Assembly: GCA_021772915.1 (NCBI GenBank)
Contig: JAJFLB010000015.1
Location: 1 to 64,000 of the forward strand
Origin: Gammaproteobacteria bacterium
Lineage (GTDB): Bacteria > Pseudomonadota > Gammaproteobacteria > Xanthomonadales > SZUA-36
Length of the DNA: 64,000 nucleotides
Reading direction: 5' to 3'
Position numbers and translations under genes: made by a program. A model generated the notes under the pieces. That model did no database searches. It was not told where the DNA came from and saw only the letters and a program-made list of their open reading frames with translations. This document shows positions 1 to 64,000 of the stretch, piece by piece (the first letter of the stretch is position 1; each line of letters opens with the position of its first letter).

Positions 1-25
1 TGGAATGAAGATATGGGCATCTAAC

Positions 26-101
26 GTAGGACCGACCAGTTCGCTGGTCGGGAACTGTTGTCGCGAACCCCGGTTCCCGACGACGGTGTCGTCGGTCCTA
101 C
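26..101. repeat. REP palindrome pair (inverted, BIME-like) 1
   Basis: Two copies of a short palindromic repeat face each other. The plus-strand copy (26-57) starts with GTAGGACCGACC and closes with GGTCGGGAAC; the minus-strand copy (72-101) reads GTAGGACCGACGAC then GTCGTCGGGAAC. The GTAG head followed by a hairpin is the usual form of REP elements mobilised by RAYT (TnpA-REP) proteins. Stem bases differ between copies but still pair, so the hairpin is conserved. The pair lies just past the 3' end of the beta-helix gene. Other copies are near 8.44-8.51 kb, 18.38 kb and 18.77-18.89 kb. Confidence 0.75.
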
Positions 102-126
102 GTTCGGGGATGTTCCCGACGATATT

Positions 127-2268
127 CTAGTTCCCCTGCGCCACCGTCTTGGTACCCAATGGTTGTGTGATCCGCACATAGGCATGGTTACCGGGTGTAA
201 ACCCGGCCACCACCGAGTTATGCGCAAAGTTTATCGTGTCATCTGTGGAGTAGGTCAGCGTAATCGTACCCCAGGGTGCCATGGTGACTTCAGCAGGGTC
301 GAAGCTGGCCCCGAACTTGGTCTTGCCCTGGGCGTATAACATGTTGGCAGTAACCGTATTGCCGTTGACCACGGTATTGCCGATATCACTGGTGGTCCAG
401 AAGGGATTACCGGCCGCATCAAAGGTGTAAAACACCAACGCCACCCGGCCATCACTTAGCCATTGCACAAAGATACCTTCACCGGAACGGCCAATTGAAA
501 AGAATGCACCACTGCGGTGGGCATTGGCTGCCTTGGTGCCATCGCAATTAACCACAAAGCTTAACCGACTGGCTGCGTTGAGCAGATGTTCAAGGCCGGA
601 ATCACTGCGGGCAGTGAAATTAAGCCTGCCGGGGCTAGCGGTCGCATCACACTCCGGAAAGACCATGGACATACCGCCCACGTTGGTGCGTACAATACTG
701 GCTTCATCAAAGCTGGCCCCAAACACCCCACCGGTGACCTTTTGCATTTCATCGATGACGATGGAATTGCCTACTACTCTACCCAGACCCATATACCAGG
801 CCAGCGTGGTGCCATCGAGGCTATAGGTGTAGAAGGATATAATCGCAAGACCATTGGCGAGGATCTCCACAAAGGACCCTTCACCACCACGGCCGGTGGC
901 CGCGTAGGCTGAGGTTTGGGGTGCACCGATATCGGGGCCACCCTGGACTTCCACCGGGCCCCGGTCACAGGTAAATACGCCGTCGAGGTCAAAATCCTGG
1001 GGTCGGCCGAGACCGTTGAGGTCCTTGTAAAGACAGGGAAGGTCGTTGTTAACAAAGTCCACTGGCCCGGACTCAATCACAGGACTGCCGGGTTGTGGTT
1101 GAGGGATGCCGTTGACATCTACCAATACCAGCGGATCGGTATTGGGTAGATCCGTCGGATGAATCAGGGCACAACTATCTTCAGTCGAAATATTGTAGCC
1201 CAAAGAAACTATGGCATCGGTGCCAAAATCTTCGCAGGCTGATTCTATTTGCCATTTTTGCCTTACCAGTAAATTCTGAACGGGGTTTGGAATATAAACA
1301 TTACCACTCTGTTTGACCGAGCCAGTTGATCGTATGTGTTCACCGCCACCACTAAATTCGCAATCAGCCATACCCAATGACCCGCGTGGGTTATGGACAA
1401 GAACGGAGGCGCCCATACCCGAGATTAAGGTGCAATTCCACACAAGTACCCCTACACCAAAGAACGTCTTTGCACTGGGGTCAGTATTGACATTGATTGC
1501 TGACCCATCCCCATCTGCCTGATTAGCTTGGAAATGGCACAACTGCAAAACTCCCGTAGCGTTGCCTGTGACGTTGACAGCGCCCCCATCTCCACCGGCA
1601 CTATTACCCCGGAACTCAGCACCAGAAGTAGAAAAACTTGCATCGTCCTGGATGCTTATCGCCCCACCGGAACCAGGCGCATGGTTATTTGCATACCGGG
1701 TTCCGGTAGTTGTGCCACTACGAAAGCTAGAAAAACTTGTAGTCCCTTTGATTAGTATCGCTCCCCCGTTATTTGGTGCCGCGAAGTCCTCTACACTGAA
1801 TGCGTTCAGAATGACCTTCCGGTCAAGCTCCATAGCGGGTATATTTATTTCCATCAACCTGAAATCCGCCACTCCCTCCCCGTGACCACGTCTGAATGTG
1901 ATATTGCTGGCGTTAATTGTGACCGGCTTGGTAATCACCGGCAGTGCATTTGAACCGTTTTCGTGGGGCTCTTCGAAGACAACCTCAGTCTCACCATTTT
2001 TGCCAGCTACGATATTTATCGTATCGATTTCACCCATGTTTACACGCAATACGGCCGCAACCAGTCCCTTTGTATCAGTGACCGAGACCTCAACAGACTC
2101 CAAAGCAGAAGCCAATCCAGGTACATAAAAAGTTAAAATCAACAGCACTGCCAGATTTCTTGCGAAATTTACATTGCCTTCAAAAATCCGGGGTAACAAA
2201 TATGTGCGATGAGCAGACAAATTGTGAGGTGATGTAAATGGTAGTGATGCGAACAGGTTTTTTTTCAT
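127..2268 (-). CDS. secreted right-handed beta-helix protein with tandem C-terminal repeat domain
   Basis: This 713-residue protein is probably exported; the function is unknown. The N-terminus has a long n-region and then a hydrophobic stretch near residues 38-54 ending in an Ala-x-Ala-like site. The middle (about 100-330) is rich in Gly, Asn and Ser with recurring GGAI/GGAV turns (NNGGAILI, GSGGAISI, GDGGAVNV), typical of parallel beta-helix proteins of the polymorphic outer membrane protein or 'choice-of-anchor' type. The C-terminal third holds two copies of one domain (about 459-555 and 589-685), each with GR-G-EG-FV, FYT and FGASFD. The start is supported by GAGGA 7 bases upstream. A surface or secreted structural or adhesion role is inference. 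Confidence 0.8.
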   Translation of the reverse strand: MKKNLFASLPFTSPHNLSAHRTYLLPRIFEGNVNFARNLAVLLILTFYVPGLASALESVEVSVTDTKGLVAAVLRVNMGEIDTINIVAGKNGETEVVFEEPHENGSNALPVITKPVTINASNITFRRGHGEGVADFRLMEINIPAMELDRKVILNAFSVEDFAAPNNGGAILIKGTTSFSSFRSGTTTGTRYANNHAPGSGGAISIQDDASFSTSGAEFRGNSAGGDGGAVNVTGNATGVLQLCHFQANQADGDGSAINVNTDPSAKTFFGVGVLVWNCTLISGMGASVLVHNPRGSLGMADCEFSGGGEHIRSTGSVKQSGNVYIPNPVQNLLVRQKWQIESACEDFGTDAIVSLGYNISTEDSCALIHPTDLPNTDPLVLVDVNGIPQPQPGSPVIESGPVDFVNNDLPCLYKDLNGLGRPQDFDLDGVFTCDRGPVEVQGGPDIGAPQTSAYAATGRGGEGSFVEILANGLAIISFYTYSLDGTTLAWYMGLGRVVGNSIVIDEMQKVTGGVFGASFDEASIVRTNVGGMSMVFPECDATASPGRLNFTARSDSGLEHLLNAASRLSFVVNCDGTKAANAHRSGAFFSIGRSGEGIFVQWLSDGRVALVFYTFDAAGNPFWTTSDIGNTVVNGNTVTANMLYAQGKTKFGASFDPAEVTMAPWGTITLTYSTDDTINFAHNSVVAGFTPGNHAYVRITQPLGTKTVAQGN

Positions 2269-2287
2269 TTTTTGGTCCTCTTTTTAT

Positions 2288-2317
2288 TATCTACCCCTAA
2301 TGTGTTTCGGTGGTCAA
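2288..2317 (-). promoter_or_regulatory. possible sigma-70 promoter of the beta-helix gene
   Basis: On the minus strand, TTGACC (2312-2317) and TAGATA (2288-2293) are 18 bases apart. Transcription would start about 2281, just upstream of the GAGGA ribosome binding site (2276-2280), giving a very short leader. This is a sequence match only. Confidence 0.35.
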
Positions 2318-2486
2318 AACACCAGACCCTTCCCTGGTATAGGGCATGTGAGAGATTCTTCAGTCAGTAACTCATTTTCTGCAGCAAACCGATAACCGAG
2401 TTCGCTGGTTGAGGTCCCTTTGTATTTGTTTACTGATGATGTGTCAGCGGGTTATCTGCCTTGTAAACATTGCGTCTGCTGTCGGC

Positions 2487-2912
2487 TCAATCGCAGTTAC
2501 CGGTTCGTTTGCCCTTCCACTCCATCTTGATTTCCATTTGCTGACCGCCCATTTCCATCGCCATGGCGCCGTTACCTGAGATCGAACTGCCGAACGAGGT
2601 GAATTTCCACTGGCCTTGCATCATTGTGCCGGCTCCGGTTGGGCAAAACATTGACCAACTGATCGTATTCCCGCTCTGGACAACATTGGTAATATCACAC
2701 GGGGTGTCCTGGTCCTGATTGAATTTTTCCGGGCTAAGTTCGTCTTCTTCAACGCACTCGGTAGTGGTGTCAACCCGGGGTTGAGGCAGCATGGGCATGG
2801 ATACGGTGGTCGTGAATTCCCATAACCCAGGTTTGATCGGGACACCTTTGGCATTGACACTGGCGGAAAAAAGTGCGGCAAGGATACAAGTCAGAGTTAT
2901 TCGCAGATACAT
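2487..2912 (-). CDS. DUF3617 family exported protein
   Basis: A small exported protein of about 141 residues. It begins with a clear signal peptide (MYLRITLTCILAALFSASVNA). The mature part has the DUF3617 pattern: 'KPGLWEFTTTV' near the start, Cys at TTECVEE, a 'PCDIT' segment, and a C-terminal 'MKMEWKGKRTGNC'-like end with Cys near the terminus. No function is established for this family. I chose the ATG at 2912 over the one at 2936 because AGGAG lies 7 bases upstream of it and it starts exactly at the signal peptide. It stands alone, between the beta-helix gene and the oxidase-like gene, and is transcribed away from the latter. Confidence 0.85.
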   Translation of the reverse strand: MYLRITLTCILAALFSASVNAKGVPIKPGLWEFTTTVSMPMLPQPRVDTTTECVEEDELSPEKFNQDQDTPCDITNVVQSGNTISWSMFCPTGAGTMMQGQWKFTSFGSSISGNGAMAMEMGGQQMEIKMEWKGKRTGNCD

Positions 2913-3053
2913 TTTTTTCTCCTGATAAAAGCTCAATGTCTTCCTATTAAAATACAGGAAAGATCAGCAAAAGAGAATGCAGGTAAAACTACATGTAGTT
3001 TGCGGCTAATTCATCGTTGACAGCGTGCACACAGGCCGGTAGTTTGCGTTGCC

Positions 3054-4430
3054 ATGTCAACGATCAAATATGACCTTCCCGTAGGCAGCGGCACGGTAAG
3101 GCGAACCACGTCCGCCTGGCTGATGCTGGGTTTGGCCTCGCTGGTGGGTGCCGGATTGTTTTCGCTATTGCTGGTATTGGCGCGCACCCCGGTGGTACAG
3201 GCGTGGATGCCAATTATTGACTTCTTCCACGTGGCGCTGATCGTACACGTGGATCTGTCGGTACTAATCTGGCTACTGTCGATTGCGGGCGTATTGTGGG
3301 CCTTGAGTACTGACCGCGATTGGCTCGCCTGGGACCGGGTTTCTTTCTGGATGGCAGCATCCGGTACGGCCGTCGTCGTTATCGCACCCTTTGTTGGTGC
3401 CGGCGATCCGTTGATGAATAACTACGTACCGGTGTTGCGCCACCCGGTATTTTTTATCGGCCTGGGGTTGTTTATGGCCGGGGTCCTGTCCCATCTCTTG
3501 CGTTCTGTCCTGAGTTTCACTGGCCTGGGTGTGCAGTTGGACGGATTCGCGGCATTGCGGGTGGGCACAATGCTGGCGGCTGTGACGACTGCGGTGGCGA
3601 TTGGTGCGTTTGTTGCTTCCCTGGCCGGCATTCCAGATGGTGTAGAGGGGCAGGCTTACTTTGAGTTCTTGTTTTGGGGTAGCGGCCATGTCCTGCAGTT
3701 TACCCATACGCTTCTGATGATGGTTGTGTGGGTGGTATTGGCAAGCAGTAGCGGCTGCCGGCTTAATTTGACACCCCGGCTGATGTTGGTGTTGTTTATG
3801 CTCATGGCTCTACCGGTGATAGCCGTGCCATTTATCTACTTTGCACACGAAATAGCTTCTTCCGGTCACCGGCAGGCTTTCACCTTGTTGATGAGGTACG
3901 GTGGCCTGGCCAGCTTGCCCATGGGGTTGGCCGTGGTTGCCGCCTTCTGGAGGGCAACGAAGCCGCAGGGAGAAGGTCGCTACCTGCGTTCTGCACTGGC
4001 GTCCTCAATAGCTCTATTTGCTACCGGGGGGGTACTTGGCTTCATGATCGCCGGATTGGATATAGTCATTCCCGCGCACTATCACGGCTCCACGGTTGGG
4101 GTGACCCTGGCCTTCATGGGCTTAAGCTACTATCTCCTGCCACGCCTGGGTTTTGGTGCCCTGCCACCTCGGTTGGCGTTTTGGCAACCGATCATTTATT
4201 GCAGTGGGCAAATTCTGCACATTTTTGGACTCGTGTGGAGTGGTGGTTATGGCGTGCAGCGCAAGACCGTGGACCTGACTCAGGGTTTCGACCAGCTCAG
4301 CGAAGTTGCGGCCATGGGTCTGATGGGTTTTGGCGGATTGGTCTCGGTGGTTGGCGGATTGTTGTTTCTGGTGGTGGCCTACCGGTCGATTAGTGCAACC
4401 GGTTGTGCCAGCGAACGTCAAAACTCGTGA
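3054..4430 (+). CDS. solitary heme-copper oxidase subunit I-like protein (CcoN/NO-reductase superfamily)
   Basis: A 458-residue polytopic membrane protein with about 12 hydrophobic segments. The haem-copper pattern is visible: His65 in HVDLSVLIW (low-spin haem ligand position), His212 in WGSGHVLQF (CuB position) and His342/His344 in AHYHG (the two haem ligands), with a YYLLPRLG motif that resembles CcoN and NorB. Two features are odd. Where the family has a His-His pair of CuB ligands, this protein has His265-Glu266. The position four residues after His212, tyrosine in A-type oxidases, is Phe216. No subunit II, CcoO or CcoP gene is near. The 3' end overlaps the convergent hemerythrin gene by 41 bases. 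It could be an oxidase-like or NO-reductase-like enzyme; which one is open. Confidence 0.75.
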   Translation: MSTIKYDLPVGSGTVRRTTSAWLMLGLASLVGAGLFSLLLVLARTPVVQAWMPIIDFFHVALIVHVDLSVLIWLLSIAGVLWALSTDRDWLAWDRVSFWMAASGTAVVVIAPFVGAGDPLMNNYVPVLRHPVFFIGLGLFMAGVLSHLLRSVLSFTGLGVQLDGFAALRVGTMLAAVTTAVAIGAFVASLAGIPDGVEGQAYFEFLFWGSGHVLQFTHTLLMMVVWVVLASSSGCRLNLTPRLMLVLFMLMALPVIAVPFIYFAHEIASSGHRQAFTLLMRYGGLASLPMGLAVVAAFWRATKPQGEGRYLRSALASSIALFATGGVLGFMIAGLDIVIPAHYHGSTVGVTLAFMGLSYYLLPRLGFGALPPRLAFWQPIIYCSGQILHIFGLVWSGGYGVQRKTVDLTQGFDQLSEVAAMGLMGFGGLVSVVGGLLFLVVAYRSISATGCASERQNS

Positions 4431-4782
4431 AATGAAGACCGAACCAATCTGAGAGTCTGTCGTGCAGTAACTTCCGGCCGGCTTCAGCATCCTGGGTGAA
4501 ACTGTCACTCAACCCAAGGATTTGCTCCAGCAGGTCTTCGTGATCCGCTTTGTGTTTCTCATACTCCCCATAATCGGTCTCACGCATCAAGTTTTCTTCT
4601 ACCGTGAAGTGGGCTGAGATACCTGCATACATCTCGTCGAATATGGCTTTGACAGTTTCCCTGTCCAGGCGGCCACTGAGTTGCTCATAGAGCACATCTA
4701 TCTGGCCGAGCAACTGCTCGTGTTCAAAATCCTCCTCGGCGTCACCAACAGAGTACTCCGGTTTCCATTCAATCCTGCGCAT
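4390..4782 (-). CDS. bacteriohemerythrin
   Basis: A single-domain hemerythrin (130 residues) that binds a non-haem di-iron centre and so O2 or possibly NO. All seven expected ligands are present: His in EDFEHEQLL, His and Glu in AHFTVEENLM, the two His of EKHKADHEDLL, and His and Asp in LHFTSFDVRW. I used the ATG at 4782 because the family normally begins with 'M-x-x-I-x-W' as here (MRRIEW). The frame stays open upstream to a GTG at 4899, which would add 39 residues with no family match. No strong ribosome binding site decides the case. It is convergent with the oxidase-like gene and divergent from ctaA, suggesting a shared role with oxygen or NO, which is inference. Confidence 0.85.
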   Translation of the reverse strand: MRRIEWKPEYSVGDAEEDFEHEQLLGQIDVLYEQLSGRLDRETVKAIFDEMYAGISAHFTVEENLMRETDYGEYEKHKADHEDLLEQILGLSDSFTQDAEAGRKLLHDRLSDWFGLHFTSFDVRWHNRLH

Positions 4783-5097
4783 ATATTGAGTGTAGTTCAG
4801 AAATTCTGTTTTTGTTAGTCGATTATTCAGCCCCACACTGAATCCAGAAAATGTCTCCCTCAGCCGCAAGGTCAGTTCCTCACTGCGGCCTACCGGCACT
4901 CTGTCAATTTTCGATTCACTATCCGACCCACGTAAACAATGGGTTAATAAAATAGAGTGCTGGATGTAGTCATACTAAGCCGTAAACGAGTATTGAGCCC
5001 GGCTTCCAGTACAATATATCCGTCGTTCCATAATCGTTTTTTGAAAGACACAGTAGCGACGATTGCTTTGGGTCGTACCAGTAACGGGAGTGGTGGC
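4783..5097. other. intergenic region between hemerythrin and ctaA
   Basis: About 315 bases separate the two divergent start codons I chose. It must hold promoters for both genes. I see only a weak sigma-70-like pair for ctaA (TTGAGC 4993-4998, TATATC 5015-5020, 16 bases apart) and no convincing FNR, NorR or NsrR site. Part of it (4783-4899) would be coding if the upstream GTG of the hemerythrin gene were used. Confidence 0.4.
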
Positions 5098-6087
5098 ATG
5101 AGAGCCATGGTTTGGATTTCATTATTGTTGGTCATTGTACTGGTGTCCCTCAGCGCCTATCTTCGCTTGTCTCATTCTGGTATCGGCTGTGCGGACTGGC
5201 CGGATTGTTATGGGCAGATTGGTGAACCGACAACCATAGGGCAGACCATTTCCACGGAAAATGCTTATCAACGAATTGTTGCCGAGGCCGAACAGCCTCT
5301 TGCCTGGGCAACGCCGCTACACCGGCTTGTTGCCAGCGTCCTTGGATTACTGGTCGTGTTCCTCGTGGTGCTTGCGTTTAAGAGCAAGCAGCGCAGATTT
5401 ATTTCATCGTCATTACTGGGGGTAACGGTTTTTCTGGCCTTGCTGGGTCTTAAGTCAGGCAGTCTGCATAGCCCGGCCGTGATCATGGGTAATCTTGGGG
5501 GTGGCTTTTTGATGCTGGGTTTGCTGGGCTGGCTGGTGTTTCGTGCTGGCGATCGCACAAACGACGTGGGAAAGAGGCAAGGGCGGGTCGCATTGCCAGC
5601 AAGGACCCTGGTAATCGTGGTTTTCTTATTGGTGGCACAAATACTGACAGGTGGATTAACCAGCGCCAATTTTGCGGCCAGGTCCTGCCAGACCTTGCCA
5701 ACCTGTAACGGTATTTGGCTACCGGGCGCCGACATCTGGAAGGCAATGGATTTGTCCAGGGATCAGCAGGTTACCGTGGAGGGTAATGCAGTAGGTGGTC
5801 AGGAACGGATCGACATCCATATTTTGCACCGCCTCGGGGCACTAGTGACAACGGTTTTGGTTCTGGTGGTGGGTTTTCTGGCCTGGCGAATGGGCGGACA
5901 ACTACGCACGGCAGGCGCCGCAGTGGTGCTGTTGGTGATACTGGAATTCATGCTGGGGATTGGTGCCATCCTGTTTGATCTGCCGATTGGTCTGGCGGTA
6001 GCGCACAATTGGCTTGCCGGTTTATTGCTCTTGGGTCTGTTGAATATCATGGCCCGAAACCGGGTCGCCCTACCAGTGGAAGACTGA
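5098..6087 (+). CDS. ctaA: CtaA/COX15-type heme A synthase homologue
   Basis: A membrane protein of 329 residues with eight hydrophobic segments in two similar halves, as in heme A synthase, which oxidises the C8 methyl of haem O. Each half has the expected Cys pair (CADWPDC, CQTLPTC) and His ligands (HR in TPLHRLVAS, LHSPAV, HRLGAL, AHNW). One deviation stands out. The first extracytoplasmic loop normally carries E-x-x-H-R; here the residue three before the His is Thr (TPLHR). The start at 5098 has GGGAG about 8 bases upstream; longer in-frame starts add no family sequence. No genes for aa3-type subunits II/III, CtaB or CtaG are near, so its product may serve the neighbouring oxidase-like protein. 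Confidence 0.85.
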   Translation: MRAMVWISLLLVIVLVSLSAYLRLSHSGIGCADWPDCYGQIGEPTTIGQTISTENAYQRIVAEAEQPLAWATPLHRLVASVLGLLVVFLVVLAFKSKQRRFISSSLLGVTVFLALLGLKSGSLHSPAVIMGNLGGGFLMLGLLGWLVFRAGDRTNDVGKRQGRVALPARTLVIVVFLLVAQILTGGLTSANFAARSCQTLPTCNGIWLPGADIWKAMDLSRDQQVTVEGNAVGGQERIDIHILHRLGALVTTVLVLVVGFLAWRMGGQLRTAGAAVVLLVILEFMLGIGAILFDLPIGLAVAHNWLAGLLLLGLLNIMARNRVALPVED

Positions 6088-6139
6088 CTGTCCGTCAACT
6101 ACGGTCCACCTGGTGTGGCAGTTTTTCGGTAGGGAGATT

Positions 6140-8392
6140 TCAATCCTCGGCGACTTCGATCCTCGTAACCCGCTGAAAACCGCGAGGCAATTTGTGTCCG
6201 CGTTTGGCACGTTCACCCCTGAAATGCTCCAGATCTTTCTTGCCGATACGCATGTAGCGTTGTCCGGCCCAGACCAGGACCTCGTCACTTTCAGAAATAA
6301 CTGCCAACCCCACCATATGTTCTTCGCCCGATTTGAGGCGTTTGGGCGGGATATTGATGAGCTTGTTGCCTTTGCCCTTGGACAAGGCAGGTAACATCTC
6401 AAGCGGGAAGGCCAGCAAATAGCCATCTGAAGTCACGCAGACCACCGTATCTGCTGTCGCACTGGATATAACCGCTGGTTCTACGGGGCTGGAATCGCCC
6501 GGCAGTGAAAGCATGGCCTTACCGGCTTTCATCCGGCTGTGCAGATTGCCTGTCTCGGTCACGAAACCGTAACCAAATGAACTGGCCAGCACCAGTTTCT
6601 GTTGCGCATCACCGGCAATGACATACTGGAAGTACCCACCTTCAGGCAGGGTGAAGCGACTGGTCAGTGGTTCTCCGAGGCTGCGTGCTGACGGCAAGGT
6701 ATGTGCGGTTAATGCATAGGCCCGACCGCTTGAGTCCAGGAACACGGTTTGCTGGTTGCTGCGGCCCCTGGCCGCGTGCTGGTATTCGTCACCGGCCTTG
6801 TAGTTTAACGTCGTCGCGTCGATCTCGTGGCCTTTGGCTGCCCTGACCCAGCCAGATTTGGACAGCACGATGGTGCACGGCTCTGAAGGAATAAGATCCT
6901 CTTCTTTGAGCGCCCGGGCGGCTTCACGACTGGTCAGCCGCGAGCGTCTGGCATCACCGTACTTCTCGGCGTCGGCCGTCAACTCGTTTTTAACCAGTGT
7001 TTTCAAACGTTGCTTTGAGCCCAGCGTGATTTCAATTTTCTTGCGTTCTTCTTCAAGTTCTTCCTGTTCAGCACGAATTTTTGTCTCCTCGAGCCTGGCG
7101 AGGTTGCGCAACTTCAGATCCAGAACGGCTTCGGCCTGGGTGCCGGTAATTTCGAAATGGCTCATCAGTACCGGCTTTGGCTTGTCTTCAGTCCGGATGA
7201 TGTGAATGACCTCGTCGATGTTCAGAAAAGCAATCAGCAGACCGGTGAGAATATGCAGACGGTCAACCACCTGGTCCAGACGGTACTCCAGACGGCGGGT
7301 GACGGTGTCGAGTCTGAATTTCAGCCATTGTTTTAGCAAACTGCGTAAATCCAACAGCTGTGGCTTGCCATTGTTACCAATGATGTTCAGATTGACGCGG
7401 TAGTTATGCTCCAGGTCTGTCGTCGCGAACAAATGATTGAGTAATTGCTCGACATCCACCCGGTTTGAGCGTGGCACAATGACCAACCGGGTTGGGTTCT
7501 CGTGGTCGGATTCGTCCCGCAAGTCCTCGACCATGGGCAGTTTCTTGGCCTGCATTTGCTGGGCAATCTGTTCGAGCACCTTGGCGGGTGAGACCTGGTG
7601 GGGTAGTGCGGTGACCACGATGTCGCCATTTTCTTCTTCCCATACCGCGCGCATTTTGACCGAGCCATAACCCGTCTCGTACATCTTCAGTAGCTCTTCC
7701 GGGGACGTGATGATCTCGGCATCGGTTGGGAAATCCGGGGCCTTGATATGCTCGCATAGATCGCTCACCGTTGCCTTGGGTTCTTCCAGCAGACGCAGGC
7801 AGGCCGTGACGACTTCTCGTAGGTTATGCGGCGGAATATTGGTGGCCATGCCAACTGCAATACCGGCGCTGCCGTTAAGAAGAATGTTTGGCAAACGTGC
7901 CGGCAACAGTTCGGGCTCTTTTAACGTGCCGTCGAAATTGGGTGCCCACTCGACGGTGCCCATGGCCAGTTCGGTCAACAGCGTTTTTGCGTAAGGGGAC
8001 ATGCGTGATTCGGTGTAACGCATGGCTGCAAATGATTTTGGATCATCGGGTGAACCAAAGTTACCTTGTCCGTCGATCAGGGGGTAGCGGTACGAAAATG
8101 GCTGCGCCATTAAGACCATGGCCTCGTAGCAGGCCGAGTCACCGTGTGGATGGAATTTACCCAGTACATCACCGACCGTACGGGCAGATTTCTTGTGCTT
8201 GGATGTCGCGCTCAGACCCAACTCGCTCATCGCATATATGATGCGTCTTTGTACCGGTTTGAGACCGTCACCTATATGTGGCAGGGCCCGGTCCAGCACA
8301 ACGTACATGGAATAATCCAGGTAGGCCTTTTCGGCATACTCCCGTAAGGGGACTTGTTCGTGTTCGGTGAAACTTTGTGTGATTTCGCTCAT
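6140..8392 (-). CDS. parC: DNA topoisomerase IV subunit A
   Basis: ParC (750 residues) is the DNA cleaving and rejoining subunit of topoisomerase IV, which unlinks daughter chromosomes. The catalytic tyrosine is Tyr126 in AAMRYTESR. The winged-helix region has [12 protein letters not shown] with Ser86 and Glu90, the residues expected in quinolone-susceptible enzymes. The C-terminal part is the beta-pinwheel. Length matches the family. The gene follows parE on the same strand with about 120 bases between them, filled by a REP pair, and is convergent with ctaA. Confidence 0.96.
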
Positions 8393-8439
8393 GTCATTGT
8401 GTCAGCTTGTTGATACGGGTTATGTGTTGATGCTCCCAT

Positions 8440-8506
8440 GTAGGAGTGACGAGGTTACTCGTCGCGAACATCATCAATTCCCGACGAGCGAGCTCGTCGG
8501 TCCTAC
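8440..8506. repeat. REP palindrome pair 2 (parE-parC gap)
   Basis: A plus copy (8440-8470, GTAGGAGTGACGAGG then ACTCGTCGCGAAC, degenerate) and a minus copy (8476-8506, GTAGGACCGACGAGC then GCTCGTCGGGAAT) face each other. The minus copy starts five bases after the parE stop codon. Same family as at 26-101. The hairpins lie in the parE-parC transcript and could affect message stability or relative expression; that is inference. Confidence 0.75.
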
Positions 8507-8511
8507 ATTTG

Positions 8512-14413
<5,902 letters not shown>

Positions 14414-14436
14414 GCCTTGAGTTGCATAGGTCAAAA

Positions 14437-14754
14437 ATGCGCATAGTCATCCTGGTACTGGTTATTGTTTTTGTCTTGCTGCAGTTTAAATTGTGGTTGG
14501 GGGAAGGCGGTTTCAGAGATGTGGCGCAGTTGGAGACCCGGGTTGAAACCCAGCAACTCAAGAACGACGATTTGTTGCAGCGCAATGCAGAACTGCGGGC
14601 CGAAGTTGAGGACCTGCGCGAACGTCTGGAAGCCGTTGAGGAGCGGGCACGGAGCGAACTGGGTCTGATTAAACCGGCCGAAGAGTTTTACCAGGTGGTG
14701 CCGGCTCCGTCTGAAGACAAGAAAGCGGACAACAAAAATGGAGACGGCGCATGA
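14437..14754 (+). CDS. ftsB: cell division protein FtsB
   Basis: A bitopic membrane protein of 105 residues. A transmembrane segment (about 2-20) is followed by a periplasmic coiled coil (about 29-72, heptads such as LETRVETQQLKNDDLL) and an ERARSELGLIKPAEEFYQVV end, the FtsB/DivIC signature. It works in the divisome with FtsL and FtsQ. The start at 14437 has AGG about 7 bases upstream and starts at the membrane segment; a TTG at 14422 is less likely. Placement between eno and ispD is the common gammaproteobacterial order. Its stop overlaps the ispD start (ATGA). Confidence 0.93.
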   Translation: MRIVILVLVIVFVLLQFKLWLGEGGFRDVAQLETRVETQQLKNDDLLQRNAELRAEVEDLRERLEAVEERARSELGLIKPAEEFYQVVPAPSEDKKADNKNGDGA

Positions 14755-15473
14755 GTGCCGGGCAGATCCACGCACTTATTCCGGCGGCTGGCCGTGGTTC
14801 TCGTTTTGGTGGGTCGGTACTCAAACAATACCTTCCTGTTTGTGGCAAGGCCGTCATCGTACATGCGCTTAAAGTCCTTCAACATCACCCCTTGATCAGT
14901 GGGATAACCGTGGTGCTGGCCGAAAATGACCGCTGGTTTGAGGCCGCAGTGGGGCCATTGGCAACCGCTGTGGGAACAGTAACGGGTGGTGCGACCCGTG
15001 CACAGTCGGTCACTAACGGGTTGCGATTCATTGCACAGCGGCACCCAGCCACAGAATGGGTGCTCATACACGATGCGGCACGGCCCTGCTTGCCGCCGGA
15101 CTGTCTTGATCAATTGCTGGAGAAAGGTATGCGGCAGACGGATGGTGGCATACTCGCCATCCCGGTTGGCGATACACTCAAATGTGCCGGGCAGGACCAG
15201 GAGATAGCCGCTACGGTGGACAGACGCGAGTTATGGGCGGCACAGACACCTCAGTTGTTTCCATTATCGGAATTGTCAGAAGCGATGGACGCTGCACAGC
15301 AGCAGGGGAGAGAACTGACTGACGAAGCATCGGCGATGGAATTCGCCGGGTTCCGGCCAAGACTTATCATGGGCTCTGCCGCAAACATCAAGATCACAAG
15401 CCCTGGTGATCTCGACCTTGTCGAAGCGTGGTTAAGCCGTTTATCGAATCTGCCGAGGGTACAGCAAGCATGA
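14751..15473 (+). CDS. ispD: 2-C-methyl-D-erythritol 4-phosphate cytidylyltransferase
   Basis: IspD (240 residues) transfers CMP to methylerythritol phosphate in the non-mevalonate isoprenoid pathway. The N-terminal nucleotide-binding loop reads [12 protein letters not shown], followed by [16 protein letters not shown] and the later TDEASAMEF and [10 protein letters not shown] match the family. It shares four bases with ftsB upstream and four with ispF downstream. dxr of the same pathway is at 59.7 kb in this window. Confidence 0.96.
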
Positions 15474-15949
15474 AATTTCACATTGGGCAGGGCGCCGATG
15501 CCCACGCTTTTTGCAAGGGAGATCACGTTGTACTGGGTGGTGTACGTATTCCGCATGAGCGGGGTCTGGCCGCGCATTCTGACGGTGACGTCGCCCTGCA
15601 TGCGTTGTGTGATGCTCTGTTGGGTGCTGCCGCCCTGGGGGATCTTGGCCGCCATTTTCCTTCTTCTGACCAAAAATGGGCAAACGCGGATAGCCGGGAT
15701 TTGCTGCGTGAGACCGATGACTTGATCAAACATGCGGGTTGGTCGGTTGTAAACGCAGACATCACACTGGTGTGCGAGCAGCCTAAAATCGCACCCCATA
15801 CAGAACTCATGCGGGTGAATATTGCCGCTGACCTTGGTTTGGACGAGCAGGATGTTTCCGTCAAGGCAACGACCACAGATGGTCTCGGTTTTTGTGGTCG
15901 CGGTGAAGGTATTGCTGCAATGGCAGTGGTTCTGATCAAGGCTTGGTGA
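15470..15949 (+). CDS. ispF: 2-C-methyl-D-erythritol 2,4-cyclodiphosphate synthase
   Basis: IspF (159 residues) closes the cyclodiphosphate in the methylerythritol pathway. Zinc-site residues are seen in GQGADAHAF (Asp, His) and [19 protein letters not shown] (His); [20 protein letters not shown] is the usual C-terminal motif. The ATG at 15470 overlaps the ispD stop (ATGA) and starts at the conserved MKFHIGQG; the frame is open 14 codons further upstream without family match. Confidence 0.96.
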
Positions 15950-16001
15950 TTGCGGGGACAGTACACATAGTGGAATACCCGCATTTCCAAGGTTGAATGT
16001 C

Positions 16002-16439
16002 ATGAGTCTATACCAGCTGAAAGGTACATCGGGTAGCGTCATCAACCAGTCGTTTCCTTTTCAGGATACGCTGTTGCTGGGCTCGTCTGAACAATGTGAT
16101 GTACGTCTTGCCGAACCCGGTGTGGCTCCTCGTCACGCCGAGATTAGCGTGGTTGAAGGCAAGCGTCTGCTGTTGAGAAATCTTGACCCGGGTTTTGAAA
16201 CCCTGCTCAACGGTGTGCCTGTGGATCAACAGGCGCTGGGTTCCGGCGACGAAATTCGTGTGGGTAGTTGCCGCTGGATGTTGCAGGCTCCCGGTCTGCG
16301 TCCGGAGAGACTGCTGACCGCCGAGGCGGTAAAGCCGTCGCGTGTTCGATGGCTGAGAATATTTGTCTGGACCACTTTGGCGGCCGCGGTTGCAGCCATG
16401 CTTGTCACCTGTTACCTACTTGATTGTTTGTGGATATGA
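16002..16439 (+). CDS. FHA-domain protein with C-terminal membrane anchor
   Basis: A protein of 145 residues. Residues about 5-100 look like a forkhead-associated domain, a phosphothreonine-binding beta sandwich: LLLGSSEQCDVRL, then VAPRHAEIS (the Arg-His of the binding loop), then LLNGVPVDQQALGSGDEIRVG. Residues about 118-143 form one transmembrane helix, so the FHA domain most likely faces the cytoplasm as a tail-anchored module. The ATG at 16002 has AAGG 9 bases upstream; a TTG at 15993 is the alternative. No Ser/Thr kinase is nearby. It sits between ispF and the two-component pair; its partner is unknown. Confidence 0.75.
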   Translation: MSLYQLKGTSGSVINQSFPFQDTLLLGSSEQCDVRLAEPGVAPRHAEISVVEGKRLLLRNLDPGFETLLNGVPVDQQALGSGDEIRVGSCRWMLQAPGLRPERLLTAEAVKPSRVRWLRIFVWTTLAAAVAAMLVTCYLLDCLWI

Positions 16440-16531
16440 CTTCCAGATCATGGAAAAATTACCGAGCCGCGCTATGATGGGCGGGCGGGTCCTTACCCCA
16501 TTTACTTATCTAAATATAGATCGGAGGCTCC

Positions 16532-17698
16532 TTGGCATTTGACTTGGACATTTTCAAGGGTACACACCGGCCATTAGAGTTGCTCCGCTATGCGGGGATG
16601 TTTCTCTGGTTTTGTGCCGGCATCCCCCTGGTTTTCATGCGCTTGATATATCCGCAACCCCTTGGTCTGGAACTCTACACTGCCTGGTTTCTATTGCATG
16701 GCCTGTTTGGTCTGATGTACTGGAACCTGTCGCAGTACCTGCCGGGACGCACGTCAATTGGCAACCGCTTACTTTACCTGTCCCTGCTTGTAGGCAGTGC
16801 ACTTGGAATCAGTGCAGTTTCCCAATCTCCATTGGGTGGAATATTGTTGTTGATTGTGTCTGTAGTTCTGCCCTGGATGCTATCTACAGTATCGGCGGTG
16901 GCCTGGTTGATTGGACAAAATGTGCTGCTCGCAGTGATTATTAACCGGATACCGGAGGTCAGTCTGGGCGATGCATCGCTGGAAGCCGGTTTGTTTCTCG
17001 GGATTTCCATGTTTGCCTTTATGAGTTCAGTGGTTGTGTTGCGCCAGTACGCTGCCCGCAACGAACTGCGCAAGGTCAACTCTGAATTACGTGCTACCCA
17101 GGCTTTGTTGGCTGAAAATACACGCATTGCGGAGCGAGTACGTATAGCGCGGGAATTGCATGATCTCGTCGGTCATCATTTGACTGCCCTGACATTAAAC
17201 CTTGAGGTGGTCACACACCTTGTAGACGGTAAAGTACTGAATCATGTGCAGCAGGCGCATTCGCTGGCGAGGTTATTGCTGGCCGACGTACGTGAAGCGG
17301 TCAGTGATATACGTAAGGACGACCTGGTTAACCTGGCTGAGGCCCTGCACGCACTGGTCGAGGGAGTACCCAAACCGAGGATACACCTGGACCTTCCTGC
17401 GGAGGCGATCATGACAGAGCCTAAGCGTGCCCAGATTCTGTTACGCTGCACGCAGGAAATGATTACCAACAGCGTACGCCATGCACGGGCCAGAAACTTG
17501 TGGATCAGGCTATCATTCAACCGTGATGGACTTGCCATGAGTGCCAGGGATGACGGTGTTGGTACAGATAATGTCTCGCGCGGAAACGGTTTGCAGGGAA
17601 TGGCAGAGCGTCTGAAACAATTGGGTGGTAAGCTGGAGATTGAATCTGAGCCGGGTGCGGGATTCGCATTACACGCCTGGTTACCCACGAAAATGTAA
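16532..17698 (+). CDS. NarL-family sensor histidine kinase
   Basis: A membrane histidine kinase of 388 residues. The first 175 residues contain five or six hydrophobic segments and no periplasmic sensor domain, so it probably senses within the membrane. A short coiled stretch (175-205) leads to the HisKA_3 phosphoacceptor box ARELHDLVGHHL with His210, then a HATPase domain with ARDDGVG and GNGLQGMAERL. The start is TTG, supported by GGAGG 4 bases upstream; there is no good ATG. The response regulator gene follows after 23 bases. Its stimulus is not evident; an intramembrane sensor beside a PspB-like gene suggests membrane stress (inference). Confidence 0.88.
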   Translation: MAFDLDIFKGTHRPLELLRYAGMFLWFCAGIPLVFMRLIYPQPLGLELYTAWFLLHGLFGLMYWNLSQYLPGRTSIGNRLLYLSLLVGSALGISAVSQSPLGGILLLIVSVVLPWMLSTVSAVAWLIGQNVLLAVIINRIPEVSLGDASLEAGLFLGISMFAFMSSVVVLRQYAARNELRKVNSELRATQALLAENTRIAERVRIARELHDLVGHHLTALTLNLEVVTHLVDGKVLNHVQQAHSLARLLLADVREAVSDIRKDDLVNLAEALHALVEGVPKPRIHLDLPAEAIMTEPKRAQILLRCTQEMITNSVRHARARNLWIRLSFNRDGLAMSARDDGVGTDNVSRGNGLQGMAERLKQLGGKLEIESEPGAGFALHAWLPTKM

Positions 17699-17721
17699 AG
17701 GCGGTTAAGGAGTACTGAAAA

Positions 17722-18363
17722 ATGATCAGAGTGATGCTGGTTGATGATCAGAACCTGGTCCGGAAGGGCGTTCGAAGCTTGCTCGAGCTTTCGGAAGAGA
17801 TTGAAGTGATCGCTGAAGCCCCGGACGGTATTGAGGCTATCCGCAACATCCCCATGGTGGGTCCGGATGTGGTCCTGTTGGATATGCGCATGCCAGGCAA
17901 ATCAGGGCTCGATGTACTCCAGGAGTTGTCGCGAGACAACACATTGCCACCCACGATCATCCTGACGACCTTTGACGATGACGAAATGGTTTTGGCCGGT
18001 ATCAAAGCCGGCGCCAAGGGTTACCTGCTCAAAGACGTCAGCCTGGAAGAACTGGTGGCGGCAGTCAAGACAGTTGCTGAGGGCGGATCGATGGTCAAAC
18101 CTGCAGTGACCCAACGGTTGCTCAAGGGCTTACAGGACGTAAAGACTGACTTTTCCAGTCTCGACCGCCCGGATCCATTAACCGAGCGTGAAACTGAAAT
18201 CCTGCGTCTGATGGCCGGTGGTTACAGCAATAAGGAAATCGCGAACTCCCTGGGTGTAGCAGAGGGTACCGTAAAAAATCACGTTTCCAATATTCTCTCA
18301 AAAATGGGTGTGCGTGACCGCACGCGGGCAGTACTCAAAGCCTTCGAAATGGAATTGCTATAG
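17722..18363 (+). CDS. NarL/FixJ-family response regulator
   Basis: A two-domain regulator of 213 residues. The receiver has acidic VDDQ, phosphoacceptor Asp54 in VVLLDMRMPG, Thr in ILTTFDDD and Lys in YLLKDVS. The LuxR-type helix-turn-helix (about 148-210) has LTERETEILRLMAGGYSNKE. It is the partner of the upstream histidine kinase gene, with a near-perfect ribosome binding site (AAGGAG). REP elements follow its stop codon. Confidence 0.93.
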   Translation: MIRVMLVDDQNLVRKGVRSLLELSEEIEVIAEAPDGIEAIRNIPMVGPDVVLLDMRMPGKSGLDVLQELSRDNTLPPTIILTTFDDDEMVLAGIKAGAKGYLLKDVSLEELVAAVKTVAEGGSMVKPAVTQRLLKGLQDVKTDFSSLDRPDPLTERETEILRLMAGGYSNKEIANSLGVAEGTVKNHVSNILSKMGVRDRTRAVLKAFEMELL

Positions 18364-18377
18364 GACCTGTGGGACCC

Positions 18378-18407
18378 GTAGGACCGACGAGCTCGCTCGT
18401 CGAGAAT
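18378..18407 (+). repeat. REP palindrome 3
   Basis: A single plus-strand copy: GTAGGACCGACGAGC, then GCTCGTCGAGAAT, 14 bases after the stop codon of the response regulator. It matches the copies at 26-101 and 8440-8506. The following bases (CCTCGACGGGC) may be a decayed remnant of a facing copy. Confidence 0.7.
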
Positions 18408-18450
18408 GTGCCTCGACGGGCTTACCCTGTCCCCTGTCAAAAGGCCTTAT

Positions 18451-18690
18451 TCAGGACGCCTTATCGAGATGCTCAAACTTGCGTTTAAGGTCATCCTGTG
18501 GGTTGGTGACGATACGCTCAAGTGTTTCCACGCGTTCCCGCAATTCATTCTCCAATGCGTCAACCTTGCTGTGAATCGCCTCAAGCGCTTCGGTTGTTTC
18601 CCTGCTATTTCGGCGTTTGCCTCTATCGTTAAAAATTCCGGCTACGATGCCGGCTACTGAAATCAACGCGATTGCTGTCCACATACCCAT
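18451..18690 (-). CDS. PspB-like small membrane protein
   Basis: A protein of 79 residues: one N-terminal transmembrane helix (about 3-19), a basic stretch (KRR), then a coiled coil ending RVETLERIVTNPQDDLKRKFEHL. The layout and the LERIVT-like end resemble PspB of the phage shock response, which helps regulate and anchor PspA at stressed membranes. GGAGG 7 bases upstream fixes the start. It is convergent with the two-component response regulator, and no pspA or pspC is in the window, so the assignment rests on architecture and the short motif. Confidence 0.6.
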   Translation of the reverse strand: MGMWTAIALISVAGIVAGIFNDRGKRRNSRETTEALEAIHSKVDALENELRERVETLERIVTNPQDDLKRKFEHLDKAS

Positions 18691-18766
18691 CGTCTTTCCT
18701 CCATTGACCTGAGTTTAATATAGCGCCGGCGCCACGCATGAGCCAGTGGAATAAGTCATAGCTACC

Positions 18767-18887
18767 GCAGGACCGACGAGCAAGCTCGTCGGGAATTTGT
18801 CAGTTTCGCAAAAGCCCCAAGCGCGGGCTGGGCAGACTCCTGCAGATACCGGCTACCGTTCCCGAAGATCCCGCTCTTCGGTCCTAC
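18767..18887. repeat. REP palindrome pair 4
   Basis: A plus copy at 18767-18796 (GCAG head, ACCGACGAGC then GCTCGTCGGGAAT) faces a minus copy at 18858-18887 (GTAGGACCGAAGAGC then TCTTCGGGAAC), with about 60 bases between. The minus copy has different stem bases that still pair. Its GTAG head supplies the TAG stop codon (18884-18886) of the adjacent minus-strand deacylase gene. Confidence 0.7.
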
Positions 18888-20047
18888 AGAGCCGGCTCAC
18901 CAGGTCGGTCGCTGCGATGAATGCCTTCGGGCAATGGATCATGGTCCGTAATCTCTGCAACGTCTTCGAAATGGACACGCTCCATCAGGTAGCACAAACA
19001 ATCCTGCTGAATGACCCTGCGGTCCTGGGTCAGCATGGAGGGCATGATTTCGCGTTTTGTTTCGAGTTGGTCACGGTCGAATCTAAAATATAAATCAGTG
19101 ACATCGACACCATTTGTATCAGTCACCACCAGGGGTTTAGACGGTCCGCCACGGACATCCCCGAAGGACACCCCGGCTGGTAATTCCTGAAAATTGAGTA
19201 CATCCAGGTTTTCCCGAAACGCGATTTCGGTTGGAACGCGGCCAAAACCAAACAATACATCATCGGGTATGCGCACAGTAGCGACCATGTGGAACAGGTG
19301 GACATCGTTGGCATCCATCGGTGCAGCCGGAATTTCCTCGAGGTGCATGCAGGTCTCAAGGAAACCGATGCTGTGGTCGGTCCCGTGTACTTCGCCGGCT
19401 TGACCACACTCCAGCGTGAGTGAAGGGCAGAACTCTGAAAAGGCTCGCGACTGGGTGCCCTCTGGCATGGTGAAATAAACCACCTTGGATGAAAAATAGG
19501 AGGCCAGACGCAGAAACCGCGGCCGAACCCGGTTTATTGCCGCATAATGTGGGTTCAAACCCGTGTTGTTATGGATGTCAATGCTGGCTATCGGCGCTCT
19601 GGCGCGCATTTGATGCGTCACCTGCTGGAACAATTTGCCAGGTTCACTGTCAGGATACTTGCCATTTGGCCAACAGCGATTGAAATCGAGTTGGTCGTCA
19701 AGGCGACGCAAGCCTTGTTTTGCGGCACGTGTGTTGCCTATCAGAATAGATAATGAGCGGGGTAGCTGATCAAATTCGTAATGGCTTTTCATGAGCCGCC
19801 TGACGGCCTCCCAGCCGGTTACCTCATTGCCGTGCTGCAAAACAGAGATAAACAGGGGCTGTGGATTTCTGCCCTCGAGGTGGATTAGTGTGGGACCATC
19901 GAGTGAATGATGTAATGCCGTTGCAGGGCGTTCGAGCAAGCCGTGAGGCAAATGATCAAGTTCAGTCAGCTTCACTGTTTTGGGAACCCTCAAGTGTAGT
20001 AGAACGTCTTTATGAACGGGCAACGATACAGATAATTTGGCAGTCAT
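18884..20047 (-). CDS. M14-type succinylglutamate desuccinylase/aspartoacylase family protein
   Basis: A protein of 387 residues related to zinc carboxypeptidase-fold deacylases such as AstE and aspartoacylase. The zinc motif H-x-x-E appears in LQHGNEVTGW; IDIHNNTG supplies the third His region, and SLTLECGQAG the late Glu region. The substrate cannot be told from sequence; no arginine succinyltransferase genes are close. I start it at the ATG at 20047, since the longer frame from 20158 runs into the promoter region of the divergent ABC operon and adds 37 residues of no clear kind. The stop codon is inside a REP element. Confidence 0.75.
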   Translation of the reverse strand: MTAKLSVSLPVHKDVLLHLRVPKTVKLTELDHLPHGLLERPATALHHSLDGPTLIHLEGRNPQPLFISVLQHGNEVTGWEAVRRLMKSHYEFDQLPRSLSILIGNTRAAKQGLRRLDDQLDFNRCWPNGKYPDSEPGKLFQQVTHQMRARAPIASIDIHNNTGLNPHYAAINRVRPRFLRLASYFSSKVVYFTMPEGTQSRAFSEFCPSLTLECGQAGEVHGTDHSIGFLETCMHLEEIPAAPMDANDVHLFHMVATVRIPDDVLFGFGRVPTEIAFRENLDVLNFQELPAGVSFGDVRGGPSKPLVVTDTNGVDVTDLYFRFDRDQLETKREIMPSMLTQDRRVIQQDCLCYLMERVHFEDVAEITDHDPLPEGIHRSDRPGEPAL

Positions 20048-20161
20048 GAAACAAGGGGCTTGAAAATTTTTGTGTAAGCCCGAAAATAGTCCCCCGACAG
20101 GGACGTGTTTGACGGATTTTAAGTGGAGTTGCCGGGGACATCGGGAATATTGGATCAAAGC

Positions 20162-21085
20162 ATGATTGAAACAAAATCTTTATGTAAACATTACGGTAGT
20201 TTTACCGCCGTGGACAATCTCAGTTTTTGCGTTGAGGCTGGTACGGTACTGGGTTTTCTGGGGCCAAACGGGGCTGGAAAATCCACCACCATGAAAATGC
20301 TGACGGGGTTCCTGACACCATCAGCCGGTTCGGCCCTGGTCAATGGGGTAGACGTTAGCGAGGATTCGCTGGCGGCGCGCATGCAAATTGGTTACCTGCC
20401 TGAGGGCGCACCAAGTTATGGCGAAATGACCGTGCAGCAGTTTTTGTCATTCGTTGCACGTGCAAGACTTATAGAAAAGGCCAGGGTGGTCGACAGTGTC
20501 AATGAGGTGATCGAAAGGTTGAATCTGTCTGGTGTAAAACACCAGGCAATAGAAACCCTGTCAAAAGGGTTTAAACGCCGCGTAGGTCTGGCCCAGGCCA
20601 TTATCCATGACCCGCAGATACTGATCCTGGACGAACCCACCGACGGTCTGGATCCAAACCAGAAACGTGAAGTCCGTCACTTGATCAGGGATATGGCGCG
20701 GGACAAGATCATTGTTATCTCAACCCACATCCTGGAAGAAGTTGAAGCGGTTTGTAACCGGGTGATGATTATCGCCCAGGGCAAGCTGCTGGCCGATGAT
20801 ACTCCCCATGGCCTGATTGCCCGCTCGCGCTACAACAACTCAGTATCCCTGGTTGTTGAAGCGGCCGAAAAAGTTGCCAGTGTTCTAAGTGAATTACCCG
20901 AAGTGGCCAAGGCAGAGCTGAACGAGGGCGAGTTGACCTTGTTCCCATCTCAGAAGCAGGGGTTGTTCGAGGCAGTGACCACAGCGATCTCCGAGCATCA
21001 GTGGGATGTTTCTGCGTTACGGTTGGAGGCGGGTCGACTGGATGAAGTGTTCCGTAACATTACACGTGGGGAAATATCAGCATGA
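20162..21085 (+). CDS. ABC transporter ATPase, GldA-like
   Basis: An ATP-binding subunit of 307 residues. Walker A is GPNGAGKST, the signature is a variant (TLSKGFKRRVGLAQA) and Walker B is ILILDEPTDGLDPNQ, followed by the H-loop VISTHILEEVE. It is the first gene of four that overlap: ATPase, permease, GldG-like, DUF4340. Homologues occur widely outside gliding bacteria, and the substrate is unknown. The ATG at 20162 matches the family N-terminus (MIETKSLCKHYG). An upstream start at 20123 is less likely. Confidence 0.92.
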   Translation: MIETKSLCKHYGSFTAVDNLSFCVEAGTVLGFLGPNGAGKSTTMKMLTGFLTPSAGSALVNGVDVSEDSLAARMQIGYLPEGAPSYGEMTVQQFLSFVARARLIEKARVVDSVNEVIERLNLSGVKHQAIETLSKGFKRRVGLAQAIIHDPQILILDEPTDGLDPNQKREVRHLIRDMARDKIIVISTHILEEVEAVCNRVMIIAQGKLLADDTPHGLIARSRYNNSVSLVVEAAEKVASVLSELPEVAKAELNEGELTLFPSQKQGLFEAVTTAISEHQWDVSALRLEAGRLDEVFRNITRGEISA

Positions 21086-21816
21086 ATGGCGCTGTCAATG
21101 TAATGCGCAGGGAACTGGCCGGATACTTTGCAACCCCGGTGGCCTACGTGTTTCTGATCATCTTCCTGGTGATGACCGGAATATTCACTTTCTATCTGGG
21201 TAATTTCTACACGCGTGGTTTTGCCGATCTGGATCCGTTTTTCAGATTCCATCCCTGGCTTTACCTGTTCCTGGTCCCAGCTATTGCCATGCGGTTGTGG
21301 TCTGAGGAGAGACGTTTGGGCACCATTGAGCTTCTGCTTACCCTGCCGTTGACGACCTCCGGGGCAGTCGTGGGGAAATTCCTCGCAGCCTGGTTGTTTA
21401 TAGGCCTGGCACTGGTTCTGACTGTGCCAATGTGGATTACCGTGAATTATCTTGGCAGTCCTGACAACGGGGTAATTTTTGCGACCTATATTGGTAGCTG
21501 GTTGATGGCAGGCGGGTTTTTGGCCATCGGGTCGTGTATGTCGGCTCTGACACGCAATCAAGTGGTGGCCTTCATTCTCAGCGTGGTGGTGTGCTTCCTG
21601 TTTTTGTTGAGTGGCCTGCCGATGGTCATGAACCTGTTCAACGGTTGGGCACCGCAAATCGTGCTTGATGGTGTCGCCAGTCTCAGTTTTTTAAAACACT
21701 TTGCTGATATTGAAAAAGGTGTAATCGATTTGCGTGATCTGATTTATTTTGTGCTGATGATTGGGTTCTGGCTAATTGCAAACGTTGTAATACTCGATAT
21801 GAAGAAGGCCGACTGA
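21082..21816 (+). CDS. ABC transporter permease, GldF-like
   Basis: A membrane permease of 244 residues with six hydrophobic segments. The conserved N-terminal region reads MRRELAGYFATPVAYVF, and a later RLWSEERRLGTIELLLTLPL segment is typical of ABC-2 type permeases of this class. It overlaps the ATPase stop by four bases (ATGA) and the GldG-like start by one base, so the operon is translationally coupled. Confidence 0.92.
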   Translation: MNGAVNVMRRELAGYFATPVAYVFLIIFLVMTGIFTFYLGNFYTRGFADLDPFFRFHPWLYLFLVPAIAMRLWSEERRLGTIELLLTLPLTTSGAVVGKFLAAWLFIGLALVLTVPMWITVNYLGSPDNGVIFATYIGSWLMAGGFLAIGSCMSALTRNQVVAFILSVVVCFLFLLSGLPMVMNLFNGWAPQIVLDGVASLSFLKHFADIEKGVIDLRDLIYFVLMIGFWLIANVVILDMKKAD

Positions 21817-23690
21817 TGGATCAAAAGAACCGTTCAATAGTTTCCGCCGGCACACTGGTGTTGCTGAGTATTTTGTTCGTGGCCTTGACCATACTTTCAT
21901 CGGTCTTTTTAAAGGGCTTACGCATTGACCTGACCGAAAATGGCTTGTACACCCTGAGTGAGGGTACCCGCGATATCCTTGCGGACATGGATGAGCCGGT
22001 TAACCTGTATCTCTATTTTTCTGAGGATGTGAGCCGGTCCTTACCGCAATTTCGAAGCTACGCCGGCTGGGCCGGTGAAATGCTGGAAGAACTGGCGGAT
22101 CTTAGCGGTGGAAAGTTGAAATTGAAGCGAATAAACCCCGAGCCGTTTTCGGTGCAGGAGGACCAGGCGACCCAGTACGGTCTGCAGGCCGTACCCGTTG
22201 GAGCGGCTGGTGAAACACTCTACTTTGGCTTAGTGGGTACCAACTCACTGGATGGTCTGGAGGTTATGCCATTTCTGCAACCGGACAAGGAAAAATTTCT
22301 GGAATACGATCTGGCAAAAATGATCTCATCGTTATCGCATCCGAAGCACAAGAAAGTCGGCTTGATTTCCGCTCTGGATATCGGGCCTGGATATGACCCG
22401 GCAACCCAGAGGGTACGCGAGGCATGGGTTATTCATCAACAGTTCGACCAGCTGTTTGATTTGCAGAGCATATCGCCGGATGCCGCGGCATTGCCGACCG
22501 ACCTGGATCTGTTGGTAGTGGTTCACCCAAAAGATATCGCTGTGGACATGCTTTACCAAATAGACCAGTTTGTGTTGGCGGGAGGGCACCTGCTGGCGTT
22601 TATGGACCCACTTGCGGAGGCTGATTTGGGTGGTGATCCCAATGATCCCATGGCGAGGGCTCAGGCGGGTGGCAGTTCGACGCTGGGATCCTTGCTTGAG
22701 GCATGGGGTGTTGGTTTTGATACCTCCCGAGTCATTGGTGACCGTGCTTATGCCTTGCAGGTCGGCACAGGCCCGGGGCAACCTCCTGTGCGTCATCTGG
22801 GTATCCTTGCGGTGAGTTCAGATGGCATGAACTCCACCGATGTTGCCAGTGCGGACCTGGAAGTGGTGAACTTCTCGTCCAGCGGCTGGCTGGCGCCCAT
22901 TGAAGACTCGGGTACGAGTTTTGAGCAGTTGGTGGCAAGCAGCGAAAGTGCGGCACCCATGGATGCGTCAAGTCTAAGATTCCTGGTTAACCCAAATGAC
23001 CTTGATAAGGGGTTCCTGCCCACCGGCGATCGTTACGCCTTGGCAGCTCGTGTTACCGGGCAGGCCAAGTCCGCATTTGAACAAGTCCCCGAGGGAACCT
23101 CTCCAGGGAGTCATCGATCGGTTTCGGAGGAATCCGGAATAAACGTTGTGTTATTTGCCGATACAGATGTGCTGACTGATCGCCTGTGGGTACAAAAGCA
23201 AAGCTTTCTTGGCCAGGTCATTATTAACGCATTTGCTGATAACGGCACCCTGGTAGCAAACCTGGCAGACCAGTTGCTGGGCAGCTCGGAATTAATCACG
23301 ATACGTGCCCGGTCCAGCACCAACCGGCCTTTTGAGCGTGTGCAGGGTCTCAAGTTAGTTGCAGAGACACAGTTCCGCGCGACCGAGGAGCGTTTACAAC
23401 TTGAGCTGGAAGAAACCGAACGCAGGTTGACGGAGATGCAACAGGTGCGTCAGGACGGTGAATTGACCGTTCTGAGTACTGACCAGCAAGATGAGCTGCA
23501 AAGATTTACCGATCGCAAAATACAGATACGAGGGGAACTACGCCAGGTGCAGCATGATCTTTCAAGAGACATCGAAGCCCTGGGTATGCGGTTGAAATTT
23601 ATCAATATCGTATTGGTACCTGTACTGATCGTAATAGCTGCGCTCATGTTCAGGCAGCAACGGCGAAAGCGGCTTGAGAGGAATGCATAA
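21816..23690 (+). CDS. GldG-like ABC transport auxiliary protein
   Basis: A protein of 624 residues with a transmembrane helix near the N-terminus (about 9-32), a large extracytoplasmic region, a coiled coil (about 515-590: ATEERLQLELEETERRL) and a C-terminal transmembrane helix followed by a basic tail. The N-terminal domain starts RIDLTENGLYTLSEGTRDIL, the hallmark of the GldG / intraflagellar-transport-like ABC auxiliary family. It probably forms the periplasmic part of the transporter with the two preceding genes. What it moves is unknown. Confidence 0.9.
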   Translation: MDQKNRSIVSAGTLVLLSILFVALTILSSVFLKGLRIDLTENGLYTLSEGTRDILADMDEPVNLYLYFSEDVSRSLPQFRSYAGWAGEMLEELADLSGGKLKLKRINPEPFSVQEDQATQYGLQAVPVGAAGETLYFGLVGTNSLDGLEVMPFLQPDKEKFLEYDLAKMISSLSHPKHKKVGLISALDIGPGYDPATQRVREAWVIHQQFDQLFDLQSISPDAAALPTDLDLLVVVHPKDIAVDMLYQIDQFVLAGGHLLAFMDPLAEADLGGDPNDPMARAQAGGSSTLGSLLEAWGVGFDTSRVIGDRAYALQVGTGPGQPPVRHLGILAVSSDGMNSTDVASADLEVVNFSSSGWLAPIEDSGTSFEQLVASSESAAPMDASSLRFLVNPNDLDKGFLPTGDRYALAARVTGQAKSAFEQVPEGTSPGSHRSVSEESGINVVLFADTDVLTDRLWVQKQSFLGQVIINAFADNGTLVANLADQLLGSSELITIRARSSTNRPFERVQGLKLVAETQFRATEERLQLELEETERRLTEMQQVRQDGELTVLSTDQQDELQRFTDRKIQIRGELRQVQHDLSRDIEALGMRLKFINIVLVPVLIVIAALMFRQQRRKRLERNA

Positions 23691-24760
23691 TGAAAAGTAA
23701 ATTTCTCTACCTGACAGTAATTACTTTGCTTGCCGTGTTGGCGGTGACCGTGTTGGCACCACGCAAGCAAACAGGGGAAACCGCAGACCTGGAGCCGCTG
23801 TTTTTGACGGAAGTCGCAGAGCAAATCAACGCGGTTACCCGGGTCGAAGTCTTTGGGCCGGGAAATACAGCGATTGCCACGTTGGTGAAATCTGACCTTG
23901 GCTGGCAGCTCGAGCAGATGGGTGGATACCGGGCGGATTGGTCAAAGTTGCAGGTGCTGTTGGCGGGTCTGGCCCAGGCGAAAGTGGTCGAAGTCAAGAC
24001 GGACAAACCCGAGTACTATGCGCTGCTTGGCGTTGAAGATATTTCTGCCGAAGACGCCACCGGTATTTTACTTGTGCTCAGTGTTGGTGATGAAAAAACA
24101 AACATCCTGATTGGCAACCCGGCGCAAGGCAGGCAAGGTCGTTATGTGCGCTTGCGAAATTCAGCAACCAGCGTGCTGGTGGACCGGGCGTTGGATGTAC
24201 CGACTAAGTTGCTGGATTGGGCAGATGCAACAATCATCGATATCGGTGCGGCAGAAGTGGCTGAAGTTGAGATTATTCACCCGCAGGGCGAAAGCGTACT
24301 GATCACCAAGATTTCTGCAGGGCAGACTGATTTTGACCTCGTGGGTTTACCACCAGACCGGGAAATCAAAAGCAGTTGGGAGGTCAATTCGCTGGGCTCC
24401 GTTTTTTCCTTTTTGAAGATGAAGACGGTACAACCCGAAAATAGTGTGAATTGGACCGATGCGGTCAAAATGCGTCTGCTGATGTTTTCCGGTGTGGAAA
24501 TCATGGCGGACGCGATTGTTGACGGTGAAGAATACATGCTGCGTTTACGTGCCAGCCACCCTGGTGGGATTGTAAAGGAGGCAACAAACGGCGATGTGTC
24601 CACGAGTGAAGTGGAACGAAAAGCAGCGCTGGATGTGGCAAATATGGTCAGGGATATCAATCAGCGCGCCACTGGCTGGGCCTATGGCATCACCAAAAAT
24701 AAGTACGATACCCTGGTTAAGAAGCCGGAAGAATTACTCAAGCCGGTCGAGTCTACTTGA
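23690..24760 (+). CDS. DUF4340 domain protein
   Basis: A protein of 356 residues with one N-terminal membrane segment (about 4-21) and an extracytoplasmic region containing DUF4340-like repeats: 'GWQLEQMGGYRADWSKLQVLL', 'KPEYYALLGVED', 'GNPAQGRQGRYVRL'. It is the usual fourth member of GldA/GldF/GldG-like operons in gammaproteobacteria and starts one base inside the GldG-like stop (TAATG). A role in that transporter is inferred from linkage. Confidence 0.85.
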   Translation: MKSKFLYLTVITLLAVLAVTVLAPRKQTGETADLEPLFLTEVAEQINAVTRVEVFGPGNTAIATLVKSDLGWQLEQMGGYRADWSKLQVLLAGLAQAKVVEVKTDKPEYYALLGVEDISAEDATGILLVLSVGDEKTNILIGNPAQGRQGRYVRLRNSATSVLVDRALDVPTKLLDWADATIIDIGAAEVAEVEIIHPQGESVLITKISAGQTDFDLVGLPPDREIKSSWEVNSLGSVFSFLKMKTVQPENSVNWTDAVKMRLLMFSGVEIMADAIVDGEEYMLRLRASHPGGIVKEATNGDVSTSEVERKAALDVANMVRDINQRATGWAYGITKNKYDTLVKKPEELLKPVEST

Positions 24761-25380
24761 GTCGTTTACGGTACAACCGCACGACAGCTGTCGGTTTTCT
24801 CAAATCCAGTTGCCCGCAAATGGCCGCTTTGATCAAGGCAAAGGGTGCTTTTGATATTGAGGTCAGCAAAGACCGCGACCTGTTCACTTCACTGGCACGG
24901 TCCATTACCTTCCAGCAACTCACGGGTAAGGCTGCGGGGACAATTTACGGACGTTTTGAAGCCTTGTTTGAAAACAAGACACCCAGCGCGGTCGTTGCTG
25001 CTGGGTTGCCGATAAAAACACTGCGCTCTGTTGGTTTGTCCAACAATAAGGCCTTATCCATTATTGACCTTGCTGAACACGTCTGTTCCGGTAGTCTGCC
25101 GGGGGCCAGGAAAATGGCCCGCATGGATGATGCCGCAGTCATCGAGAGTCTGTGCCGGGTGCGGGGAATTGGACCGTGGACGTGCCAGATGCATCTGATT
25201 TTCACCCTGGGACGACCGGATGTGATGCCGGCATCTGATCTCGGTATTCAAAAAGGGGCCCAAGTGGCCTATGATTTACCTGAATTGCCAAAGCCGGACA
25301 GGGTTCTTGAGATGACACGACACTTGGCACCCTACCGCTCTGTGGCCAGTTGGTATTTGTGGCGAATTGTGGATGACTGA
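24757..25380 (+). CDS. DNA-3-methyladenine glycosylase II (AlkA-type, HhH-GPD)
   Basis: A base-excision repair glycosylase of 207 residues. The helix-hairpin-helix reads CRVRGIGPWTCQM and the catalytic Asp follows in MPASDLGIQKG. The upstream ITFQQLTGKAAGTIYGRF segment fits the family. It lacks the extra N-terminal domain of E. coli AlkA, so it is the short form. It starts with TTG overlapping the DUF4340 stop (TTGA). It removes alkylated bases from DNA in the cytoplasm. Nothing functional links it to the ABC operon. Confidence 0.88.
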   Translation: MSRLRYNRTTAVGFLKSSCPQMAALIKAKGAFDIEVSKDRDLFTSLARSITFQQLTGKAAGTIYGRFEALFENKTPSAVVAAGLPIKTLRSVGLSNNKALSIIDLAEHVCSGSLPGARKMARMDDAAVIESLCRVRGIGPWTCQMHLIFTLGRPDVMPASDLGIQKGAQVAYDLPELPKPDRVLEMTRHLAPYRSVASWYLWRIVDD

Positions 25381-25846
25381 AATGAACTTGCTTGACCATT
25401 TTGTTCTTCAACATGTTCAGATATCCCTGTTGCGGGGGGAGTTATTGCGGGTGTCATCTGAAGGCGCCATGCAGGAAGCCAAGGTTGAAATGAACCTGAC
25501 GCCACGGCTAATGGAAATGGACTCAGGAGAGAAGCTGCCTTCCTATCAGGTCAGTGCCCGGCTGGTTTGCGTGGGTGGCGCCGGTGAGGAACCCGGGCCG
25601 GCGTTCAAGGCGAAAGTGGGGATTGAAACCGTCTACCAGCAGACATCCGGGGAACCGCTGGATATATCCGAGTTCACCAACCACCATGCCGGTCTGGCGC
25701 GACAGATCTACCCCTTGCTGGCACAGGAGTTACGTGGTCTGCTGACACGTATGGGTTTGTCCAATATTCAATTGCCTTTTGACCTGAATCCCGCGACGCG
25801 TGACATCGACGTTTCTTCGGTCGAGGTCCCTTACCGAGTGCACTGA
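25373..25846 (+). CDS. SecB-like protein
   Basis: A soluble protein of 157 residues that resembles the export chaperone SecB. The C-terminal half has the pattern RQIYPLLAQELRGLLTRMG followed by LPFDLNP, similar to the 'YPFARE...GGFPPLLLPPVNF' region of SecB, and the N-terminal half alternates as beta strands. SecB binds unfolded preproteins and hands them to SecA. The match is moderate, and it could be a SecB-related protein with another client, for example one linked to a toxin-antitoxin or a special export job. The ATG at 25373 overlaps the glycosylase gene by eight bases; an ATG at 25382 is possible. Confidence 0.6.
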   Translation: MTEMNLLDHFVLQHVQISLLRGELLRVSSEGAMQEAKVEMNLTPRLMEMDSGEKLPSYQVSARLVCVGGAGEEPGPAFKAKVGIETVYQQTSGEPLDISEFTNHHAGLARQIYPLLAQELRGLLTRMGLSNIQLPFDLNPATRDIDVSSVEVPYRVH

Positions 25847-25898
25847 CACCGCAGTGTACGATCGACAACAGATAGGCTTCCAGTGTCAATTTATCTCT

Positions 25899-26903
25899 TC
25901 ATAACAGGCACCAATGCCAGGGTTCGTAAGCGATCCCGTGGCGGTTGTTTTTGGGGTAGGAGAGCCCGAAACCAAACTTCCCGGCTGAATCCATCAGCCA
26001 CCTGAAGGCCTGACTGTTTTCAAATTCTTCCTCTAAGGGTTCAAAACCCGGTGTGTTGACGTCCAGTGCACGTCCGCTATGGTGTTCGCTGTATCCGGGT
26101 GCGGCTGAGACCTTCAGGATTTGTGACAGGTTTTGTCCCTTGTCCAATTTTGCCCTGATGATGCCGGTTTGATAATCCACAGAGCGTAAACCCGATACGA
26201 CCTGGAGTTCTACGCCATCGGTTGCTGCTGCGTTGCGCATGGCGTGCCACGCCCGGGCTGCTTGTGGCGACAGGTTCTGTGTGCGTGAAAATACGTCTTC
26301 ACCGATAGAAACGGGGTGCGCGCATTCCGGCTGTAATTTCAATCTGAACCGGTAACCATAGTCCGGTGAAATACCCAGTTGCTGGTGCAGTGCCGCAATT
26401 ATGCGCCCAAATCGGGTTTGCCGGTGTGGGAAATGCCGCCGCATCTCCATGGCCATCAGTCCAGTGCGTGGATGCGGTTGCAACGAGGCATTCTTGCAAA
26501 TCTGATAGCCACAGGTGCGGTAAAAATCGATTACGGTTTCTGCGGTACTTAGCTTGAGTTCCAGCAGACCAAATTGGACCGCCAGTTTTTCAATGGCGGT
26601 TACCATTGTTCGCCCCAGGCCATGACCCTGGGCTGTGGGTAACACAAACAGGGCGAGAATTTCCCGGCTATCAAGTTGCAAACCAATGCTGGCTTGTAGA
26701 TTGTCTGTAGATTCGGCAATCAACGTACAGCGGTCATCTATCCTGCCCCGCAATGCCCCCACAGTGTCCAACGCGGCCCACGCATGTAGCTCAGCTTTGG
26801 TAAACGTAGTTCGTGTTGTGGCCAGAATGGAAGCACGGCGAAGTGCACACAGTGCTTCTAAATCATCGTGCTTTGCCGGCCGAATTCTGAATTCTTTCCT
26901 CAC
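25899..26903 (-). CDS. GNAT acetyltransferase fused to VanY-type D,D-carboxypeptidase
   Basis: A two-domain protein of 334 residues. Residues about 5-150 form a GNAT acetyltransferase with acetyl-CoA motif A as LFVLPTAQGHGLGRTMV. Residues about 165-334 form a D-alanyl-D-alanine carboxypeptidase of the VanY/DacB2 (M15) type with the zinc motif SEHHSGRALDV and the final EPWHW. The reading frame is unbroken between them. No signal peptide or membrane helix is seen, which is odd for a peptidoglycan enzyme. The start is GTG with no clear ribosome binding site. It lies nine bases downstream of the phosphate transporter on the other side of its stop and shares its strand. Confidence 0.85.
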   Translation of the reverse strand: MRKEFRIRPAKHDDLEALCALRRASILATTRTTFTKAELHAWAALDTVGALRGRIDDRCTLIAESTDNLQASIGLQLDSREILALFVLPTAQGHGLGRTMVTAIEKLAVQFGLLELKLSTAETVIDFYRTCGYQICKNASLQPHPRTGLMAMEMRRHFPHRQTRFGRIIAALHQQLGISPDYGYRFRLKLQPECAHPVSIGEDVFSRTQNLSPQAARAWHAMRNAAATDGVELQVVSGLRSVDYQTGIIRAKLDKGQNLSQILKVSAAPGYSEHHSGRALDVNTPGFEPLEEEFENSQAFRWLMDSAGKFGFGLSYPKNNRHGIAYEPWHWCLL

Positions 26904-26912
26904 ATTTTGAGC

Positions 26913-28178
26913 TTAGATCGCAGGTCCTGTGTAGAAAATGCCCTTGAGCAGGAAGAAAAACAGGATTGCCAGTATACCGCCGGCCGGTAAGGTGATTACC
27001 CAGGACAGCATGATATTGCGCACTACACGCAGGTTCAGGGCTCCGATACCACGGGCAATCCCGACTCCAAGTACTGCACCCACCAGGGTATGCGTTGTGG
27101 AAATGGGTATGCCGGTTCCGGAAGCGATCACGACGGTAGAGGCGGCCGCCAGCTCCGCGGCAAAACCGCGCGACGGTGTGAGCTCGGTAATATTCCGGCC
27201 CACTGTGCGTATAACACGCCAGCCGTAGGTCGCCAAGCCCAACACGATGCCAATGGCACCAAGTAACAGGATCCAGGTGGAGAGTGTGGAGGTCTGTGTG
27301 ACGGCCCCGGTCTTGACGATACTGACGATGGCCGCGACCGGTCCGATTGCATTGGCCACATCATTGGAGCCATGCGCAAACGCCATACCACAGGCCGTGA
27401 ATACCATCAGGATACCAAATATTTTTTCGACGTTGGTGAAGCGGAAACTTTCGTCCTCATAGGGATCAATTTTTATTCTTTTAATTGCGACTATTCCTAT
27501 CGACATGGTGACAATGCCGCTGGCGATCGCAATCATTACGGACTGACCGGTAGAGAAATCCAGACCGATATGTTTCAGGCCTTTAAGTAAGGTCACCAAT
27601 GCCAGGATGAAACCCACGGCGAAGATATAAAAGGGTACATACTTTTGGGCATTTTTGAGCGGATCATCCGTACTCAGGATCAGCTTTTGTACACTCATGA
27701 AAATAAAAAATGCCATAAAACCCGAGAGCATCGGTGAAACTACCCAGGAAGCCGCAATTTCACCAACTTTGGCCCAATGAACAGACTCCACGCCGATGCC
27801 GACCACGGCAAAACCGACGATGGAACCAACAATGGAATGCGTGGTTGAAACCGGCCAGCCTTTTCTGGAGGCGACTAACAACCATACGGCGGCCGCCAAC
27901 AAGGCGGCCAGCATGCCAAAAATCAGTAATTCAGGATTGCTCACAACCTGGGAGGCATCGATGATGCCCTTGCGGATGGTTGAAGTCACCTGACCACCGG
28001 CGAGAAAGGCGCCGGCAAACTCAAAAACTGCTGCAACCAGAATGGCTTGCTTGATGGTTAGCGCTCTTGAACCCACCGAGGTGGCCATCGCATTAGCGAC
28101 ATCATTGGCGCCAATGCCCCAGGCCATGAACAGACCAAAGACTGCCGCCAGACCCAGATACCAGAGTGAGAATTCCAT
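26913..28178 (-). CDS. pit: PiT-family inorganic phosphate transporter
   Basis: A membrane protein of 421 residues with about ten to twelve helices and the two PiT signature repeats, GANDVANAMATSVGSRA near the N-terminus and GSNDVANAIGPVAA in the second half. PiT proteins carry phosphate, often as a metal-phosphate complex, with protons or sodium. It is transcribed after the DUF47 gene on the same strand with a 13-base gap, the standard pairing. GGGGG lies 9 bases upstream of the ATG. Confidence 0.93.
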   Translation of the reverse strand: MEFSLWYLGLAAVFGLFMAWGIGANDVANAMATSVGSRALTIKQAILVAAVFEFAGAFLAGGQVTSTIRKGIIDASQVVSNPELLIFGMLAALLAAAVWLLVASRKGWPVSTTHSIVGSIVGFAVVGIGVESVHWAKVGEIAASWVVSPMLSGFMAFFIFMSVQKLILSTDDPLKNAQKYVPFYIFAVGFILALVTLLKGLKHIGLDFSTGQSVMIAIASGIVTMSIGIVAIKRIKIDPYEDESFRFTNVEKIFGILMVFTACGMAFAHGSNDVANAIGPVAAIVSIVKTGAVTQTSTLSTWILLLGAIGIVLGLATYGWRVIRTVGRNITELTPSRGFAAELAAASTVVIASGTGIPISTTHTLVGAVLGVGIARGIGALNLRVVRNIMLSWVITLPAGGILAILFFFLLKGIFYTGPAI

Positions 28179-28191
28179 CTGTTTATGCCCC

Positions 28192-28869
28192 CTATCGCGC
28201 CAGCATCAGTTGCAGGCGACTGCCCACACGTTGCGCCCGATCGGCGATACCTCCGGTTTCGTCAATGATCTTGTAGATAAACATGACGTTAACCGGGTGC
28301 AGGTCATCTTCGAGTTTGAACAGTTCACCACGCAAAATGACCTGTTGTTCATCGGTGTCCTGTTCGATCACGTCCAGGTCCGTAAGCAGACCCCCGACAC
28401 GCTCCCTCTCGACCTTGCCAAAACCTGTTTCGATCAGCTCATCCAGTTCTCTTATCACCAGGTGTGCATGGGTGCAGGCATCAATACAACGCTTGACCAG
28501 TGCCATGTAGCCCTGGGACATGGATGGTGGTATCTGCATTTTGCGGCCGACAATAAGACCGGCGACATCTCTGGCACCACCGGCCACCATGTCCTGCATC
28601 GTGAGGACTTCAAGTACGTCACGACGGTCAATTGGCATAAACAAACTGCTGGGGAGGTGCAGACGCAATTCCTTCTTGAGCACGTCCGCCTCGTTTTCCA
28701 TGTCTATGATGTTCTGATGATGGGCGGTGCGATCTTGTGGATTGTCTTCGAGTACCGCCCGGGTAAAGGGAATCAATTCACTGACGCAAGAAACAACCTT
28801 TTCCATGTGCTCTTGCAAGGGCTTGATGGGTGACGCCCCAAATATGCCACTGAGGTAACTGCCTGACAT
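28192..28869 (-). CDS. DUF47/PhoU-like phosphate transport regulator (TIGR00153 family)
   Basis: A helical, soluble protein of 225 residues in the DUF47 (PhoU-related) family, which accompanies and probably regulates PiT transporters. It begins MSGSYLSGIFGASPIKPLQEH, typical of TIGR00153, and has ENEADVLKKELR and a 'IDRRDVLEVLTMQD' segment like the PhoU metal-binding helices. I chose the ATG at 28869 because GGGAG lies 7 bases upstream; an in-frame ATG at 28902 lacks one. It is followed by pit on the same strand. Confidence 0.9.
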   Translation of the reverse strand: MSGSYLSGIFGASPIKPLQEHMEKVVSCVSELIPFTRAVLEDNPQDRTAHHQNIIDMENEADVLKKELRLHLPSSLFMPIDRRDVLEVLTMQDMVAGGARDVAGLIVGRKMQIPPSMSQGYMALVKRCIDACTHAHLVIRELDELIETGFGKVERERVGGLLTDLDVIEQDTDEQQVILRGELFKLEDDLHPVNVMFIYKIIDETGGIADRAQRVGSRLQLMLAR

Positions 28870-29014
28870 GATTTTCTCCCGAAAAAATTCAGCTTCGTAC
28901 AAGCAATTTACAGGCTTGTGCCGCGCTGAGATTGTACAGGAATCACATCGTGCTTTTGCAACAAAATTTCAGATCTGACGACGGAGTTGCTTGAGCAAAC
29001 CGGTTTGAATTTGA

Positions 29015-29044
29015 CGGGGCCGATGAACCTGGTCACCGGCCCCG
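29015..29044 (-). terminator. terminator-like hairpin after spy
   Basis: An eight-base GC-rich stem (CGGGGCCG, 29015-29022, with CGGCCCCG, 29037-29044) and a 14-base loop sits 6 bases past the spy stop codon. The bases that follow on the minus strand (TCAAATTC) are only weakly T-rich, so it may be a weak intrinsic terminator or an RNA-stabilising hairpin. Confidence 0.4.
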
Positions 29045-29049
29045 GGGGA

Positions 29050-29550
29050 TCAATTGCTGCTGGAGTGTTTTTTGTGTCTGCGCATCTTGCTCTTGTGCTG
29101 TTTGCGACGTTCAGACATCGCATTTAGCTCCTCGCGTTGCTCATCGGTCAGGACAACATACACGTCTGAGAATGCACGACTGGCAATGATCATACGTTCC
29201 GCTGCCAGCTGACCTTCTTTGGAGGCAAGGGCCGCGACTGCTTCTTCATCGAAGCTCGTCGCCTTGATCAGCTCCTTTAGCTGCTCATGTCCGGCTCTGG
29301 TTTCTTCCATGACCGGACGAATAGCTGCTTTCATTTCCCGCAGCACAGCATGGACGTCTTCTCTTTGTTCCTCACTCAGGTCCAGTCGATGTAAGGAACG
29401 AACCACGTGTTCAACCATAGGCATACCCTGCATTCCCCGAGCGTGGTGTCGTCCGGATCTCCCAGAGCCGTCACCGCCATCCTCGGCGAGTACTGCGCCC
29501 GTGCTGGCCATTAATGTGGTGCAAAGCAGTGTGCTGGTTAGTAATTTCAT
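29050..29550 (-). CDS. Spy/CpxP-like periplasmic stress protein
   Basis: A protein of 166 residues with a signal peptide (cleaved after about residue 22, AVLA) and a helical, charged mature part. Two LTxxQ-type motifs are present: LDLSEEQREDV and VLTDEQREEL, the mark of the Spy/CpxP family of ATP-independent periplasmic chaperones and Cpx repressors. The end is rich in Lys, His and Ser, and a His cluster (GRHH) follows the signal peptide, which might bind metal. It is divergent from cpxRA across a CpxR box, which supports a CpxP- or Spy-like role under Cpx control. Confidence 0.9.
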   Translation of the reverse strand: MKLLTSTLLCTTLMASTGAVLAEDGGDGSGRSGRHHARGMQGMPMVEHVVRSLHRLDLSEEQREDVHAVLREMKAAIRPVMEETRAGHEQLKELIKATSFDEEAVAALASKEGQLAAERMIIASRAFSDVYVVLTDEQREELNAMSERRKQHKSKMRRHKKHSSSN

Positions 29551-29636
29551 TGCTTGGGTCCTTTTGATTGCCTAAGTGAATATGTTGCCTATGGGTTATC
29601 AGACACTTATTAACTGTCTGCTTGCGTCACAGTTAT

Positions 29637-29666
29637 GTAAATAAAGGTAAAGCTGAGTCTCTTTAC
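29637..29666. promoter_or_regulatory. CpxR box between spy and cpxRA
   Basis: GTAAA-N5-GTAAA at 29637-29651 matches the consensus CpxR operator exactly in both half sites and spacing. The second half is also part of a perfect inverted repeat, GGTAAAG (29646-29652), 8 bases, CTTTACC (29661-29667). It lies between spy (29550) and cpxR (29780), so phosphorylated CpxR would activate spy and its own operon. Confidence 0.7.
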
Positions 29667-29779
29667 CTACATATTGCTTCAATATCCTGGTTGTAGAACC
29701 CTTGCCTGGTGCAACAGATGAATTAAAATCACGTTACAGCAGTGGCTAAAATACGGGTATGGAGGCACGCGTAAAGTTT

Positions 29780-30469
29780 ATGTCACAAACAATACTTATT
29801 GCAGATGACGACACGGAACTGTGTGAGTTGTTAAGCGAATACCTGGGTCAGGAAGGGTTCGAGGTGCGATTGGCGTACGACGGTGAGCAGGCACTGGTTG
29901 AATCCCGGCGACCGGGTCTGGATGCCATGGTGCTTGATATCATGATGCCACGTCTGAACGGTATCGACGTATTGCGCAGTTTGCGCAAGGAATCCGAGTT
30001 GCCGGTGATCATGCTGACGGCTCGTGGTGAAGACCTGGATCGCATCATTGGCCTGGAGTTGGGGGCGGATGATTACCTTGCCAAACCTGCCAACCCGCGT
30101 GAGTTGCTGGCCCGAATCCGCGCAATATTGAGACGCTCGAATACCCACTCAACGGTATCGGCCCTGGAGGTCGACGACCTCGTGTTGAATCAGGGTGGCC
30201 GCGTATTGCACAGGGCAGGGCAGCAAATTGTCCTAACAAGTACGGAATTCAGCATTTTGCAATTACTGCTGCAACGCGCCGGTGAGGTTGTCGATAAACG
30301 CGACTTGTACCTGGCGGCACTGGGTCGTGAGCCAGTGGCCTACGACCGCAGTGTTGACATGCACGTCAGCAATTTGCGCCGGAAGCTGGGTCCGGCGACG
30401 GATGGTAGTGTTCGAATAGAAACCATCCGCGGAATTGGTTACCAGTACCGACAAGCGGAATGCGGATAA
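29780..30469 (+). CDS. cpxR: CpxR-like OmpR-family response regulator
   Basis: A response regulator of 229 residues. The receiver has the acidic IADDDTE, phosphoacceptor Asp53 in MVLDIMMP, and Lys in YLAKPANPRELLARI. The C-terminal half (about 130-229) is a winged-helix DNA-binding domain with the DMHVSNLRRKLG recognition region. The best match in architecture and neighbours is CpxR, the envelope stress regulator. The start I use (MSQTILIADDD) fits the family; an ATG at 29759 would add 7 residues. GGAGG at 29761-29765 is rather far from 29780, so the start is not settled. It overlaps cpxA by one base. Confidence 0.9.
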   Translation: MSQTILIADDDTELCELLSEYLGQEGFEVRLAYDGEQALVESRRPGLDAMVLDIMMPRLNGIDVLRSLRKESELPVIMLTARGEDLDRIIGLELGADDYLAKPANPRELLARIRAILRRSNTHSTVSALEVDDLVLNQGGRVLHRAGQQIVLTSTEFSILQLLLQRAGEVVDKRDLYLAALGREPVAYDRSVDMHVSNLRRKLGPATDGSVRIETIRGIGYQYRQAECG

Positions 30470-31860
30470 TGCCGCGACTGTTCTGGAAACTATTTCTTGC
30501 ACTGTGGTTGAGCATCATGACCTTTGCGGTCGTGGTTAGTTGGATCAACCAAACGGTTATTCAGCAGCATTCCGTTGCAGAGCCGGTGACGGCGTATGGA
30601 GACAACCTGCGCCACCTCCAGGCCAGACTGACCAGAGAATTGAACCAGGGCGGTGAGGAACGGGTTAAGCGGGCTCTACACAACCTGCCGCGTGGTATTC
30701 GTAATCGTGTTTTCGTTCTGGACCCTGACAAGAAGGAATTGTTGGGGCGCGACCGAGTACTCAACAAACTCAGGCGCAGCCGTGCCACGTTTGGTCTCAA
30801 GCAAGTGACGGACAGAAACGGTCGGACTTACACACTGATAAGTGCAGGACGTACTCCGCCACGCGCCCTGCTCGAACCGGGCCCCCGTGGTATCGGGCTA
30901 CGCCTGGCTGTGGCTGCAGTCATCAGTGCGTTGATCAGCATGTTGCTGGCCCGGTATCTCGCCGCACCATTGCGGCAGCTGAGTCGTGTTGGTCGGCAGC
31001 TGGCAACTGGTGATTTGTCTGTTAGGGTCGGAGCTGCACTGGGTGAGCGCCGGGATGAATTTGGTCAACTGGCACTGGACCTGGATGAAATGGCCAGTCG
31101 GCTACAGACAGCGCAGCAGGCCAACCGGCGATTATTACGAGATGTCAGTCACGAGTTGCGCTCGCCGTTGGCAAGACTGGCCGTGGCGCTGGAAATAGCC
31201 AGGAACAAGGATTCGGACACCCTGGCCCAGGAGCTTAATCGTATCGAACTGGAGAGCCAGAGGCTGGAAACTCTGGTGGATGAAGTGTTGGGTCTGCTAC
31301 GTGAATCATCCGGCTCCCAACAACTGCAGTTACAGCGTTTTGACCTGGCTGAAATGCTGCAGGACCTCGTTGAAACCGTCAATTATGAAGTCACTGAACA
31401 GCGCGAGCATGTCAGCTTGAACGTCACTTCAGCATTGATCATGGAAGGCGACCGGGAGCAACTTTGGCGGGCATTTGAAAACCTGTTGCGTAATGCGTTG
31501 GTGCACGCCGGGACCAAGGGAGATATTGAAGTCAGTGCTGAACTTTGTACTGCCAAAGAAGATGCACCTGGGAAAGTTGATGTCAGGGTGAAGGATTCGG
31601 GTCCGGGTATTGCCGAGGTTCACCTGGGGAGAATTTTTGAACCTTTTTACCGGGTCGATGAGGCACGCACGCGGCAAACGGGTGCTCGTTTTGACGGTCA
31701 CGGTCTCGGTCTTGCGATCGCTGCTTCAGCAGTACGCCGTCACGGTGGAAGTATTTCTGCTTCGAACCGGCGGGGCGGTGGGTTGGAAGTGCAGGTGATT
31801 TTATCTGTTAACCCGCAAATTGTCTCTGAAAGCCCCGGTGGTTATGGGGTGCCACACTAG
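30469..31860 (+). CDS. cpxA: CpxA-like sensor histidine kinase
   Basis: An inner membrane sensor kinase of 463 residues. Transmembrane segments lie near 5-25 and 140-165, framing a periplasmic sensor region of about 115 residues. A HAMP linker follows, then the HisKA box RDVSHELRSPLARL with His228, and a HATPase domain with EFENLLRNAL-like, VKDSGPGI and GHGLGLAIA motifs. It starts at the ATG in TAATG overlapping the cpxR stop. With cpxR and spy, and the CpxR box, it forms a Cpx-type envelope stress module. Confidence 0.9.
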   Translation: MPRLFWKLFLALWLSIMTFAVVVSWINQTVIQQHSVAEPVTAYGDNLRHLQARLTRELNQGGEERVKRALHNLPRGIRNRVFVLDPDKKELLGRDRVLNKLRRSRATFGLKQVTDRNGRTYTLISAGRTPPRALLEPGPRGIGLRLAVAAVISALISMLLARYLAAPLRQLSRVGRQLATGDLSVRVGAALGERRDEFGQLALDLDEMASRLQTAQQANRRLLRDVSHELRSPLARLAVALEIARNKDSDTLAQELNRIELESQRLETLVDEVLGLLRESSGSQQLQLQRFDLAEMLQDLVETVNYEVTEQREHVSLNVTSALIMEGDREQLWRAFENLLRNALVHAGTKGDIEVSAELCTAKEDAPGKVDVRVKDSGPGIAEVHLGRIFEPFYRVDEARTRQTGARFDGHGLGLAIAASAVRRHGGSISASNRRGGGLEVQVILSVNPQIVSESPGGYGVPH

Positions 31861-31913
31861 TGTAGGGTTGACACTACACTTGCCATAACTGTGTGCCTGG
31901 TGCAGTCTGCCGC

Positions 31914-32867
31914 TCAGGCATGAGAATACGGAAAGGCCATTACTTCACGCAGTGTATCGGCGTTGCAGATAGCCATCAGCAGCCGGTCCACACCCAACGC
32001 AACACCGGCGCACTCAGGCAGGCCATGGTCGAGTGCTGCCAGCAGATTTTCATCCAGGGTGTAAACGGGGACAGCCTTTCTATCACGCTGTAGGTTCTCG
32101 CTTTCAAAACGTCTGCGCTGCTCAACGGGGTCGCTTAGTTCCTGGTAGCCATTGGCGAGTTCGATGTTCCCAAGGTAGAGTTCAAACCGCTCCGCAATCG
32201 GTGGAGCGTCCGCACGAATTCTTGCCAGTGCCGCCTGGTCGGCAGGATAGTCGTACACAAAGGTCAGGGTCTGAGCGGGGAGTGCCGGTTGAATGACATG
32301 ACTGGTCAACAGGTCCAGCCATTGCGTGTGTCCGAGTTCAATTGCATTGACGCCATGGCTTTTTGCGGCGGATGACAATTCATCAACGTTGGCAGTGAAT
32401 GGGTCAAGACCGAGGTAAGTCTCAAACAGCTCGCGATAACTGAGTCTGTGAGCAGACCATTGGTCAAACTTGCCCTGGCCACAGTGGACTACAAGTTCGG
32501 CAACTTCGTCCATCAGGCGGTGGTAGTTGTAATCCAGCCTGTACCATTCAAGCAAGGTAAATTCAGGATTGTGATGCCGGCCGGTTTCGGAGGCCCGGAA
32601 TACCCGCCCAAGTTCATAAATATCACCACTGCCGGCTGCCAACAGGCGCTTCATCGCAAATTCCGGTGAAGTACGCAGGTAGTCTTCATCATCGGTTCTT
32701 ATGGACTGAATTTCGGGGTCGGTATTGCCGGCCCTGGAAATGAGTGGGGTCTCTACTTCCAGCACACTCCGCGCAGAAAAATATTCACGTATGTCACGCA
32801 ACAAACGTGCTCGCGCCTTCAATCGGGCCGTTGAAGCAGTGGGCTGCCAGTTACCTGAGAGGGTCAT
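31914..32867 (-). CDS. epmA: EF-P (R)-beta-lysine ligase EpmA (PoxA/GenX)
   Basis: A lysyl-tRNA synthetase-like protein of 317 residues without an anticodon-binding domain. Class II motifs are visible: RVFRASETGRHHNPEFTLLEWYR and GVALGVDRLLM near the end. EpmA ligates (R)-beta-lysine to elongation factor P so that ribosomes can pass polyproline stretches. It stands between cpxA (convergent) and bepA (upstream, same strand). epmB and efp are outside the window. Confidence 0.93.
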   Translation of the reverse strand: MTLSGNWQPTASTARLKARARLLRDIREYFSARSVLEVETPLISRAGNTDPEIQSIRTDDEDYLRTSPEFAMKRLLAAGSGDIYELGRVFRASETGRHHNPEFTLLEWYRLDYNYHRLMDEVAELVVHCGQGKFDQWSAHRLSYRELFETYLGLDPFTANVDELSSAAKSHGVNAIELGHTQWLDLLTSHVIQPALPAQTLTFVYDYPADQAALARIRADAPPIAERFELYLGNIELANGYQELSDPVEQRRRFESENLQRDRKAVPVYTLDENLLAALDHGLPECAGVALGVDRLLMAICNADTLREVMAFPYSHA

Positions 32868-32918
32868 GTCTCAGTACCGGCAATCCAACAAACCAGAAGA
32901 CGGCTGGCAATAGCTTGC

Positions 32919-34409
32919 TCAGCTCTCGGAGAGATCTTCCAACGCACCAGCCTGGATACGTAAGTCAGTCAGTCTTGCGCTGACCCTGGCCCGTTGGTAG
33001 TAATCAAGGTCATCACGTCTGACCAGACCTTCCAGTTGGGAAATGGCCTCTTCAAGACCACCACGCTGGTAATAGGATTCCGCGATGGCCTCGGTGGCGC
33101 GAACTTCCATGCCGGCCAGATTCGCCGCCTGAGCATACAGGGCGTAAAGAGCGGGGTCATTTTGTTGTAGCGTCAACTGCTGCTTAAGCACCACGGTTGC
33201 CGTTTCAGCCAGTTTGGGGTCTTTTTCAGTCAAAAGAGCCTTGGCGTATTCCAGCGCGATTGCCTGGTTGCCGGGAAAACTGTGGTACAGGTCGGCGAGG
33301 GCGCTAATGGCCTGTTCGTGTCGGCCTCTTTTCAATTGCAGACTTGCCGTTTGCAGTTGAAATGCCAGTCTCAATGGCTCCTTTTCCAGCAAATCGCTAA
33401 GTATGGTTTCGGCTCTGTCGTATTCCGTGTTTCTTTGCAGGGCGATCGCCAGACCGTAGAGTTGACCATTTTTACGAGCCTCTGAAAGCTCTTTTTCCAA
33501 CTCGGTTTCAAAATGGAAGATGGCCTTCTGGGGATCCTTCTCCAGCAGTGCTCTTAGCCTGGCCTGGACAATGTAAAACTGGTTACCGTCCGCCGGCTCG
33601 ACCGGTGGCAGGTTCTGGATACGGCTCTCCACTTCGGCTATGCGGTTAACTGATACCGGATGGGTTCGCAGAAACTCGGGTGGTCCTTCGCCATTGGCTC
33701 GGGTCGTGGCTCCCATTTTCTGAAAAAAGTCTGCCATTCCCTGTGGGTCGTAGCCGCTTGCTGCCAGAGTTCTGATTCCCACCCGGTCTGCTTCCACTTC
33801 ATTGTGGCGGGTAAAGTTGATCTGGGCTTGCTGGGCCACTGCCTGTGCGCCCATGACTGCCCCGCTGACCACGTCACTGTCACCGCCGCCGACCAGGATC
33901 AAGCCCATCATGGCCAACATGGCCAGGATGTTCATGGATTTGGCTTTTTCAAATGCGCGGTACATGTGCAACTGGGTGATGTGGGCGATTTCATGTGCCA
34001 ATACACCGGCTACTTCATCCTGGCTGTCGGCCAGCAGGATCAGGCTACTATGCAGTGCAATGACACCGCCTGGAGCGGCAAAGGCGTTGATGGCCGGCAG
34101 GTCGAGTACGACAAAAGTAAAGGCGGCCTTGGGCTGGTCGCTACGTGAAACCAGATTGAACCCCATATCCGAAAAGAAATTGCTTATCAGGGGGTCTTCT
34201 ATGAATAAGTCAAAAGCCCGCATTTGACGAACCAGTCGTTCTGCGTATTCACGCTCCTCACTGTTGGAAAGGACGTCACTGGCAGAGTTACCCAGTTCCG
34301 GCAGGTACACCCGATCAGTCTGTGCAATGCTGGAGAGACTGACCAGGGTTACCAATGCCGCGCCCAGCAGTTGTCTTAGTACCCCATGCTTTTGCTTGAC
34401 CTGAACCAT
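32919..34409 (-). CDS. bepA: BepA-type periplasmic M48 metalloprotease with TPR domain
   Basis: A protein of 496 residues. A signal peptide (about 1-29) precedes an M48 protease domain with the zinc motif HEIAH (His139, Glu140, His143) and the later NEVEADRVG glutamate. Residues about 270-496 are helical TPR repeats. BepA (YfgC) degrades or helps fold LptD and BAM substrates at the outer membrane. AGGG sits 6 bases before the ATG. In E. coli bepA lies near perM, yfgD and bcp; here perM and bcp are 2-4 kb away and an arsC/yfgD-type gene is at 49.8 kb, so part of that neighbourhood is kept. Confidence 0.93.
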   Translation of the reverse strand: MVQVKQKHGVLRQLLGAALVTLVSLSSIAQTDRVYLPELGNSASDVLSNSEEREYAERLVRQMRAFDLFIEDPLISNFFSDMGFNLVSRSDQPKAAFTFVVLDLPAINAFAAPGGVIALHSSLILLADSQDEVAGVLAHEIAHITQLHMYRAFEKAKSMNILAMLAMMGLILVGGGDSDVVSGAVMGAQAVAQQAQINFTRHNEVEADRVGIRTLAASGYDPQGMADFFQKMGATTRANGEGPPEFLRTHPVSVNRIAEVESRIQNLPPVEPADGNQFYIVQARLRALLEKDPQKAIFHFETELEKELSEARKNGQLYGLAIALQRNTEYDRAETILSDLLEKEPLRLAFQLQTASLQLKRGRHEQAISALADLYHSFPGNQAIALEYAKALLTEKDPKLAETATVVLKQQLTLQQNDPALYALYAQAANLAGMEVRATEAIAESYYQRGGLEEAISQLEGLVRRDDLDYYQRARVSARLTDLRIQAGALEDLSES

Positions 34410-34528
34410 ACTTTCCCTGAGACTGCCCGCAGCGTATGTGAGACACTGATAATGCCTGAATTGTTCATAGTTTATCGTGAATCCCCAGCAAAAACCCGAT
34501 CCGAAGTATAAAGTACGGGTGAGACACG

Positions 34529-34786
34529 ATGCAGATTAAGATATATACCAGGATCAGTTGTTCTTTCTGTTTTGCGGCAAAACACCTGTTGGTCAAACGG
34601 GGTATCGAATTTGAAGAAGTTTCCCTGAACGAAGATATTGCTGCAGAGCAGGAAATGCGGAGTTTGACCGGCAACACGTCCGTTCCACAAATTCTGGTCA
34701 ACGGCAAACCCATTGGCGGCTTTACGGAATTGGCGGGTATGGATATGGATGGGGAGTTACAAGCGCTTTCCGGTGAAAACCCCTGA
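34529..34786 (+). CDS. grxC: glutaredoxin 3-type
   Basis: A small thioredoxin-fold protein of 85 residues with Cys11-Ser-Phe-Cys14 after the YTRISCSFC start, a cis-Pro segment TSVPQILVNG and the GGFTEL glutathione-binding end. It reduces disulfides and glutathionylated proteins with glutathione. The active site is CSFC rather than the more common CPYC. It is divergent from bepA. Confidence 0.92.
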   Translation: MQIKIYTRISCSFCFAAKHLLVKRGIEFEEVSLNEDIAAEQEMRSLTGNTSVPQILVNGKPIGGFTELAGMDMDGELQALSGENP

Positions 34787-34874
34787 TTCATTGTTGCGTT
34801 GGTGCAACGCCACCTGAAGCGAATGAGTGGGCACGCCCCTGGAGAATCTTCTGATCGGTTTGTTGAATTTTATC

Positions 34875-34904
34875 TTTATAAACCAAAACAGTATGTTATA
34901 TAAT
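34875..34904 (+). promoter_or_regulatory. possible promoter in AT-rich leader of the FadL-like gene
   Basis: TTTATA (34875-34880) and a perfect TATAAT (34899-34904) are 18 bases apart in the most AT-rich tract of this intergenic region. The start codon of the outer membrane protein is about 130 bases downstream. It is a motif match only. Confidence 0.4.
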
Positions 34905-35034
34905 ATACTTAAAATAAACCTCAATTACTGTCAAAGTACCGTTTATCGTTGACTTATTGTTGTTTTCCTGCCATATTCATAACTTGCGACAGCTGCGTGC
35001 ACGTGTGTGTGTGCGATGGAAGAGAGCATCATAA

Positions 35035-36222
35035 GTGAAGCATAGGTTTTTGACAGTATTGTTGTTGATAGTGGGCATGCTCCCCACGCTCGGCGCTGCG
35101 CGTTTTTCAGGCTTGCCCATGTCGGGTTTCAGCGCCGGGGGTAGTGGTCTGACACCCTTTTATGTAATGGGGTTTGAACTTGGTCCATGGCAGGATTATC
35201 TTGCCCGAGAACTGACCCCCGACTACCTTATAGATCCCCAGAGTGAGCCTTTGCACATTTCATGGATCAATCAACAGTCGTTTGTGATCCTACCCCTGTT
35301 TGCCCAGCAGTTACTGGGTGAGCCGGATACATTCCTCCAGTTTGATATTGACTGGCAGTATTCAGATGAGCTGGGTATGAGTGGTTTTGATCGGGACATC
35401 AATTCCGGTGTTTCCAGTCTTGAGCGCAGACTGATTTCGCCCGGCTTGATGCACCAGTTGAATGATTCTCAATTGGTCGGTGTTTCAGCGGTGTTCGCAA
35501 CCCAGAGTTACGGTGTTGCCCGGCTTGGACTGCACTCGTATGAGCGGGACATTCCGGCAAACCTGCGTCCGGCCATTTACGATCCCTACCAGGAAAGCGG
35601 CTATGGTGCCGGTGTTCGTCTGGCGTTGAGCAGTGAGATCAGGGAAGGCCTTACCCTGGATGCGGGGTACCAGTCTCGTATTGATATGGATGAATTTGCC
35701 AGCTACCGTGGCGTTTACTCCCAGCCAGCTGACCTTGACATTCCGGCCCGTGCCAAACTCGGACTGGCCTTTCAGGCGAGTGACAAGTCCTGGTTGAACG
35801 TTTCGGTTGAGAGAGTTCTTTATAGCGAAGTTGGCGCTTTTGCCAGTCGCAATCTGCCCAGCCAGTTTCTTTCCCTGTTGGGTGATTCAACCAGTCCATC
35901 CTTCTCCTGGGACGACCTTACCGTGTATTCGGTTGGCTGGAGTTGGGCGGACAACAAGGGTACATCGTGGCACATTGATTTCAGCTCTCGCACCCAGCCG
36001 TCGCCAAGCTCCAGAATCCTGAGCCAGGCAATTGACGCGGACCTGGCACAAAACGCCATGACCCTCGGGTTCAGTCGACGCACGAGTATGATGAGTCGAT
36101 TCGATGTCAATGCTGCCTATGCCCCGGCTGACTACGCCTTTGGCGGCAATGTCCTGGGTGTTATTAGCAATGATTTGAGTCAGGATTTTGTACTTGACGC
36201 AATCTGGACCCTGGACTTTTAG
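35035..36222 (+). CDS. FadL-like outer membrane beta-barrel protein
   Basis: An exported protein of 395 residues with a signal peptide (about 1-21) and amphipathic beta strands through the mature part. The late features (SWDDLTVYSVGWSW, MTLGFSRRTSMMSRFDVN, AYAPADYAFGG and the terminal aromatic Phe) are typical of FadL/OmpP1-like barrels that import hydrophobic molecules. The N-terminal part (about 25-110) does not look like a FadL hatch, so the family match is moderate. The start is GTG with GGAAGAGAG about 8 bases upstream. Neighbours do not tell the substrate. Confidence 0.65.
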   Translation: MKHRFLTVLLLIVGMLPTLGAARFSGLPMSGFSAGGSGLTPFYVMGFELGPWQDYLARELTPDYLIDPQSEPLHISWINQQSFVILPLFAQQLLGEPDTFLQFDIDWQYSDELGMSGFDRDINSGVSSLERRLISPGLMHQLNDSQLVGVSAVFATQSYGVARLGLHSYERDIPANLRPAIYDPYQESGYGAGVRLALSSEIREGLTLDAGYQSRIDMDEFASYRGVYSQPADLDIPARAKLGLAFQASDKSWLNVSVERVLYSEVGAFASRNLPSQFLSLLGDSTSPSFSWDDLTVYSVGWSWADNKGTSWHIDFSSRTQPSPSSRILSQAIDADLAQNAMTLGFSRRTSMMSRFDVNAAYAPADYAFGGNVLGVISNDLSQDFVLDAIWTLDF

Positions 36223-36311
36223 GCGCCCCAGATACCTGTTCGTATAGCTGTTCTTAGCTGTCAGCAGAGTTGGTGCACCGGCACTGACTTTGCAAAGTAG
36301 GCCCTCACCGC

Positions 36312-37406
36312 ATGAATCTACTTACTTCATGGTTTAAACGTACATTTGCAGATCCCCAGGTCGTAATTCTGGGTATTGTCCTGGTGGGCGGCTTTGTAAT
36401 CGTAGCCGGCCTGGGACGCATGCTGGCGCCAGTGTTCGCCAGTATCGTGATTGCATATCTCCTGGAAGCGGTAGTTGCCAGCCTGCAGCAGCGTGGACTA
36501 CCCCGACTGGTATCGGTGTCACTTGTGTTCTTGTTGTTTCTCGCCAGTTCGTTCTTTCTGTTATTTGGCCTGGTGCCTATGCTGACCCGCCAGTTGACCC
36601 AATTGGTACAGCAGCTTCCCAATTACATCAATCGGGGCCAGGAGCTGTTGCAGCAGTTGCCGGAACGTTACCCACAGTTGGTATCGGAGGAGCAGGTACA
36701 GCGACTGATCGTCAGTGTGGGCAATGAAGTTGCCGCCACCGGGCAACAGTTTGTTACCTGGTCGCTGACTTCGGTTGGCAACGTGGTCGGCTTACTGGTT
36801 CTGTTCGTATTGATTCCGGTGTTGGTGTTTTTTCTGCTCAAAGACAAACGCCAGTTGATTGATTGGTTCAGTGCCTACCTGCCCACCGAACGCCGACTTG
36901 TGACACTTGTGTGGGCGGATGTTGAAGCACAGATTGCCAACTATGTGCGTGGCAAAGCGGGTGAGATAGTGATTGTCGGTGTGGTGAGCTACGTGACGTT
37001 CGTCGCACTGGGCCTGCAATATGCTGTGTTACTGGCTACGGCGGTGGGTTTTTCGGTATTGATTCCATTCATTGGCGCGGCAGTAATAACTGTGCCTATT
37101 GCTCTCGTGGCCTTTTTCCAGTGGGGCTGGGGTTGGGATTTTGGCCAGGTTATTGTGGCCTACGCCATTATCCAGGCACTGGATGGCAACGTGTTGGTGC
37201 CATTGCTGTTTTCAGAGGCGCTCAATCTGCATCCGGTAGCCATTATTGTTGCGATACTTGTATTTGGTGGGCTCTGGGGCTTTTGGGGCATATTTTTTGC
37301 CATTCCCCTGGCAACGTTGGTGCAGGCAGTGTTAAAGGCCTGGCCACGGCTCACGCAGGATAATAAGCCACAGGACGGGACGGGTACTGAGACAGCTACC
37401 GGATAA
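36312..37406 (+). CDS. perM: AI-2E/PerM-family permease
   Basis: A membrane protein of 364 residues with about seven or eight hydrophobic segments: two pairs near the N-terminus (about 16-75), a soluble stretch (about 85-150), then a C-terminal block ending GLWGFWGIFFAIPLATL. This is the AI-2E transporter (UPF0118, PerM/YhhT) layout. Substrate unknown; members have been linked to autoinducer-2 or ion export. It lies close to bepA and bcp, as in E. coli. Confidence 0.9.
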   Translation: MNLLTSWFKRTFADPQVVILGIVLVGGFVIVAGLGRMLAPVFASIVIAYLLEAVVASLQQRGLPRLVSVSLVFLLFLASSFFLLFGLVPMLTRQLTQLVQQLPNYINRGQELLQQLPERYPQLVSEEQVQRLIVSVGNEVAATGQQFVTWSLTSVGNVVGLLVLFVLIPVLVFFLLKDKRQLIDWFSAYLPTERRLVTLVWADVEAQIANYVRGKAGEIVIVGVVSYVTFVALGLQYAVLLATAVGFSVLIPFIGAAVITVPIALVAFFQWGWGWDFGQVIVAYAIIQALDGNVLVPLLFSEALNLHPVAIIVAILVFGGLWGFWGIFFAIPLATLVQAVLKAWPRLTQDNKPQDGTGTETATG

Positions 37407-37446
37407 AGACACCCGGGGCCTGATGGTGCAGTTATTGACCGGTGGG

Positions 37447-37923
37447 TTAACCGGGAGCGTCACCCAGCTCTTTGAGCTTATCCAACACGGCTTGTGCGTG
37501 GTCCGGAACCCGTACCTTGCGCCATTCATGCTGCAATACACCCTCGGCATCAAGTAGAAAAGTACTGCGAACAATACCCATCACTTTACGACCGTACATA
37601 TTTTTTTCGTGGATGACATCGAACTGTCTGCACAGCAATTCATCGCTGTCTGACAGGAGGTGGAAGGGGAACCCCTGTTTTTTTTTGAAGTTTTCGTGGG
37701 TTTTGACAGTGTCCCGTGATACACCGAGAATGTCTGCACCTGCGGCTTTGAACTGCGCATACAGTTGGCTAAAATCCCGACCCTCTCGTGTACAACCCGG
37801 GGTGTTATCTCTTGGATAAAAGTAAACGATGAGGCTGTGGTTTTTGAAGTCGCTCAGCGACAGACTCTGGTCACCAGTGGCGGGGAGGGTGAAGTTCCTG
37901 ACGCGCTTTCCAACGTCTACCAT
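37447..37923 (-). CDS. bcp: peroxiredoxin Bcp
   Basis: A thiol peroxidase of 158 residues. The peroxidatic residue is Cys44 in YPRDNTPGCTREGRDF. The resolving Cys of E. coli Bcp at +5 is not present (Glu-Gly-Arg instead); the only other Cys is Cys97 in ELLCRQF, so it may recycle by another route. It reduces hydroperoxides in the cytoplasm. It is convergent with perM and divergent from the bamC-like gene. Confidence 0.92.
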   Translation of the reverse strand: MVDVGKRVRNFTLPATGDQSLSLSDFKNHSLIVYFYPRDNTPGCTREGRDFSQLYAQFKAAGADILGVSRDTVKTHENFKKKQGFPFHLLSDSDELLCRQFDVIHEKNMYGRKVMGIVRSTFLLDAEGVLQHEWRKVRVPDHAQAVLDKLKELGDAPG

Positions 37924-38277
37924 TGGTGTTCCTCATGTGGGCCGAGCATTGCCGAGCCGGAATTGACTGCAGTTGAAGGACACACAACAGGCTTGAATAG
38001 GTGCCGACGTGAAGTCAGGATACTTGTCAGCCTATGGGTCCGCAAGTACTATTGCGCGACTCTGTCAGTGCCCGCGTCTTTTGTGATGTGGGCAACACCG
38101 TTGCACAGAAAACACCCATGAAGGAAAATGGGTACTATCAATAATGGACCTCATCCGAATGGGTATTCGAATGCTGTCCTTACCGCTGGTTGTGCAATGT
38201 CACGAGACGATTATGCGAAGTCTTTGGCAATGCGATGACCTGACAGGTGCTAACAGGCCCCAAGGAACCCCTTATCA
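37924..38277. other. intergenic region between bcp and the bamC-like gene
   Basis: A gap of 354 bases between divergent genes, where many gammaproteobacteria have gcvR and dapA between bcp and bamC. I see no open frame with family similarity, no tRNA and no convincing promoter pair, only a stray TTGCAC at 38101 without a matching -10. Confidence 0.4.
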
Positions 38278-38892
38278 ATGATCAAATCATTCCACACCAA
38301 CACAGTAATGCTGGCATTACTTACCATTTTGACAGGCTGCAGCTGGTTCGGTAAGGATGAACCAGAGTACCTTGCAAGCAGAGAAGCTGAGTCATTGAAG
38401 ATCCCGGAAGGAATGGACTCACCGACGGGAGGGCGGCCGGTGATAATTGACGTCCCCGAAATGAGAATGCCGTCTGGTGATGAACTGGAGCCCATGCCGC
38501 CAAAAGTCGTCAGTACCGCCGGACAGCACGACACCACAACCTACATGGCGTGGTCGCCAGAGGGTGTCTACCTGAAAGTCGAGGATACGACAGATGGTTT
38601 TGCCGGCAAGCTTCGTGGAGTCATTGAGAGCAGTGGAATGAATTTGCTGGAGGAGGACGAGACCGGCAGGTATAAATTCCAATACAGTCATGTACCTGCA
38701 AAGAAGAAGGGGTTTTTCAGAAAAATAAAATTTTGGCGTGACGGTCCGGTTAATCATTCCGGCATTTACCAGACTGAACTCAGAAAAGAGGGCGAGGATA
38801 CTCGTGTATACCTGCTTTATGGAGACGGGAGTTCTTGCGAAACCTCAACGGCGGAGCACGTACTGGGTATATTCATGGACCAACTGGGGTAG
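38278..38892 (+). CDS. bamC: BamC-like outer membrane assembly lipoprotein (short form)
   Basis: A lipoprotein of 204 residues. The lipobox is LTGC with lipidated Cys21. The following stretch, YLASREAESLKIPEGMDSP, matches the BamD-binding N-terminal segment of BamC. One helix-grip domain (about 88-204) follows, where E. coli BamC has two, so this is a single-domain form rather than a broken gene; the frame is intact. It would join the BAM complex that inserts outer membrane proteins. bamA is at 55.8-58.3 kb in the same window. dapA, its usual neighbour, is absent here. Confidence 0.8.
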   Translation: MIKSFHTNTVMLALLTILTGCSWFGKDEPEYLASREAESLKIPEGMDSPTGGRPVIIDVPEMRMPSGDELEPMPPKVVSTAGQHDTTTYMAWSPEGVYLKVEDTTDGFAGKLRGVIESSGMNLLEEDETGRYKFQYSHVPAKKKGFFRKIKFWRDGPVNHSGIYQTELRKEGEDTRVYLLYGDGSSCETSTAEHVLGIFMDQLG

Positions 38893-38929
38893 TTAAGGTC
38901 CTCAGCGCAGGTTGAACTCGAGCTGAGAG

Positions 38930-39253
38930 TCAGCGCTCAAGCAACGGCAGTTTATCCGGCTTACCGTCCCATTCCACGGCGTCATCCGGTGGTGTTGAGG
39001 TTTCGGTGATGACTGGCCACAGCAGTGATAATTCGGCATTGAGTTCGATGAAATGCTCCTGTCCCTCAGGCAGGTCATCTTCCGGGTATATGGCCTCAGC
39101 CGGACATTCTGGCTCACACAGGGTGCAGTCTATGCATTCTTCAGGGTCAATGGTCAGAAAATTCGGACCTTCATGAAAACAGTCTACAGGGCAAACCTCG
39201 ACACAGTCCGTATATTTACACTTAATGCAGTTTTCAGTAACAACGAATGTCAT
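38930..39253 (-). CDS. fdxA: seven-iron ferredoxin
   Basis: A ferredoxin of 107 residues. The first motif ([19 protein letters not shown]) and the second ([12 protein letters not shown]) provide cysteines for one 3Fe-4S and one 4Fe-4S cluster, as in FdxA of Azotobacter and Pseudomonas. The start at 39253 has AAGGA about 9 bases upstream and fits the family (MTFVVTENC); a longer frame to 39319 is unlikely. An electron carrier whose partner is not evident. The bamC-like gene ends 37 bases away on the opposite strand. Confidence 0.93.
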
Positions 39254-39411
39254 TGGGTCCGATTCCTTCGTATGTAGATCAGTGGCCGGGGCGTGTGCCT
39301 GTACTGACGGTCGCCGCAAGAGACTGCAGCGGATGGCAGTAGGTTGGCAATTCTACCTTGGCGGGGCATCAGAATAAAGCATGTTGTCTGGCTGTTTGCC
39401 TGCCGCTCGTG

Positions 39412-40785
39412 CTACAGGGCACGCAGGTACCATTCATAGTCACGATCCGACACTTCACTGTGAAAACAACTAGATTCCTCCCGCCGGCAGGTGCTGAATA
39501 CACGATGGTACTCCTCGCCGAAGTACCGGGGCAGAATGTTGCCGGCCTCAAAAGCATCCAGCGCGTACGCCCAACGTACTGGCAGGGTTACTTCATACTC
39601 GAGGTCTGATTTTTCCGGGGTCATTGGGCCGGGTGTACACTGATTCTCCAGACCATGGTGAATACCTGCCATTACGGCAGCCACTACCAGGTACGGATTG
39701 GCATCGGCGCCTGCCACACGGTGCTCGACTCGCCTGTTTTTTTGTGAAGAAACCGGGATTCGCAATGCCACATCACGGTGATTGGGCCCCCAGTTTGGAG
39801 AGGCCGGTGCATAGAACCCAGGTGCATAGCGTCGGTAGGAATTGGCATTTGGGGCAAACACGGCCATGGACTCAGCCATCGTTTTAGACAGGCCACCAAC
39901 GGCGTGGCGCAGGCGATCTGAAAAATCCCCGTCTTTGCTTTTACCAGAAAACACGTTATTGCCGGTCTTATCCAGCAGGCTGATGTGCAGGTGCAAACCA
40001 CTGCCGGCGTACTCCGCGAATGGTTTGGCCATAAAGGTTGCCGCCATACCGTTCTTGCGTGCGGCTGCTTTCACGGCGCGCTTGAGTAGCGTGGCGTGGT
40101 CGCAGGCCCGAATCGGGTCGTCTACATGGGCCAGGTTGACCTCGAACTGCCCCGGCGAGTATTCGGATAATGCGGCACCCGCCGGAATGTTTTGAATCTT
40201 GCAGATCTCAACCAGGTCTACCAGGAAGGGTTCCACGTCATCCAGATCATCAAAATTCGCATACTGAACGCCGGATTGCGGTAGCTTGGTGCCGGGTATG
40301 ATCGGCAGCCGTGGTTTGAAGCGGCTGCCATCTTGTTCAACCAGGTAAAACTCCAATTCTGTGGCCATCACAGGATGCAAGCCCATTTCGTATAAAGGCC
40401 GCAGTGCAGTACGCAGCACACCGCGTGGATCAAGAACAAAGGGCGTGCCATCAAACTCTGTCAGTTCCATGATGCACTGGGCGGTTGGTTGATTGGCCCA
40501 GGGAACGGCTGCAAGTGAACCTTCGACCGCGACGCTCCTGACGTCGGGGTCGCCGTCATGGGTTCCATAGACGATGTTTTCGCTACTTTCACCCTTCATG
40601 TTCATTACCACGTTTGCAGCGCAAAAATTTGTTCCATTTCCAAAGACCTTGGAAAACTCTTCGGGTTGAATCCGCTTACCACGTGGGACACCGTTGATGT
40701 CCGGAACAAATACGTCCATGAATTGAACATCCGGGTGCATCTTCAGAAAACTCTCCAGTTCCTCTAACAGCGCTTTATTGGCCAT
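39412..40785 (-). CDS. glutamine synthetase family protein, PuuA/SpuB-like
   Basis: A ligase of 457 residues of the glutamine synthetase fold. Characteristic sites are ELEFYLVEQDG, the nucleotide-binding segment GSGLHLHISL and the catalytic NRRVEHRVAGADANPYL. Its length and VFVPDINGVPRGKR opening resemble gamma-glutamylputrescine synthetases (PuuA, SpuB/SpuI) rather than GlnA. Such enzymes attach glutamate to putrescine or other amines with ATP. AGGA lies 7 bases before the ATG. It is divergent from the Rieske gene and near a class III aminotransferase and an agmatinase, which supports a polyamine role. Confidence 0.85.
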   Translation of the reverse strand: MANKALLEELESFLKMHPDVQFMDVFVPDINGVPRGKRIQPEEFSKVFGNGTNFCAANVVMNMKGESSENIVYGTHDGDPDVRSVAVEGSLAAVPWANQPTAQCIMELTEFDGTPFVLDPRGVLRTALRPLYEMGLHPVMATELEFYLVEQDGSRFKPRLPIIPGTKLPQSGVQYANFDDLDDVEPFLVDLVEICKIQNIPAGAALSEYSPGQFEVNLAHVDDPIRACDHATLLKRAVKAAARKNGMAATFMAKPFAEYAGSGLHLHISLLDKTGNNVFSGKSKDGDFSDRLRHAVGGLSKTMAESMAVFAPNANSYRRYAPGFYAPASPNWGPNHRDVALRIPVSSQKNRRVEHRVAGADANPYLVVAAVMAGIHHGLENQCTPGPMTPEKSDLEYEVTLPVRWAYALDAFEAGNILPRYFGEEYHRVFSTCRREESSCFHSEVSDRDYEWYLRAL

Positions 40786-40983
40786 CGTGTATCCTGTTGT
40801 ACATTCCCGTGCCCCAATCCCTGTAACCGGACCGCAATCTTCAATCAGTTAGTATAACCGTGATGGTCTGCCAAGTTGATATCGGTTGCTTCGACAAAAC
40901 AAAGGGCTGACAGTACACTGGGTCATTTACAATTTGTCAGCGTGACGTGGTTGCTGATCGCATTCGACGGAAAGGAAACAGCT

Positions 40984-42183
40984 TTGAATAAGCGGGCAAT
41001 TACTAAACTGGTCAATACACACCCCCCCAAAACTGCTCTGGATCAGGCGTTTTACACAGATGTCGATATTTATACAAGGGACATCGAAGAGATTTATCTC
41101 AAGTCCTGGCTGTATGCCGGACATGTGAGCGAAATTCCGGCCATTGGAGACTGGTTCCTGTTCGAGTTGGCCGGGGAGTCGGTCATTATCGTGCGCAGCG
41201 ATACCCATGAAATCAATGCGTTGGTAAATGTATGTCGACATCGTGGTTCAAGAATTTGTCTCACGGCTCGAGGTTGTGCAAGAAAGTTGATCTGTGGCTA
41301 TCACGGCTGGACTTATGAACTGGACGGACGACTCCGCAATGCGGCCCACATGCAGAAGACTTTCGATAAATCCGGGATCGCGCTAAAAAAAATCCACGTC
41401 GAAGTGTTAGAAGGCATGATTTATGTGAATTTTGGGGCGCGACCCGCATCGTTTGAAGTTATCCGCAATGGACTCACCGAGTGTCTTCGCTCCTACCGGT
41501 TGGATACCGCTAAAGTAGCCCATCGGCAAACCTATTCGATCGATGCGAATTGGAAACTGGCCGTGGAAAATTACTCCGAGTGTTACCACTGCGCCCCTGC
41601 TCATCCGGAGTACACACGGGGTCACAGCCTGGCCAAACCAGGTGCACATTCAGAGGCCCTGATGGAAGAGGTCATGCAGAGGGCTTCGGCTTGTGGTTTG
41701 TCCGACAAGAGTGTCAGTCGGATTTACCTGGATGCAGAGGGCTTTGGGGCAGATTACGCGTATGAGAGATACCCCATGTGGCAGGGTCATATCACCGGTA
41801 GTGAAGATGGACAGGCGGTAGCTCCATTGCTGGGTGATGTCAGTGACTACGATGGTGGCACCACTGATATTCAGATTGGTCCGGTTAATTTTGCGCTGGC
41901 TTACTGCGACCATGTTGTAATTTATCGGTTTACACCGGTAAGCCTGGACCGGTCGGAATGTGACATCACCTGGTTGGTCAACGGAAGTGCCGAGGAAGGC
42001 AAAGACTATGATAAAGAGCGGTTGGCCTGGCTCTGGGATGTCACCACGACGGCCGATAAACGTATCATCGAAAGCAATGCCAAAGGGATTAAGTCACGTT
42101 ATTACAAACCTGGTCCGTTGGCCCACATGGAAGACTACACATGGAAGTTCATTTCCTGGTATCTGCGGGCCATCAAGCCGTAA
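40984..42183 (+). CDS. Rieske non-haem iron oxygenase, alpha subunit
   Basis: A ring-hydroxylating-oxygenase-type protein of 399 residues. The Rieske 2Fe-2S site is Cys84-x-His86 (NVCRHRG) and Cys104-x2-His107 (ICGYHGW). The catalytic domain has NYSECYHCAPAHPEY, with the two His ligands, and a later Asp. The family includes aromatic dioxygenases but also amine and betaine demethylases such as GbcA, CntA and stachydrine demethylase; the YSECYHC form is common in the latter. The start is TTG at 40984 with GGAAAGGAAA 6 bases upstream; the open frame from 40876 has no such signal. No reductase gene is near. It sits in a polyamine gene group. Confidence 0.87.
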   Translation: MNKRAITKLVNTHPPKTALDQAFYTDVDIYTRDIEEIYLKSWLYAGHVSEIPAIGDWFLFELAGESVIIVRSDTHEINALVNVCRHRGSRICLTARGCARKLICGYHGWTYELDGRLRNAAHMQKTFDKSGIALKKIHVEVLEGMIYVNFGARPASFEVIRNGLTECLRSYRLDTAKVAHRQTYSIDANWKLAVENYSECYHCAPAHPEYTRGHSLAKPGAHSEALMEEVMQRASACGLSDKSVSRIYLDAEGFGADYAYERYPMWQGHITGSEDGQAVAPLLGDVSDYDGGTTDIQIGPVNFALAYCDHVVIYRFTPVSLDRSECDITWLVNGSAEEGKDYDKERLAWLWDVTTTADKRIIESNAKGIKSRYYKPGPLAHMEDYTWKFISWYLRAIKP

Positions 42184-42194
42184 CCAGGGTTTAA

Positions 42195-42557
42195 CTACCT
42201 CCCGGTATTCGGCATTGTTCTCCTGGGTGGACTGAAAGTAGGCTGTTGTTGGAACATTTGTTTTATCGATGGTTGACGAGCATGCCGGCTGGGAATGATC
42301 AGGCCTGGCAGGCCCTTGCCGAAGGCTGGTGCTGGTGCTGGTGACCAGATTACAATGCCGTGGCTACCCGCCGGACGGGCGTAATGTCCGGGTGTAAAGT
42401 TGTTACCAATGCTGCTGCGCTTGTACACGTGCCTATGTGTCGGATACTTACCATTTACGCCCGTAAGTTGGTGCGCGAATAGCGGTGTTCCAGCGGTGTA
42501 GGCGAGAAATACCAGCCCCATTATTGATGTTCCCAGGGTGCGGATTGCCGTTTTCAT
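42195..42557 (-). CDS. small secreted protein of unknown function
   Basis: An open frame of 120 residues with a convincing signal peptide (about 1-28, ending LFA). The mature part is short, basic, rich in Pro, Gly and His (HRHVYKR, GHYARPAGSHG), with no cysteine. I recognise no family. It is on the minus strand between the Rieske gene and the aminotransferase gene, and no strong ribosome binding site is visible. The signal peptide argues that it is real. Confidence 0.5.
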   Translation of the reverse strand: MKTAIRTLGTSIMGLVFLAYTAGTPLFAHQLTGVNGKYPTHRHVYKRSSIGNNFTPGHYARPAGSHGIVIWSPAPAPAFGKGLPGLIIPSRHARQPSIKQMFQQQPTFSPPRRTMPNTGR

Positions 42558-42691
42558 TCTTGCAGTATAAGTCTTTCCGCCTAAACCTTCACTGAACAGC
42601 AGGGCGCACCATTGAGTGGGTCACCGAAGCGGGTGGACAATTGTCTTAAACTGGTGGAAGCTATCCACGAGACGAAACATGGTAGTAGAAG

Positions 42692-44086
42692 ATGACTATT
42701 TTTGCAGAAGGCAAACAAGAACAGGAATTGACCAGTGACTGGCAGGCTCGTGACCATCGTCATTACCTGCATCCGTTCACTGACCACCGGGAACTGGGCA
42801 ATAAGGGCACCCGAATCATTACTGCAGCCGATGGTGTTTACATTCGTGACTCTGGTGGCAGCGAGATCCTCGACGGCATGGCTGGTTTATGGTGCGTTAA
42901 CCTGGGTTATGGCCGCCAGGAACTGATCGATGCCGCCACGCGACAAATGCAGCAATTGCCCTACTACAACAGTTTTTTCCAGACTGCACACCCACCGGTG
43001 ATTGAATTATCAACCCTTCTTAATGAAGTCAGTCCGCCGCCGTTCAAACACACCTTTTTCACCGGTTCCGGCTCGGAAGCCAATGACACGGTGGTCAAGC
43101 TGGTAAGACGTTATTGGGATCTGCTTGGCATGCCCGGCAAACGAGTCATCGTAAGTCGTATTAACGCCTATCACGGCAGCACGGTGGCTGCCAGTACGTT
43201 GGGTGGTATGTCTGAGATGCACAAGCAAACCGGTGTTTTGCTGCCTGATGTTGAGCATATTGAGCAACCTTACCAATACGAACTGAGTGGTGGTTTGAGT
43301 GAGGCTGAATTCGGCTTGCAACAGGCGGGCCTGCTGGAACAGAAAATCCTTGAGTTAGGTGCAGAAAATGTGGCTGCATTTATTGGCGAACCGGTGCAGG
43401 GTGCGGGTGGTGTAATCATCCCTCCTGAAACGTACTGGCCGGAAATCCAGCGCATCTGTAGACAATATGAGATTCTGCTGATCGCCGATGAAGTAATCAC
43501 CGGATTTGGCAGGCTGGGTGAGTGGTTCGGATCACAGCGTTTGGGCATAGAGGCCGACCTGATGCCATTTGCAAAGGGTGTTACATCCGGTTACCTGCCA
43601 TTGGGAGGGGTGCTGGTGGCAGACAGGGTTGCCGATGTGGTCATCGCCAGGGGCGGGGAATTTGCCCACGGCTATACCTACTCGGGGCATCCCGCAGCTT
43701 GTGCAGTGGCTCTGGAGAATATCCGTATTCTACGTGATGAAGGTATTATCGAGCGGGTACGGGATGATACTGGTCCATATTTTAATCGGCGCTGGGCGCA
43801 GTTGGCCGACCACCCGCTAGTGGGTGAGGCACGCAGCATCGGGCTGATGGGGGCCATAGAAATCGTTGCTGACAAGATCCGCAAAGAGCGCTTCCCAAAA
43901 GATTTGGGAGCGGGCGCTATCTGCCGCGATTTTTGTTTTGACAATGGTCTGGTCATGCGCGCCGTCGGTGATTCGATGATTGTTTCCCCGCCATTGGTGA
44001 TGGTGCGCAAACAGTTCGATGAGTTGGTTGAAAAAGCCTGGCAAAGTCTGGACCTGACAGCAAAAACCCTGGGGCAGGCTCTATGA
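42692..44086 (+). CDS. class III aminotransferase (putrescine/omega-amino acid type)
   Basis: A PLP-dependent aminotransferase of 464 residues. Typical sites are GSEANDTVVKLVR, the PLP ring motif LIADEVITGFGRLG, and the Schiff-base Lys295 in PFAKGVTSGYLPLGG. The closest known types by layout are SpuC-like putrescine:pyruvate aminotransferases and beta-alanine/taurine:pyruvate aminotransferases. It overlaps the agmatinase gene by four bases (ATGA), so the pair is co-translated. This suggests a route from agmatine to putrescine to 4-aminobutanal. Confidence 0.88.
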   Translation: MTIFAEGKQEQELTSDWQARDHRHYLHPFTDHRELGNKGTRIITAADGVYIRDSGGSEILDGMAGLWCVNLGYGRQELIDAATRQMQQLPYYNSFFQTAHPPVIELSTLLNEVSPPPFKHTFFTGSGSEANDTVVKLVRRYWDLLGMPGKRVIVSRINAYHGSTVAASTLGGMSEMHKQTGVLLPDVEHIEQPYQYELSGGLSEAEFGLQQAGLLEQKILELGAENVAAFIGEPVQGAGGVIIPPETYWPEIQRICRQYEILLIADEVITGFGRLGEWFGSQRLGIEADLMPFAKGVTSGYLPLGGVLVADRVADVVIARGGEFAHGYTYSGHPAACAVALENIRILRDEGIIERVRDDTGPYFNRRWAQLADHPLVGEARSIGLMGAIEIVADKIRKERFPKDLGAGAICRDFCFDNGLVMRAVGDSMIVSPPLVMVRKQFDELVEKAWQSLDLTAKTLGQAL

Positions 44087-45042
44087 GCCGTAATTCAGAT
44101 TGGGATAATGCTTTTAGTGCTGAGACCTTAACGGGCAAGATTGAACATGCGCCCTCCTATGCGGGTGCACTCAGCTTTCTGCGACGCAAATACAGCCGTG
44201 ATCTGACCGGGGTGGACATCGCTGTAACCGGTGTTCCGCTGGATATTGCAACCAGCAACCGACCGGGCGCACGATTTGGGCCGAGAGCAATTCGGATGGC
44301 AAGCAGCAGCCTGACCTGGTGCCGGCCATGGCCGTGGGTCATCGACCCCCTGGAGCAGCTGAAAATTGTTGACTACGGTGATTGCCAATTTGATTATGGT
44401 GCGCAGCAAACGATCACACCGTGCGTCGAGAAACACATCGACGGCATCCTGGATGCCGGTGCTGCCAGCCTGGTGATGGGTGGTGATCACTTCGTCACTT
44501 ACCCGGTGCTCAGGAGTTACGCAAAACACCATGGCCCATTGTCGTTGGTGCATTTTGATGCACATTCCGATAGCTGGCCTGATGACTCAATGCGGGTGGA
44601 CCACGGCTCGATGTTTTATCACGCGGTGAAAGAAAACCTTGTTGACGACAGGCGATCTGTACAGATTGGTCTGCGTACGACCAATGATGAACCGTTGGAA
44701 TTTAACATTCTTGACGCACGCTGGGTACACGAGCACGGGCCGGCTGCCGTGGCTGCCAGGGTAAAAGAAGTGGTCGGTGAAAATAAGGTTTACCTGAGTT
44801 TTGATATTGATTGTCTGGATCCGGCCTTTGCGCCCGGAACCGGTACACCGGTGTGCGGTGGCCTGAGTTCGTTCCAGGCACTGGAGATCATCCGCGGAAT
44901 TGCAGGTATCAACCTGGTGGGGATGGATGTTGTTGAAGTTGCCCCCGCGTACGACACGGGAGATATCACAGCGTACGCTGCTGCGTCACTGGCAGCAGAG
45001 TTGCTGTGTTTGTTTGCTGCCAGGCAGACGAATTCGAGCTGA
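44083..45042 (+). CDS. speB: agmatinase (ureohydrolase family)
   Basis: A ureohydrolase of 319 residues. The dimanganese motifs are complete: GGDHFVTYP, HFDAHSD and SFDIDCLDPAFAPGTGTP. The N-terminal third and EFDHG-like VDHGSMFYHAVKENLVDD segment resemble E. coli SpeB closely. SpeB splits agmatine into putrescine and urea. Related enzymes act on guanidinobutyrate or proclavaminate, so the exact substrate is not proven. It follows the aminotransferase in one transcription unit. Confidence 0.88.
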   Translation: MSRNSDWDNAFSAETLTGKIEHAPSYAGALSFLRRKYSRDLTGVDIAVTGVPLDIATSNRPGARFGPRAIRMASSSLTWCRPWPWVIDPLEQLKIVDYGDCQFDYGAQQTITPCVEKHIDGILDAGAASLVMGGDHFVTYPVLRSYAKHHGPLSLVHFDAHSDSWPDDSMRVDHGSMFYHAVKENLVDDRRSVQIGLRTTNDEPLEFNILDARWVHEHGPAAVAARVKEVVGENKVYLSFDIDCLDPAFAPGTGTPVCGGLSSFQALEIIRGIAGINLVGMDVVEVAPAYDTGDITAYAAASLAAELLCLFAARQTNSS

Positions 45043-45056
45043 GTTATTTTATACCC

Positions 45057-46304
45057 GTGAAATCAACAGCATTGCCAGGGGAGTTGGAAAAGACACTGCA
45101 ACTGCGGCGGATGAAGCGGATACCCTTGTTTCTGTTATTGTTAATGGCCCTTCTGTTTACCTATACCCTGCATCATCCCGTACCCTGGGTTGCCTGGGTG
45201 CATGCGTTTGCAGAAGCCGGCATGGTGGGGGCTTTGGCTGACTGGTTTGCCGTGGTCGCCCTGTTTCGGCATCCGCTGGGCATCCCCATCCCGCATACAG
45301 CCATTATCCCAAATCGTAAAAATGATCTTGGCGAAAGCATGTCACGTTTTGTCGCTGAGCATTTTCTCGAACCGGAAGTTGTGCGCAAAAAACTGCAGAA
45401 CACCGAGTTGGCCGCGTTCGTGGCCAACTGGTTGCAAAGCGACAAAGGTCGACGCAACATTGAAAACCTGGTGGGCAGTGTGCTTCGTTGGGCACTCGGC
45501 GCCTTACACGAGAAACGCGTGCGTGGATTTTTGTCACGGCTGTCCAGCAAGCAGCTGGCCAATATGGACTTCGCTCCCCTGCTTGGCAGCACCCTTGAGT
45601 GGTTGGTCCGGGGTGAGAGGCATCAGCAGATTCTCACCCAGGTGCTACGTTACGCCATTGTCGTTTTGCACGACAACAAAGAAGCTATCAGGGAAAAAGT
45701 GCAGCGGGAGAGCCCATGGTGGTTACCTGGCTTTGTTGATGATCGCATCATGAAGCAGATGCTGGAGCGGGTTGAAAACCAATTGTTTTCAATGACACTG
45801 GACCCGGATCACGAACTACGTGAGCGGTTCAATCAGTGGGCACAGGATCTCGCACACAACTTGAAACACTCCCCACAGCAACAGCGATGGGGTGAAGATT
45901 TCAAACTGCAATTACTGGAAAATGATGAACTGCAGGATTACCTTTATGGTCTTTGGCGTGAATTGGCAACAGGCATTGAAGCAGATATCGACAAGCCGGA
46001 ATCGGTGGTCAAATTACATGTCGGACAATGGCTCGATGGGGTTGCCGGAGAACTGCAACGCGACCAGGACATGCAAGCCTGGGTCAATGCGTGGATGGTG
46101 GACGCCATAACCCGGGTAGTAGAACGCAATCGTGCGCACATCGCGAGCCTGATCAGCGACACCGTGCAATCGTGGGATGGTGCTGACACCGGTCGACGGG
46201 TCGAGTTGGCCATTGGTCGTGATCTGCAGTTTATTCGTATTAACGGAACGCTGGTTGGCGGGCTGGTCGGCTTGTTTATACATGCCACCAAACTCTACTT
46301 TTAA
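45057..46304 (+). CDS. DUF445 family membrane protein
   Basis: A protein of 415 residues of the DUF445 (YjiN-type) family. It has one hydrophobic segment near residues 20-36 and one near the C-terminus (GTLVGGLVGLFIHA), with a mainly helical region between. The GALADWFAVVALFRHPLG and IPHTAIIPNRKNDLGESM motifs are characteristic. Function unknown. The start is uncertain: the GTG at 45057 is just past the agmatinase stop, while ATG at 45111 is an alternative. The 3' end overlaps the convergent asparaginase-like gene by four bases. Confidence 0.85.
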   Translation: MKSTALPGELEKTLQLRRMKRIPLFLLLLMALLFTYTLHHPVPWVAWVHAFAEAGMVGALADWFAVVALFRHPLGIPIPHTAIIPNRKNDLGESMSRFVAEHFLEPEVVRKKLQNTELAAFVANWLQSDKGRRNIENLVGSVLRWALGALHEKRVRGFLSRLSSKQLANMDFAPLLGSTLEWLVRGERHQQILTQVLRYAIVVLHDNKEAIREKVQRESPWWLPGFVDDRIMKQMLERVENQLFSMTLDPDHELRERFNQWAQDLAHNLKHSPQQQRWGEDFKLQLLENDELQDYLYGLWRELATGIEADIDKPESVVKLHVGQWLDGVAGELQRDQDMQAWVNAWMVDAITRVVERNRAHIASLISDTVQSWDGADTGRRVELAIGRDLQFIRINGTLVGGLVGLFIHATKLYF

Positions 46305-46798
46305 GTGTTCCTGACCTTTGCCTCAAACCGATTCTTAGCCCGGTTTTTGCGTACTTTTCCTGGATCCCAGATGCGACCATTCATGACAATCCATGCACCA
46401 TGGGGCAGGGACTGAACGGCCGCAACGGCACAACCGATATTGAAAATAGCATCGGAGTCGCGAAATCTGGCCGGGTTCAGCGCGCCCGTTAAAACAATGG
46501 TTTTTGCCGGGATATCGGCGAGCAAAAGAGCGGTTTCTATCATGGTGTCTGTGCCGTGGGTAACCAACACCTGGCTGGCGTTGCTGGCGGCAATTGCAGC
46601 AAAGATTACCTGCCTGTCATCTGTGGTGAAATCCAAACTGTCCTTACGCATCAAAGCCTTGACTTCGAATTCAAAGTCGACCTGCAATTGCCTGAGAATC
46701 TGTCCGATCTGGGGGTCCCCGATCTTGTAATCACTGATATCGTCAAAGTAAATCTTGTCGATTGTGCCGCCGGTAGTGACGATGAGCAATTTTTCCAT
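46301..46798 (-). CDS. one-domain asparaginase-like protein
   Basis: A protein of 165 residues that corresponds only to the N-terminal domain of L-asparaginase. The first catalytic loop (VTTGGTIDK) and the second (THGTDTM) are both intact. Full-length enzymes of this family are about 330 residues with a C-terminal domain needed for the dimer active site. The frame ends cleanly and gammaproteobacteria have a stand-alone short group, so it is probably not a fragment. Whether it has asparaginase activity is unknown. It is divergent from the large exported protein gene with 41 bases between starts. Confidence 0.75.
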   Translation of the reverse strand: MEKLLIVTTGGTIDKIYFDDISDYKIGDPQIGQILRQLQVDFEFEVKALMRKDSLDFTTDDRQVIFAAIAASNASQVLVTHGTDTMIETALLLADIPAKTIVLTGALNPARFRDSDAIFNIGCAVAAVQSLPHGAWIVMNGRIWDPGKVRKNRAKNRFEAKVRNT

Positions 46799-46827
46799 AT
46801 TGATTACCCGCCCTGTGTTGATGCCAT

Positions 46828-46833
46828 TATAAT
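46828..46833 (+). promoter_or_regulatory. -10 element just upstream of the large exported protein gene
   Basis: A perfect TATAAT lies six bases before the ATG at 46840. If it is used, transcription would start at or next to the start codon, implying a leaderless message. No -35 element lies at 17 bases (TTGATT at 46800-46805 is 22 away). Confidence 0.3.
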
Positions 46834-46839
46834 ACGTTG

Positions 46840-49803
46840 ATGCTCCACCAAACCCTTAACCTGCATATTTCACCAGTCTCCCGGAGAAGGTTGCGCCGGG
46901 AGCCGGTCGAGAGACTGGCCTGGGCCATGATGGTGCTGTGCATGCTGTGGGTCATTTTTCCTGGCAATTTGCCCGCCCAGAGCCAGGCGCAGCCATCCGA
47001 AGTTGCTGTGGTCCCCGAAATACTGACCGCTCAGCCGGTGCCACCCCTGCCGAGTAGCCGGCAGATGGCCCTGGCGCTGGCCACACCGGAGTCACGCAAT
47101 CAAGCGTTACTTGACCTGGCAGTTGCAGCAAACCTGCTGGACCGTGCGCACGAGGATGCTGTACCAGGTCAATCGATGTTTGCGCAGCAATTTCTTGACG
47201 ACCGTGCGTGGCTGCAAAGACTGGTTGATACCTACGGATGGAAACGGCCACACAGTTCGGTACTTGACCCTGCCGCCTGGTTGGTACTGGCAAGATTGCA
47301 AGAAAATGATCTTGAGGTGGCGCCGGCAATCTTGCCGAATCATGGACCAAAAGAGGCGTTCCTTCACCAGGTTTTTCAGCGTACGGAAGAACGACAGGCG
47401 GCCGCGATCCTGCCGGTGTTACTGCTTGAATTGGAAGCTGAAGCCGTTCGCACCTGGGATGACTTCCTACAGTTTGCAAGTGCAGACAGTGCTGTTGATG
47501 CCAGTTGGGAAGAGGTTGCAAGCACCTGGTTCGGGGACCGGGATGTACTGCTTTTGACGACACCGGACAAGGCGGGTAATGACCAACGAATGTTGACAGG
47601 GGACATCCTGGAGGCCATGTCGCAATTGGTCTTGAGCACCGTTGACGCGCAACCTGCGGATGTCAGCAACGTGATTTGGATGCGCTATTCACTTCTCATG
47701 AAGTTGCCCGGTCTGGCTGCTGAAAAAAAGCAGCAGGTCAGGAACATGTTGCACATGGTCAGCCTGGTTGATGGATTACACGAAGATCGCTACTTTAGAT
47801 TTGCCCAGGGCTTGCTGTCACTGGCATTCGGTTTGCTTGAGCGCTCTACCGTTCCGGATGGGGAGGACTTGCTGGTCGCCTGGCTGGTTGCGGAGCTGCC
47901 CGCGATTTCCGCCCACTACGCCAGGGACTTTGCCGGGGTTGATCCACGGCTAAATGAGGCCATGGCTACGATTTACAGTGTGCTTCAAGGAGTCGAAAGC
48001 CCATCAGGTAAAGCCGATGGTCCGGGGGGGGCACGCACGGCCCTCGTGGATTCTGTAGCCCAGCTGGCATTGCACATTTCAGACATGGGTTACTACTTCG
48101 ATACGCCGGTGCGTACCCAGATTGAGCAGGGAATCAGTAACTGCGCCAATATGGTTACAAACCGGGACAGCGCAGGTGTTCCGACCATGACCCGTCGTCA
48201 GTTCGACAGTTGTATGGAAAACCTGCTGGACCTGGCTGAGCAGGAAACCAGGTCAGCTGAATTGTCCGGCAATGTGGACGGTCCGTTTACGGCAGAGACT
48301 TTGATCCGCGAATTGAACGTGCCTCCGTGGCAGCGAGTTAATTTTGCCATCGGCTACCTGCATGAAAGTAATGATGCAGCTTGCCAACCGCCCGCGTTGC
48401 CACTTCCGAACCCTTTGGAGTGGGCTGTGCTGGCCAATACGATGACGTGGTTTGCGGAATATTCGCCAGAATTATTCAATTCACCCGAAAGTGAGGCCCG
48501 CCTTGCAAGAATGCGTGGCATTGGTGAACAACTAACCCTCGACCTGGCAGAGCAAGTGGATTGTTTTTCAGTTATCGGAAATAACACCAATGACTTGATC
48601 ACACGCGGTATAACAGACTATGAGCTCGCCTTGCGGCAGTTAAATACCGGGATGCGTGAAGCGGAAGCAGATTTTCGGCTGCAGCGGCTTAAGCCCGGTG
48701 CAGACGTTGTGCTCGAGGGCGATGTGGCACAAAAGACCGCCTATAGACCGGACGACCTGGTCATTGAGCCCTGCGACAGCCTTGCTGTGTGTGAAATGTC
48801 CGGGCAATTGACCACGACCCGTGCGTTGATCGGATTGTTCCCGGATCAGTACCTGCTTGCAGAGCAAAGCGGAATGGGGCGCATTGAAATTTGCTATCGC
48901 AACATGGAGTGGGTGGAACGACGTTCGGAGTTGGTAAGACCGGATGATGACAATGTTGCAGATTATTTTGGTCGGCTGGGCTTTGATCTCGTGGGGCGCT
49001 ACCTGGAGGGTGGGGGAACAAGTGACATTTTCGGTTTCCGCTTTACCAGCCCCCAGGAACATCATTATTTAATTGCACAGGCGGCTACCGAGGTGCTCGA
49101 GGATAGTTGCCCGGTGGAGTGGGTGGGGAGTCGTGTTATTACCAGGTTACAGGAAAACCGCAGGGGCATCGTACCCAATCGCCTGACTTACCTGGCCGCT
49201 GCCAGGAGTGTACCTTCGCGTTTATTACAGAACAACTGGAACCGTGGTGCAGAGTGGCGTGACTGGTTTGTAACCGGCATCGGTGTTTCCACGTTGGAAG
49301 TTCCGCCTGCCCCGGATATCATGACCCGGCTGCATCTGCACTTGCAGTCTTTATATCAGGCAGAGCAGGCGGAAATCTACCGACGACTACTGCTTCCCGT
49401 CGCGAGGAACTCTGCCGGTGATGACGTATCACTGTTCGATGAAATGTCCCAGGTCTCAATTGCCAAGGCTTTGCTGCGTGGACAAATGACGTTATTTTAC
49501 CCACAGTCGTTGTTCAATTCAGACCTGCTCCGTATGGCTGTTGCTGGTGATACAGGCTTGCTGGAAGACCGCACGCTGCGTCGCTTCAGGGAAGACAACG
49601 TGGCGCTGACATCAGTGAGCCGGATCGCTCTGGAACGCTTGAGAGGTCTCCAGGATGCCTGGGCAAACCAACCGGCGGGCGTACGCCGGAGTGTGTCATT
49701 GCCGCCAAGTCTGACTTATGCTCAGACGCGTCTAGATATCCTGTACAGAAACTTTTTTAGCGGTCCCCCAGAGCCACTTGGGGAAATTGAGAAAGAGAAC
49801 TAG
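46840..49803 (+). CDS. large exported protein of unknown function (987 aa)
   Basis: I do not recognise this protein. It has a basic n-region (RRRLRREPVER) and a hydrophobic segment (about 28-45) ending AQSQA, so it is exported or anchored. The remaining approximately 940 residues look mostly helical and contain eight cysteines, all in the C-terminal two thirds, which could form disulfides. No enzyme motif, TPR or beta-barrel pattern is evident. ATG at 46840 is used rather than TTG at 46837. The divergent neighbour is the asparaginase-like gene, and the convergent one is an ArsC/YfgD gene that ends 7 bases away. Confidence 0.75.
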   Translation: MLHQTLNLHISPVSRRRLRREPVERLAWAMMVLCMLWVIFPGNLPAQSQAQPSEVAVVPEILTAQPVPPLPSSRQMALALATPESRNQALLDLAVAANLLDRAHEDAVPGQSMFAQQFLDDRAWLQRLVDTYGWKRPHSSVLDPAAWLVLARLQENDLEVAPAILPNHGPKEAFLHQVFQRTEERQAAAILPVLLLELEAEAVRTWDDFLQFASADSAVDASWEEVASTWFGDRDVLLLTTPDKAGNDQRMLTGDILEAMSQLVLSTVDAQPADVSNVIWMRYSLLMKLPGLAAEKKQQVRNMLHMVSLVDGLHEDRYFRFAQGLLSLAFGLLERSTVPDGEDLLVAWLVAELPAISAHYARDFAGVDPRLNEAMATIYSVLQGVESPSGKADGPGGARTALVDSVAQLALHISDMGYYFDTPVRTQIEQGISNCANMVTNRDSAGVPTMTRRQFDSCMENLLDLAEQETRSAELSGNVDGPFTAETLIRELNVPPWQRVNFAIGYLHESNDAACQPPALPLPNPLEWAVLANTMTWFAEYSPELFNSPESEARLARMRGIGEQLTLDLAEQVDCFSVIGNNTNDLITRGITDYELALRQLNTGMREAEADFRLQRLKPGADVVLEGDVAQKTAYRPDDLVIEPCDSLAVCEMSGQLTTTRALIGLFPDQYLLAEQSGMGRIEICYRNMEWVERRSELVRPDDDNVADYFGRLGFDLVGRYLEGGGTSDIFGFRFTSPQEHHYLIAQAATEVLEDSCPVEWVGSRVITRLQENRRGIVPNRLTYLAAARSVPSRLLQNNWNRGAEWRDWFVTGIGVSTLEVPPAPDIMTRLHLHLQSLYQAEQAEIYRRLLLPVARNSAGDDVSLFDEMSQVSIAKALLRGQMTLFYPQSLFNSDLLRMAVAGDTGLLEDRTLRRFREDNVALTSVSRIALERLRGLQDAWANQPAGVRRSVSLPPSLTYAQTRLDILYRNFFSGPPEPLGEIEKEN

Positions 49804-49810
49804 TGCACTG

Positions 49811-50173
49811 TTATATGATGGCTAACACGGACTCCGGTGGACGACCAATGGCGGCCTTACCATTGGCCAGAACTATGGGCCGTTCAATCAGAATAGGCGT
49901 GCGGTGCATGGCTTCAATCAGTGCTGCATCGCTGAGTTGTTCATCAGCCAGGCCCATCTGCTGATACTCCGGTTGCCCGGTCCGCATGAGTTCCCGGGGT
50001 TTAAGTCCCAGTTTCTTCAGGATTGCCCTGATCTCATCTGGAGTTGGTGGTGTTTCCAGATACAAGACGACTTCCGCTTCAACACCATTTTCTTCAAGCA
50101 ATTGCAGCGTAGCACGTGATTTGGAACAGCGCGGATTGTGCAGAATTTGAACTTTCAAACTGTTAACCTTCAT
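49811..50173 (-). CDS. ArsC/Spx-family protein, YfgD-like arsenate reductase
   Basis: A thioredoxin-fold protein of 120 residues with the catalytic Cys in HNPRCSKSR and a later RPIVLANGKAAIGRPPE segment, as in glutaredoxin-linked arsenate reductases and YfgD. Function in arsenate reduction is likely but there are no other ars genes here. ATG at 50173 is preferred over a TTG at 50179. In E. coli yfgD lies next to bepA; here it is 15 kb away. Confidence 0.85.
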   Translation of the reverse strand: MKVNSLKVQILHNPRCSKSRATLQLLEENGVEAEVVLYLETPPTPDEIRAILKKLGLKPRELMRTGQPEYQQMGLADEQLSDAALIEAMHRTPILIERPIVLANGKAAIGRPPESVLAII

Positions 50174-50179
50174 TGGCAA

Positions 50180-50557
50180 TGGTGGAACCCATTATTATAG
50201 GGATATCTGGAGAGTTTTTGTGAACGTACTAGGGGGTGTTCTCAATCAGCCAACCCGCAGGGCCGGGCCTATTTTTCGCCCAACTGCGTTATCATGCGCT
50301 CAGGTAGTCTAACTGCATAGCGCTTATTCTGCCTTGCTGGGCAAAAAAATAGACTCCGGCAGAGCTGTCTGGCTGATTGAGAACGCCCCCTAGAGTCTTG
50401 CAGCAACATTTCTCGTATCAGAAGCCTGGCAAGCCAGGTCTGGCGTCACCCTGGAAATTCCCTGCTCGAGTGAATGGGATGAGGCTTTTTTCAGGTCTGT
50501 CTCCCTGTGTGAACTGAACATGCGTCAATCCTTAAAAGAAATGTACCAGGAATCAAC
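50180..50557. other. intergenic region holding a MITE-like element and tlpA leader
   Basis: A gap of 378 bases. Positions 50232-50390 hold the inverted-repeat element described separately. The remaining leader of the TlpA-like gene (50394-50557) has AGGA 8 bases before the ATG and a 13-codon open frame (50520-50561) whose TGA overlaps that ATG; it may only be chance. Confidence 0.5.
50232..50390. mobile_element. MITE-like element with TA target duplication
   Basis: A 159-base non-coding element. Terminal inverted repeats of 21 bases match in 20: GGGGGTGTTCTCAATCAGCC at the left (50232-) and the same read from the right end as GGGGGCGTTCTCAATCAGCC (-50390). TA flanks both ends (50230-50231 and 50391-50392), which is the target site duplication of IS630/Tc1-mariner elements. 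A second internal inverted repeat (CTATTTTT-CGCCCA and TGGGC-AAAAAAATAG) means it can fold into one long hairpin. No transposase is encoded. Confidence 0.8.
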
Positions 50558-51034
50558 ATGATCACTATTGCTAAAACAGGTTTGGCGGCCTTGATGTTTA
50601 TTGCTTCCTGCTCGCTCTTTGCTTATGACAAAGACGAACCGGTTGATTTTACCCTGCAGCAATTACATGGCGAGGAAACCAGCCTGAGCGAACTGAGGGG
50701 TAAGTGGATTGTGCTCAATTACTGGGCAACCTGGTGTGCACCGTGCCGCAAGGAAATTCCGGAGTTGTCTGCTCTGAATGACGCACGGGATGACATTATC
50801 GTGCTGGGCCTGGCATTTGAAGACACGGATATTGAAAATTTTGATAAGTTTCTCGAGGAGTTCAAACCGAGTTATCCGATACTCTTGGTCGACGTGTATG
50901 TGCCACCTGAGCCATTTGGGTCACCCCGTGTATTACCAACCACCATCATCCTTGACAAGCAGGGCCGTCCGGTAAAGACATTTTTGGGCCCCGTGACAAA
51001 GGAAGCAATTGAAGTATTCGTCGACGAGCAATAG
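50558..51034 (+). CDS. TlpA-like thioredoxin-fold protein
   Basis: An exported protein of 158 residues. A signal peptide (about 1-22, ending LFA) precedes a TlpA/ResA-type domain with the redox site Cys60-Ala-Pro-Cys63 (YWATWCAPCRKE) and cis-Pro in RVLPTTII. Such proteins reduce or protect disulfides in the periplasm, often in cytochrome c or copper-site maturation. Cys18 is within the signal peptide; the context is not a clear lipobox. It is followed by the convergent rnhB. Confidence 0.9.
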   Translation: MITIAKTGLAALMFIASCSLFAYDKDEPVDFTLQQLHGEETSLSELRGKWIVLNYWATWCAPCRKEIPELSALNDARDDIIVLGLAFEDTDIENFDKFLEEFKPSYPILLVDVYVPPEPFGSPRVLPTTIILDKQGRPVKTFLGPVTKEAIEVFVDEQ

Positions 51035-51138
51035 TGCAGTCGGGCCGCCACGGGATCGCCCTGTCTTTCTTCATGACGTGTCCCGGAAGTAAGTCCGCGC
51101 ACCAACAACCATACAATCTTGAGTGAGACAGTAGTCGA

Positions 51139-51705
51139 TTAGATCAAACTTCGAACGGGTGCAAATGACTTCCTGTGAGCCGGACAGGGTCCCAGGGCTT
51201 TGAGCTGTTCAAGGTGGTGGGCAGTGGGATAGCCTTTGTGTCGGTCGAATCCATAGCCTGGGTATTTCTGGTGTAGCCCCACCATCAGGCGGTCGCGGTA
51301 AACCTTGGCAATAACTGATGCCGCTGAGATAGACGCTATTAGCCGGTCGCCGCCGACCACCGTTTCGGTTGCGTATTGCAGTACCGGCGCTTGATTGCCA
51401 TCAATCAAGACGAGGGTCGGGGCGGGTCGCAGTTTTTCCACTGCCCTTTGCATTCCGTTAAGGGTTGCCTGCAGGACATTGACTTTGTCGATCTCTTCGG
51501 CTTCCACCGTCTCAATGCAGTACGCGACGGCCTGGGTTTTGATCACCGGCTCCAGACGTTCGCGTTTTACTGCCGATAGCCGTTTCGAATCATCCAGGGA
51601 CGGTATAGCAAGACCAGCAGGCAAGATCACCGCAGCGACGACGACGGGCCCGGCCAACGGTCCGCGTCCGGCTTCATCGACACCAGCAATCAGCTCACTG
51701 AGCAT
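51139..51705 (-). CDS. rnhB: ribonuclease HII
   Basis: RNase HII (188 residues) removes ribonucleotides embedded in DNA. The active site begins AGVDEAGRGPLAGPV, with further acidic residues in LVLIDGNQ and the later SASVIAKVYRDRLM. It is the last gene of the long minus-strand cluster and overlaps the start of lpxB upstream by about 11 bases. Many relatives continue with dnaE here; this window does not. Confidence 0.96.
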   Translation of the reverse strand: MLSELIAGVDEAGRGPLAGPVVVAAVILPAGLAIPSLDDSKRLSAVKRERLEPVIKTQAVAYCIETVEAEEIDKVNVLQATLNGMQRAVEKLRPAPTLVLIDGNQAPVLQYATETVVGGDRLIASISAASVIAKVYRDRLMVGLHQKYPGYGFDRHKGYPTAHHLEQLKALGPCPAHRKSFAPVRSLI

Positions 51706-52843
51706 TCTTTATATGATGGAGTACGATGGTGGCAGCGGTGGCGGCGGCGTCTGTGCGTAGCTCGCGGTGCAGATGATCAAAGCGTTGCCCGAGCTCGGTA
51801 CGTAAGCCAGGTTGATCCAGCCAATCAGAAACTTCTTTCGCTATGCGCGGGCCGTTGACATCTTGCTGCGCCAGTTCAGGCACCAGCGCTTCCGAGGCCA
51901 GGATATTGGGCAGGGAAAAGAAACCACCCTTCAGCAGTCCCAATTGCTTCACCAACAGCAAAGTTAGTGCCGCCACCCGGTAACAAACAACCATTGGCCG
52001 GTTGACCAGCATGGCTTCCAGCGTAGCTGTGCCGGAGGCACAAACGACAACATCGGCAGCGGTCATGACCTGGATGCCATCTGCAGAGAACAACCGGTAG
52101 TCCAAGTGGGGGTGATTGCCCAGTTCGGCAGACAGGTAGTCACGAATTGTTTCCGTGGCAGCCGGTAACAGGAAGCACACGCCGGGGTATTGCTCATGCA
52201 AAATATCGGCGGCAGCAAGCATGGGTGCTGTCAGTCTTGTCACTTCGCTGTCGCGGCTTCCCGGAAGCAAAGCCACACACTTCCCGGTTGCTTCGATACG
52301 CAGTGATTTACGCGCCGCATTGCTGTCGTTTCGCAGCGGAATCTGGTCAGCCAGGGGGTGGCCGGTATAGTCTGCGGACACCGCTTCGCCAAGGTAGTGG
52401 ACGGGCTCAAACGGGAACAGACACAAGACGCGTTCGGTGGCCTCGGCAATGGTCTTTACCCTGCCCGGACGCCAGGCCCATATGGTTGGGCTGACATAGT
52501 GAAGGACCTTGATTTCACTGGCCCTGAGTTTTTTTTCAATACCAAGGTTAAAGTCGGGGGCGTCAATTCCAATGAATACGTCGGGCTGCAGAGTCAGCAG
52601 ACGACTGACCAGTTGTCGGCGCAGCTTCAATAGACGTGGCAGGTGAGAGACAACCTCAACCAGACCCATCACGGACAGCTGACTGCTATCCCACCAGCTG
52701 TCCAGACCGGCCGCCTTCATGGCGGGCCCGCCAATACCCACAAAATCAGTGCTGGGTTTTTGTTGTCGTATGGCGTGGATCAGGGCGGCACCCAGCTGAT
52801 CGCCTGAAGTTTCGCCGGCAACCAGGGCGATGACCCGCCGCAT
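51695..52843 (-). CDS. lpxB: lipid-A-disaccharide synthase
   Basis: LpxB (382 residues) joins UDP-diacylglucosamine and lipid X to form the lipid A disaccharide. It opens VIALVAGETSGDQLGAAL and has YVSPTIWAWRPGR, LLPGSRDSEV and ASGTATLEAMLVNRPMVV, all family hallmarks. It lies in order lpxD-fabZ-lpxA-lpxB-rnhB. Confidence 0.96.
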   Translation of the reverse strand: MRRVIALVAGETSGDQLGAALIHAIRQQKPSTDFVGIGGPAMKAAGLDSWWDSSQLSVMGLVEVVSHLPRLLKLRRQLVSRLLTLQPDVFIGIDAPDFNLGIEKKLRASEIKVLHYVSPTIWAWRPGRVKTIAEATERVLCLFPFEPVHYLGEAVSADYTGHPLADQIPLRNDSNAARKSLRIEATGKCVALLPGSRDSEVTRLTAPMLAAADILHEQYPGVCFLLPAATETIRDYLSAELGNHPHLDYRLFSADGIQVMTAADVVVCASGTATLEAMLVNRPMVVCYRVAALTLLLVKQLGLLKGGFFSLPNILASEALVPELAQQDVNGPRIAKEVSDWLDQPGLRTELGQRFDHLHRELRTDAAATAATIVLHHIKNAQ

Positions 52844-52897
52844 TCAGGAAGTTCCGGTGTGGGTTATCAGTTTGGCTGTGTACATACCAAACGTCAT

Positions 52898-53671
52898 TTA
52901 GCGAATAATGCCGCGCTCGGCAGAATTGAGAAAGTTCAGCAGAGGTTTCACCTCCGGGGCCTCTTCAGACATTTCAAGCAGTATCACTTTTGCTTCATCC
53001 AGTGTCCGGCCTTCACGGTATAGCGCCTTGTAGGCGCGTCGCACGTGGTTGATCTGCGCAGCCGTATAACCCCGCCGTTTGAGACCCTCTGAGTTGATGC
53101 CCTTAACCTTGGCTTTTTCGCCGGAAACCGTTACGTAGGGTGGAATACTCCGGTTAACGTGGCTGGCAAAGGACGTGAAGCTGTGCTCACCAATCGTGCA
53201 GAATTGATGAATTAAGGAATAACCGGACAGTATCGCGTGGTCGCCGACCGTTACGTGTCCAGCCAGCGAAGCATTATTGGACATGATGATATTGTCACCG
53301 AGGACACAATCATGGGCAATATGTACACAGGCCATGATCCAGTTGTTGTTACCAATTCGGGTAATACCACCCCCTTGCGCGGTGCCACGGCTAAAGGTAC
53401 ACAGTTCGCGAATGGTATTGTTGTCACCCACAATCAACTCAGTGTCTTCACCGGCGTACTTCATATCCTGCGGAGCCTCGCCGATTGAGGTGAACTGAAA
53501 AATGTGGTTATTCTTGCCAATGGTTGTACGTCCGGTTAATACCGCGTGTGGCCCGATCCTGCTGCCGCAATCAATTCGAACCTTTGCGTCAACAATGGAA
53601 AAAGCACCCACTTCGACATCGTCGGCAAGATCAGCTTTAGGATCAATCAATGCGGTAGGGTGAATAGTCAC
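52898..53671 (-). CDS. lpxA: acyl-ACP:UDP-N-acetylglucosamine O-acyltransferase
   Basis: LpxA (257 residues) catalyses the first step of lipid A synthesis. The N-terminal two thirds are left-handed beta-helix hexapeptide repeats; the catalytic His is in MACVHIAHDCVLG. The C-terminal helical part (TAAQINHVRRAYKALYREG) matches the family. The start is GTG. fabZ is 33 bases upstream. Confidence 0.95.
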   Translation of the reverse strand: MTIHPTALIDPKADLADDVEVGAFSIVDAKVRIDCGSRIGPHAVLTGRTTIGKNNHIFQFTSIGEAPQDMKYAGEDTELIVGDNNTIRELCTFSRGTAQGGGITRIGNNNWIMACVHIAHDCVLGDNIIMSNNASLAGHVTVGDHAILSGYSLIHQFCTIGEHSFTSFASHVNRSIPPYVTVSGEKAKVKGINSEGLKRRGYTAAQINHVRRAYKALYREGRTLDEAKVILLEMSEEAPEVKPLLNFLNSAERGIIR

Positions 53672-53704
53672 TTGGTCAGGGTCTCGTGGTCCGGCCTTGT
53701 TGGA

Positions 53705-54169
53705 TCACTGGTTTTCCGCGCACAGGATTTCGCAACTGGCGGTACGCTGCCCATTGACGGTCGCGCAACATACATACTGACCCAGGCCACGCATCAAGCG
53801 AGTTTGCTCGACTTCCAGAACCAGTTGGTCTCCAGGGATGACTTTACGGTTGAACTTGGCTTTATCTATCTTGACCAGGTAGTAAACATCAGCACCCGGC
53901 TTCGACATCGCTTTGGCAACATTAGCCAATAGACCACAAGCCTGTGCCATGGACTCAAGAATCAACACACCTGGCATGATCGGATCGTCGGGAAAATGAC
54001 CGGTGAAAAAGGGCTCATTAATGGTCACGTTTTTCGTTGCGGTCAGGGTTCTTTTCGGCTCCAGCGTGTAGGCGATCACGCGATCAATTAGCAAGAATGG
54101 GTAGCGGTGTGGCAACATTTTCTTGATGGCATTGATCTCTATTGGTGTGCTGATGCTTGGTTCAGTCAT
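53705..54169 (-). CDS. fabZ: 3-hydroxyacyl-ACP dehydratase FabZ
   Basis: FabZ (154 residues) dehydrates beta-hydroxyacyl-ACP in fatty acid synthesis and competes with LpxA and LpxD for that substrate, which may explain the conserved linkage. The hot-dog fold active site is FTGHFPDDPIMPGVLILESM with catalytic His and Glu. It overlaps lpxD by eight bases. Confidence 0.96.
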   Translation of the reverse strand: MTEPSISTPIEINAIKKMLPHRYPFLLIDRVIAYTLEPKRTLTATKNVTINEPFFTGHFPDDPIMPGVLILESMAQACGLLANVAKAMSKPGADVYYLVKIDKAKFNRKVIPGDQLVLEVEQTRLMRGLGQYVCCATVNGQRTASCEILCAENQ

Positions 54170-55202
54170 TTTTCTGTTTTATCCCTGCTTTTTTTTCCAG
54201 CTGTAATACACGGCGAATCAGTTTTTCAAGTTGACGTAAACCGGCAACACTCCGGCTCCACTCCCTGGATGGGCGAGCCGGTAAGGCAGCACTCCAAACC
54301 GTTCCAGGATCGGTAATCGACTTTGTCACCACAGTACAAAAATTTACGGTCGTATGGTCGGCGATCCGGATATGGCCTACTGCACCGGACGAGCCGGCAA
54401 ACATGCAGTACTCTCCGATTCGCGTGCTGCCGGAGATACCAACACGACCGGCCATGGCGGTGTGGGCTCCTATCGATACATTGTGGCCAATCTGAATCTG
54501 ATTATCGAGCCTTACATCGTTTCCCAGCATCGTGTCACCAATGGCGCCTCGGTCAATGGTTGTATTAGCACCAATTTCGCAATCATCACCCACCTGGACG
54601 CTGCCAAGTTGCGGTACTTTGATCCAGTGGTCTTCCTCAAATGCCATTCCAAAGCCATCCGCGCCGATGACGGCACCCGGGTGAATAACTGTCCGTTTGC
54701 CAATGACTACACCACCACAAATGGTTATGTTTGCCACCAGACGGCAACCCGAACCGACTTTGCAATCAGCGACTAGTACGCAGCCAGGTCCAATGAAACA
54801 GGCGTCTTCAATTTCGCAACCGGGACCGATTACAGCATTTGCGCCCACGTGAACATTGTTGGCGAGGGTTGTGGTTGAATCTATTTGAGCGGACGGATGA
54901 ATTCCAGATTCCACTGGCCCACTCGGGTCGAAACAGTTGGCAATTTTTGCATAGCTGACATAGGGGTCATCACTGAGCAAGACATTGACCGGGCAGTTTC
55001 CGGCTTCGTCTGCAGAAACTATGACCGCTGCTGCGCGAGTACTGGTCAACTGCTCCCGATAGGTTGGATTTGCGAGAAAACTAACTTGCCTGGAGGTGGC
55101 ATCCGTCAAGGTACCAATCCCGTCAATAAGGGTGTCCCCGTTCCCCTTGTATTGCAGGCTGAATTTTTCAGCTAACTCCGAGAGTGTCAAACTAACCGGC
55201 AT
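54162..55202 (-). CDS. lpxD: UDP-3-O-acylglucosamine N-acyltransferase
   Basis: LpxD (346 residues) adds the second 3-hydroxyacyl chain to the lipid A precursor. An N-terminal uridine-binding domain (about 1-100) precedes hexapeptide repeats, with GADGFGMAF and QIGHNVSIGAHTAMAG (catalytic His). It lies between skp and fabZ. Confidence 0.96.
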   Translation of the reverse strand: MPVSLTLSELAEKFSLQYKGNGDTLIDGIGTLTDATSRQVSFLANPTYREQLTSTRAAAVIVSADEAGNCPVNVLLSDDPYVSYAKIANCFDPSGPVESGIHPSAQIDSTTTLANNVHVGANAVIGPGCEIEDACFIGPGCVLVADCKVGSGCRLVANITICGGVVIGKRTVIHPGAVIGADGFGMAFEEDHWIKVPQLGSVQVGDDCEIGANTTIDRGAIGDTMLGNDVRLDNQIQIGHNVSIGAHTAMAGRVGISGSTRIGEYCMFAGSSGAVGHIRIADHTTVNFCTVVTKSITDPGTVWSAALPARPSREWSRSVAGLRQLEKLIRRVLQLEKKAGIKQKND

Positions 55203-55240
55203 ATCGCACCAGTACTTGCATTGGGCACGGGCGATACGCG

Positions 55241-55768
55241 TCAGCGTAGCGTTCGTTCCCGTTGGTCCGCTTCATACTCCAATCTGAGTTGGTCCAGAAT
55301 TAGCTGGGTAATATCCAGCGCTGGATCAGCGTAAACCACGGGGCTGGACAGGATCAGGTCGTAACCGTTATTGCTGGCAATTTCCCGCACGGCCTGATTG
55401 ATCTGATCTTCCAGTTTCTGAACTTCCTCAGTTCGCCGAAAGGACAGCTCGTCGCGCAGATCCTCTTTTTGTCGATTGATATTGCGGTGCATTTCCCGCA
55501 ACTCACGATCAAGACGGATTCTCGCATCCGTAGACAGATCGCCAATTTGCAAACGATCGTCCATGGCTTGTGCCTGACGCTCCTGGAACGCGATAGTATC
55601 GTTGCGTGGGCGAAATTCCAGATCCAGTTTTTCCCTGCCGGCCAGAACCTGCGGAGCGTTATCAAGTACCTCTTTCATGTCCACATAACCCACCCGCAGT
55701 TGCTGAGCCAGTGCAGGCGTGGCAACCACCATGATAAACAACAATAATGTGGGCAAAAACCGTCTCAT
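55241..55768 (-). CDS. skp: OmpH/Skp-type periplasmic chaperone
   Basis: A protein of 175 residues with a signal peptide (about 1-21, ALA) and a long coiled coil (about 60-125: LDRELREMHRNINRQKEDLRDEL) ending AVREIASNNGYDLILS. Skp shields unfolded outer membrane proteins in the periplasm and passes them to BAM. It is located between bamA and lpxD, the usual place. Confidence 0.93.
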   Translation of the reverse strand: MRRFLPTLLLFIMVVATPALAQQLRVGYVDMKEVLDNAPQVLAGREKLDLEFRPRNDTIAFQERQAQAMDDRLQIGDLSTDARIRLDRELREMHRNINRQKEDLRDELSFRRTEEVQKLEDQINQAVREIASNNGYDLILSSPVVYADPALDITQLILDQLRLEYEADQRERTLR

Positions 55769-55824
55769 AGGTGGAAATTGTACCCTTTTTGAGCGTTTGT
55801 ATTAAGTCTGGCGTATATCGCCGT

Positions 55825-58317
55825 CTAGAAAGAGGTCCCGAAAGAAAACTGCAGACTTTCAGTGCGGTCGCCATTGAACTCCCTGAGTGGGAACGCATAA
55901 TTGATAATAATGGGCCCAATTGGTGCCTGCCACGTGACCGAGATACCTGCAGAAGCCCTGAAAAGTTTGGCGTCAAAAGCGCTGAAGTTCTCATAAACAT
56001 TGCCAATGTCTGCGAACAGGGCAATGCGGGAACCTCCACCCGACGTAAACGGAGTAGGAATGGCTATTTCTATACCACCAGAGACTTTGAAATCACCACC
56101 CACTGCCCGGCAATTAAGGTCTTTTGGTCCCAAAGTGTTGTCTTCAAAGCCACGAATGTCGCGTACACCACCACCGTAAAACTGCTCGAAAAATGGCAGT
56201 CCCGTATCGAGTGCAATGACTTCTTCGTCGAGACACGCCCGGTCAAATCCCACTGGTGGGGTAGTATCAAAGGGCTGAGCCAATGACGTCTTATCGTAGT
56301 TATCGTAGGAATCACCGTATCCGACCTCGCCGTGAAATGAGACCACCAGGTTCGCCCAAATGGGTACGAACTTGGAATACTTGTAGAAAAGTTTATAGAA
56401 ACTGCGGGTGCTTCCAGGCAGTGAGGCTTCCAGACTCAAACGCTGCGATGAACCACGAGTTGGGTTGAGGAAATGATTACGGGTGTCTCTTGACCACGAA
56501 GCGGTTAAATCAATGCTGTCGAAGTCACGTTCGCTGTCCTCCAGTTGGCCGTTGCCGTTATGATCGAGTGACTGTGACAACGGATCAAACGGCCTGGGGA
56601 TAAAGTAAGTTTCCGGGCAGGTGTCATTCCCATTGATATCGTTACACAGGGTGTTGGAAGCGTCGTCAGGATCCAGAAATTCCAGTTCCCGAACGAATGA
56701 TCCAATATTCAAGTCGGTCGATCTGATACCGAGTCCGGCGCGAACAAAAGAGACTTCTGTCAATGGAATACCCATGCTCATGCCGACAGCAGCCTCGGTG
56801 CTGGTAAAGGTTGATATGTTGGCACCGGCTTGATCAAATTCCTGGAAACGCAGAAAAAATCCACGACTGACACCGTCTTCGGTCCAGTAGGGGTTTTCAT
56901 AACTAACATTAATGGAGTTAATGATACTGCTGTGTGATACGGAGAATCCAACACGCTTCCCACTGCCCAGAAAATTGTCCTGTTGGACACTCAGTGACGC
57001 GATCAGTCCCTGGATTTGCGAAAACCCGAGCCCAATGGAGAAACTGCCGGCAGCTCGTTCTTTGACCGTTATAACGACATCGATCTGATCGTCCGTTCCG
57101 GGTACCGCTGGTGTTTCCACATTAACCGATTCGAAATAGGTCAGACGTTGCATTCGAATCCTGGAGCGGTCAATGGCCGCCTGCGAGAACCAGGCACCTT
57201 CAAACTGACGCATTTCCCTGCGCAATACCTCATCCTTGGTGCCGGAGTTGCCCACGAAAGTAATTTGCCTGACGTACACCCGCTTGCCCGGGTCAATAAA
57301 GTAATTAATGGTCACCAGCCGGTTGTCACGATCAATTTGAGGAATTGGATTAACATTGGCAAATGCATAACCGATATTTGCCAGCAAGGCAGTAATGTTT
57401 TCAACGCTTTGTTCCATTTTTTTGCGTGAAAATATGTCATTTTCCTGAGTTATTATCAGACGTCTCAAGGTTGCCTCATCAATTACGAGGTCACCCGTTA
57501 TCTGGGTTTTTTCAATACTGTACTGTTCACCCTCGATGACATTTGCGGTGATATATATGTCCCGGTTGTTGGGGCTGATCGAAACCTGGGTGGACTCAAC
57601 ATTGGCGTCAATGTAGCCACGGTCCTGGTAGTAGGAGCGAATTTTTTCCAGATCTCCGGAAAGTTTCTCGCGCGAGTATTGGTCGTCTTTGGCCCAGAAT
57701 TTCCAGAACGGTGGAATACTTGACTCAAATTCTTCTCTGATTTCCTTATCAGTGTAGAGCGTGTTGCCAACTATATTGATGTGTTTGACCTCAGCGGTGT
57801 CGCCTTCCTTGATGATGATGGAAATTTGTACACGGTTGCGGTCCAGGGGGGTTACACGGCTATCAACGGTCACCGCATAGCGACCCTGGCTGAAATACTG
57901 CTTGACCAGCTCCTGCTTGATACGATCCAGCGACTGCGGTTGGTAAACCTCGCCCTCCGCCAGACCTATATCAGCCAGCACGGGAAACATGGCGTCGTCT
58001 TTGATTGCTTTATTGCCTGTGAGCGATATTCGTGCGATTGCTGGTCGTTCGGCTACATTGATAACCAATATGGTGTCTTGACGCCCAAGGTCTACGCTGC
58101 TGAAAAAGCCAGTTCTGAACAGGGCTCGAAGGGCCTGGCGGCCTTTTGCGGCGGTGAGTACATCACCCGCATCCAACGGCAGATAGTTGAACACGGTGCC
58201 TTCTGAAATCCGTTGCAGGCCCTCGACCCTGATGTCGGAGATTGTAAACTCATCAAGTGCCAACGCGGGTCTGATCACGAATAGTCCGCACAGCAGGATG
58301 ATCAGGGTTCTTCTCAT
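55825..58317 (-). CDS. bamA: outer membrane protein assembly factor BamA
   Basis: BamA (830 residues) is the core of the machine that inserts beta-barrel proteins. A signal peptide (1-20) is followed by five POTRA domains (about 22-420) and a 16-strand barrel ending FSFGTSF. The conserved barrel motif is IRGFEDNTLGP (about 721-731). An unusual feature is in a loop of the barrel (about 548-600): Cys558 and Cys567 flank DINGND, and residues 585-596 (DHNGNGQLEDSE) match a canonical EF-hand calcium loop. It is between rseP and skp in the conserved cluster. Confidence 0.96.
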   Translation of the reverse strand: MRRTLIILLCGLFVIRPALALDEFTISDIRVEGLQRISEGTVFNYLPLDAGDVLTAAKGRQALRALFRTGFFSSVDLGRQDTILVINVAERPAIARISLTGNKAIKDDAMFPVLADIGLAEGEVYQPQSLDRIKQELVKQYFSQGRYAVTVDSRVTPLDRNRVQISIIIKEGDTAEVKHINIVGNTLYTDKEIREEFESSIPPFWKFWAKDDQYSREKLSGDLEKIRSYYQDRGYIDANVESTQVSISPNNRDIYITANVIEGEQYSIEKTQITGDLVIDEATLRRLIITQENDIFSRKKMEQSVENITALLANIGYAFANVNPIPQIDRDNRLVTINYFIDPGKRVYVRQITFVGNSGTKDEVLRREMRQFEGAWFSQAAIDRSRIRMQRLTYFESVNVETPAVPGTDDQIDVVITVKERAAGSFSIGLGFSQIQGLIASLSVQQDNFLGSGKRVGFSVSHSSIINSINVSYENPYWTEDGVSRGFFLRFQEFDQAGANISTFTSTEAAVGMSMGIPLTEVSFVRAGLGIRSTDLNIGSFVRELEFLDPDDASNTLCNDINGNDTCPETYFIPRPFDPLSQSLDHNGNGQLEDSERDFDSIDLTASWSRDTRNHFLNPTRGSSQRLSLEASLPGSTRSFYKLFYKYSKFVPIWANLVVSFHGEVGYGDSYDNYDKTSLAQPFDTTPPVGFDRACLDEEVIALDTGLPFFEQFYGGGVRDIRGFEDNTLGPKDLNCRAVGGDFKVSGGIEIAIPTPFTSGGGSRIALFADIGNVYENFSAFDAKLFRASAGISVTWQAPIGPIIINYAFPLREFNGDRTESLQFSFGTSF

Positions 58318-58352
58318 GGTACAGGTCCGTATGGGTATCGTGGGCAGGAAGT

Positions 58353-59729
58353 CTATCCGACCAGCCGTAAAATGTCGTTAAAAAATGCCACGCCCATCAG
58401 ACCAAACAAAGCCACCAGTCCAATGTACTGTCCCTGGGCCTGCATTTGCTCCGATACCGGGCTTCCTTTGACCAATTCTATCAGGTAGTAAAGCAAATGC
58501 CCTCCATCAAGTACAGGAATTGGGAGCAAATTGAGAATACCGAGGCTGAGGCTAATGGCACCCAGGAAAAACAAAAAACTGGACAAGCCTGCATTTGCGG
58601 AATCATTTGCAAACCGTGCAATACTGATAGGACCGGACAAGTTCCTGACCGACGCCGTTCCCGTGAGCATTCGCCCAAGTAAGCCGAGCGTGGCGCTGGT
58701 CATATGTGACATTTCAGCGAACGCGGCTGTTGTGGCTTCCAAAGGACCGTATTTGTGCAGGTAATAAGCGCGTTTGGCCTGGTCCTGCAACGCCGCGTCG
58801 GCCGGTTCGTTGGTGATACCGAGTATCAGGCGGCTTGAGAAGGTGCCGGTTTTGGTGCTTTCAGGGAATATTTCCAAGTCCAGTAGACCACCGTCACGTT
58901 CTACAGTGACCGTCAGTGGCCCATCGCTTGAACCGTGTTGTTGGACCAACGCGCCAACCCAGGCCCAGTCAGGAACATTCTCCCCGGCGACACCGGTTAT
59001 ACGGTCTCCTACCTTTATCCCTGCGCGGTACGCCGGACTCTGAGGGGTAACTTCGCCAACGAGCGCGGGAATTTTTAACCGCCAGGGAGTTATTCCAATA
59101 GCCTCCAGTGTCCGTTCTTCCTTGAAATTGCTATCGAGCTGACCGAGGTCCAGTAACAACTTGTGATGACTCCCGTCAGTTTGTTCTACTTCCAGCGTGA
59201 CCCGGTCTCGATCCAGTGCGTGGGTAATCAGGTTGAGAAGGGCATGTGACCAGGTTTCTGTTGCTTCACCATCCACCGAAACGATGCGGTCACCAGACTT
59301 GATACCGGCAGCGGCTGCAATACCACTGGTTTCGCCAATTACAGGTCTGGATTCAGGCATCCCCACCACAAACATGAGCCAGAAGGCCAGTAAGGTAAAT
59401 ATCAGGTTGAATGCCGGACCTGCTATGACAATGGCAATTCGTGCCCAGACGGATTTGCGGTTGAACGCCTGGTCAAGGTCGCGCTCCTCAACTTCGCCCT
59501 CACGTTCGTCCAGCATTTTAACGTAGCCACCCAGTGGGATGGCTGCAATGACATACTCGGTACCGTCACGTCCCTTTCTTGACCACAGTGCCTTGCCAAA
59601 GCCGATAGAAAACTTGAGTACCCGGACACCCATCCGCCGGGCCACCCAAAAGTGACCGAACTCGTGGAAGGTGATCAGCAAACCAAGTGCGACCAGCAAC
59701 CACCAAATTGAACCAAGAAACTCAGACAT
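58353..59729 (-). CDS. rseP: RIP metalloprotease RseP
   Basis: RseP (458 residues) is an inner membrane site-2 protease that cleaves anti-sigma factor RseA to free sigma-E. The zinc motif HEFGH (His22, Glu23, His26) is in the first transmembrane helix, two PDZ domains lie between about 115 and 300, and the third ligand is in NLLPIPVLDGGH. It is three bases from dxr, on the same strand. Confidence 0.96.
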   Translation of the reverse strand: MSEFLGSIWWLLVALGLLITFHEFGHFWVARRMGVRVLKFSIGFGKALWSRKGRDGTEYVIAAIPLGGYVKMLDEREGEVEERDLDQAFNRKSVWARIAIVIAGPAFNLIFTLLAFWLMFVVGMPESRPVIGETSGIAAAAGIKSGDRIVSVDGEATETWSHALLNLITHALDRDRVTLEVEQTDGSHHKLLLDLGQLDSNFKEERTLEAIGITPWRLKIPALVGEVTPQSPAYRAGIKVGDRITGVAGENVPDWAWVGALVQQHGSSDGPLTVTVERDGGLLDLEIFPESTKTGTFSSRLILGITNEPADAALQDQAKRAYYLHKYGPLEATTAAFAEMSHMTSATLGLLGRMLTGTASVRNLSGPISIARFANDSANAGLSSFLFFLGAISLSLGILNLLPIPVLDGGHLLYYLIELVKGSPVSEQMQAQGQYIGLVALFGLMGVAFFNDILRLVG

Positions 59730-59732
59730 TAA

Positions 59733-60920
59733 TCAGTCTCCGAGTGAGGTGACAATTTTTTGGGCAACCTCACGTGCCACCCGATCGTAATCCAGTACAT
59801 CGTCCAGGGTTTCTATATTACCCGTCGCGCAAGTATTGAGTGCGCTAGAAACCACCGATGGTATCTGCAAAAAGCCAATACGATGCCCTAAGAAGGCCGC
59901 AACTGCAATTTCATTGGCGGCATTCAGGACGACCGGTGCACTTCCACCGGTCTCGAGCGCTTGATAGGCAAGGGCGAGACCGGGAAAACGCTCAGCGTCG
60001 GGTGGGTAAAACTCCAGCCCGTGCATGGCCGTAAGGTCGAGTCGTTCTACGCCCGCTTCAATTCGATCAGGCCAGGCCAGTGCATTTGCAATGGGTGTGC
60101 GCATGTCGGGCATACCCAGTTGCGCCAGCACCGAGCCATCCTGATAAGCCACCATGGAATGCACAATGCTTTGCGGGTGGATAATGACGTCAATCTGGTC
60201 GGGTCGTGCATCGAACAGCCAGCTTGCTTCAATCACCTCCAAGCCTTTATTCATCAAGGTGGCTGAGTCGATAGATATTTTCTTTCCCATATTCCAGTTG
60301 GGGTGATTGCAAGCCTGCTCCGGCGTTACGTGGTGCAAGTCTTTGCTTGGCGTGTGCAGAAACGGGCCACCAGATGCCGTCAAAACCAGCTTCTCAACAC
60401 CAGCACTTTCAAGACCCGCCTCCAGATCTGGCGGCAAGACCTGGAACAGTGCGTTGTGCTCGGAGTCAACCGGAATAATCGTCGAGTTGTGTTCGCCGGC
60501 AGCCGCGCGAAATAACTCTCCTGCGATAACCATTGACTCCTTGTTGGCCAGCAACAGGCGCTTGCCACTCTGTACCGCCCGCAATGTGGGTTCGAGCCCG
60601 GCCGCGCCGACAATCGCGGCCATGACAGTATCAGTTTCATCCAGACAGGCAGCCGTACCCGCTGCGCTGTCGCCCGCGAGAACTTCAGATTTGCAACCCA
60701 GGCCGTTAAGAGCTGATTGCAGGTCTTTGGCTTTCGTGTCGTCGCTGATAGCCGCAAAACGGGCGCCAAACTGATGGCATTGTTCTGCAAGGCGGGTGAC
60801 GTTGGCGTGTGCGCAAAGGGCGACAACATTGAAACGGTCGGGGTGGTGAGCAAGCACATTGAGTGTGCTTTCGCCAATCGAACCCGTTGAACCCAATACT
60901 GTAATACCCTGGCTTTGCAA
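59733..60920 (-). CDS. dxr: 1-deoxy-D-xylulose 5-phosphate reductoisomerase
   Basis: Dxr/IspC (395 residues) makes methylerythritol phosphate with NADPH. The nucleotide-binding start is ITVLGSTGSIGESTL, with LANKESMVIAG, PVDSEHNALFQ and SIDSATLMNKGLEVIEA active-site segments. The start is TTG at 60920 with GAGGAGC 7 bases upstream, a strong ribosome binding site. ispD and ispF of the same pathway are at 14.7-15.9 kb. Confidence 0.95.
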   Translation of the reverse strand: MQSQGITVLGSTGSIGESTLNVLAHHPDRFNVVALCAHANVTRLAEQCHQFGARFAAISDDTKAKDLQSALNGLGCKSEVLAGDSAAGTAACLDETDTVMAAIVGAAGLEPTLRAVQSGKRLLLANKESMVIAGELFRAAAGEHNSTIIPVDSEHNALFQVLPPDLEAGLESAGVEKLVLTASGGPFLHTPSKDLHHVTPEQACNHPNWNMGKKISIDSATLMNKGLEVIEASWLFDARPDQIDVIIHPQSIVHSMVAYQDGSVLAQLGMPDMRTPIANALAWPDRIEAGVERLDLTAMHGLEFYPPDAERFPGLALAYQALETGGSAPVVLNAANEIAVAAFLGHRIGFLQIPSVVSSALNTCATGNIETLDDVLDYDRVAREVAQKIVTSLGD

Positions 60921-60931
60921 CGATTAGCTCC

Positions 60932-61753
60932 TCAGATTTCCGCGATCAGCAGGCCTAAACCGAAAAATGGGGCCGCTGCCAGCAAGCTGTCGAGTCTGTC
61001 CAGAATTCCACCATGGCCCGGTAGAAGGTTACCGGAGTCCTTACATCCAGTTACGCGCTTGTGCAGTGATATCAGCAAATCACCACCAACGGACACAAGG
61101 GCAATCAACAGACTTAGTAATATGAGCCTGGTTGCCGAAATGGGAGTCAGTGGCATCCAGTGGGCTGCCAACAATGCCACCAGTGGGGCCAATACCAGCC
61201 CGCCCAGAAGACCAGCGAGTGTCTTGCCGGGACTAATCTTTGGCGCCAGCTTTTTCCGGCCATAAGCCTTGCCAAAAAAATAAGCACCTGTATCGGCCGC
61301 CCACACGATTAACAATAACAACAAAAGCAACCAGGACCCCTCGGGTCGGGTGCGTAACCAAGTGAGTGCAAACCAGGCCGCAGAGATGGACACCAGCGCT
61401 GTAAAAAAGGAAACAGATCGGAAAAGGCGATTGGGTGTGCTCTGTATGCGAAAAAGTGGTAAACGCATCAACATCACGAGCCAGGCCACACAACTGGCTG
61501 ACAGGTACAGCCATGCAGCTTCATTCAAGTGGTCAACGAACAGGTACAACAGCGCAATTACCATGGCTTGCAGTGCCACCAGAAAATAACCGTACACATG
61601 GCCCGAGAAACCCGCAATACGCGTGTACTCGTAGCTACCGGCCAATAGCAGAATCGATATGAAAGCCAGAAACCACGGTTCTGGCAATGCGAAAATTGCC
61701 GCAAGGGCAAGAGGTAACAGAAGCAATGCGGTTAATACGCGTTGCTTAAGCAT
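60932..61753 (-). CDS. cdsA: phosphatidate cytidylyltransferase
   Basis: CdsA (273 residues) makes CDP-diacylglycerol, the precursor of phospholipids. About eight transmembrane helices are followed by the signature KRVTGCKDSGNLLPGHGG and LDRLDSLL. The correct start is the ATG at 61753 (MLKQRVLTALLLLP), eight bases inside the uppS 3' end; the longer frame to 62245 is uppS in another frame. Confidence 0.95.
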   Translation of the reverse strand: MLKQRVLTALLLLPLALAAIFALPEPWFLAFISILLLAGSYEYTRIAGFSGHVYGYFLVALQAMVIALLYLFVDHLNEAAWLYLSASCVAWLVMLMRLPLFRIQSTPNRLFRSVSFFTALVSISAAWFALTWLRTRPEGSWLLLLLLLIVWAADTGAYFFGKAYGRKKLAPKISPGKTLAGLLGGLVLAPLVALLAAHWMPLTPISATRLILLSLLIALVSVGGDLLISLHKRVTGCKDSGNLLPGHGGILDRLDSLLAAAPFFGLGLLIAEI

Positions 61754-62486
61754 CGGAGCTGCCTGTGAGCTGCTCGCTGGTATACCCGAAGCGGCGCTCA
61801 CGAGACTGGAAAGCCGTGATCGCCTGATCCAGCTCGTGTTCATCAAAATCGGGCCACAGCACGGGGGTGAAATAGAACTCAGTGTATGCTGATTGCCAAA
61901 GTAAAAAATTACTGATGCGCATCTCACCGCCGGTACGTATGAACAGATCAGGATCAGGTGATTCCGCGAGCGCAAGAAAGTTGCCAAACTGCTGCTCGTC
62001 AATTTCGCCGGAGACCAGTTTTCCATCTGCAAAGGATTGCGCCATGCGCCTCGCTGCCTGCGTGATGTCCCAGCGACCGCCATAGTTGGCCGCAATATTA
62101 ACCACCAGCTTGGTGTTGTTGGCGGTAAGCGTCTCGGCTGCCAGCATTTTTTCCTGCAGGGTGGATGTAAAACCAGTTTTGTCGCCGATAAATCGAAGGC
62201 GCACCCCATTTTGATGCAGCTCACTGGCTTCTTTGTCAAGCGCACGCAAAAATAATTCCATCAAATTCGATATTTCGTGCGCCGGCCGACCCCAGTTTTC
62301 ACTGGAGAATGCAAATACTGTCAGGGTGCCGATGCCCCGGCGAACGCAATGTTCGACCACTGCGCGCAAGGCTTTTTGACCTGCGCGGTGGCCCAATTTG
62401 CGGGGCTGGTGTCTTTTCTTGGCCCAACGGCCGTTGCCATCCATGACGATAGCGATATGGGCAGGTAGACTTGGTGGTGTACTCAC
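61746..62486 (-). CDS. uppS: undecaprenyl diphosphate synthase
   Basis: UppS (246 residues) is the cis-prenyltransferase that makes the lipid carrier for peptidoglycan and O-antigen. The active site is IAIVMDGNGRWAKKR with catalytic Asp16, followed by GHRAG, FAFSSENWGRP and DLFIRTGGEMRISNF. The start is GTG. It overlaps cdsA by eight bases. Confidence 0.96.
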   Translation of the reverse strand: MSTPPSLPAHIAIVMDGNGRWAKKRHQPRKLGHRAGQKALRAVVEHCVRRGIGTLTVFAFSSENWGRPAHEISNLMELFLRALDKEASELHQNGVRLRFIGDKTGFTSTLQEKMLAAETLTANNTKLVVNIAANYGGRWDITQAARRMAQSFADGKLVSGEIDEQQFGNFLALAESPDPDLFIRTGGEMRISNFLLWQSAYTEFYFTPVLWPDFDEHELDQAITAFQSRERRFGYTSEQLTGSSDA

Positions 62487-62505
62487 AGACCGCCGTAATC
62501 AGGCA

Positions 62506-63063
62506 TCAAAAATCCAGTAATTCCTGTTCTTTTTGTGCCACAACTTTGTCAACCATCACGATGTGCTGGTCCGTGATTTGCTGAATTTCCTTTTCAGACC
62601 GGTGATCGTCATCTTCGGAGATTTCCTTATTCTTCAGCAGTTCTTTCATGTGGTGGTTCGCATCCCGGCGAATATTACGCACGGCAACTTTTGTGTTTTC
62701 ACCTTCATGGTGGACCACTTTACCCAGCTCTACTCGCCGTTCTTCGGTCAGTGGGGGGAGGGGAATACGAATTATGGTTCCTGCCGTAACCGGATTGAGT
62801 CCGAGATCCGAGGTCATGATGGCTTTTTCAAGTGCTTTTACCATGGTCTTGTCCCAGGCTGTAACTGCGAGCGTACGGGCATCCTCGACGGAAACACTGG
62901 CAGCCTGACTGATGGGTACATCGCTGCCGTAATAATCTACGTGCACGTGCTCCAGCAGACTTGGATGTGCACGACCGGTGCGGATTTTGGCCAGTTCGGT
63001 ACGCAGCGAATCCAGACTTTTGTGCATACGGATTCGTGCATCTTTTTTAATGTCTTCAATCAT
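62506..63063 (-). CDS. frr: ribosome recycling factor
   Basis: Frr (185 residues) splits post-termination ribosomes with EF-G. The conserved regions are [30 protein letters not shown], and [13 protein letters not shown]. Two ATG codons are adjacent (63066, 63063); the second fits the family and has GGGAG 6 bases upstream. It lies between pyrH and uppS. Confidence 0.96.
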
Positions 63064-63131
63064 CATTTTCTCCCGGTGTGGCTGTCTCGTGTTATCAAAT
63101 CTGCTACGGAAGCTCTAACGTCGTGAACCCA

Positions 63132-63845
63132 TCAACAAATGATGGTGCCGACATTTTTTCCATTGACAATACGCATCAGGTTTCCACTGCCAAAAACATT
63201 AAAAACCCTGATGGGCATAGCCTGGTCACGACACAGTACGATGGCATTGGCATCCATGACACCCAGTTTACCCTCAATGACTTTGTCGTAACTAAGGGAA
63301 TCGTACAAGTGTGCGTCCTGATGGGTGTTTGGATCAGCAGAAAAAACACCATCAACTTTGGTGGCCTTCAAAACCATATCTGCGCCGATCTCTATGGCCC
63401 GCAAAGCGGCAGCGGTGTCTGTGGTGAAAAACGGATTTCCGGTGCCACCGGCGATAATGACAACACGTCCTTTTTCAAGGTGCCGTGTTGCACGGCGGCG
63501 AATGTAGTCTTCGCTCACATCATGAACAGAAATCGCTGACATTACGCGTGCTTCTACACCGGTCTTTTCAAGTGCATCCTGCAAAGCCAGTGAGTTCATC
63601 AGGGTTGCCAGCATTCCCATGTGATCCCCGGTGACGCGATCAATCCCGGCTTCAGCCAATCCGGCACCACGAAATATGTTGCCGCCACCAATGACGATAG
63701 CAACTTGTACACCGGCTTCCAGCACTTCCTGTATTTCTTTGGCGATCCGGCCGATGATGATTGGGTCTATACCATAGTCTTCCTCGCCAAGAAGTGCCTC
63801 ACCGCTCAGCTTCAGAAGGATACGTTTGTAGGTTGTTTTAGCCAC
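63132..63845 (-). CDS. pyrH: UMP kinase
   Basis: PyrH (237 residues) phosphorylates UMP to UDP and is often feedback controlled by UTP. Typical segments are [40 protein letters not shown] and [17 protein letters not shown]. The start is GTG and lies inside the tsf 3' end: GTGGCTAA is both the start of pyrH and the last codon and stop of tsf. Confidence 0.95.
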
Positions 63846-64000
63846 CTTTTACCTGCTGCATGACCTCGTCTGCGAAGTTGTCTTGCTTTTTCTCGACGCC
63901 TTCGCCCACGGCTAGGCGGGTAAATCCTTTCACAGAGGCACCCTTGTTAGCAAGCAGTTTGGAAACCGTGACATCGCCGTCTTTAACAAAGGGCTGGCCC
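63838..64000 (-). CDS. tsf: elongation factor Ts, C-terminal part (runs off the window)
   Basis: The last 53 codons of tsf are present; the rest lies beyond the window. The translated end contains [33 protein letters not shown] and [11 protein letters not shown], which match the C-terminus of EF-Ts, the nucleotide exchange factor for EF-Tu. Its stop codon overlaps the GTG start of pyrH by eight bases. Confidence 0.9.

Follow-up and report, generated by a model that had tools for sequence, protein, structure and literature searches.

Oxygen reductases of the haem-copper superfamily carry three CuB histidines and a cross-linked tyrosine, the latter in helix VI in the A and B types; the superfamily as a whole is recognized by COX1 homology together with histidines at the low-spin and high-spin haem ligand positions. 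The group nearest to the protein described here comprises the eNORs, whose subunit I is related to that of the B-type oxidases and which reportedly were described in a 2024 PNAS paper on NOR families. Besides three CuB histidines these have a Gln in the place of the active-site Tyr, as given in Table A4 of PMC8756737. Entry of haem A into oxidase subunit I is called unknown in a 2022 review (PMC9145763). Oxidase-like proteins with haem-binding residues and no copper site are a little-described family; among open-licence PMC papers we found none on a CuB-less oxidase homologue. A published oxidase classifier is said to mention 'subunit I-like' twice.

We describe a family of this kind, represented by a 458-residue protein in the window (the whole 64-kb stretch of DNA that was analyzed). 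Its locus reads as follows.

2487..2909, minus strand: DUF3617 protein, a conserved flank (Pfam, 65.8 bits)
3054..4430, plus strand: CuB-less haem-copper-oxidase subunit-I homologue, 458 aa (Pfam COX1), giving its name to the '458 family'
4390..4782, minus strand: bacteriohemerythrin, 130 aa (NF033749, 88.7 bits, cut-off 84)
4783..5097, no strand: stretch that in same-genus relatives holds an eNOR-like operon and an Lcl_C-domain gene, a presumed deletion scar (gene order of L051/L052/L053 against the window)
5098..6087, plus strand: CtaA paralogue (COX15-CtaA), 329 aa (PF02628, 152.5 bits)
6140..8392, minus strand: parC, flanking CtaA and conserved (cluster c26; L051, L053)

The three genes named in the first-pass annotation, for an oxidase-like protein, a hemerythrin and CtaA, are all real by profile match, the 458-aa frame scoring 49.3 bits against Pfam COX1 (PF00115; cut-off 34.8). 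The hemerythrin scored above the NF033749 cut-off and so counts as a bacteriohemerythrin; what we take to be the hemerythrin ligand pattern is visible by eye in its alignment. It has diverged, with 41–53% identity to four relatives, and the 3' end of its gene overlaps the 3' end of the oxidase-homologue gene. The DUF3617 gene adjoins the 458-family gene in L003, L004 and L005.

The oxidase-like protein had also been called solitary. That holds for the window genome: our HMM set (E 1e-6) gave no match to further oxidase subunits, subunit II included, in the whole window, and the genome's one other COX1-family protein found is an aa3-type subunit I. It does not hold for three same-genus genomes (L051, L052, L053), in which an eNOR-like operon lies between the hemerythrin and CtaA genes. 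Ties to an NO-reductase-type cluster and to a modified CtaA are borne out in relatives. The hemerythrin gene belongs to the operon there, which also encodes a cytochrome b/4Fe-4S protein. The neighbouring 570-aa protein has Gln at the cross-linked Tyr place and keeps His-His, an NO-reductase-type signature, and its Gln plus three CuB histidines are the residues from which we named it eNOR-like. An sNOR identity was considered for the CoxB-CoxA-SenC order and set aside because the Tyr place is Gln, not Asn. The window genome yielded no match to the 570-aa protein. The window trio is presumably a remnant, the operon having been lost rather than never present. Across 274 genomes of the class, 18 had both the 458 family (>200 bits) and eNOR-like genes (>340 bits), 12 the family only, 5 eNOR-like genes only and 239 neither, a co-occurrence with Fisher p of 3.5e-16 when kinship is ignored.

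Key residues of the 458-aa protein, with counts over 82 family members, are these.

3246..3248, plus strand: His65, low-spin haem ligand place in helix II (His in 80/82; aligns with the His of other groups)
3687..3701, plus strand: His212 (one CuB-type His), Gln215 and Phe216, the last in the cross-linked Tyr place (82/82, 82/82 and 73/82)
3834..3839, plus strand: Ile261-Tyr262, aligned with the CuB His-His pair of other groups, here lost (MAFFT, 43 proteins)
3846..3851, plus strand: His265-Glu266, the pair picked out earlier, not conserved (His 28/82; Asp/Glu 43/82)
4077..4085, plus strand: His342-Tyr-His344 in helix X, at the high-spin and low-spin haem ligand positions (both His 82/82)
4260..4265, plus strand: Arg403-Lys404, in place of an Arg pair (81/82 each; Arg-Arg in A, B and eNOR-like rows)

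The alignment began from 56 proteins, or 54 after a length limit of 370 residues; 35 further candidates brought it to 83 rows after overlap removal, and exclusion of the eNOR-like row L216_5 left the 82 counted. L051–L055, which repeat genes of L003, L018, L005, L004 and L017, were dropped before alignment, and L022 (a fragment) and L062 (split by TGA) were excluded.

His65, His212, His342, His344 and Phe216, all noted at first reading, are present and fall in the expected alignment columns. With COX1 homology and both kinds of haem histidine position, the protein belongs by kinship to the haem-copper superfamily. Yet it has only one of the three CuB histidines of an oxygen reductase, and at the Tyr place it has Phe, neither the oxidase Tyr nor the eNOR Gln; family-wide this position is Phe in 73/82 and Tyr in 3/82. 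The CuB pair aligned with Ile261-Tyr262 in all four MAFFT modes (43 proteins, six superfamily groups). None of the 82 members has an aligned His-His pair, 12 have His at 262 alone, and 19 lack any His in residues 250–276. The idea of a conventional His-His shifted by a gap was rejected on these 82 members; adjacent histidines in that stretch occur in two rows only (L127, L194_1), about ten residues downstream. Another alignment puts the CuB pair at Pro259-Phe260, and hhalign puts it at His272-Arg273, equating His272 with the first CuB His, which counts against the CuB-less reading, as do the 12 members with His at 262, the second CuB position. The superfamily fold has 12 helices; a hydropathy scan gave 10 clear segments. 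Since the haem-ligand positions are kept and the copper site is absent, reduction of O2 or NO by the usual mechanism is not expected of this protein.

In a superfamily tree the 458 family stood as a separate group next to the eNOR-like proteins (the two united with support 100/99) and distinct from the A, B, C and NorB proteins; a join of C with NorB in this tree is flagged as long branches meeting. The separate grouping excludes placement in C-type CcoN and, with the missing His-His pair, in cNOR/qNOR (NorB), in agreement with the early view of an unusual member outside ordinary CcoN. Shared with eNOR-type subunit I are Gln at H+3, the haem-ligand positions and often one gene cluster. The two differ in that eNOR-like proteins keep all three CuB histidines and have Gln at H+4; members of the 458 family are about 110 residues shorter, usually carry Phe at H+4 and lack the His-His. 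With the A, B (ba3) and C (cbb3/CcoN) oxygen reductases and NorB it shares Pfam COX1 kinship, haem-ligand positions and the helix-VI His, but not the CuB His-His. COX1-family matches can therefore be miscounted as oxidases or NO reductases. In a plasmid collection 26 records matched; the matches listed were 25–27% identical and annotated as ba3- or cbb3-type subunit I, or unannotated. Neither the window protein nor profile A1 (at E 0.01) found any PDB sequence.

The 458 family occurs in 30/274 class genomes (>200 bits); a tally at E 1e-10 gives 35, the extra five matching weakly, via their eNOR-like protein. In the phylum it was found in 58 of 398 genomes (E 1e-20) and was absent from 340. Its absence from most surveyed genomes means that aa3 and CcsBA systems do not in general require it. 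Three settings recur for its genes: eNOR-like operons, aa3 oxidase/assembly clusters and, where the protein carries fused TPR repeats, a place next to the CcsA/ResB cytochrome c synthase genes. An oxidase-type structural gene or a haem/cytochrome-assembly gene (HMM score at least 30) was present within 8 kb in 24 of the 29 class genomes inspected (every family-positive one save G273) and in 16/18 phylum genomes, the latter drawn from 57 matches other than G000, partly chosen by hand for long open frames and so no random sample. CtaA/CtaB-type genes were nearby in 18/29 and 11/18, respectively; 5/29 and 2/18 had none of these neighbours, some such contexts being short contigs (L135, 3.7 kb). 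In a tree of the family, eNOR and aa3 contexts were interspersed and Ccs-linked members formed one branch with L222, the deep branches being weak (support 0.16–0.18).

The aa3 clusters holding a 458-family gene are L110/L148, L114/L149 and L140. Of the seven loci of the TPR-fused branch, six have CcsA as the adjoining gene and also contain ResB; around an unfused member from the class survey (L115) are genes for ResB, CcsA, a multihaem cytochrome and a TPR protein. SCO, SURF1, CtaA, CtaB or CcsBA genes are often near. The family thus shares neighbourhoods with the assembly factors SURF1, CtaG, SCO and CcsBA, none of which is known to be an oxidase homologue. CcmI/CcmH-type TPR chaperones act in cytochrome c maturation. 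There too TPR repeats occur close to genes for cytochrome c assembly, whereas in the 458 family the TPR is fused to the oxidase-like protein and goes with system II (CcsBA).

Because haem-binding residues are kept, the copper site is lost and the genes often lie beside oxidase- or cytochrome-building genes, the window protein is probably a helper and not itself an oxidase or NO reductase. For the family we tentatively propose a CuB-less pseudo-oxidase that would bind haem and either handle it or help to assemble membrane haem proteins, a reading to which we give not quite an even chance. The 458-aa protein would accept, hold or redox-poise haem B, O or A in the membrane during client assembly. 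Its clients would be eNOR-like enzymes and aa3 oxidases and, for members fused to TPR repeats, the cytochromes c that CcsBA makes; the window genome lacks the eNOR-like operon, and the client there would be the aa3-type subunit I. It is possible, though we think it rather unlikely, that this whole superfamily branch abandoned catalysis for the role of a carrier or insertase, passing haem from the CtaB/CtaA or CcsBA path to apo-oxidases, eNOR-like enzymes or apocytochromes, its partner CtaA likewise having lost catalytic residues. A conserved CuB-less subunit-I homologue would be a concrete, testable candidate for haem A entry into oxidase subunit I.

Gene neighbourhood by itself is no proof of function, and same-strand operons (L058, L118) are as compatible with a structural subunit as with an assembly factor. 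A structural role is conceivable where the gene sits in an eNOR-like operon, and a role in electron transfer in the multihaem-cytochrome clusters. Also against the helper reading are the inspected genomes with none of the expected neighbours (5/29 and 2/18), the family's absence from most genomes surveyed, and the window genome's RpoH-CtaB-CtaA locus, which shows no 458-family gene. A rival reading is an additional structural or electron-entry subunit (e.g. quinol:haem), without catalytic activity, of eNOR-like and other respiratory complexes, kept as a stand-alone di-haem redox protein; on balance it is doubtful but deserves serious weight. It would suit the eight loci (L117, L118, L120, L121, L122, L124, L058, L059) where the 458-family gene lies downstream of eNOR-like genes on the same strand, the conserved haem-ligand positions, and the multihaem cytochrome genes that adjoin the TPR-fused branch. 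But 5 of the 23 genomes with eNOR-like genes lack the family and 12 of the 30 family genomes lack eNOR-like genes; the aa3 clusters of L110/L148 and L114/L149 already have CoxB-like, CtaD and CoxC genes; and the operon's cytochrome b/4Fe-4S protein could itself serve electron entry.

A haem sensor or scavenger binding O2, NO or CO, partner of the hemerythrin in NO or O2 stress, appears improbable. With the high-spin ligand place kept and the CuB pair gone, the distal pocket may be open, and relatives have hemerythrin and an NO-reductase-type operon nearby. Pfam scans of tested members nevertheless showed COX1 alone, plus TPR in the fused one, no hemerythrin was listed near the aa3-linked members of G068, G125, G153, G271, G290 and G317, and the aa3, CtaA/CtaB and CcsBA contexts would be left unexplained.

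The first-pass annotation had instead proposed an unusual oxidase or NO reductase in which His265-Glu266 replaces the CuB pair and supplies an acidic, non-haem metal ligand. We regard this as very improbable. Close relatives of the window protein do have His265-Asp/Glu266 and His272, the helix-VI His is kept, and the hhalign placement of His272 speaks for such a site. Against it, residues 265–266 aligned with the CuB pair in none of the alignments made, the residues vary across the family down to the 19 members with no His in the stretch, and the window has no subunit II match. With the CuB pair missing across the family and the 'Glu' position unconserved, an NO-reductase-type active site is not what we see.

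That the gene is a decaying, functionless relic of the lost operon would accord with the missing eNOR-like genes and the diverged hemerythrin, but is least credible given an open frame, dN/dS of 0.067–0.088 against five relatives (dS near saturation), and the 12 family-positive class genomes that lack eNOR-like genes. These values lie within the range of computable operon-bearing pairs (0.053–0.096), and against the four genus relatives dN/dS was 0.067–0.084, in each case with dS near saturation. The 458-family gene is thus kept under low dN/dS in a genome without the eNOR-like operon.

Haem A synthases have a loop Glu (E-x-x-H-R) and four conserved histidines. The window's CtaA paralogue does keep both Cys pairs and has Thr (Thr72) for the loop Glu, as first noted; contrary to the first-pass annotation it does not keep all its His ligands, Asn132 replacing the fourth-helix His. 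Both residues are lost together in 18 of 33 CtaA rows; the rows lack independence, since the window's own family of genomes supplies ten of the 18 without the Glu. A CtaA type 1.1 variant with E57K and H123N appears in Table 1 of PMC8239418. The same two residues are missing in the window paralogue, which has both Cys pairs; the Glu place is Thr here (Ala, Gly or Arg in others), not Lys, and the gene lies near the 458 family. With the Glu and one His gone from the paralogue, and both kept in the genome's second CtaA, it is unlikely that the oxidase-like protein has its own modified haem, as had been suggested at first. No 458-family copy was found at the window genome's RpoH-CtaB-CtaA locus. 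Separately, 24 cytochrome c domain places were counted in this genome.

Three genes stand together within the first 6 kb of the window:
3054-4430, + strand, COX1 (Pfam) protein of 458 aa
4390-4782, - strand, bacteriohemerythrin
5098-6087, + strand, COX15-CtaA protein
A 713-aa ORF (127-2268, - strand) lies close to the contig end. No further oxidase or assembly gene was matched in the 64 kb with the HMM set used (E 1e-6), in agreement with the first-pass annotation, which had seen no other oxidase subunit nearby. A COX1 search of the window genome (4.68 Mb, 98% complete) found one place besides the 458-aa gene; its protein groups with A-type oxidases in the tree and has CoxB- and CoxC-like genes beside it. 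No ccoN match was found in this genome.

Homologues of the 458-aa protein (the 458 family) were compared with the rest of the haem-copper superfamily using 43 proteins in four MAFFT modes: 18 from the family, seven eNOR-like (of the type of the 570-aa COX1 protein in a neighbouring operon of same-genus relatives), six B, four A, five C and three NorB. The CuB His-His pair is held by all 25 rows outside the family; in all four modes its columns fall on Ile261-Tyr262 of the window protein. One other alignment put Pro259-Phe260 there and another His272-Arg273; none supported His265-Glu266, the replacement first proposed. Among 82 family members, His212, Gln215, His342 and His344 are each invariant (82/82), followed by Arg403 and Lys404 (81 each), His65 (80) and Phe216 (73), and an aligned His-His pair occurs in none. 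Position 262 is Tyr in 49 and His in 12; His265 is found in 28, Asp/Glu266 in 43 and His272 in 46, while 19 have no His at all from 250 to 276. Haem-ligand positions are therefore kept and the copper pair lost throughout the set. The 12 His262 carriers, with a half-kept pair, are all phylum-survey loci within one 13-member tree branch.

By a rough test, the window gene is not decaying: dN/dS was 0.067–0.088 against G004, G005, G007, G006 and G014, and 0.053–0.057 among G004, G005 and G007, with synonymous sites near saturation. In one relative (G020, locus L062) the gene is split by an in-frame TGA, which may be a broken copy or an assembly error.

Three genomes of the same genus (G004, G005, G007) carry a five-gene set between hemerythrin and CtaA, with domains read on the G004 copies:
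cytochrome b/4Fe-4S/FlpD-like protein
SCO/SenC protein
570-aa COX1 protein
CoxB-like protein
Lcl_C-domain protein
In G005 an extra 1084-aa ORF separates the COX1 and SCO genes. The closest PDB entries to the 570-aa protein are ba3 oxidases; it keeps His-His and has Gln at the position of the ba3 Tyr. Since Gln marks eNOR and Asn sNOR in Table A4 of PMC8756737, we call it eNOR-like, an assignment by residue signature rather than against a characterised enzyme. No match to it was found in the window genome. DUF3617, 458, hemerythrin, CtaA, parC and parE have identical order and strands in the window, G004 and G007, except that in the latter two a single small gene separates CtaA from parC. The missing operon may reflect mis-assembly of the window contig; in the congeneric genome G006, too, the 458 gene is present and the operon absent. 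Within the eNOR-like operon, L051:12399-14465 and its homologues join a cytochrome b6-type domain to 4Fe-4S and FlpD-like domains, a possible unusual electron entry; in other lineages the protein is split between two genes.

The 458 gene lies downstream of the eNOR-like operon on the same strand at L117, L118, L120, L121, L122, L124, L058 and L059, whereas the two are convergent in the window's genus. Other loci join it to A-type oxidase genes, the first three lines being aa3 clusters:
L110/L148, CtaD-CtaG-CoxC-SURF1-CtaB-458
L114/L149, SCO-CtaA-458-CtaB-SURF1-CoxC-CtaG-CtaD
L140, RpoH-CtaA-458-CtaB-SURF1-CoxC-CtaG-CtaD
L144, second A-type arrangement, SenC-CoxB-CtaD-458-like
One branch has a C-terminal TPR domain (L208, L209, L210, L211, L212, L221, L222), for example:
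L208:4242-6167, TPR-fused 458-family protein
L209:1997-3919, TPR-fused 458-family protein
CcsA adjoins in six of these seven loci, ResB is in the same six (in L212 it is ∼2.5 kb farther away), and five of the six have a multihaem cytochrome gene. At L115, where the family member is unfused, TPR is encoded by a gene of its own nearby, together with ResB, CcsA and a multihaem cytochrome.

In a FastTree phylogeny of the 82 members, context could be labelled for 68: eNOR 30, aa3 8, CtaA/CtaB/SCO only 11, Ccs 7 and none 12. The eNOR and aa3 contexts are interspersed and the Ccs-linked members form one branch with L222 (support 0.977), which suggests repeated change of partner. A structural oxidase-type or haem/cytochrome-assembly gene was within 8 kb in 24/29 class genomes and in 16/18 phylum genomes, the latter a selected rather than a random set. 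What stays constant in the family is the haem-ligand positions and the absent copper pair, and at most inspected loci the neighbours either are membrane haem proteins or serve to make haem or install it in them. From gene neighbourhood we infer a role in assembly or haem handling, which would give a single account of the eNOR-like, aa3 and CcsBA contexts. A structural or electron-entry subunit would account for the eNOR-like context and for the multihaem clusters; it is a poorer fit where an aa3 cluster already has a full subunit set.

Strong matches to the 458 family (>200 bits) were found in 30 of 274 class genomes (35 at a looser limit), and to the eNOR-like protein (>340 bits) in 23 (25). 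Both occurred in 18 genomes, the 458 family only in 12, eNOR-like only in five and neither in 239 (Fisher p 3.5e-16, uncorrected for kinship). In the phylum sample the family was in 58/398 genomes (E 1e-20). Named MAGs hold 21 of the loci, under the titles Gammaproteobacteria, Woeseiaceae, Lysobacterales, Oceanospirillales, Proteobacteria and one Gemmatimonadales, the last possibly a binning error or transfer. On a Defluviimonas plasmid (L068, NZ_CP156080.1) the eNOR-like operon comprises a 184-aa subunit II-like protein, COX1, cyoE, SCO, cytochrome b and hemerythrin, with no 458-family gene within the 15.7 kb read. On a Thermus plasmid (L069, 6462-9403) an eNOR-like pair has a cytochrome P460 gene upstream and genes for Rrf2 and DUF542 after it, presumably an NO-stress setting; a motif scan found no H-x-H in this eNOR-like copy.

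In a superfamily tree of the 43 proteins (IQ-TREE, LG+C20 PMSF, no outgroup) the 458 family is a single group (support 100/100) on a long stem (2.16), and a branch supported at 100/99 separates it and the eNOR-like proteins from A, B, C and NorB in this unrooted arrangement. L144 is a long-branch row, and composition is unusual in six flagged rows, four of them from the 458 family. The two family profiles aligned over 411 columns by hhalign (probability 99.6%).

The Glu of E-x-x-H-R is absent in 18 of 33 CtaA rows, where Thr, Ala, Gly or Arg stands instead; all of these rows also show Asn in place of the fourth-helix His. Glu and His are both kept in the remaining 15 rows, and the second CtaA of the window genome keeps both. 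A table in PMC8239418 lists 'E57K and H123N' as a type 1.1 variant, so the modified CtaA near the 458 family resembles a known variant. At four loci (L117, L120, L123, L137) it stands beside a Glu-keeping COX15-type CtaA.
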